From positions 1-36,053 of the IMG/VR virus record IMGVR_UViG_3300025417_000004: a stretch of DNA of 36,053 nucleotides; one strand, 5' to 3'. Position 1 is the stretch's first letter; the number at the start of each line of letters is the position of its first letter. This DNA comes from a virus. Positions 1 to 36,053 of this stretch are shown piece by piece. The notes under the pieces were generated by a model. It did not search any database. It had not been told where the DNA came from and was given only the letters and a program-made list of their open reading frames with translations. The position numbers and the translations under genes are program-made.

Positions 1-99
1 TGGGGTAGGGGGGTTTTCGGGAAGAGATAGGGCAGTACATGGGTATTTAATTTTAACTAGGGGATAGATATGAACAAGATTGATTTAATTATTGATGCG
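1..99. repeat. Terminal direct repeat, left copy (circular join)
   Basis: These 99 bases are identical to the last 99 bases of the window. The repeat holds about 69 bases of leader DNA and the first 30 bases of the gene at 70. An exact 99-base overlap is what a de Bruijn assembler leaves when it closes a circular contig. It most likely marks a circular or circularly permuted genome rather than a biological terminal repeat. Confidence 0.93.
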
Positions 100-288
100 C
101 TTCAAAAAGCAAAAGACGGTTGGCAATGTTTTGATGAGTATGAGAAAGCCCTAGCCGCAGCCCGTGAGTTGAAATCGTTGAAGCCTGTGGCTATCCGCAA
201 CCCTATAAACGGAATCATTGAAGTTCAATGGGGCGAGAGCGTTCCGCTTGGAACAAAACTTTACGCACTAGACGAGGTGACGAAATGA
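70..288 (+). CDS. Small early phage protein, paralogue of the gene at 680
   Basis: This 72-aa protein has no function I recognise. It begins MNKIDLIIDAL, as does the 90-aa product at 680, and both continue to an ALAAAREL segment. The C-terminal halves then diverge completely. The start is well supported: TAGGGGATA lies just upstream, an extended ribosome site reused at several genes here. Its stop overlaps the ATG of the next gene as ATGA, suggesting coupled translation. The predicted structure is a short helical N-terminal module plus a variable C-terminal part. The first 30 bases repeat at the right end of the window because of the circular overlap. Confidence 0.8.
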   Translation: MNKIDLIIDALQKAKDGWQCFDEYEKALAAARELKSLKPVAIRNPINGIIEVQWGESVPLGTKLYALDEVTK

Positions 289-563
289 GCCGTGAAATTA
301 TGCAGCAAGCGTTGGATGCCTTGAAGACTTGCAATTTTGACTATGGCAGTGAATACGATGGATACAGGGCGTTTGATGAAGACCTTGTTATCACAGCGGC
401 AAGAGCACTTGAAGCAGAGTTAGCCAAGCCTGAACTGCCTAGAGCGTTCAGAGAAGTCTTGATTGGCGACAATTACATTTTGCGCTTTCACCCGTCAGAC
501 ACAGGTTGGATGTGCGGCATCAGCAATGAAATGATGGATGCGATTGAAGAGGTGGCGAAATGA
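285..563 (+). CDS. Small early phage protein, paralogue of the gene at 949
   Basis: This 92-aa protein starts at the ATG inside the ATGA junction with the gene before it, which gives MSREIMQQALDALK. An upstream in-frame start at 228 exists, but it would lie wholly inside the previous gene. The N-terminus matches the product at 949 (MSRAIMQQALDALE). A helix ending AAxALEAELAKPE follows, and a unique C-terminus. The pattern of helical head, AKPE linker and variable tail recurs in small proteins of many environmental phages (from memory). The function is unknown. It is the second gene of the first copy of a duplicated gene pair. Confidence 0.8.
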   Translation: MSREIMQQALDALKTCNFDYGSEYDGYRAFDEDLVITAARALEAELAKPELPRAFREVLIGDNYILRFHPSDTGWMCGISNEMMDAIEEVAK

Positions 564-670
564 AAATGCGCTATTACCGTAAACAGTTCTGGTATTTCCC
601 TGAGCTGGGCGTGTTTATGAAATCGCACAACCGCAAAGTTATATTTCGCAAAGTCAGTTACTTTTTTTAA
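560..670 (+). CDS. Very small basic aromatic protein (36 aa)
   Basis: This short reading frame begins at the ATG of an ATGA overlap with the preceding gene and ends in TAA ten bases before the next gene. The product (MKMRYYRKQFWYFPELG...) is rich in Lys, Arg, Tyr and Phe. It has no recognisable domain and no clear membrane span. The junction type and the lack of any other explanation for these 110 bases support it as a gene. It has no counterpart in the second copy of the duplicated pair, where the gene at 680 runs straight into that at 949. Confidence 0.6.
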   Translation: MKMRYYRKQFWYFPELGVFMKSHNRKVIFRKVSYFF

Positions 671-679
671 GGATGAAAC

Positions 680-952
680 ATGAACAAGATTGATTTAATT
701 ATTGATGCGCTTGAGGGAATGTGCGGCGATAGATGCAACACCGAATACAACCTTTGCCAAGCTAGTGTAGCCCTCGCCGCAGCCCGTGAGTTGCAACAAG
801 AGTTAGCCAAGCCTGAGCCTGTCGTTTCGTTTACTGATAACGATGAAGGCTTGTGTATTCAACTTGCATGTAACGGGTCTTATCATTGGCAGAACTTAAG
901 TGAAAACGAAGCCGCTGAGTTTTTTGTTAACGCTTACAGGGGTAGAAAATGA
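680..952 (+). CDS. Small early phage protein, second copy of the MNKIDLIIDAL type
   Basis: This 90-aa protein repeats the first 11 residues of the product at 70. At the DNA level the first 30 bases are identical. It also carries the ALAAAREL...ELAKPEP segment before a different C-terminus. The leader (AAGGATGAAAC) differs from that of the gene at 70, so the duplication covers coding sequence only, or the leaders have since diverged. It ends in an ATGA overlap with the next gene, mirroring the arrangement at 285. The function is unknown. Confidence 0.8.
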   Translation: MNKIDLIIDALEGMCGDRCNTEYNLCQASVALAAARELQQELAKPEPVVSFTDNDEGLCIQLACNGSYHWQNLSENEAAEFFVNAYRGRK

Positions 953-1257
953 GCCGAGCAATCATGCAGCAAGCGTTAGATGCTTTGGAGTACCACACGA
1001 TGCAAACTAGACCGATTACCCATACGGACAAAGCTATTGAAGCACTTAAAGAAGCATTAGCCAAGCCTGAGCAAGAGCCACAAATGATTCAAATAAAAGA
1101 CGGGCAGTTGTCATATATTAAAAAGCTGTGGGTCGGGCTGACGGATGATGAGAAAACCGAAATCTTTATGCAAGCTGAGTTTAATGATCTGACCGAAAGA
1201 CAAATGTACGATGTTGTTGAAGCCAAGCTGAAAGACAAAAATACAACAAATCAATAA
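949..1257 (+). CDS. Small early phage protein, second copy of the MSRxIMQQALDAL type
   Basis: This 102-aa protein shares its N-terminal helix with the product at 285. A second helix and linker follow (EALKEALAKPEQEP), then a distinct acidic C-terminal module starting near WVGLTDDEK. The latter part of the module is helical. Similar head-linker-module proteins are common in phages of aquatic betaproteobacteria (recalled, not checked). The start is set by the ATGA junction at 949-952. It is the last gene before a promoter-like gap of about 80 bases. The function is unknown. Confidence 0.8.
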   Translation: MSRAIMQQALDALEYHTMQTRPITHTDKAIEALKEALAKPEQEPQMIQIKDGQLSYIKKLWVGLTDDEKTEIFMQAEFNDLTERQMYDVVEAKLKDKNTTNQ

Positions 1258-1261
1258 ATAG

Positions 1262-1318
1262 TTGTGTGTTAGTTGATTATTTGATGTATAGTGTGTGTGT
1301 AGTTCAACTCAATCAGGT
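1262..1318 (+). promoter_or_regulatory. Candidate early promoter/leader with motif shared with 33487-33523
   Basis: This is an 80-base gap between genes. It contains a -10-like TATAGT at 1287-1292 inside TGTATAGT, with TTGTGT 19 bases upstream as a weak -35. TCAATCAGGT follows at 1309-1318. The control region upstream of 33544 has the same order: TGTATACT at 33487, then TCAATCAGGT at 33514-33523. The spacing is 24 versus 27 bases. The sharing is visible in the sequence; promoter activity is inferred. Confidence 0.4.
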
Positions 1319-1337
1319 CAAACATAAGGGGTATAAG

Positions 1338-1541
1338 ATGGATCAGGTCACAGAAGTTCAGCAGGAAATCAAACTTTGCATCAATTGCAAACATCTCAAA
1401 GACATCAAGTGTCATCGCCCAGATGGAATCTCACTTGTCACCGGCCTAGTCAAATTTGCGGCAACCTTTGCTGAAAGTGAGCGTGGTTGGGATTATGTCG
1501 GCTGCGGTAAAAAAGCCAAATACTTTGAACCAAAGGAATAA
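1338..1541 (+). CDS. Small cysteine-rich (zinc-binding-like) phage protein
   Basis: This 67-aa product has a CxxC pair near its N-terminus (CINCKH) and two further cysteines, one in a CHRP context and one in a CGKKAKYFEP context near the C-terminus. That spacing suggests a small zinc-stabilised fold. I chose the ATG at 1338 because TAAGGGGTATAAG precedes it. A longer frame opens at 1266, but it would include the promoter-like gap and has no ribosome site. Proteins with this CxxCKH...CG...K(Y/L)FEP layout are frequent in phages and lack an assigned role. A regulatory or nucleic-acid-binding role is only a possibility. Confidence 0.75.
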   Translation: MDQVTEVQQEIKLCINCKHLKDIKCHRPDGISLVTGLVKFAATFAESERGWDYVGCGKKAKYFEPKE

Positions 1542-1543
1542 CC

Positions 1544-1750
1544 ATGTCCCAGAGCCAATGGATTTTACAGGCTCTGGAGCAACGCCCCCTCACGGCCATA
1601 GAGGCTTTAGAGGGGTGCGGATGTTTCAGACTAGCCGCTAGGATCAAAGAATTACGCGAACAAGGCCACGACATTAAAACCAAGGCACTTATTCTTCCTG
1701 ACGGAAAAATAGTGGCGCAATACATATTGGAGCAAGCAAATGAACGATAG
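1544..1750 (+). CDS. Helix-turn-helix protein (HTH_39-like)
   Basis: This 68-aa protein reads ILQALEQRPLTAIEAL followed by GCFRLAARIKELREQGHDI. That is the pattern of the small helix-turn-helix family I know as HTH_39 (PF14090). The fold covers most of the protein, roughly residues 7-55, followed by a short KALILPDGK beta segment. It is probably a DNA-binding regulator or accessory factor for the recombination genes that follow. AAAGGA sits upstream of the ATG, and the 3' end overlaps the exonuclease gene by 11 bases. Confidence 0.75.
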   Translation: MSQSQWILQALEQRPLTAIEALEGCGCFRLAARIKELREQGHDIKTKALILPDGKIVAQYILEQANER

Positions 1751-2639
1751 AGACGATTTCGAACCATCCGTACGCAATGCAGCCTGGTGGGCGAGTGATA
1801 CCAGGCAAGCAGTAAATGGCCGTGCTATTGACCAAATCCTCATCAAGCAAGGCAAACAAGACGCGCCAGACTTGTCTGAGATCGAAGCCGTGCAGATGGG
1901 CCATGTGATGCAGCCAACCATCTTACGCTTGGCACAGAACGCTATGAAGGTGGAAGTCAAAGATGCTGACTATATGCTTACTCATCCTACTGAAAGTTGG
2001 TTTCGCTCTCATTTTGACGGGATTACGGCTGATGGATCAATCCTGGTTGAAGCCAAGAACTACAACGCCGCTACACGCAACAAATACGACTTTGAGCAAG
2101 GTCGCATCCCGCCAGCGGATTATGCACAGTTGGTTCACGAAGCAGCGGTGCACAACGTCAACAAAGTCTGTTTTGCAGTCTTATTCGGCGGCCAAGAGTT
2201 TAAGCACTATGTCTTCGACATTTCGGAACAAGAAAAGACAGACCTTATCCAAAAGATGGCCGTCAATTGGTCGCACGTTAAGTTAGGTACGCTGCCAACA
2301 CCTGAAACAGTCGATCAAACTAAACTGGTCTATCCAGTATCCACCGCTGGCGTGATTACAGCCACTCAGGACGTTGAACACGCTATCGAACAACTAAAGG
2401 TACTCAAAGGCAAAATAAAGGAACTGGAGGCCGTTTACGAAGGCTGGGAAGTGCAGATTCGTAATTACATGACTGATAACGAAGAAATCAGAAGTATTGA
2501 TGGCTCGACGTTAGTGAGTTGGAAGTCATCTAAGTCTAGTGCACGGTTCTCAGCAGAGTTGTTTAAGGCCGCTATGCCAGACATTTATAAGCAGTTCGTC
2601 ATTGAATCAGCCGGCTCACGCCGTTTCTTAATTAAATAA
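1740..2639 (+). CDS. YqaJ-type viral recombinase (lambda-exonuclease fold)
   Basis: This 299-aa protein matches the YqaJ/lambda exonuclease fold. These enzymes resect dsDNA to give the 3' single strand used by a RecT-type partner. The PD-(D/E)xK core is visible: SHFDGI with Asp93, then LVEAKNYN with Glu104 and Lys106. The upstream helix where many relatives carry a catalytic Glu reads MGHVMQP (residues 53-60), with Gln59 at the expected place. This is a possible departure, or I have misaligned it. The C-terminal third contains a coiled-coil-like stretch. A RecT-like gene two genes downstream makes this a typical phage exonuclease/annealing pair. Confidence 0.85.
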   Translation: MNDRDDFEPSVRNAAWWASDTRQAVNGRAIDQILIKQGKQDAPDLSEIEAVQMGHVMQPTILRLAQNAMKVEVKDADYMLTHPTESWFRSHFDGITADGSILVEAKNYNAATRNKYDFEQGRIPPADYAQLVHEAAVHNVNKVCFAVLFGGQEFKHYVFDISEQEKTDLIQKMAVNWSHVKLGTLPTPETVDQTKLVYPVSTAGVITATQDVEHAIEQLKVLKGKIKELEAVYEGWEVQIRNYMTDNEEIRSIDGSTLVSWKSSKSSARFSAELFKAAMPDIYKQFVIESAGSRRFLIK

Positions 2640-2649
2640 GGGGATAAAA

Positions 2650-2871
2650 ATGAATGATGTTGAACAATACACAGCATTAAATGAATTAAACCGTCAGGTG
2701 CAAGAGGCTTATGAACTAGGCTGCGAAGATGGTAAAAGTTTTGAAAAGGGACGTATTTTAGACCTTTTGCACGATTGCATTGATGACACACCTACTACTC
2801 CAGGTTCTATGAAAGATCATTGGAATGGAACTATTAAAGCAATGAAGAAAAGAATTATGGAGAGCACATGA
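2650..2871 (+). CDS. Small hypothetical protein between exonuclease and RecT-like genes
   Basis: This 73-aa, largely helical and charged protein has no motif I recognise. It begins MNDVEQYTALNELNRQVQEA and ends with a basic helix (KAMKKRIMEST). ATAAGGGGATAAAA precedes the ATG, the extended ribosome site of this phage. An ATGA overlap joins it to the annealing-protein gene. Its position suggests an accessory role in recombination, but nothing in the sequence demonstrates one. Confidence 0.75.
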   Translation: MNDVEQYTALNELNRQVQEAYELGCEDGKSFEKGRILDLLHDCIDDTPTTPGSMKDHWNGTIKAMKKRIMEST

Positions 2872-3716
2872 GCAATATCGTACCTTTTGCAGATATGCAA
2901 CAGATGGCCAAGGCCATTGCAGATAGCCGACTATTCGGCCTAACAGACATTAATCAGGTGTTAGCACTTGGCATGGTCGCACAGGCTGAAGGACACGCAT
3001 TCGCCACCGCGGCGAGGGATTATCACGTTATTCAAGGCCGTCCTGCGCTCAAAGCTGATGCAATGATGGCTAGATTTCAAGCCGCTGGCGGTAAAGTTAA
3101 CTGGGAGGTGTATACAGATGAACGTGTCACAGGGACTTTTAGCCATCCGAATGGTGGAACTCTTAGTGTCACTTGGACTATTGAACAAGCGAGATCGATT
3201 GGTCTTGTTAAACCAGGCAGTGGGTGGCAAAAATTTCCACGAGCTATGCTCAGATCACGCTGCATTAGCGAAGGCATTCGATCAGTTTACCCAGGCTCTG
3301 TTACCGGATTCTACTCGCCCGAAGAAGTCCAAGACTTTGAACCCGTAAAAACACGCGATATGGGGCGTATTCAGCCTGAACCTATACCAACTATCACGCA
3401 GGATGGTGAAGTCGTGCTAGGGGACGTTTTAGACGCTCCTGAAGCCAATTATGGTGATGTTGCGCCACCTGAGTTGCCGCTCTATGTGCCAGGCACCGAT
3501 AAACCGCACCAATACGTCTATGACAATGAAGACTTTATTCGTGAATTCGGTAATTTGTGCGACAGAATCGGGAAATCGAAAAAACTTGATGCGGGGGAGA
3601 GGTTTGAGAAATGTAAGGCTCTCGCCCGTGCCAATCAAGATTTTATTGACAAGATGACTGAAATCCAGAAAACCGTACTTAACCGCATGATCGCAACCGC
3701 AGGAGAAACACAATGA
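2868..3716 (+). CDS. RecT-like single-strand annealing protein
   Basis: This 282-aa protein resembles a phage family commonly labelled recombinase RecT. The conserved-looking core is YHVIQGRPALKADAMMARF at about residues 53-71, followed by WQKFPRAMLRSRCISEGIR and a segment ending VTGFYSPEEV. Such proteins coat the 3' strand left by the exonuclease and promote annealing. The C-terminal third is charged and helical and may contact partners. ATGA overlaps at both ends link it to the preceding small gene and the SSB-like gene. The assignment rests on recalled family patterns plus the neighbourhood. Confidence 0.75.
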   Translation: MSNIVPFADMQQMAKAIADSRLFGLTDINQVLALGMVAQAEGHAFATAARDYHVIQGRPALKADAMMARFQAAGGKVNWEVYTDERVTGTFSHPNGGTLSVTWTIEQARSIGLVKPGSGWQKFPRAMLRSRCISEGIRSVYPGSVTGFYSPEEVQDFEPVKTRDMGRIQPEPIPTITQDGEVVLGDVLDAPEANYGDVAPPELPLYVPGTDKPHQYVYDNEDFIREFGNLCDRIGKSKKLDAGERFEKCKALARANQDFIDKMTEIQKTVLNRMIATAGETQ

Positions 3717-4021
3717 CTAACCACATTCCAACCCCTGGCAAAGGTGTTATGTTTCAAAACAATAAGAAGACTACTGAGCGACACCCCGACTGGAAGGGTC
3801 AGCTCTTAGTAACCAAAGACTACAAGGTGGGTGACACCCTCAAGTTCACAGGGTGGACTAAACAATCAGCGGTGGGCCAACTCATCAGCCTTGCTGAAGA
3901 CACCTTTGTGCCCGACCCACAGTGGCGCGAGAAGTTGGCAGCCGCAAAGAAAGAGGAGCACGCCGGCACCTATCCGCGCGAGGTCAAATCATTTGATGAT
4001 GATGATTCGGTACCATTCTGA
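3713..4021 (+). CDS. SSB-like protein with acidic C-terminal tip
   Basis: This 102-aa protein has a small beta-rich N-terminal region (MFQNNKKTTERHPDWKGQ...). It ends in a flexible segment terminating SFDDDDSVPF. Bacterial and phage SSBs end in an acidic tip such as DDDIPF, which recruits partner proteins, so this tail is strong circumstantial evidence for a ssDNA-binding role. The body is shorter than E. coli SSB, and no textbook OB-fold signature is obvious to me. It lies between the annealing protein and the resolvase, overlapping them by 4 bases and 1 base. Confidence 0.7.
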   Translation: MTNHIPTPGKGVMFQNNKKTTERHPDWKGQLLVTKDYKVGDTLKFTGWTKQSAVGQLISLAEDTFVPDPQWREKLAAAKKEEHAGTYPREVKSFDDDDSVPF

Positions 4022-4395
4022 TGCGACACGTTCTACATCTGCCGTACCCGCCAAGCATTAACAACTACTGGATTGCTAGTGGCCATCGCAGGTTTGTATC
4101 CAAGCGAGGGCGTGACTTTAAACTAGCGGTACAAGAGTATGTTGCACTGCACCAATTAGAATCTTTTGGTGGGGCGGGAGTAGAAGTTGATATTGTCATC
4201 AGACCACGGGATGCACGCTTGATGGATATTGATAACTCGATCAAGCCTATTCTCGATGCGTTGCAAGACGCAGGACTGTTTGACAATGATGCACAGGTAT
4301 CAACTGTGACTTGCCACAGGGGTCTTGTAAAGAAGGGCAGTGGCGGTTGCATAGTGATCGTCACCAATGAAGTACCACGCATAGAAGAAGTTTAA
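4021..4395 (+). CDS. rusA: RusA-type Holliday junction resolvase
   Basis: This 124-aa protein matches RusA in length (E. coli RusA is 120 aa) and pattern. The N-terminus LPYPPSINNYW is typical. The core RDARLMDIDNSIKPILDAL, followed by GLFDNDAQV, supplies the metal-binding aspartates. By position these are Asp69, Asp71 and Asp90, with Lys75, corresponding to Asp70/72/91 and Lys76 of E. coli RusA. It cleaves four-way junctions symmetrically. Its ATG overlaps the TGA of the SSB-like gene (TGATG). It probably resolves recombination intermediates before packaging. Confidence 0.9.
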   Translation: MRHVLHLPYPPSINNYWIASGHRRFVSKRGRDFKLAVQEYVALHQLESFGGAGVEVDIVIRPRDARLMDIDNSIKPILDALQDAGLFDNDAQVSTVTCHRGLVKKGSGGCIVIVTNEVPRIEEV

Positions 4396-4416
4396 TCAAC
4401 CAATAAGGTTATACAA

Positions 4417-5163
4417 ATGTCTAGTCCTAAAATACTCATCGCCACCCCTATGTACGGTGGCCAGTGCGCGGGTTTCTACACGCAGTCGCTGCTCAACCTT
4501 CCTGCAACACTTAAGGAGGCTGGCATCGAGTCGATGTTTACGTTTATGTTTAATGAATCGCTCATTACTCGCGCGCGTAACGCTCTGGCTAACGCTTTCC
4601 TGAAGTCAGACTGCACGCACCTTATGTTTATTGATTCTGATATTGGTTTTAATCCTGCTGACATTGTTAAGATGGTTCAGGCCGATAAGAACGTGATCGG
4701 TGGTATCTATCCCAAGAAAGAGATCAACTGGAACACGGTCAAACGTGCAATGGATAACGGTATTGCCAACGATATGCTGAAACACCACACCGGATCGTTT
4801 GTGGTGAACCTGGTAGGTTATGCAGCCGAAGTCACCGTACCAGTCGATCAGCCTGTTGAAATTATGAACGCAGGTACGGGTTACTTGCTCATTAAACGTG
4901 AAGTGTTCGAAGCGCTAGAGCCTCATGTACCGCATTATTTCAATGACGTGCACGATCTAGGCAACACCATGCAGGCCCGTGACAAGATTCATGAATACTT
5001 TGCGACTTCGATTGAAGAAGAAACAGGCCGCCTATTGTCTGAGGACTATCATTTTTGCGCGATTTATCGCAAGATTGGTGGTCAAATCTGGGCAGCACCT
5101 TGGGCTGTTCTCACCCACGTTGGCACCTACGCCTTTGAGGGAAGGTTGATCCCCGCACCATGA
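4417..5163 (+). CDS. Glycosyltransferase-like protein (GT-A fold)
   Basis: This 248-aa protein begins KILIATPMYGG. It carries NESLITRARNALANAFL at 46-62, then THLMFIDSDIGF with the DxD-type motif at Asp73-Asp75, as in GT-A enzymes that bind a nucleotide sugar through a metal. GGIYPKK at 95-101 fits the same fold. The substrate cannot be read from sequence. It might modify a host surface glycan, a virion protein or DNA. It is separated by 21 bases from rusA and overlaps the following methyltransferase as ATGA, so the two probably work together. Confidence 0.75.
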   Translation: MSSPKILIATPMYGGQCAGFYTQSLLNLPATLKEAGIESMFTFMFNESLITRARNALANAFLKSDCTHLMFIDSDIGFNPADIVKMVQADKNVIGGIYPKKEINWNTVKRAMDNGIANDMLKHHTGSFVVNLVGYAAEVTVPVDQPVEIMNAGTGYLLIKREVFEALEPHVPHYFNDVHDLGNTMQARDKIHEYFATSIEEETGRLLSEDYHFCAIYRKIGGQIWAAPWAVLTHVGTYAFEGRLIPAP

Positions 5164-5732
5164 CAAACTTCACACAAGACTGGTTTACACACAACGTGGT
5201 GAACTTTAAAGCTATAAAAAATAGGTTGCCAGAATGCAATAGCATCTTAGAGATAGGATGTTTTGAAGGCAGGGCAACCTGTTGGATGCTTGAGAATATG
5301 CTATCGCCTAACGGTCAAATTATTGTTGTAGACACGTTTAAAGGCTCGGAAGAGCACACAAACGTTAAGCTAGACAATATGTATGAGATTTGGCAAGCTA
5401 ACGTTGATGAAGTCAAGCTCTCAGGCCAACACGTTTTCCCCTACATAGGTACAAGCTACGAAATGCTTGCTCAACTTATTGCAGAAGAGTCTAAGTTTGA
5501 TTTCATTTACGTCGATGGCAGCCACACCGCCTATGACGTAATGACAGACGCTTGCATGGCTTGGGGATTACTCAAGAAGGGAGGCATCATGCTGTTTGAT
5601 GATTACCTGTGGGCTGATATGCCAGGGCTGCTACACCGCCCTAAACTTGGCATTGATTATTTCACAACAATCTTCTCAGAGCAGAACAAGTTAGTTTTAT
5701 TGGGTTACCAACTAGGATTGCGTAAACTCTAA
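5160..5732 (+). CDS. Class I SAM-dependent methyltransferase (Methyltransf_24-like)
   Basis: This 190-aa Rossmann-fold methyltransferase shows motif I ILEIGCFEGRAT (29-40), the acidic end of strand beta2 VVDTFKG (56-62), the beta4 region FDFIYVDGSHTAYDV (113-127) and FDDYLW (146-151). The IYVDGSH and DDY elements are typical of PF13578-type enzymes, often found beside glycosyltransferases. It lacks the NPPY or PCQ motifs of DNA methyltransferases, so a sugar or small-molecule target is more likely. It is the last gene of the rightward unit, and its TAA overlaps the end of the convergent gene. Confidence 0.8.
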   Translation: MTNFTQDWFTHNVVNFKAIKNRLPECNSILEIGCFEGRATCWMLENMLSPNGQIIVVDTFKGSEEHTNVKLDNMYEIWQANVDEVKLSGQHVFPYIGTSYEMLAQLIAEESKFDFIYVDGSHTAYDVMTDACMAWGLLKKGGIMLFDDYLWADMPGLLHRPKLGIDYFTTIFSEQNKLVLLGYQLGLRKL

Positions 5733-5872
5733 CGCTTCGCGGTGCGCTTGCTCTTCTTAAAGGCTTTAGCAGTAGGCGCACCTTTACTACCAGGCTTTCT
5801 CATGCGCTCGCCAGAGCCTTTCTTGATCCGTGCACGTTTGCGGTGAATGTTGGCATACAAACCGTCTTTCAT
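5729..5872 (-). CDS. Tiny highly basic protein (47 aa)
   Basis: This product reads MKDGLYANIHRKRARIKKGS, then MRKPGSKGAPTAKAFKKS and a Lys/Arg-rich end. Nearly a third of the residues are Lys or Arg. I have seen the GLYANIHxKRxRI and MRKPGSKGAPTAKxF strings often in small phage proteins, usually next to the virion genes. No function is established to my knowledge; nucleic acid binding is plausible from charge alone. It overlaps the gene before it by ATGA, and its 3' end overlaps the convergent methyltransferase by 4 bases. It is the last gene of the late unit. Confidence 0.75.
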   Translation of the reverse strand: MKDGLYANIHRKRARIKKGSGERMRKPGSKGAPTAKAFKKSKRTAKR

Positions 5873-6102
5873 CTTCTACACCCCCATCTGCGGCGAGCTG
5901 CTTTGCCACGCTCACCTTTCCATGACTTTGATCTTGCACAAAACGACTTATGGCGTGGACTCTTTGGGTCTTTTGTTGGTGCTTTGAGTTTGCTGCCTGT
6001 TGCACGATTGGTCTTGGCTCGACCTTTAGCCGTTAATCCCGCCCCCCTTGATGCGGGTAACTTCTCACCCCTACCAACAGAAAGATTAGGATTCTTAGCC
6101 AT
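5869..6102 (-). CDS. Small basic protein with SFCAR motif (77 aa)
   Basis: This Arg/Lys-rich protein carries GAGLTAKGRAKTNRATGSKLKAP followed by KDPKSPRHKSFCARS and ends GKAARRRWGCRR. The GLTxxGR...LKAP...SFCAR layout recurs in phage and environmental small proteins, usually close to a partner like the 47-aa gene downstream. The role is unknown. Its ATG directly abuts the TAA of the endolysin gene (TAAATG), and an ATGA overlap joins it to the next gene, so it is co-expressed with lysis genes. Confidence 0.75.
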   Translation of the reverse strand: MAKNPNLSVGRGEKLPASRGAGLTAKGRAKTNRATGSKLKAPTKDPKSPRHKSFCARSKSWKGERGKAARRRWGCRR

Positions 6103-6636
6103 TTATCTCACCATAATAAGTGCTGCGTCTTTGACATGGGCAACTCGATTAAGCCACCCTTTCTCATACCTAGGGTTGTTCAACCCTTTGTAGAAGTTTA
6201 TCTTCTGCTGACTAAATTGTTCAATCAAATCTTTAGGATCGTGCGTAATCGTTGCCGCATAAGTGAGTGGGCCTAGTTGACCATCCGGCTGGGCACCCAC
6301 CGCACGTTGCAAGAACAACACACACTGAGCCACCCCAGTGTTCACCGCACAATCGAACAGAAGGTAGTCAACACCTGTAAATTGTTTATCACCCCAAACC
6401 TTGTCCCAAAACAAACGCTTGTAGAGCGGTTCAACATCTTCTTTGGTTAATGACTTCATTTCATCAATTGTTGCTTGGCGCTCAACATACAATTCCCAAG
6501 TCATCATGGGCACGCCAAGGTTTGTACAGCCTGGGCGGCCATCCGGCATAAGGTTGCCACGGTCATCAGGATCAGTGGTGAACCCACCTTCGGAGTCTAA
6601 GACCAACTCAAATGACTTTTGCCAATTACTTAACAT
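6103..6636 (-). CDS. Endolysin, glycoside hydrolase family 108 type
   Basis: This 177-aa muramidase-like endolysin should cut peptidoglycan glycan strands at lysis. The N-terminus FELVLDSEGGFTTDPDDRG contains the catalytic Glu (residue 16) in the family's EGG(F/Y) motif, followed by the TNLGV block. The C-terminal half (NTGVAQCVLFLQRAVG...DGQLGPLT) matches the peptidoglycan-binding part usual in these enzymes. No signal peptide or membrane anchor is visible, so export needs a holin. It overlaps the spanin gene upstream by 11 bases. Confidence 0.88.
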   Translation of the reverse strand: MLSNWQKSFELVLDSEGGFTTDPDDRGNLMPDGRPGCTNLGVPMMTWELYVERQATIDEMKSLTKEDVEPLYKRLFWDKVWGDKQFTGVDYLLFDCAVNTGVAQCVLFLQRAVGAQPDGQLGPLTYAATITHDPKDLIEQFSQQKINFYKGLNNPRYEKGWLNRVAHVKDAALIMVR

Positions 6637-15405: not shown

Positions 15406-15750
15406 TTACGAATTTATATTAAGCGCATTGGCAATTTGTTCGTGAATATACAAGTGTGAAGAAATCCAATCATAAAAATCATCCTCCACATTCCAGTCTA
15501 CATCGAGCATATTTGCGGGATTATCAAGTCCTAAAAGGTTGGCAAAAGCCTGATGTTCGTCCTGGTGAGAGAGCAACCAATCGTCTAAATTATCAGGATT
15601 TGCATCAAATAATGGGTATGCAGGGACTTTAAAACCTGCTTGAGCGAGCTTATCGCGAAATACTTGGTGCTGTAGACCGTTTTCAAAGAGAAAACCGCTT
15701 AAAGAGTCTATGTCACCAAATTCAACCGTCGATAGCGCGGCATAATCCAT
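15406..15750 (-). CDS. Three-repeat helical protein (114 aa)
   Basis: The protein has three related helical units: residues 17-39 (LSGFLFENGLQHQVFRDKLA...), 55-75 (LDDWLLSHQDEHQAFANLLGL) and 92-112 (FYDWISSHLYIHEQIANALNI). The shared pattern is an aromatic residue, a short helix, a His- or Gln-centred turn, H(E/Q), then an A/L-rich helix. Linkers are acidic and Asn/Pro-rich. The family occurs in aquatic phages (recalled), with no known role. It starts in a TAATG overlap with the gene upstream. Confidence 0.7.
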   Translation of the reverse strand: MDYAALSTVEFGDIDSLSGFLFENGLQHQVFRDKLAQAGFKVPAYPLFDANPDNLDDWLLSHQDEHQAFANLLGLDNPANMLDVDWNVEDDFYDWISSHLYIHEQIANALNINS

Positions 15751-15983
15751 TACTTATCAACCTTGGTATCTAACTTATCAAATATCTTCTCAAGCATGGC
15801 TTCAATCTTGTTGTACTGAGATTCCATGTCTGTTTTTTTTGCATAACTGGTCGGCAAATCAATCTCAATCTTTTTAATGTCATCTTTAAGTTTTTGGACA
15901 GCATCCCACAGTTGGCGAAAGAACCAACCCGCTATAGGGAGAGCGACACCAAACACCAAGTTGATAACATTTTGCCAATCCAT
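15750..15983 (-). CDS. Membrane-anchored coiled-coil protein (77 aa)
   Basis: One N-terminal membrane segment (VINLVFGVALPIAGWFF, about residues 6-22) is followed by an amphipathic charged helix to the C-terminus (LWDAVQKLKDDIKKIEIDL, then MESQYNKIEAMLEKIFDKL). The single-pass plus coiled-coil layout resembles XhlA-type or spanin-like accessory lysis proteins, but the gene sits among fibre genes rather than next to the endolysin. It could be the missing partner of the Rz-like protein only in a loose sense. The function is unknown. Confidence 0.68.
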   Translation of the reverse strand: MDWQNVINLVFGVALPIAGWFFRQLWDAVQKLKDDIKKIEIDLPTSYAKKTDMESQYNKIEAMLEKIFDKLDTKVDK

Positions 15984-15986
15984 TGT

Positions 15987-16670
15987 TTACACCGCATAGT
16001 ATGGGATTTTTACAACAGTCCCATTAAGGTTGTACTGAATGTATCCTGCCGGCACTAGTGGCAAACTTGATGTTGCAAAAGTAGCCGTTGATGATGTTGT
16101 TGATGTGGCATTAACCACTTGCACGTTAACCGTACCAGACGGAATAGTCACGTTAGCAAGCGTTAGGTTACCAATGTTAGTGACAGTCGAGCCTAAAGCA
16201 ACAGAAGTGTTACCAATTGTTGCTGCACTGTTTGTTAAATAAGAATTAGGAAATGTTGCCGCAACAGACGTAATGTTTGCACTAGCAAACGTACCACCGG
16301 TATGTGCAACCGTATTAATTGTGCCACCAGTAATGACAACAGCATTGGCGTTCTGGGTAGCCATCGTACCCAAGCCTGTGACGTTTGCCGCAGGAACAGT
16401 ACCGCTTGTAATTGTGACGTTTGCAAGGGTCAGGTTGCCAATGTTAGTAATTGTTGACCCAAGCGATACAGACGTATTGCCGATTGTGACTGCGCTGTTT
16501 GTTAACTGGCTGTTTGCAATGCTGCCTAACGTGCCGCCTAAAGTCAGGTTGCCTGTTGTTGTGACGTTGCCAGTTAATGTAATGCCGTTAACAGTACCAG
16601 TACCGCCCACTTGGGTTACTGTGCCGTTACCACCGCCACTACCGCTTGTGATTGCTACTGTCTTTAACAT
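15987..16670 (-). CDS. Repetitive tail-fibre-like protein (227 aa)
   Basis: The sequence is almost free of charged residues and is dominated by Thr, Asn, Val, Gly and Ser in beta-helix-like runs. Two near-identical blocks are visible at residues 56-92 and 145-181 (LTNSAVTIGNTSVSLG... and LTNSAATIGNTSVALG...). The short C-terminal end YIQYNLNGTVVKIPYY looks like a cap. It probably forms a trimeric fibre or fibre section. Related repeats occur in the product at 20590, so they may be parts of the same structure. Confidence 0.75.
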   Translation of the reverse strand: MLKTVAITSGSGGGNGTVTQVGGTGTVNGITLTGNVTTTGNLTLGGTLGSIANSQLTNSAVTIGNTSVSLGSTITNIGNLTLANVTITSGTVPAANVTGLGTMATQNANAVVITGGTINTVAHTGGTFASANITSVAATFPNSYLTNSAATIGNTSVALGSTVTNIGNLTLANVTIPSGTVNVQVVNATSTTSSTATFATSSLPLVPAGYIQYNLNGTVVKIPYYAV

Positions 16671-16672
16671 AT

Positions 16673-17002
16673 TTACATTCCATCGCCGTTTGTGATGTAG
16701 ATTGATGCGTTGCCCGTAGCTGTCACACCTGTAAAGTATGCGTTAGGAACAAACGTCAATATTTCATCCGTGCCCGGCAACAAAGGTAACGCTGGTTGTG
16801 AACTTGTCACCGTCACAGCATTAGTTGTTGCTTGAGCCGCTGTTGAGCCATAGCCTAAAAACACCACTACGTTGCCACTATTGATGATGCGGTACTGATT
16901 GCCACCAAGTGTGCTTGCAACGGCCTGTACGGGCGTAGGAGCAGTCGTAGCAGCCAAGAACGTGACTGTGTTGCCAAACTGTGTAAAAGCGTTTGTACTC
17001 AT
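16673..17002 (-). CDS. Small beta-rich structural protein (109 aa)
   Basis: This Thr/Ala/Val-rich protein with almost no charges reads like a small beta-sandwich (QYRIINSGNVVVFLGYGS, then TEILTFVPNAYF-like strands and ASIYITNGDGM at the end). Its position between a fibre gene and the assembly candidate suggests a fibre- or head-associated decoration. It overlaps the preceding gene by 4 bases (16999-17002). Confidence 0.68.
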   Translation of the reverse strand: MSTNAFTQFGNTVTFLAATTAPTPVQAVASTLGGNQYRIINSGNVVVFLGYGSTAAQATTNAVTVTSSQPALPLLPGTDEILTFVPNAYFTGVTATGNASIYITNGDGM

Positions 17003-17520
17003 GCTGTTGCTCCCGTTGGTGCAACATAATTCGGGTCATGCGCCCACTGCACAGCAGGTAAGGCCGCTAGTTGGTCAACCGTTGTACAAGCGTTGATTGT
17101 TGTGATGTAGTCAGCAGCCTGTGTGCGGATGGTTTGACGCCATGTGTTCCATGCGGGCGCTACTGTGCCGCTTGTCTCGACAGCCTTGACTACCATCCAG
17201 TCGGTTGGGAGCAGGATTGAGTATGCTTGTGCATTGATTGCGTCTACGCATTGTGTTTTAAGTTGCGTCAAGTCTTTAGGCGTAGCGGTGTAGTTGATCT
17301 CAACCACCGTGCCGTTGTAGACAGGTGCGTCTTGGCTAACCCAATAGTATTGGTCGTTAGGGTATTGACCGTACACCACATCAACCATGCCGATAGCCGC
17401 TTTTTCTTCGGGGCTAGACAGGTTGCACCAGTTTTGCGGGTAAGAAATATTATCCCACTCGAAGGCTGTGCCAGCGGGTACTAGGAGGGCGATAACTGAA
17501 TTTTGGATAATGGCGAACAT
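16999..17520 (-). CDS. Tail-fibre assembly-like protein (173 aa)
   Basis: The N-terminal half is a beta-rich domain (MFAIIQNSVIALLVPAGTAFEW...). The C-terminal half has the helical pattern LLPTDWMVVKAVETSGTVAPAW then WRQTIRTQAADYI. The pattern P(T)DWxxxKxxETGxxVPxxWxxWRQxIR is frequent in phage tail-fibre assembly proteins and DUF4376-type domains. A chaperone role for the large fibre encoded immediately upstream (17530-19968) is therefore likely but not certain. AAGGAAAACAA precedes the ATG. Confidence 0.7.
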   Translation of the reverse strand: MFAIIQNSVIALLVPAGTAFEWDNISYPQNWCNLSSPEEKAAIGMVDVVYGQYPNDQYYWVSQDAPVYNGTVVEINYTATPKDLTQLKTQCVDAINAQAYSILLPTDWMVVKAVETSGTVAPAWNTWRQTIRTQAADYITTINACTTVDQLAALPAVQWAHDPNYVAPTGATA

Positions 17521-17529
17521 TTGTTTTCC

Positions 17530-19968
17530 TTAACGAGCCAAGCTATTGCGAAATGGATTGGTTGCAAACACCATATATATGTATGTGCCGCCACTAGCAT
17601 TTAATTCTCCGCTGCTGTCACGCAATTTAAATCCATTAGATAAAAAATCTAAATTGTTTGGCGTGGATTCAGCATTACTTGAGTTAGCCAACAAATAATT
17701 TTGAGTGACGTTATATGGATCTCTAACAGAATCAAGCATATGCCAATATCCTGTGGAATCCGTGCGCTTAATCATTACAAACTTAGGCTGAAACCCCGTG
17801 TACACAAACGGACCATCAGTCGAACCATTACCCGTGTAGCTACCAAACGCTGAGTATCCTGCTATGGGTGTCCAGCAGTAGGCGACGTAAGTGGCTGCGG
17901 AAGCGTTAATACCTGCATAACTTCCGTTAATACCAAAAACAGAAGATGTCATTCCGTTGTACCAATAATTGGAATACGTACCCGCTGCATTTGTAGCGTT
18001 TAATTGAATTGCTTGATTTTGCCCAAGTGATGAATGGTAAACCTGCCAATCATTTCCGGCTGCGCTTCTTTGTTTAACAATTACCAAACTAGGCGCAACG
18101 CCCAATCCATGCCCGACAGTCGCATTAGCACCCGTACCTGTATACGTCACCACACTAAACCCAGCAGACGCATTAACGCTCACAGTCGATGTGATTGAGC
18201 CATTGGTGTTGCTTGATGTTGAGCCTTGCCCTGCTTGCCATTGCCAGCCGACAAACGTAGAGCCGTTGTTATTAACTTGTTGTGATGTATCGGCAGCTAA
18301 ACCAAAACCATTGCTATTAAATGAAGTAAATCCGTTTTGCGTATATTCAGCACCTGTACCATTTGATGCTAATCCTAATGTTGCACCACGCACTGAATCT
18401 GCCAAGTTATGTGAAACAACAGCACTCCGGCATTTAATCCAAACCAAATCAGGCTTAAACCCCGCAGCATTAACAATACTTTGCGTTGATCCATTACCCG
18501 TGTACAACGTAGCATCCATCACCTTGTTACCCGCCAAGATGGTGCTTGTCGGGAGGTTGTATGTGTTCAGGGCTACAAAGCCTGTGGGGGGTGTGTAGGT
18601 GAAGGGGCGTTGACCGAAGTTAATTGATACCGTACCTGTTAGGTCACCTGAAAAATAAAAACCTGGTGCCCAAGTAAAACCTGAAGACACAATGTCGGTA
18701 TAGGCTGCATTGGTTCCCGCTACCGGATCAGCGCTTCCTTGCCAAACATTGTTTTTAGCAAAAAATATCTTACCGCTGCTCATGTCAACGGCTACAGCAA
18801 AAATATCATTTAGTACACCTGCAGAACCATACGCTACGCTGCCGCCCTCACTTATTTTATTGCCGTTAGTACCAAAAATCATTCGATAGTTGTTTGGGTA
18901 TTGAGTCCCAATAGGCGCAGTCACATTTAACACGCCGCAAGCCCCCCAAGGTAATCCCGTAGTTGTATCAGCCGTTTGTATCCATTCCCAATACCATTTA
19001 CCGGTTGTCGGAATGGCAATGGTTGCAGGAACCCATGAGTTAAAAGTTGTTCTGTCGTAACTGGCGGTTAAGTTTGCGTTGCTTAACACTAGCGAAGACG
19101 ATTGTTTAAAACCGTTAAGCTGATTGAGTGTCGGAAAGTTAGCCGCCGTAGCAGACGTCAACGTAGGCACATCCGTCATGGAGTCATACGTCACACCAGC
19201 CGTGATGCTGATGTTATTCGTAGTCCAGTAATTGCCATTGCCCGAGAAGTCTTTACCCAAGCCTACGTTGCTGCTTGTAGTCAGCGCAGAGTTGTCTGTG
19301 AAGTTTAAATAGAAACCGTTTGTACCGTATGTGCCTGTGTACCGTGCGGGTTGCCATACGCCTGTGAGAGCATTGGTTGAGCCAAAGGATGACGGGGTTA
19401 GGGCTTGACCGTCGATGAAGTTGATTTCGGTTAGGTAGCCGTCGTAATACCTACCAATAAATCGAGTAGTACCAATGCCATGACCATTGGCAGAATTAAC
19501 CCACATATTTGTGTTTTGTGCAGGATAACTTGCTGTAGTAAACGCTGTAACTTGACTGCCATTGACATACAATTTCATGCGATTTGCGGCAGTTGCTTGT
19601 GTTGTGTCAACTGCCAAAACAATGTGATACCAAGCAGACGGGTCACGAAATACTTGAGTGGTTGAAATTCGGACACTATCCATGCCGCCAACAACATAAA
19701 AAAATGATAAGTAACCTGTTGCTGCGTCATAAAAAGATAACGCATTGTAATTATCCACATCTTGCGCTGCGCTAAAAACAGTAGGGTAATCTGCGGTGGC
19801 TAAAGTTCCTCGTTTAACCCAACCACTCCATGTCCATGTTTTTTGATTCCCCGCAGAGCTAGGCATCCGGCTCAAATACCCACTCGCACTTGCCCGTGTA
19901 CGCAACGAGCGTGTGAGGTTGTAGCCTGATGCGCCACTAGCACTACCGGATTTGGATGCACTTAGCAT
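17530..19968 (-). CDS. Large tail fibre with LamG-like and SPRY-like domains (812 aa)
   Basis: Residues of about 1-30 form a basic head. About 40-215 looks like a concanavalin/LamG domain (WSGWVKRGTLA, WYHIVLAVDTT, MKLYVNGSQV, GRYYDGYLTEINFIDGQAL). About 310-470 resembles a SPRY-type domain (GKWYWEWIQT, IFAVAVDMSSGKIFFAKNNVW). The rest has three related units around GFKPDLVWIK, GVAPSLVIVK and GFQPKFVMIK. These are carbohydrate-binding folds, so the protein probably recognises the host surface. The ATG has AGGTG upstream and lies within the last 26 bases of the HNH gene. Confidence 0.85.
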   Translation of the reverse strand: MLSASKSGSASGASGYNLTRSLRTRASASGYLSRMPSSAGNQKTWTWSGWVKRGTLATADYPTVFSAAQDVDNYNALSFYDAATGYLSFFYVVGGMDSVRISTTQVFRDPSAWYHIVLAVDTTQATAANRMKLYVNGSQVTAFTTASYPAQNTNMWVNSANGHGIGTTRFIGRYYDGYLTEINFIDGQALTPSSFGSTNALTGVWQPARYTGTYGTNGFYLNFTDNSALTTSSNVGLGKDFSGNGNYWTTNNISITAGVTYDSMTDVPTLTSATAANFPTLNQLNGFKQSSSLVLSNANLTASYDRTTFNSWVPATIAIPTTGKWYWEWIQTADTTTGLPWGACGVLNVTAPIGTQYPNNYRMIFGTNGNKISEGGSVAYGSAGVLNDIFAVAVDMSSGKIFFAKNNVWQGSADPVAGTNAAYTDIVSSGFTWAPGFYFSGDLTGTVSINFGQRPFTYTPPTGFVALNTYNLPTSTILAGNKVMDATLYTGNGSTQSIVNAAGFKPDLVWIKCRSAVVSHNLADSVRGATLGLASNGTGAEYTQNGFTSFNSNGFGLAADTSQQVNNNGSTFVGWQWQAGQGSTSSNTNGSITSTVSVNASAGFSVVTYTGTGANATVGHGLGVAPSLVIVKQRSAAGNDWQVYHSSLGQNQAIQLNATNAAGTYSNYWYNGMTSSVFGINGSYAGINASAATYVAYCWTPIAGYSAFGSYTGNGSTDGPFVYTGFQPKFVMIKRTDSTGYWHMLDSVRDPYNVTQNYLLANSSNAESTPNNLDFLSNGFKLRDSSGELNASGGTYIYMVFATNPFRNSLAR

Positions 19969-20590
19969 TAGAACACCTATAGTCTATGTTGTATAAAGCG
20001 TAAGGCATCTTAATACCTTTTTTTAATCTGCTGCTTAATAATGTATATGGAATGTCAGCAATCCTAGACCACTCTGCAATCGTATGTTTTTCATCACCAT
20101 ATTCATATCTTGCATTGTTAGATTTGTTGTTTGCTTGTTCAATGTTCGTTGACCATTTGCAATTTTCAGGCGTGTAGTCACCGTCATAATCAATTCTATC
20201 AATTGAACAGCCGTATGGTTTTTCTCCCATATCAGCATAAAAATTTTCAAATGAATTTATCCAACGATCACAAACTTTAATTCCACGACCACCGTATCTT
20301 GAATAATCAGGATTGTTTTTGCTATAACAACGTTTTTTTAATGCTAACCAAATGTTATGTTCTGAAGTATTAGTCATCTTGTGCTTAGAACGTCTTTGTC
20401 TAGTTGTTTCTACACGCAAACATCCACAAGATTTTGTATATCCAGTACGCAATGAAACACCTGCAATATGTGTTGTGTTTCCACAATCACATACACAATT
20501 CCAACCGTATTGTCTGCCTTTGTTAGCTCCACGGCTAACCACAGTCAAACGACCAAATCGTTGCGAGGTTATATCAATTGCTGCGCCCAT
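19943..20590 (-). CDS. HNH-like (homing) endonuclease, free-standing
   Basis: The 215-aa product is read from the ATG of a TAATG junction (20590). Domains in order: an N-terminal Cys cluster (CVCDCG at 32-37 with SCGCL at 54-58, probably a zinc site); a central HNH-type nuclease region (YGGRGIKVCDRW 99-110, SIDRIDYDGDYTPENCKW 129-146); and a C-terminal helix-turn-helix-like repeat (TIAEWSRIADIPYTLLSSRLKKG). Free-standing nucleases of this type are mobile genes in phages. The gene sits between two fibre genes and is A/T-richer than both. It overlaps the next gene by 26 bases. Confidence 0.78.
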   Translation of the reverse strand: MGAAIDITSQRFGRLTVVSRGANKGRQYGWNCVCDCGNTTHIAGVSLRTGYTKSCGCLRVETTRQRRSKHKMTNTSEHNIWLALKKRCYSKNNPDYSRYGGRGIKVCDRWINSFENFYADMGEKPYGCSIDRIDYDGDYTPENCKWSTNIEQANNKSNNARYEYGDEKHTIAEWSRIADIPYTLLSSRLKKGIKMPYALYNIDYRCSNAKCIQIR

Positions 20591-21060
20591 TAGTAGTTTT
20601 GCCCATTCGTGATGCCATAGGTATTTGTGCCATCGCAAAAGAAACTGAATATATCAATTTTTCCTGTAGCACTTGTCGGTGTTGGAGTTGTACCGCCCGC
20701 CCACTTGAGCGTACTACCACCCGCCCATGTCAACGTATCAGCAGCCGCATACGACACAATAATTGTGAAACTCTTACCACTCACACTTGATGGCAGCGTA
20801 ATAGTCGTTGAACCAGACGTTGTAATTTTTTGAAGCGTACCGTTTGTCAACGCAACAGTCGTATTTCCTGTCGCAGAATACAAAGTTTCGGTGTAATTGG
20901 TAACAGTTGTGTTTACTACCGTCAGGTTGCCCAACGATGTTGTGGTGTTGCCAAGATAAACAGCCGTGTTACCGAGTGTGATGGCTGTCGCAAAATTACT
21001 ATCTAGTTGGGATAGCGGAATAGACGTTGTTGCCGTAGCAAAAGTATATGGGACAGCCAT
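20590..21060 (-). CDS. Tail-fibre-like beta protein (156 aa)
   Basis: This product begins MAVPYTFATATTSIPLSQLDSNFATAI, a start common to phage fibre or tail-knob proteins. It continues with LGNT/SLGN repeats like those in the 227-aa protein at 15987, and ends in a small beta domain containing LPSSVSGKSFTIIV and TWAGGSTLKWAGG. It is presumably an adaptor or short fibre next to the tail hub. Its stop overlaps the start of the inserted HNH gene. Confidence 0.75.
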   Translation of the reverse strand: MAVPYTFATATTSIPLSQLDSNFATAITLGNTAVYLGNTTTSLGNLTVVNTTVTNYTETLYSATGNTTVALTNGTLQKITTSGSTTITLPSSVSGKSFTIIVSYAAADTLTWAGGSTLKWAGGTTPTPTSATGKIDIFSFFCDGTNTYGITNGQNY

Positions 21061-23055
21061 TTAGAACCTCACTCTTAATTCGTGTTCAAATTCAAATCCA
21101 TTCACAGTAAACGCTGGGTTAGATGATGTTACTGTAATGCCGAGATATTTTCCATACTGAGATGCGTCAGTCTTATACAGCGCATAACCAATCTGACCCC
21201 ACCCAATTTGCACGCTTGAGTTGTTCACCCAAGGGATTACTTGCAAACTGTTATTAATCCAAGTCACCAGGCTTGTTAGCGTATACGGTGGACTTGAGCC
21301 TGACTCAGAATCAATTGTTGCGCTCATCGTGATTGAGCTAGTATTGGTTGCTGTTGCCTCAATACCCATCTTCAATGCTTGCTTAGTGCGAATAGGATCA
21401 CCCATTGGCAACAAAGCGGTCTGAATACGACTGGTGATCGCAGCACTTGTACTTTGATATAGTTGATACAGCGTTGTGCCATCCGTACCAAATAACGTAA
21501 TCTTGCCGCCTAGTGGGATAGATGTGATGTACGCTAAGTTATTGCCTTGAGAAGTCAAAAACCATTTTTTCTCAAAGAACACAGCCTGTATATACCGATA
21601 CGATTGCGTAAACACCGCGTCATAGTATCTAAAGTTAAATGCAGCGCACAAAATGTTGTTAATCAACACTTGTCCGGCGTAAATCGGATATGTGAAGTCA
21701 ATATTCGGGAATATGCCGTCAAGCGGGTCTGAGAGCTTAGACGTTGTTGATCCCACCAACGCATACACGCCATAGTCGTTCAAAAACAACACAGAACGGA
21801 AATACGGGAATATGGCGTATGGCCGCTTAGAACCAACAGATGCCGACACGTTGGTGTTTGTAAACAACGTAATACCGTTAGTGTTCACATTAACGTTGGA
21901 AATCACGTTAATTGAGTCATCACCAAAGATATACAAAAAATTGTTCGCAGAAAGGATCTGTTGAATGTTTCCGTGCAAGGTTTCGTCTGTTAAGACAAAA
22001 CTTCCCGCCGATACGCTTGTAAAGTCGGTGTATGAGTTTACTGCGCTGTAATAAATGGTTCTGCCGGCGGCAATCCACACTCGACCACTAAAAGACGCAA
22101 TTCCAACGTTTGTATCGCTATTAACAATGCCTTTAAGGACTGCGCCAGTCCCGCCGCCACCAGAGGCCGTAACAACTAAGTTTGCAGCGTTGGTGTAGCC
22201 TGAGCCTGGGTTTGTGATAATGACTTCAAGAATCTGACCGCCTTTAAGCACCGCAGTACCGGCAGCACCTGTTCCGCCCCCACCTGAGAACGTAATCACC
22301 GTATTGGCTGCATTTGTGTAACCCGTACCTCCCGATACCACAACAGCCGAGGCCGTGCCGGTTGCAAACGTAATCACACCCGCAATAGCCGTTGCACCTG
22401 ATCCACCACCGCCAGCAATCGTAACTGTTGGCACACTATTAGCGTAATATCCCGAACCACCGTCATTTAACGATACGGTTTGCACGACACCTGACAAAAC
22501 AGTTGCTACAGCGTTTGCTTGCGTACCATTTGTATCATTTGGGGCACTAATGGTCACTGTTGGAACGTTTAAATAGCCTGAACCACCGTTAGTCACGGCA
22601 ATAATACCAACCGAGCCAATATTGACTACGTTGTTACCATCCCATGAGTAGTAACCCTTAGCAGGATCAAGAATCAATAGGCGTTCATTTTTCCATTGAG
22701 CGACCTGCATACCCGCGCCGCTAAAGGTTCCTGTTGCCGCTACGTTACCTGTTGATCCATCTGTTGGGCTGTAATACTGGGCGCTACCATCAGCTTGAAA
22801 TGCAACAACATAATCTTTGATTTCAATGTTTGCAGAAGATAATGTTGTGACAGTATTAGCCCAAACAACCGTATTGCCGCTTGAGCTGACGGTTGAATAG
22901 TTTGGAATAATTTTTAGGTTTGCATAACCAATAGGCTGTGCGTTTTCAAGCCAAGAAAATTCATCTTCTTTGATTGCCGTGCGGTTAGCCTGAGTATCAA
23001 GACCCCTAAAGGTTTTGATAACTTGATACGACTTTTTTTGCTCTGCCGCAGCCAT
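21061..23055 (-). CDS. Tail/packaged-DNA stabilisation protein (P22 gp10-like)
   Basis: This 664-aa protein starts with a pattern typical of gp10-like or tubular tail proteins (FRGLDTQ...F.WLENAQPIGYANLKIIPNY). It continues as a beta-propeller-like sequence (YVVAFQADGSAQYY, WKNERLLILDPAKGYYSW, RVWIAAGRTIYYSAVN, NNFLYIFGDDSINVI). It would plug the portal-adaptor channel after packaging. A Gly-rich block at about residues 150-312 with four repeats interrupts the propeller. The gene follows the adaptor gene, as expected. Confidence 0.75.
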   Translation of the reverse strand: MAAAEQKKSYQVIKTFRGLDTQANRTAIKEDEFSWLENAQPIGYANLKIIPNYSTVSSSGNTVVWANTVTTLSSANIEIKDYVVAFQADGSAQYYSPTDGSTGNVAATGTFSGAGMQVAQWKNERLLILDPAKGYYSWDGNNVVNIGSVGIIAVTNGGSGYLNVPTVTISAPNDTNGTQANAVATVLSGVVQTVSLNDGGSGYYANSVPTVTIAGGGGSGATAIAGVITFATGTASAVVVSGGTGYTNAANTVITFSGGGGTGAAGTAVLKGGQILEVIITNPGSGYTNAANLVVTASGGGGTGAVLKGIVNSDTNVGIASFSGRVWIAAGRTIYYSAVNSYTDFTSVSAGSFVLTDETLHGNIQQILSANNFLYIFGDDSINVISNVNVNTNGITLFTNTNVSASVGSKRPYAIFPYFRSVLFLNDYGVYALVGSTTSKLSDPLDGIFPNIDFTYPIYAGQVLINNILCAAFNFRYYDAVFTQSYRYIQAVFFEKKWFLTSQGNNLAYITSIPLGGKITLFGTDGTTLYQLYQSTSAAITSRIQTALLPMGDPIRTKQALKMGIEATATNTSSITMSATIDSESGSSPPYTLTSLVTWINNSLQVIPWVNNSSVQIGWGQIGYALYKTDASQYGKYLGITVTSSNPAFTVNGFEFEHELRVRF
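22120..22608 (-). repeat. Four Gly-rich repeats inserted in the stabilisation protein
   Basis: Four units start near residues 157 (NGGSGYLNVPTVTIS), 199 (DGGSGYYANSVPTVTI), 242 (GGTGYTNAANTVITFS) and 283 (NPGSGYTNAANLVVTAS). Each is followed by a run such as GGGGSGA or GGGGTGA. This is a known-looking surface repeat, GGxGYxxxPxVTIxGGGGxGA, found in several phage virion proteins, and here it looks like an insertion between propeller blades. Confidence 0.85.
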
Positions 23056-23057
23056 TT

Positions 23058-23939
23058 CTAATTAATGTTGCTATAAAGAGATGGAATACGACGCGTAAAG
23101 ACTGTGTTTAGCACAGACCTTGCGTGGTTCAGATACTCTTGCTTGTAAATCTCCGATTCACCAAACGATTGTTCGTAATACTTAGCCAAATAGGCTGCAT
23201 AAAACTTTACACACGTTGTATAGGGGTCTTGAATAGAATCTGCAACTGTAGGGGCGGCCAAGGTTAATGCTGTTGGCAAAATAACCGTATCCATCTCAAT
23301 TTGATAGACCTGATCGGGTACAGGGCCAAGGTAAATTGTGTTTTGACCGTACACAGAAAAGGCTTGAGGCCGTCCAATGTAATTCTGCCAAAACCGCAGC
23401 CGTGCATTGAAATCAGACCACGCCAAATAGTCCAACGGCACCCGTGTATTACCCCAATACAAGTTGATATTCAAAATATCAAGCGTGTACTGTCCTTGTG
23501 GCAAAGTTGAGAACGGTATCTGCTCAACGTTAGACACATAGGTCAAACCAACACCACCGTTAAAGAATTCAGTAGACGGTGGATAATTTGAGTAGTTATT
23601 TTGATTACTTGCAGGGTACGGAGGCGCAGTTGAGCCGCTTGTACCTGCTGTGGTCACTTGATACACAAAAATGTTTGAAAATACAAACTGATTTAAGTTG
23701 TATGCAGTAGAGGCTGCCCATGCAACAGGATTTGTCGCAGTAACACCATTGATTGTTGTGCCTGGAGGGGGCGGGACTTGAGTGACTTGGATAGCGCGTA
23801 ACGCACCAGTATCTCGCACGGTTCGTTCACGCGCGGAATTGATGTAGTCGGTTAGCTGCTGATCCGTGTAAAAGTTCGCATTGGCATCATGCAGCAAACG
23901 TCTAACATCCGTGATGTAACCGGATAAAGTTTGTGACAT
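23058..23939 (-). CDS. Head-tail adaptor (T7 gp11 / P22 gp4-like)
   Basis: This 293-aa protein begins with a helical segment (LSGYITDVRRLLHDANANFYTDQQLTDYINSARERTVRDTG) typical of adaptor proteins that sit below the portal. A Ser/Pro/Thr-rich loop region and a C-terminal helical part follow (TTCVKFYAAYLAKYYEQSFGESEIYKQEY). It follows the small neck genes and precedes the gp10-like gene, which is the standard order of podovirus neck genes. No close family is asserted. Confidence 0.72.
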   Translation of the reverse strand: MSQTLSGYITDVRRLLHDANANFYTDQQLTDYINSARERTVRDTGALRAIQVTQVPPPPGTTINGVTATNPVAWAASTAYNLNQFVFSNIFVYQVTTAGTSGSTAPPYPASNQNNYSNYPPSTEFFNGGVGLTYVSNVEQIPFSTLPQGQYTLDILNINLYWGNTRVPLDYLAWSDFNARLRFWQNYIGRPQAFSVYGQNTIYLGPVPDQVYQIEMDTVILPTALTLAAPTVADSIQDPYTTCVKFYAAYLAKYYEQSFGESEIYKQEYLNHARSVLNTVFTRRIPSLYSNIN

Positions 23940-23953
23940 TTACTTTCCATCGT

Positions 23954-24289
23954 TTACGCTGCTGAGAGGACTTTTCCCCCCGCAGCCCTGACAGGCCGCA
24001 AGGGTACTGGCTCCACGATCGGGGATAACGAATCGTTCTTTTTTGGTTTCTCTGTATGGAATTCCCACTTAGATAAACGCGCAAGGCCTTCATCTAATTC
24101 ATTTGCGGTCTTCACCCATCCGAGCCTAGCCAGAAAAGGTTCTTTGTTTTCAATTCCGTAACCAAAAACGTGCTGCGCCACCTCAAGCGGTACTTCTACA
24201 ACTTGATTTGGTAAAAAATCATAAAACACTCCGGCATAGCCGTCTTTGAGTTTTTTATCAGAACGATTGATTACAAATATTGAAGACAT
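23954..24289 (-). CDS. Small neck-region hypothetical protein (111 aa)
   Basis: The N-terminal part (FVINRSDKKLKDGYAGVFYDFLPNQVVEVPLEVAQHVFGYG) resembles small beta proteins found beside neck genes in many aquatic phages. The latter part is helical and basic and ends in a flexible APxxP-type tail. The function is unproven; a head-completion or neck role is an inference from position between decoration-like and adaptor genes. Confidence 0.68.
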   Translation of the reverse strand: MSSIFVINRSDKKLKDGYAGVFYDFLPNQVVEVPLEVAQHVFGYGIENKEPFLARLGWVKTANELDEGLARLSKWEFHTEKPKKNDSLSPIVEPVPLRPVRAAGGKVLSAA

Positions 24290-24751
24290 TTAGAAACTCA
24301 CTACATCGCCATAAACACGAATATCAACAGTGTTTGCGTTACCGCTTGCAGTGTTAATGTTCACATAAAGAGCTTGTGTTTGAAAACCGGTTACAGCAGT
24401 ATTTGCACCGTAAGCACCAGCAATCGTCAGGTCTTGCCATTTACCGGCAGCCGTCAAATTACTTAACACCACGTTAGCAACAACAGCGTTGGAAATGTTA
24501 CCGTCATTGCTTGTCGTGATCGACACGTTAGCAGACGATACAGAACCACTTGGGTTTTGTACCGTAATGCGACGAACAATAACTGAACCAGAACCCGCTG
24601 TTGCGCCAGCGTTAGTCAAGCCACCATTTAACAACGGAATAGCAATAGTTGCATTTGCAGCCGTGTTTAATTGAGTAGCTTGAACGACACCAATACGACC
24701 ATTTCCAAAACTGTCTAAGTAATACTGACTGACTGAATCTGGATTAGCCAT
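24290..24751 (-). CDS. Beta-rich capsid-associated protein (153 aa)
   Basis: This protein is very low in charge, rich in Asn, Thr, Ala, Ser and Val, with beta-sheet periodicity (IGVVQATQLNTAANATIAIPLL; ALYVNINTASGNANTVDIRVYG). It lies two genes after the major capsid gene and resembles head decoration or fibre-like trimer proteins. It is directly abutted by the next gene. No family is assigned. Confidence 0.68.
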   Translation of the reverse strand: MANPDSVSQYYLDSFGNGRIGVVQATQLNTAANATIAIPLLNGGLTNAGATAGSGSVIVRRITVQNPSGSVSSANVSITTSNDGNISNAVVANVVLSNLTAAGKWQDLTIAGAYGANTAVTGFQTQALYVNINTASGNANTVDIRVYGDVVSF

Positions 24752-24760
24752 TATTGTTCC

Positions 24761-25114
24761 TTAACTTGTAAAGGTGCTGCCAACAGCCTGACCACCATTA
24801 ACTGTAGCCAAGGTAATCGTAGTGTTAGTTGCAACAATAACGTTTGCACGGAAATTTACACCGTCAGACACAAAGAACGAACCAGTATTGTTTGCAATAA
24901 AGGTTGACCATGTTGAGGGTGTGGTGCAAGCGGTATTGGTGTTGTAAGCCGACACTGCTTCGATGGTAACGTTCGCAGTTGGGAACAACCAGTACGTTCC
25001 GGCAGGAACCAACACTGTGGCGTTGTTAGCCGACAGAGTGGTGAACTGTGGATACGCACCAGGAGTGTTTGCCCCTGCGCCTGAAATAAGGATTTTATTT
25101 AAACCAAGTGCCAT
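24761..25114 (-). CDS. Small capsid decoration-like protein (117 aa)
   Basis: Beta-rich and nearly uncharged, beginning MALGLNKILISGAGANTPG and continuing PAGTYWLFPTANVTIEAVS. This is the gene immediately after the major capsid gene, where cementing or decoration proteins usually lie. It is similar in style to the 153-aa and 109-aa proteins, suggesting several related surface proteins. The function is inferred from position. Confidence 0.68.
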   Translation of the reverse strand: MALGLNKILISGAGANTPGAYPQFTTLSANNATVLVPAGTYWLFPTANVTIEAVSAYNTNTACTTPSTWSTFIANNTGSFFVSDGVNFRANVIVATNTTITLATVNGGQAVGSTFTS

Positions 25115-25125
25115 GACTGTTCTCC

Positions 25126-26136
25126 TTAGATCGAGATTGAGTTGTAGCCAGACACACGGGTCATCGACTTGGGCTTGGTAGAAACCAATTCCGCAATCAT
25201 CAACACCGCACCGACGTAACCAATCTGCCAGTTAGGCAAGGTTGACTCAAAGCCGGTAAACACAAATGAGCCTTGCTCATGGATGTACAGTGAGAGGTAA
25301 TTGCTGTTGATGAAATAGACCGTGCCTTCTGGGCAATATGGATCGGGATAGATTGGCACACCGGCAACCATCAAAGCGCGAAACGCTGCTTGTGGGCCGT
25401 TGTTATCGCCATCAAATCCGTGGCCTGGGGTAATGACATACTGTTCTTGACCAACGTAGTCTTGAGCAAGCAATGTCCATGTACCAAAACCGCACACACC
25501 AAACGTAGGCACTTCTGCGCCGTTCTTCACGGTGCCTGAAATGTACTGGAGGATGTTTTGACGGGTTGGGTTGACGTTACCGGCTGCATAGACTTTTGAC
25601 TTCCACCAAGTGTAGGTCGAACGGTTGATGTTACCGTAAGTCGTTAGGTTAGTACCGTCATCAATTGCACCAGGCAAACCAATAAACTGTTGGGTGTTGG
25701 TGTAGTTGGTGTACAAGGCTGTAGCCATTGCATCCATCATCACGTTAGTCGCGTCATTCATACGCGCTTCGATCAGAGGAATAATTGCGTAGTCTTGCTG
25801 AACCGCACCTTCCATCCCTAAGAATGGTACTGGAGCAATCATCAGTTTAAGGTTGAACTCAGCGTTAAACGCACCTTGCTGAACTGATGGCTGGTTAAAT
25901 GAACCAGAGTAATCAGACCACTGTGCATTAACGAATTGTGCGCCCTGAACTGGGACTGTGACTTGGCTCACACCGCCTGATGCTTGCTGACTGTTTGCAA
26001 TCAAAGCAGCCATAAGGGGGGTTGAGTTGTAAAGCTGAACAACCAGCTTGGGTATAAACGCTCTGCGCGTAACGTAGGTCAGTTCGTTGTACTGACTTGA
26101 GCCACTTGCAGGTAGAATTCCGCCGCCAATAGGCAT
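25126..26136 (-). CDS. Major capsid protein (HK97-fold candidate)
   Basis: This 336-aa protein lies after the scaffold candidate and is the most likely capsid subunit. The N-terminal arm (to about 40) is followed by TPLMAALIANSQ, a long beta-rich body containing VTVPVQGAQFVNAQWSDYSGSF, the helix RMNDATNVMMDAMATALY (spine-helix-like) and a C-terminal domain ending VSTKPKSMTRVSGY. Length and order fit an HK97-type major capsid protein. The ribosome site CAGGAGATTAATT precedes the ATG. Confidence 0.8.
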   Translation of the reverse strand: MPIGGGILPASGSSQYNELTYVTRRAFIPKLVVQLYNSTPLMAALIANSQQASGGVSQVTVPVQGAQFVNAQWSDYSGSFNQPSVQQGAFNAEFNLKLMIAPVPFLGMEGAVQQDYAIIPLIEARMNDATNVMMDAMATALYTNYTNTQQFIGLPGAIDDGTNLTTYGNINRSTYTWWKSKVYAAGNVNPTRQNILQYISGTVKNGAEVPTFGVCGFGTWTLLAQDYVGQEQYVITPGHGFDGDNNGPQAAFRALMVAGVPIYPDPYCPEGTVYFINSNYLSLYIHEQGSFVFTGFESTLPNWQIGYVGAVLMIAELVSTKPKSMTRVSGYNSISI

Positions 26137-26201
26137 AATTAATCTCCTGAATTAACAAACGGCATAAGCCGCCCAACAAACTTATCCCCTAGAACTGCCA
26201 C
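26137..26201 (-). promoter_or_regulatory. Capsid gene leader with an unused extended Shine-Dalgarno
   Basis: The 65-base leader between scaffold and capsid genes contains AGGGGATA (minus strand, 26183-26190). It is the same extended ribosome site used at other genes of this phage but is about 50 bases from the capsid ATG, which has its own CAGGAG. Seen on the minus strand, the nearest short frames downstream of it are a TTG-initiated frame overlapping the capsid gene out of frame and an 8-codon ATG frame. It may be a leader peptide or a leftover. Confidence 0.35.
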
Positions 26202-26732
26202 TTAAATTCCAATTGGCCGACGATTTCCGCGTAGCTCGTTTAGGGCTGCCGCTGCCTCGTTGCGTGCTGCACCGATTGGATTCTTCATGTACTTCGATAA
26301 ATCAAACTTGCCAAGTGCGCTTGGGTTGTATCCAGTAGGCGTGGGTTCTGCGGATTGTTTCATCCAATCCCAATACTCAGCCGCTGTTTCGTGATCTGGA
26401 ATACGTTTCTCAAGCATCACTTTCTCGATTTCTTTAATGTCTTCGTCGTTACGGGCTTTGCCGTTTGCAATCAGTTTTGCACGCTTTTTCTCAAGCGACT
26501 CTAATTGACGGGCTTCCATGAGTTCGCCGCGAATCTTTTCATTCTCAGCGCGCATCTGTTCCAAAGCAGAATTTGTTTTTTCTTCCAAATCCAACTCAGG
26601 CACCGACATACTTGGACGCAATTGCTTGACCAGTTTCAGAGTTTCTTTCCGTGTGGTTGGATTGTCTGATAGGTCTTTCATCAGCATTGCGAGTTGGTCG
26701 CGCTGTTCTAGTGAAATGTCTTCTAAACTCAT
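26202..26732 (-). CDS. Scaffolding protein candidate (176 aa)
   Basis: Highly charged and helical throughout, with long coiled-coil stretches (LEEKTNSALEQMRAENEKIRGELMEARQLES; KVMLEKRIPDHETAAEYW). The C-terminal part is basic (AARNEAAAALNELRGNRRPIGI), as in scaffolding proteins that bind capsid subunits through a basic C-terminal helix-turn. It directly precedes the capsid gene. The start has TAGGGGATAGCC upstream. Confidence 0.75.
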   Translation of the reverse strand: MSLEDISLEQRDQLAMLMKDLSDNPTTRKETLKLVKQLRPSMSVPELDLEEKTNSALEQMRAENEKIRGELMEARQLESLEKKRAKLIANGKARNDEDIKEIEKVMLEKRIPDHETAAEYWDWMKQSAEPTPTGYNPSALGKFDLSKYMKNPIGAARNEAAAALNELRGNRRPIGI

Positions 26733-26751
26733 GGCTATCCCCTAACTTCGA

Positions 26752-26937
26752 TTAAATAACTTTTTTGGTATCGCCAGGACGCGACATGGTCATCATGTTT
26801 TTGTATCCGGCTTTTGGTGCGGAGGTTAAGCCGCCAAATTGTGAGTAACGTGGTGTATTGATAATCTGACCATTTTTTTGGTTGTTATCAGTGGGGTTGC
26901 GTGGGCTTGATGCGCCGCGTGGTTTAAACAAATCCAT
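26752..26937 (-). CDS. Small Asn/Gly-rich hypothetical protein (61 aa)
   Basis: I chose the ATG at 26937, preceded by TAAAGGAATCAAC, over the longer frame from 27000. That longer frame would begin inside the preceding gene with no ribosome site. The product begins MDLFKPRGASSPRNPTDN and is polar with a basic C-terminus (GYKNMMTMSRPGDTKKVI). It lies between the Pro-rich protein and the scaffold candidate. The function is unknown. Confidence 0.65.
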   Translation of the reverse strand: MDLFKPRGASSPRNPTDNNQKNGQIINTPRYSQFGGLTSAPKAGYKNMMTMSRPGDTKKVI

Positions 26938-26947
26938 GTTGATTCCT

Positions 26948-27502
26948 TTACATTGGGGGCGGCATACCGCCGCCTGGAGGGGGAGGAAGTCCACCGGCAC
27001 CGCCTGGGGGAGGTGGAGGAGGAGGGGTAGAAGCAGGGCCGCCCACGGGTGGCAACGGTTGTGTGCCGCCAGGTGGCAATCCAGGTACTAAAGGTGCTTT
27101 GTTCATTGCTTGCATCTGCGGTGACATACCGCCAGCCTGTGGCAGGTTTTGCAAGAGTTGCAAAATTTCTGACTGTTGAAGTTCGCCAGTCTTTGCTTTG
27201 CGCGGCCCGATCACACCAGTGATAGCGCGGATAGCTGCAATGATCTTCTCGCCTTCAGGCGTTTGTGAACCAATGGCTGGCAAGGCTTGTTCAAGCATAT
27301 CTTGCGCCATGCCAAGATTAATCATCGAGGCTTCACGGTTTCCCATCTTAGGTTCGGGAGTTGACATGGGTGCACCCATCGGAGGCGTTGCACCATCAGA
27401 CATTCCCATTGTGTTATCAGCGGGCGGGGGCAAGCCTCCAGGTGTGGCTTTGTCTTTTTGACCTGCCATCAACTTCATTAACTGATCTGGTGGTACAGCC
27501 AT
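26948..27502 (-). CDS. Pro/Gly-rich head-region protein (184 aa)
   Basis: The ATG at 27502, with AGGAATTG upstream, gives MAVPPDQLMKLMAG. A TTG two codons further upstream would place the ribosome site directly against the start. The N-terminal and C-terminal parts are Pro/Gly/Met-rich (PPPPPPP run near residue 160). The middle has a helical segment (EASMINLGMAQDMLEQALPAIG, ..EKIIAAIRAITGVIG). It lies between portal and scaffold genes. Disordered proteins here often help head assembly; no function is shown. Confidence 0.68.
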   Translation of the reverse strand: MAVPPDQLMKLMAGQKDKATPGGLPPPADNTMGMSDGATPPMGAPMSTPEPKMGNREASMINLGMAQDMLEQALPAIGSQTPEGEKIIAAIRAITGVIGPRKAKTGELQQSEILQLLQNLPQAGGMSPQMQAMNKAPLVPGLPPGGTQPLPPVGGPASTPPPPPPPGGAGGLPPPPGGGMPPPM

Positions 27503-27637
27503 AATCAATTCCTAAGTAATTTGCGACAGAATAATCTTCTGTACGCGTTTGTCAAGAGGAGGAGTTATTTTTTTTGTTCCCGACCCTCGGCAGGACTTAT
27601 CGGCTACACGATAATCACAGGGTTTAACCCCTAATGA
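27503..27637. other. Short gap without a recognisable gene
   Basis: Between the Pro-rich gene and the tiny frame at 27638 I see no coding sequence. A stretch of Ts follows a purine-rich run near 27560-27580, but no stable inverted repeat accompanies it. The rest of the 27503-27750 gap (27677-27750) also shows no gene. It may hold a leader or an internal late promoter, but I cannot identify one. Confidence 0.5.
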
Positions 27638-27676
27638 TTACTTGCGTGATTTACGGCCTTTGCGAGCTTTACGCAT
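27638..27676 (-). CDS. Candidate 12-residue basic peptide
   Basis: This frame reads MRKARKGRKSRK, then stop. It is preceded by a strong ribosome site, AAGGAGTGCACT, seven bases from the ATG. The composition (8 of 12 residues Lys or Arg) fits the small basic proteins at the other end of the late operon, though a chance frame of this length is easily possible. Only the ribosome site and isolation in a gap argue for it. Peptide detection would be needed. Confidence 0.4.
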   Translation of the reverse strand: MRKARKGRKSRK

Positions 27677-27750
27677 AGTGCACTCCTTGTAGAATGACGG
27701 CCACCAAATTTAAGGGAAGGCAGCCAAACCCTATACCCTGAACAGGTATT

Positions 27751-27909
27751 CTATCTAGTCGCACGACCATAATTCTTTCTTCCAGAAGTACGTTCGGGTG
27801 ACTTAATTGCATTTACACGATACTGCAAATTCGGTGAACTTTCACCTCTTTTTAGGGACTCAGTAGAAACCCTAGGTTGATCTGCTTTAGGTTGTACTTG
27901 ATCTGCCAT
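27751..27909 (-). CDS. Small polar protein after portal (52 aa)
   Basis: The start overlaps the portal stop by one base (TAATG). The product begins MADQVQPKADQPRVSTESLK and is polar with a basic C-terminus (SPERTSGRKNYGRATR). No domain is recognised. It is too short to appear in a standard gene list with a 60-residue cut-off, but the coupled start is good support. It is the first gene after the portal in the late unit. Confidence 0.65.
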   Translation of the reverse strand: MADQVQPKADQPRVSTESLKRGESSPNLQYRVNAIKSPERTSGRKNYGRATR

Positions 27910-29531
27910 TACGCCGCCTTTGGAACCGCTTTAGGCTTAGGCCCACCCTCTGGTTTAGGTGCAGCCGCCTGTTTGGCTTCCATTTGTTTAAGTTGATCTT
28001 TTAACAACTGTTTCATAGGTGGTTCTGTCAGATCAATGAGCGACTCTTTGCTAATTGCCCCGACTTTGTGCAACTGGAAGGCCAATTGCTTGGTATCTTC
28101 AGTAAAGATTGGCGAATTCGAGTGTGCATCAACTTTTACTACATAATCTTTAGTAAATTGTTCTGCAATAAAAGGAACGCCTTCTGTATCTTGAAAATGC
28201 GTCGGATCATAAGCTTGTATGAGCTTGAGATACAACGTTGCAACTTTTTCAAGGCTGTCTTCAATGATAAGTGCACGTTTCTTAGCGCGGCTTGAGCCTA
28301 AACGGGCTAATTGACTTGCGTGGCCGGTAGAACGCACACCAGCCTCGCCTTTGCCGGATAAAACGTTGCTAATACCCGACACTTCGCTAAACATATCATC
28401 AATTTCGTGAATGACTTCAAACAGATTGCTTGGCATCTCAGGTGCAAGACGCTCGACCTTAGAGTTTGGCATATCGCTTGCAAGCAAACCACCGGCACGG
28501 TTAAGAGAGAAGTTCTTCTCATCCAATATGCCAGTAAAGCCTGACAATGCGGTGGGCGGGTTCACTTGTTTGGATAGCAAGTCTAAGACTTCAGCCATAC
28601 GGTTATTACGCAAGGCTTGTAGCAATTGCAACTTCTGAACTTCAGACGCACCCCAAAAATAATCGTAAAGCGGGTTGGGGCAGAGTTGCGTGAATGGGCA
28701 TTCGCCTTTTAAGAACAACGATGCGCCTGGGCGGTCATAGACAATGACGTCGGGACTAGCCATAGTAACAACCTGATAGTCCATTGTGTCATCGTTCCAC
28801 ACCCACAGCTCGTGCATCTCAACGGTATCTTCTGCAATACGCGCTTTGTAACGGTTTTGGCCGTACAAATCCATGTTGACTTGACCATACATGGTGGGAT
28901 TGCTTTGAGAAAGCACAATCCGATTGACTGCATCGGGGATGTCAGACTCAGATACTTTGATGCCGGTGGTCACGCGCTTGACAATAGCTTCGCGCTTGGG
29001 ATGCGAATACAGGCGTGAGTAAAGTTCAGACTTTGTAATGTAGTACCGTTGGCAAATAGCTTCTTGCCGGTTGGTATAAGGCAAGTCCTCGCGCAGCACA
29101 CCCATCGCGCTTGGTTCAATCATGTACGGGTGAATCCCGTTGTTGTAAACCAGTTTGACAAAGGTGGTGTTGTAGACCAGCGCCCAAGTCAATGCTGTTG
29201 AAAATACTTGGTCAGCATTGCTGTTTAGCCATTCGTCGTTAAGTGCCAACGTAAGGCTAGGTGTCTTGCGGTGTTCTTCGTGCTTGACCGCAGCACCCAA
29301 CGCGATACTAAAGCGGGTGCTTTCTGCGGAATACAAGAAGGATGTGAGTTGGTCAAGGTGCGGATTGACTTTGTTAAAGTAGGCGGGAGGCTCTTCCGGC
29401 CCCGCGCCAAACAAGTAGTATGCACGATTGATCGCATAATCACCTTTGCGCTCTTCTCTAGACACCATGCACTTCTGCATTAGGTCTAAGTAGAAATCCT
29501 CGCGTTCATTAGGTGATGATGGGATTCTCAT
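27909..29531 (-). CDS. Portal protein
   Basis: This 540-aa protein is the expected size for a podovirus portal, the dodecameric DNA entry ring. The N-terminal region (PNEREDFYLDLMQKCMVSREERKGDY) is followed by the wing (KVNPHLDQLTSFLYSAESTRFS), a beta-rich core, and a long helical C-terminal part with LLQALRNNRMAEVLDLLSKQVNPP and SGISNVLSGKGEAGVRSTGHA. It ends in a basic, disordered Pro/Ala/Lys tail. Its order downstream of terminase supports the call. It overlaps the gene upstream by ATGA. Confidence 0.8.
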   Translation of the reverse strand: MRIPSSPNEREDFYLDLMQKCMVSREERKGDYAINRAYYLFGAGPEEPPAYFNKVNPHLDQLTSFLYSAESTRFSIALGAAVKHEEHRKTPSLTLALNDEWLNSNADQVFSTALTWALVYNTTFVKLVYNNGIHPYMIEPSAMGVLREDLPYTNRQEAICQRYYITKSELYSRLYSHPKREAIVKRVTTGIKVSESDIPDAVNRIVLSQSNPTMYGQVNMDLYGQNRYKARIAEDTVEMHELWVWNDDTMDYQVVTMASPDVIVYDRPGASLFLKGECPFTQLCPNPLYDYFWGASEVQKLQLLQALRNNRMAEVLDLLSKQVNPPTALSGFTGILDEKNFSLNRAGGLLASDMPNSKVERLAPEMPSNLFEVIHEIDDMFSEVSGISNVLSGKGEAGVRSTGHASQLARLGSSRAKKRALIIEDSLEKVATLYLKLIQAYDPTHFQDTEGVPFIAEQFTKDYVVKVDAHSNSPIFTEDTKQLAFQLHKVGAISKESLIDLTEPPMKQLLKDQLKQMEAKQAAAPKPEGGPKPKAVPKAA

Positions 29532-30091
29532 TTTTTGATCTGCAAGTTATCAGGGTCACGCATTGTACCTTGAGGGTGGACTACAGGCCCATTATTGATC
29601 CCTGCGGCACGCGGTGTCAAGCCCACAGATTCGCCGTTTACAGATTTACCAAACTGTCCGGCAAGCACAGATTGCATATTCATCCCTTGGAACCCGCCCC
29701 CCCAGATTGCGGCATCACCAGGACGGGCTTCGCGCGGCGCGTCCGCTTGCGGTTGAGGTTGGTTTTGGGAGTCTTTGCGGGGGCGGCCGCGCTTTTTGGG
29801 CGTGGCGTACTTTTCGGCTTCGGCGTACTCTTTTTCGCTGAACTTGTTGTTACGGGTGAGGTAACCGGCTTGGTTTTCACCTGGGCGGGTGGACTTGATG
29901 TCTGACATTCCGAATTCGTTGGCGAGTTGCTTGAGTTGCTTGTCGGCGGCTTTACTTTTATCGCTTTTAAACCCAGGAGCCTGGAGAAAAACTTGGAGAA
30001 CATAATCGGTACACCCCTTTGGACAAACGGCCTCATAACCTTCAAAGAAACCGTGTTCTTGACATTTGTAATCGCGTAGTATGCGTGACAT
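29528..30091 (-). CDS. Zinc-ribbon plus AT-hook protein (187 aa)
   Basis: The N-terminus (YKCQEHGFFEGYEAVCPKGC) places Cys10, His13, Cys23 and Cys27 as a zinc-ribbon-like finger. A central charged region follows, then ATPKKRGRPRKDSQ at about 97-109. KRGRPRK is the core of an AT-hook, which binds the minor groove of A/T-rich DNA. The C-terminal third is Gly/Pro/Gln-rich. Together these suggest a DNA-binding protein acting between packaging and portal assembly. It starts with TAGGGGATTAATAT upstream. Confidence 0.72.
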   Translation of the reverse strand: MSRILRDYKCQEHGFFEGYEAVCPKGCTDYVLQVFLQAPGFKSDKSKAADKQLKQLANEFGMSDIKSTRPGENQAGYLTRNNKFSEKEYAEAEKYATPKKRGRPRKDSQNQPQPQADAPREARPGDAAIWGGGFQGMNMQSVLAGQFGKSVNGESVGLTPRAAGINNGPVVHPQGTMRDPDNLQIKK

Positions 30092-30092
30092 A

Positions 30093-30488
30093 TTAATCCC
30101 CTAACTGGTCTGCAAGTGTGTCTGAATAGTCTGCGCGGTTCTTGATCCCAAGTTTTAACTTGATCTCGCCCCCAACCACTTGTAGTCCATAGCCGCGCAT
30201 TGCTAAAGACTTAGGGGTCTTGCGGTACTGCACAAACTTTGTATTGTCTTGGTTCTTCATAATCGCCACATGGCCACCGCGCCACTCATCCCAACCTTTG
30301 CTCACCCGTCGCTGAACGTATTCGCTTAAAGGATGGGTTTGCAAGAGAAAGACACGTTCTATGTATTTTTGATCTATACCGCAAAGTTCGGCAAACAATT
30401 TAATGCTAATGCCACGGTCTTTATCAGACAAGAATCTGTGAATTATTTTCAGTAATTCAGCTTTAGAGTGGTACGTTTTCGGAACCAT
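30093..30488 (-). CDS. Helix-turn-helix-like protein, possible packaging factor (131 aa)
   Basis: The start is either the ATG at 30488 or a GTG two codons upstream (30494); neither has a strong ribosome site. An N-terminal helical domain (YHSKAELLKIIHRFLSDK, then SIKLFAELCGIDQKYIERVFL) looks like a helix-turn-helix. A beta-rich C-terminal part follows (KFVQYRKTPKSLAMRGYGLQVVGGEIKLKLG). The 5' end overlaps the terminase gene. It may substitute for the small terminase subunit, otherwise unseen in this genome, but this is a guess. Confidence 0.66.
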   Translation of the reverse strand: MVPKTYHSKAELLKIIHRFLSDKDRGISIKLFAELCGIDQKYIERVFLLQTHPLSEYVQRRVSKGWDEWRGGHVAIMKNQDNTKFVQYRKTPKSLAMRGYGLQVVGGEIKLKLGIKNRADYSDTLADQLGD

Positions 30489-32241
30489 AGACACCGATCT
30501 TCTTTAAATAATCGCTAACGTTACGCCCGACAGCGAGTTGTTCAGAGGTAAAGTTTTGTTCAACCTTGGATACTATGCGGCTAATCTTGCGCCCAATCAA
30601 CTGAGGTTGCACCTGTTCGGCAAAAGCAGCAGCGGCCAAAGCACTCGCAATGACGCGATCATCTTTGTTGCGCCCAGAGGCTTCAATCGCCCCGCCATCA
30701 CGCACCACGGTCTTCATCTCTTCAATGGTATCCATATCCAAAATATCCATCATGCTGCGCTCAAAATAATCTTTCATGTACGACAGCATCCGTTCTTTGG
30801 TAGCCGAGGTGGTCAGCCAGCCCATGCTAGAAGACATCCCGCCTAGAGAATCGTTCTTTCTCCAAATGTAGTTGGTCATCGACGCATAGACGTTCATCAA
30901 AGACGCCCCCATCGAGTTACCCATGTTGGCAGCTAGGCGCTTGAGATTACGGAGTTCGTTAATGACGGCTTGACCTGGTCCATTGACTTCAAGATTAAGC
31001 GTAGAGTTCTTGTAGGCACCGGCTAAGTGAGCAATCACCCACGCAAATTGATAGGTGTTCATTTCACTGGTGGCAAACGCCGCGACCTGCTCCAAACCGT
31101 CGGAGTAGGCTCGATAGACTTGTATGCAAAACCGATCAGCCCAATCGCTAGAACCATAGGCAGGATCAGCACCGATAACGTAGTAAGCAGTATCGAGTGG
31201 TTCCTCCCAGACCTTAAGTGAGGCAAGACGTTCGGTGGATTTGAGCACGTTGGTGTCTTGAAAGTTTGCACCAAAGGAGTAGCGGTAGTAGTCGCAGGTT
31301 GTTTTCTTGGCAATCTTAGCGGCATCTGTGCACCTTGCATTAGAAAAGTAAGACGTACCGGTCATAACAAAAGCGTAGTCTTCAGTTGGTGGAAACTCTT
31401 GGTACATTAAAGAGTCATCCTTGATACCTTCAAGGAGTTTCCAACGCCACCACGCAATCTGGCGCGAGTTGATCTCAACACCATAGAGTTTTTTAATGTC
31501 ACGCACCCATTCTTTTTCTTCACCTGTCAGTCTGCCATCCCAATACACTTTGTATGTCTGACCTTCAGGGTCCAGTGAATACAGTTCATTGCGCCACCAG
31601 CCACAAAAAATGGCGCGCTGCGTGCGTGCTCTTTTACTAGTGGTATACATATCGTGGAACATATTAAATCCACGGGCAGTAGATTCAAAGATATACATCC
31701 GCATTGGGTTGGTTTCAGCCAAAGACGCCAGTAGTGAGGCAAGTCCTTCCTCGTCACCCCATGATGAAGTTTCAGTCCCATGTAGGAATGTGATTGCTTT
31801 TCCACGGCCAAGCGTCCCCTTACTTCTTGTTCCTGCCACCTGATAAAACAAACGAGAGCGGTTCTTCAGGCTCATCTGTGTGCGGTTATGTGCAATCACA
31901 GGTATCTTGTATTCTTTCGGTAAGCCTTCCATGTACATCGACAAGGTAGAACGAAACATATCCCGATTCTCTTCAGTATCGGTTGTGAGCGTCCCCTGAA
32001 GACCTGGGTTGATAAAGTGCCAGTACAGGTCAAGCGCAAGCGAGATTGTAGTAATCCCTAACTGGCGGCCTTTGAGAATCGTAAAGAAGTGAACATCCTC
32101 TTCTAGTCCTTTGGCAATCTCACTCATCACATACTTCTGGGTGCCAAGCAAGTTATCCATCTTGCGTAAGCCCTGCTCTTTGGTTTCAATCTTGAGCTGC
32201 TTACAGAAGTTGTAAAACTGTTGCAGATTAAATGCGGCCAT
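30463..32241 (-). CDS. Terminase large subunit
   Basis: This 592-aa ATPase/nuclease drives DNA packaging. The start is one of two tandem ATGs (32244 or 32241). I take the second because GGGAAA lies at a better distance. The ATPase P-loop region is HFFTILKGRQLGITT, a variant Walker A, followed by a Walker B-like GKAITFLHGTETSSWGDEE. The nuclease half shows YYVIGADPAYGSSDWADRFC (first metal Asp) and NKDDRVIASALAAA near the C-terminus (last Asp). It overlaps the small gene upstream by 14 bases and the HTH gene downstream. Confidence 0.88.
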   Translation of the reverse strand: MAAFNLQQFYNFCKQLKIETKEQGLRKMDNLLGTQKYVMSEIAKGLEEDVHFFTILKGRQLGITTISLALDLYWHFINPGLQGTLTTDTEENRDMFRSTLSMYMEGLPKEYKIPVIAHNRTQMSLKNRSRLFYQVAGTRSKGTLGRGKAITFLHGTETSSWGDEEGLASLLASLAETNPMRMYIFESTARGFNMFHDMYTTSKRARTQRAIFCGWWRNELYSLDPEGQTYKVYWDGRLTGEEKEWVRDIKKLYGVEINSRQIAWWRWKLLEGIKDDSLMYQEFPPTEDYAFVMTGTSYFSNARCTDAAKIAKKTTCDYYRYSFGANFQDTNVLKSTERLASLKVWEEPLDTAYYVIGADPAYGSSDWADRFCIQVYRAYSDGLEQVAAFATSEMNTYQFAWVIAHLAGAYKNSTLNLEVNGPGQAVINELRNLKRLAANMGNSMGASLMNVYASMTNYIWRKNDSLGGMSSSMGWLTTSATKERMLSYMKDYFERSMMDILDMDTIEEMKTVVRDGGAIEASGRNKDDRVIASALAAAAFAEQVQPQLIGRKISRIVSKVEQNFTSEQLAVGRNVSDYLKKIGVYGSENVPL

Positions 32242-32449
32242 CATTTTCCCAGTTTGCAATGTTTGCGCGTACACGATTATCTCTCGCACACGCAATCAAC
32301 TCTTTGTACATATTCTCAGAGTATTTCTCTTTCCACTCGCGTGCGAGCTTAATCTTTTGCTTCTTGGTTCGGCAAGCTAAAGCACGCTGCATCTGCACCA
32401 TAAGGTCTACACGGCTTTTGTACAGTTCCCTAGTGCACTGGGTTGCCAT
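32228..32449 (-). CDS. Small helical basic protein before terminase (73 aa)
   Basis: Lys/Arg-rich and helical (ELYKSRVDLMVQMQRALACRTKKQKIKLAREWKEKY). It lies directly upstream of the large terminase gene and overlaps it by 14 bases, where a small terminase subunit might be expected, but there is no recognisable terminase small signature. Its start overlaps the gene upstream by 20 bases. The function is unknown. Confidence 0.68.
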   Translation of the reverse strand: MATQCTRELYKSRVDLMVQMQRALACRTKKQKIKLAREWKEKYSENMYKELIACARDNRVRANIANWENDGRI

Positions 32450-32657
32450 ACTTCAAGATCTGCTCGTGTAGCGCCTGTATCTGCGTCTGAGCCACCAGCA
32501 ATAACCGATTGCTCTCAGTGTGCACACGCATTAACTCACCAAACATCTCAGTCTTGTTCATCGACCACACACGATCAAGGTACTGTTTCCTCGCAGCCTC
32601 TTCAGCCGTCTGGATCAACTCCTCAATCACCTCTGCACCGTTCACATTAATACTCAT
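32430..32657 (-). CDS. Small helical protein (75 aa)
   Basis: Acidic N-terminus and long helices (GAEVIEELIQTAEEAARKQYLDRVWSMNKTEMFGELMRVHTES), then an amphipathic part to the end (LLVAQTQIQALHEQILKYGN). It is possibly a coiled-coil partner of its neighbours. It overlaps the genes on both sides by 11 and 20 bases. No family is recognised. Confidence 0.66.
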   Translation of the reverse strand: MSINVNGAEVIEELIQTAEEAARKQYLDRVWSMNKTEMFGELMRVHTESNRLLLVAQTQIQALHEQILKYGNPVH

Positions 32658-32808
32658 CTAATTCACCTCCAAAGTAAACAAACAACTTCTTAGCCGCCTC
32701 ATACACCTCTGCGTCTTCATCATTGTCTTCATCCTCTAATAGGTCTAATACCTTCTCCAGATGAACCAACATCAACTTATCCAACAAGTCATTCAAACGA
32801 TCCTCCAT
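32647..32808 (-). CDS. Small acidic protein (53 aa)
   Basis: This short frame encodes a very acidic helix (MEDRLNDLLDKLMLVHLEKV, then DLLEDEDNDEDAEVYEAAKKL). The start overlaps the end of the preceding gene by 16 bases and its stop falls inside the start of the next, consistent with a tightly packed small-gene cluster. A DNA-mimic or regulatory role is conceivable from charge alone. Confidence 0.6.
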   Translation of the reverse strand: MEDRLNDLLDKLMLVHLEKVLDLLEDEDNDEDAEVYEAAKKLFVYFGGELDEY

Positions 32809-33005
32809 ACCCTCACCCCCCCGTCTTCAGTCCTGGCTACAAACTTCTTACCGTACCGCTTGGCAGCCCTCAGGTTTGAGTTACACACCTGCTGCAACGG
32901 CATATCCTCAAGAAAGAAACTATCACCAACCTCCATCGACTCATACGGATATAACGTCCGTGTTCGCCTAGTCGGCACCGGTATATCTTTATCTACTTGT
33001 ATCAT
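32793..33005 (-). CDS. First late-unit small protein (70 aa)
   Basis: The ATG at 33005 has GGGG seven bases upstream; a GTG one codon earlier is less well placed. The product has DIPVPTRRTRTLYPYESMEVGDSFFLEDM and then AAKRYGKKFVARTEDGGVRVWRIV. Similar short phage proteins with a YPFxxMxVGDSF core and RVWR(V/I) end are known but uncharacterised (recalled). It would be the first gene expressed leftward from the control region. Confidence 0.7.
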   Translation of the reverse strand: MIQVDKDIPVPTRRTRTLYPYESMEVGDSFFLEDMPLQQVCNSNLRAAKRYGKKFVARTEDGGVRVWRIV

Positions 33006-33008
33006 CAC

Positions 33009-33543
33009 CTAACCCCATAACGCAATACACAAATAATAGCAGATGTTGCGGAAAAGGCTATTTTTCTTTGGGGGGGGAAAGGAAAGGTGCACCCTCCAGC
33101 CGCCCTCCCCGCCCATCACCGTCCACGCTGCATCGAGGTGCCTGGCTGTCGCGTCTAGAGTATGCGCGTCTAGCGAATGCGATCGAGTCCCAAGTCCAAG
33201 TAGAGTGCGGCTATGGCGTCAGGGTATTGATGTATCCGGTTATGTATATAGTAGTGGCCCATTGGCCCCTACGCGTAGAGGGTAGAGGGTTGCATACTTT
33301 CCAACTATTGCCCTTTGCTTCGCTCGGGTCGCTGGTTGATAACTATAGATAACTAGGTTACTATGTCCCTTATAATAATTAGAATAATTAATAAGTATCT
33401 ATATATACAACGACACTAAGTATTACTTATTAGGGTAAGTCCCTATAAAATATATTGCACTAATACTTGTATACATCAATTAATCATGTATACTAACACT
33501 TGTAATATCTCAATCAATCAGGTAACTTATTAGGAGCTAGACC
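33009..33543. promoter_or_regulatory. Divergent control region; candidate origin
   Basis: This is the longest gene-free stretch (535 bases), between the leftward and rightward units. The left part (about 33050-33300) is G/C-rich with an 8-G run near 33070, a repeated octamer GCGTCTAG (33151-33158 and 33166-33173) and a 10-base palindrome CTACGCGTAG (33269-33278). The right part (about 33340-33530) is A/T-rich with many TATA-like elements and the inverted repeat at 33469-33493. A minus-strand TATTAT box lies at 33033-33038. Small frames here lack ribosome sites. It probably holds divergent promoters and may hold the replication origin. Confidence 0.6.
33467..33523 (+). promoter_or_regulatory. 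Candidate early promoter with operator-like inverted repeat
   Basis: GTATACAT (33469-33476) and ATGTATAC (33486-33493) form a perfect 8-base inverted repeat separated by 9 bases. A -10-like TATACT (33489-33494) lies in the right arm, and TTGTAT (33467-33472) in the left arm at a 16-base spacing is a weak -35. A dimeric repressor binding the repeat would block such a promoter. TCAATCAGGT follows at 33514-33523, as in the leader at 1309-1318. The repeat is certain; promoter and operator roles are inferred. Confidence 0.5.
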
Positions 33544-33864
33544 ATGATTCAAAACGTACAACTCTCAGACTTTCGTACTGCCTTTGCTCAATGCCGCAGA
33601 CAGTCACAGTTCAGTTATGAGGCTCTTGGCTTATTGTTTGAGTATCTAGAAGAAATTGATTCTTCATACGACTTAGATGTAATTGAGCTGTGCTGTGAGT
33701 ATGCAGAGTCAACACCGGAAGAGATTGTTAATAGCTACTCAATAGACATTGAGGGCTTGCAGGACGACCAGGTTCAGCGAGCCGTACTTGATTACCTCTA
33801 CAACAATACTCAGGTCGTTGGCGTCACCCATAACGACACAATCGTCTACTGCTCATCATTCTAA
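33544..33864 (+). CDS. Small acidic early protein, first of the rightward unit (106 aa)
   Basis: This acidic protein contains FSYEALGLLFEYLEEID, LDVIELCCEYAES and ends VTHNDTIVYCSSF. Similar small phage proteins with FSYEAL and LDVIxxCCEYxE cores and a GxDxxIVY end are common in environmental and enterobacterial phages (recalled). They often lie near early promoters and have no proven role. TAGGAGCTAGACC precedes the ATG. Acidic charge and early position would also suit an anti-defence protein, but this is speculation. Confidence 0.75.
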   Translation: MIQNVQLSDFRTAFAQCRRQSQFSYEALGLLFEYLEEIDSSYDLDVIELCCEYAESTPEEIVNSYSIDIEGLQDDQVQRAVLDYLYNNTQVVGVTHNDTIVYCSSF

Positions 33865-33874
33865 GGGGTCAGCT

Positions 33875-34063
33875 ATGGTAATCATCGAACGAGCAAAGGA
33901 TTTCCTATATGTCTGCGACTATAACGGTTACGCAAACGGTAAGGAATACCACATCACTAAAGTAAAAAAAGAATATGTTGCAAACCAAGCGTATGCAAAG
34001 GTTCAAGTAAGAGCACGCACACTCAAAGAATTAGCCGCCAAACTGGAAGAGGTGACAGTATGA
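33875..34063 (+). CDS. Small basic/acidic hypothetical protein (62 aa)
   Basis: The ATG at 33875 (AAGGGGTCAGCT upstream) gives MVIIERAKDFLYVCDYNGYAN. The longer in-frame opening at 33749 overlaps the previous gene and lacks a ribosome site. The product is a small alpha/beta protein with a YVCDYNGYANGKEYHITKVK pattern and a helical C-terminus (ARTLKELAAKLEEV). It is followed by an ATGA overlap with a tiny membrane peptide. The function is unknown. Confidence 0.65.
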   Translation: MVIIERAKDFLYVCDYNGYANGKEYHITKVKKEYVANQAYAKVQVRARTLKELAAKLEEVTV

Positions 34064-34140
34064 CAAACAAACAATTATTCAATGATGCTATTGCTTTGGT
34101 ACTTATGGCAGTGGCTTTTATCTTGTGTCTTTTTATATAA
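34060..34140 (+). CDS. Tiny membrane peptide (26 aa)
   Basis: MTNKQLFNDAIALVLMAVAF continues as one hydrophobic helix to the stop. It starts in an ATGA overlap with the previous gene and ends 20 bases before a terminator. Short single-span peptides like this are common in early phage operons and can target host membrane proteins, but there is no direct evidence here. Confidence 0.5.
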   Translation: MTNKQLFNDAIALVLMAVAFILCLFI

Positions 34141-34160
34141 AGTCGCTCTAGAATCGATTT

Positions 34161-34184
34161 AAAGGGCTATTGCAGCCCTTTTTT
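34161..34184 (+). terminator. Rho-independent terminator
   Basis: AAAGGGCT and AGCCCTTT form an 8-base stem with a 5-base loop (ATTGC), followed directly by a T run. It lies after the tiny membrane gene and before the next gene, so it should end or attenuate the first early transcript. Confidence 0.85.
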
Positions 34185-34255
34185 ATCGTCTTAGTTATCC
34201 AAGTATCAATTCTGGCGTTAACGTCTTAAAACGCTTATTTCAAGGATGAATAAAC

Positions 34256-34558
34256 ATGAATATTTATGATTATATTTTTATCTTTTACGCCGTCCTGGCG
34301 GTTATTGGCTTTGGTGCGTTGTGTGTGAGGTGGTACAAGCGCACACATATAGAAGAAAAATCCCCCGCGCGCGTGTTGCAAGGTGAGGTGTATGCCGATG
34401 ACTTGGGGATTGAGGCCGCCGTTGAACCTCGCCCACGGTTTGGATTGCTTGATCCAGATTGGAAGTATGTCAAAAGTGAAGCTACCGATATTCGGAAGAC
34501 TTTCAGAGAACACCGCGCCCAAGTGTTAGCCCAGACCCAAAGGGGGAATCGTGAATGA
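34256..34558 (+). CDS. Membrane-anchored hypothetical protein (100 aa)
   Basis: The N-terminus (MNIYDYIFIFYAVLAVIGFGALCVRW) is a single membrane span followed by a charged cytoplasmic tail rich in Arg, Glu and Pro, ending REHRAQVLAQTQRGNRE. AAGGATGAATAAAC precedes the ATG. Its TGA overlaps the starts of both following frames: GTG at 34551 and ATG at 34555. It lies immediately upstream of the methyltransferase locus and may be co-transcribed with it. Confidence 0.72.
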   Translation: MNIYDYIFIFYAVLAVIGFGALCVRWYKRTHIEEKSPARVLQGEVYADDLGIEAAVEPRPRFGLLDPDWKYVKSEATDIRKTFREHRAQVLAQTQRGNRE

Positions 34559-35618
34559 GTTGGCTCTTTTCGCAGGCGCTGGTGGAGGAATACTTGGGGG
34601 ACACTTGCTTGGATGGCGAACAGTCTGTGCAGTCGAGTGGGAACCCTACCCAGCAAGCGTATTGTGCGCCAGACAAAATGACAAAATTCTCCCGCCTTTC
34701 CCGATTTGGGATGATGTTCAGACCTTTGACGGAAACCCGTGGCGAGGAATTGTTGACGTTGTATCTGGCGGATTTCCATGCCAGGACATTAGCGCAGCAG
34801 GAAAAGGTGCAGGAATTACAGGCAGCCGATCCTCAATGTGGAAACACATGGCGCGCATCATTGGCGAAGTACGACCACAGTACGTCTATGTGGAAAACAG
34901 CCCAATGCTCGTTACTAGAGGACTCGATGTCGTTCTCGCTGACCTTGCCGCGCTGGGGTTTGATGCAAGATGGGGCGTTGTATCCGCAGCAGACGTTGGT
35001 GCAAACCATAAGCGTGAAAGAATTTGGATCAGAGCCAAACAACGACACTTTCTTTCATACACCATGCAGCACGGGGATGGATGGAGGCAGCAACAGTCGG
35101 AAAGCACTCAAGAAACGTCTGGAATGGGCAACTCCAAACACTTTGGAAGGATTAGCACCCAAGAAGTTAGATCGAATTATGGAGTACAACAACAAGTCTC
35201 GCCCAGGTCGCAGTTATGCGTCAATGAACCTACGGGAGCAGGTTGTGTACGGCAAGATACCGATATGGCCGACACCTCAAGCACGGGATCACAAGGGGAG
35301 CAGCGGCAGGAGCAACACGGGTCAAGAGCTGGATTTGCCAACGAAAGTCAAGTTGTGGCCTACACCTGCAACACGGGATTACAAGGGTGCAAATTCATTC
35401 AAAACGACTCAAGAGAAGCTGCTTCAAGGCAAACAAGCACATACGGGGCAATTACCCAATGCGATAATGATGGAGAAAAAAGAAGACATTGGTGGGACGT
35501 TGAACCCAACGTGGGTAGAGTGGCTAATGGGGTGGCCGCTAGGGTGGACAGACTTAAAGCCATTGGAAATGGACAAGTACCAGAAGTGGCAAGAACAGCA
35601 TGGGGTTTGCTTAAATAA
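34551..35618 (+). CDS. C5-cytosine DNA methyltransferase (Dcm-type)
   Basis: This 355-aa protein starts at a GTG with AGGGGGAATC upstream. Motif I is LALFAGAGGGILGG (4-17). Motif IV with the catalytic Cys77 is SGGFPCQDIS. Motif VI ENSPML (115-120) is the variant common in phage enzymes. Motif VIII is RERIWI (155-160). After a variable target-recognition region rich in Gln, Ser and Thr (about 165-310), the C-terminal motifs IX/X are WDVEPNVGRVANGVAARVDRLKAIGNGQVP. It should methylate cytosine at C5, probably to protect phage DNA or alter host expression. Nearly the whole gene is also open in the +1 frame (next entry). Confidence 0.9.
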   Translation: MNELALFAGAGGGILGGHLLGWRTVCAVEWEPYPASVLCARQNDKILPPFPIWDDVQTFDGNPWRGIVDVVSGGFPCQDISAAGKGAGITGSRSSMWKHMARIIGEVRPQYVYVENSPMLVTRGLDVVLADLAALGFDARWGVVSAADVGANHKRERIWIRAKQRHFLSYTMQHGDGWRQQQSESTQETSGMGNSKHFGRISTQEVRSNYGVQQQVSPRSQLCVNEPTGAGCVRQDTDMADTSSTGSQGEQRQEQHGSRAGFANESQVVAYTCNTGLQGCKFIQNDSREAASRQTSTYGAITQCDNDGEKRRHWWDVEPNVGRVANGVAARVDRLKAIGNGQVPEVARTAWGLLK

Positions 35619-35628
35619 AAACCTATGA
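34555..35628 (+). CDS. Overlapping +1-frame protein inside the DNA methyltransferase gene (357 aa)
   Basis: This ATG-initiated frame is open for 357 codons on the same strand and overlaps the methyltransferase by more than 1 kb. Its ATG forms an ATGA overlap with the preceding gene, the usual gene junction of this phage. The product is not random-looking. It has LADFHARTLAQQEKVQ (71-86), TSMWKTAQCSLLEDS (110-124), two WPTP-type repeats (WPTPQARDHKG 238-248, WPTPATRDYKG 268-278) and a C-terminal motif LNPTWVEWLMGWPLGWTDLKP (316-336). I recall proteins with these strings in phage and bacterial databases. Whether it is translated or is a shadow of methyltransferase conservation is unresolved. 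Confidence 0.5.
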   Translation: MSWLFSQALVEEYLGDTCLDGEQSVQSSGNPTQQAYCAPDKMTKFSRLSRFGMMFRPLTETRGEELLTLYLADFHARTLAQQEKVQELQAADPQCGNTWRASLAKYDHSTSMWKTAQCSLLEDSMSFSLTLPRWGLMQDGALYPQQTLVQTISVKEFGSEPNNDTFFHTPCSTGMDGGSNSRKALKKRLEWATPNTLEGLAPKKLDRIMEYNNKSRPGRSYASMNLREQVVYGKIPIWPTPQARDHKGSSGRSNTGQELDLPTKVKLWPTPATRDYKGANSFKTTQEKLLQGKQAHTGQLPNAIMMEKKEDIGGTLNPTWVEWLMGWPLGWTDLKPLEMDKYQKWQEQHGVCLNKNL

Positions 35629-35638
35629 TATAGTTGTG

Positions 35639-35736
35639 CTGTTGTCGTAGAAAACAACAGATCAAAGCCCGTTTCATTCAGTGTCTTGCCCCGTGAAGGG
35701 GTTTCTACCAAGATGCTGAGTAAAACGGGTTTTTTT
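35639..35736 (+). ncRNA. Structured RNA ending in a terminator after the methyltransferase locus
   Basis: Two hairpins follow the gene. Hairpin 1 (35639-35660) pairs CTGTTGT with ACAACAG around CGTAGAAA. Hairpin 2 (35668-35729) has an outer stem CCCGTTT/AAACGGG, then about 13 pairs (ATTCAGTGTCTTG with CAAGATGCTGAGT, including G-U wobbles), an inner CCCC-GTGAA-GGGG and an asymmetric bulge. Seven Ts follow (35730-35736). It is at least a strong intrinsic terminator, but much larger than needed for one, so it may be a small RNA. I recognise no known family and see no good promoter directly upstream. Confidence 0.6.
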
Positions 35737-35954
35737 ATGTCCTCTACGTTAACCGTGCCGATTGCGTTAACAATGCACCCATCCTGGTGGCTATCGAGAA
35801 AAGGGTTACACGGTAAGCCATAGATGTCATATGAGCCGGTGCAAATCCGTAAGAATCCGTGGGGCTGGTTGAATACGCAAGCCCAGGGGTGTAGCCGATG
35901 GTTACCATGCGTATCCCGTAATGGGGGAAGAGCCGATACTCACTTATCCTGTCG
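35737..35954. other. Unexplained gap between terminator and first duplicated gene
   Basis: With bases 1-69 this gives about 290 bases without a convincing gene. It holds an imperfect hairpin (GTGC[CG]ATTG at 35755-35764, CAATGCAC at 35771-35778), the repeated GTTAAC palindrome, the doubled AATCCGT, GCCGAT three times and the palindrome ATGGTTACCAT. A 65-codon frame from 35824 lacks a ribosome site and looks like chance. The density of short symmetric elements suggests an RNA leader or a protein-binding region. I see no match to a riboswitch class I can name. Confidence 0.5.
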
Positions 35955-36053
35955 TGGGGTAGGGGGGTTTTCGGGAAGAGATAGGGCAGTACATGGGTAT
36001 TTAATTTTAACTAGGGGATAGATATGAACAAGATTGATTTAATTATTGATGCG
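35955..36053. repeat. Terminal direct repeat, right copy (circular join)
   Basis: Identical to bases 1-99. Reading through the join, the rightward unit continues from the methyltransferase locus into the duplicated small genes. The final 30 bases are the start of the gene at 70, not a third paralogue. Confidence 0.93.

Follow-up and report, generated by a model that had tools for sequence, protein, structure and literature searches.

Two overlapping reading frames in a phage genome as probable subunits of one split C5-cytosine DNA methyltransferase

Why should the C5-methyltransferase gene of a phage be open, almost from end to end, in a second reading frame on the same strand, and what might that second frame be for? 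The window (the whole stretch of viral DNA analysed here, 36,053 nucleotides of IMG/VR record IMGVR_UViG_3300025417_000004) carries such a pair: gene A, with a GTG start, and gene B, in the +1 frame, with an ATG start, sharing 1,064 nt (34555-35618). An initial annotation, made from the letters alone, had described the pair, and its account of the DNA is accurate. Both ORFs exist with the ends and lengths that are listed in Table 1; the bases encoding A's PCQ also encode FHARTLAQQEK in B; ADTSSTGSQG in one frame lies over WPTPQARDHKG in the other; the WPTP motif is duplicated (at B residues 238 and 268, with weaker copies, FHTP at 167 and WATP at 191); and the ATGA at 34555-34558 is the start of B overlapping the stop of an upstream 100-aa ORF. 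No PHROG match was found for this upstream ORF, and its translational coupling to B is inferred.

The window appears to be a complete genome that closes into a circle, because its two ends (1-99 and 35955-36053) are an identical 99 bases and two other contigs (L001 and L002) run across the junction. Another methyltransferase-like ORF (5160-5732; PHROG_2675, 3.7e-13) sits downstream of RecE-like and RecT-like recombination genes (1740-2639 and 2868-3716). Four large ORFs (851, 509, 462 and 345 aa) follow one another on the minus strand at 8386-14904, the strand of the structural genes, with no PHROG match for any of them. A search for structured RNA downstream of A and B yielded a fold z-score of 0.2 and no Rfam family at the gathering score.

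Table 1. Features of the A/B locus, in window coordinates
Feature	Coordinates	Strand	Basis or remark
Upstream ORF, 100 aa, function unknown	34256..34558	+	TGA overlaps B's ATG (ATGA)
Shine-Dalgarno-like AAGGGGGA	34540..34547	+	Upstream of A's GTG by 3 nt and of B's ATG by 7 nt
Gene A, C5-methyltransferase catalytic chain, 355 aa, GTG start; motifs I-VIII and X	34551..35618	+	PF00145 9e-30; PHROG_363 1.4e-66
A codons 1-165, motifs I-VIII (FAGAGGG, PCQ, ENS, RERIWI)	34551..35045	+	hhalign; both frames constrained
A codons 166-310, stop-free linker	35046..35480	+	No amino-acid constraint in frame A
A residues 331-344 RVDRLKAIGNGQVP, motif X, frame A	35541..35582	+	E 2e-9 to motif X of single-chain Gordonia relatives
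Gene B, overprinted chain, +1 frame, 357 aa, ATG start; TRD-position region and motif IX	34555..35628	+	PHROG_1008 6e-37; frame kept in relatives; purifying selection
B residues 166-308, presumed target-recognition domain (TRD), xxTP repeats	35050..35478	+	Only frame B constrained
xxTP repeats of B	FHTP 35053, WATP 35125, WPTP 35266, WPTP 35356
B residues 314-333 GTLNPTWVEWLMGWPLGWTD, motif IX, frame B	35494..35553	+	E 6e-7; both frames constrained

One Shine-Dalgarno sequence is proposed to serve both starts, a function that is inferred; a purine-rich stretch occupies the equivalent place in relatives. B starts with ATG in all 63 distinct loci that have the 4-nt offset. The start of A in the same loci is ATG, GTG or TTG, and four have no start at that codon; the three of these with TTA have an in-frame ATG just upstream (by eye).

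Could the +1 frame be open by chance? When A was shuffled 20,000 times with its protein and codon usage preserved, the +1 frame acquired a mean of 8.2 interior stops and was never free of them, the probability of no +1 stop being 0.0046 for codons 1-165 and 0.0029 for the remaining codons. The initial annotation's estimate of well below one in a million was slightly too strong, the shuffles giving about 1e-5 for this gene alone; the refutation that it had itself envisaged, a simulation of this kind readily generating equally long open +1 frames, did not come about. Relatives are more telling. A scan of viral contigs with B as the query yielded at least 598 encoding stretches, and genome contigs hold 169; nearly all of the 80 loci kept have both frames open over the full length, despite varying length. 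B served as query for several of the locus sets, and a further viral scan was made with A only, so that B played no part in selection. The +1 frame is not broken there either: in 79 of the 80 loci selected by A no stop interrupts it (codon 0 and the gene end excluded), with two stops observed in all against 431 expected (one against 284 in codons 1-164, one against 147 beyond codon 164). These loci are partly shared with the B-selected set and are related to each other, and do not represent 80 independent events. In a control set of 30 ordinary C5-methyltransferases, found in genomes with PF00145, +1 stops occur at 1.03 times expectation and no gene has an open +1 frame. Finally, among 229 genomes from the taxonomic class to which G001 belongs (the Pseudomonas genome with locus L099), all nine PHROG_1008 matches overlie a PHROG_363 match on the same strand at +1 (offsets of 1 modulo 3, calculated by hand from the match coordinates).

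Copies with single interruptions do occur. L225 has one stop within B (1934-1936), its A being intact, and L034, L110 and L143 each have one stop within the catalytic part of A, with B intact; whether these are decayed copies or sequencing errors is unresolved. Contig L002 (2997-4074, corresponding to window 34551-35628) differs from the window at only 4 bases in 7.1 kb; three of the four fall in A and each creates a TAG stop in A (window 35298, 35307 and 35602), two of them silent in B and the third altering B G350. Selection against an active enzyme, or a population or assembly artefact, might be responsible; the stops remain unexplained.

In a +1 overlap the third codon position of A is the second of B, so that changes that are silent in A nearly always alter B. 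The third base at A's four-fold sites still agrees in 61-86% of comparisons within codons 2-165 and in 94% within codons 311-340; identity at B's four-fold sites in 166-310 is 37-40%, which is an internal measure of saturation. Substitutions in 140 close pairs were classed by a two-letter code, the first letter for A and the second for B (S, silent; N, altering), and the classes were set against expectation; the pairs are not independent, so that the ratios are meaningful and the counts are not. Codons 2-165 are constrained in both frames (A NS/SS 0.04, B SN/SS 0.24). In codons 166-310 constraint is confined to B (A NN/SN 1.0, B NN/NS 0.07), and 90% of the substitutions there change A yet leave B silent. 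Both frames are again constrained in codons 311-340, and only A in codons 341-355. One caveat applies to B residues 93-145, the consensus of which partly echoes A (VEN becoming WKT, GFDARWG becoming GLMRxG), so that likeness to distant relatives in that region is poor evidence of B function; constraint at A-silent sites is good evidence of it. Purifying selection on the +1 frame, which the initial annotation had suggested looking for in relatives, is thus present in substitution classes and at four-fold sites, and its inference that the second frame is used gains support from openness and selection together, in the absence of expression data. The overlap of A and B is real and far beyond chance, and B is maintained by selection.

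What the two frames encode is best seen from the anatomy of the C5-methyltransferases. A aligns to the canonical enzymes (hhalign, E 5e-24) only as far as its residue 168, and the part of A that makes it a member of PF00145, motifs I-VIII with the catalytic PCQ and ENS (Pfam 9e-30), is the part that B residues 1-164 overlie. The AlphaFold2 model of A is weak overall (mean pLDDT 48): residues 100-170 reach 71-90, and residues 170-302 are predicted with pLDDT below 50 and hardly any secondary structure. The rest of the PF00145 pattern, motif IX and then motif X, is satisfied only by both chains jointly, with IX in B and X in A. B itself has no Pfam or NCBIfam family; the PHROG family that it matches, PHROG_1008, is labelled DNA methyltransferase. 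Direct hhalign comparison of B alone with canonical methyltransferases was not significant, a PDB profile search with B gave nothing credible, neither sequence nor PDB searches matched B to a known TRD, and its AlphaFold2 model, from a 55-sequence alignment, is poor (mean pLDDT 48). The assignment of motifs IX and X was made by way of single-chain Gordonia relatives, which align these motifs in register with the canonical enzymes (E 1e-4) and have PTP repeats at the TRD position. After its xxTP repeats B continues with LNPTWVEWLMGWPLGWTD, which aligns to motif IX of the single-chain relatives (E 6e-7); motif IX of B, given as LNPTWVEWLMGWP, lies downstream of a hypervariable region. Mean identity of B among relatives is 0.70 in residues 1-92, 0.59 in 93-165 and 0.62 in 166-189, falls to 0.18 in 190-308 and is 0.77 in 309-340; pairs that are more than 85% identical in B 1-165 may drop to 9-26% in 190-308. 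In L003, the closest of the divergent relatives, an unmatched stretch (window 35367-35489) is flanked by segments that match the window at 94% and 93%. Residues 190-308 are accordingly hypervariable and cassette-swapped, behaving as a TRD would, which is what they are presumed to be.

Relatives arrange the same parts in other ways. L288-L293, which are related to Gordonia phage Geodirt, have motifs I-VIII, PTP repeats, IX and X one after another in a single frame of 504-718 codons, and their C-terminal part is 48-78% identical to Geodirt's frame-B ORF. Geodirt and mycobacteriophage Refuge have TRD, IX and X in a separate ORF; in Refuge the halves are annotated as two genes, both named DNA methyltransferase, with an overlap of 101 nt. 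In L094, L112 and L159 (Spirochaetia, Paraburkholderia and Kiritimatiellae contigs) A stops shortly past motif VIII and motif X is in frame B; in L108 and L128, too, A is interrupted by a stop beyond motif VIII, and B is intact. Judged from sequence, then, the parts come in three layouts: all on a single chain; divided into I-VIII and TRD-IX-X; or, as in the window, divided into I-VIII plus X and TRD-IX. Frame-B ORFs carrying motif X had no Pfam match, and a viral scan with frame B of L094 returned one relative, of the ordinary type. The search that the initial annotation had recommended, for homologues of the +1 product without A in another frame, found none; it found single-chain and barely overlapping split homologues instead. 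Only the frame-B half of Geodirt is annotated (gp4, DNA methyltransferase; L086, NC_055776, 1134-2352), its motif I-VIII ORF being unannotated; ABMM1 (L084) is the reverse, with A alone annotated. The A/B pair is found both in phages and in genome contigs of bacteria from several phyla, with the proviso that some of the bacterial and archaeal contigs come from metagenome bins and could hold phage or misbinned DNA.

Very probably, then, A and B are subunits that together make up a single C5-cytosine DNA methyltransferase, each encoded in one of the two overlapping frames. The observations underlying this conclusion are the dual coding, the selection map, the distribution of motifs and the existence of single-chain and split relatives. 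The single-chain relatives to which motif IX of B aligns are also those to which A's motif X aligns, and the selection map matches the anatomy of the enzyme. Of the roles previously offered for B (methyltransferase partner, regulator, anti-defence protein), that of partner fits, B having the motif IX and the TRD-position region that A lacks. A would supply SAM binding and catalysis (I-VIII and X), its centre being a mere stop-free linker, and B the target-recognition region and motif IX. Separate translation is inferred, ribosomes on the one Shine-Dalgarno sequence presumably starting either at the GTG of A or at the ATG 4 nt further on, and so is the assembly of the two chains into a working enzyme. 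Such assembly in trans is established for M.AquI, M.EcoHK31I and the artificially cut M.SssI and M.HhaI (PMC3404938). As to origin, a single-chain enzyme may have had its TRD-IX segment shifted to +1 by a frameshift ahead of it, with a second frameshift between IX and X in the lineage of the window; B's own N-terminal part would have arisen later by overprinting. Methylation, its specificity and a biological role are likewise inferred; shielding phage DNA from host restriction would be a reasonable role, though an untested one. Expression, interaction and methylation data are lacking and the target sequence cannot be read from sequence data; the stops in A of L002 and a few others are points against the split reading.

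The kind of enzyme is already known. M.EcoHK31I (YGGCCR; Lee, Kam and Shaw 1995) has motifs I-VIII and X on a large chain, on which its TRD is also predicted, and IX on a second polypeptide, both being needed (PMC3404938). A and B divide I-VIII plus X and IX in the same way. The small chain of M.EcoHK31I, of about 176 aa, is said to be read from an alternative frame inside the large gene, and B too is encoded in another frame within A; unlike that small chain, B has 357 aa, starts 4 nt after A and runs the whole length of A. Unlike M.EcoHK31I, moreover, the window has its TRD-like region in B, with A 166-310 unconstrained and predicted to be disordered, and this difference in TRD placement makes A/B a variant layout rather than the same one. 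In M.AquI (alpha/beta; CYCGRG; Karreman and de Waard 1990) the second chain carries part of the variable region and IX (PMC3404938). The M.AquI layout, with X and IX on the same small chain, is that of Geodirt, Refuge, L094, L112 and L159; the window differs in keeping X on A and in the almost complete overlap of its genes. An out-of-frame protein hidden in a phage methylase gene is also known from ShiLan (PMC11855218), but there it is an HNH homing endonuclease encoded by a mobile insertion, whereas B is a part of the enzyme that spans the whole gene.

Other explanations must be weighed against the split enzyme. The DNA presents the parts in their conventional order, and programmed frameshifting, with ribosomes leaving A for B past motif VIII and returning to A past IX, would make of them one chain with I-VIII, TRD, IX and X; a single shift would suffice in L094, L112 and L159. 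We consider this unlikely: frameshifting has no need of B codons 1-160, yet these are stop-free (1 stop against 284 expected), show constraint where changes are silent in A (B SN/SS 0.24) and open with an ATG that does not vary. The window would also take two shifts in opposite directions, and no common slippery site was seen at the ends of A in the early-stopping relatives (by eye, not systematically). It is a little less likely still that A has a recognition domain of its own and that B adds motif IX only, the arrangement stated for M.EcoHK31I in its published description (PMC3404938). Codons 166-310 of A lack the amino-acid constraint that B has, A's centre is predicted to be disordered, and the PTP repeats that mark the TRD position in single-chain relatives occur here only in frame B; TRDs can diverge fast, and low conservation of A would not by itself exclude this explanation, but strong constraint on B over the same bases argues against it. 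That B is a separate protein (a regulator, or an anti-restriction or anti-defence protein) that merely happens to share the gene seems highly improbable to us: no function of B has been tested and phage early regions often carry such genes, but B supplies exactly the motif that A is missing, shows homology to single-chain methyltransferases over their C-terminal half and was never found without A. An untranslated +1 frame, open by chance or as an echo of A, merits next to no credence and is already refuted by comparative data, for although the motifs of A leave almost no choice at some B residues (WKT, GLMRxG) and the single-gene probability of about 1e-5 is not zero, stops are all but missing from 80 loci (2 against 431 expected), canonical methyltransferases stand at expectation, and B is specifically constrained where A is not.

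If A and B are indeed subunits of one enzyme, several oddities are explained: PHROG_363 and PHROG_1008, to which A and B respectively belong and which are separately listed as DNA methyltransferase families, both bear that label, and Pfam coverage is limited to the first half of A. Where a single gene is annotated, as in Geodirt and ABMM1, cloning "the" methyltransferase should yield an inactive half. M.EcoHK31I and M.AquI being known, what is new is the apparent position of the TRD in the overprinted frame, the near-complete overlap with only 4 nt between the two starts, and how broad the family is; our literature search found no paper describing an overlap of the A/B type in phages. The median +1 overlap in viral reference genomes is 14 nt (PMC8903798), against which 1,064 nt marks a very long, and widespread, same-strand overprinted pair, and a natural test bed for a domain that moves to another reading frame and still functions in trans. 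We lean, with less assurance than for the split itself, towards a phage-wide family of two-frame enzymes in which the overprinted frame alone holds the specificity domain, this domain being swapped between phages as a cassette, some 130-150 residues of A being no more than the shadow of the other frame. If that is true, phages would switch methylation specificity by swapping one frame, leaving catalysis undisturbed, and many annotated "DNA methyltransferases" would be half enzymes.
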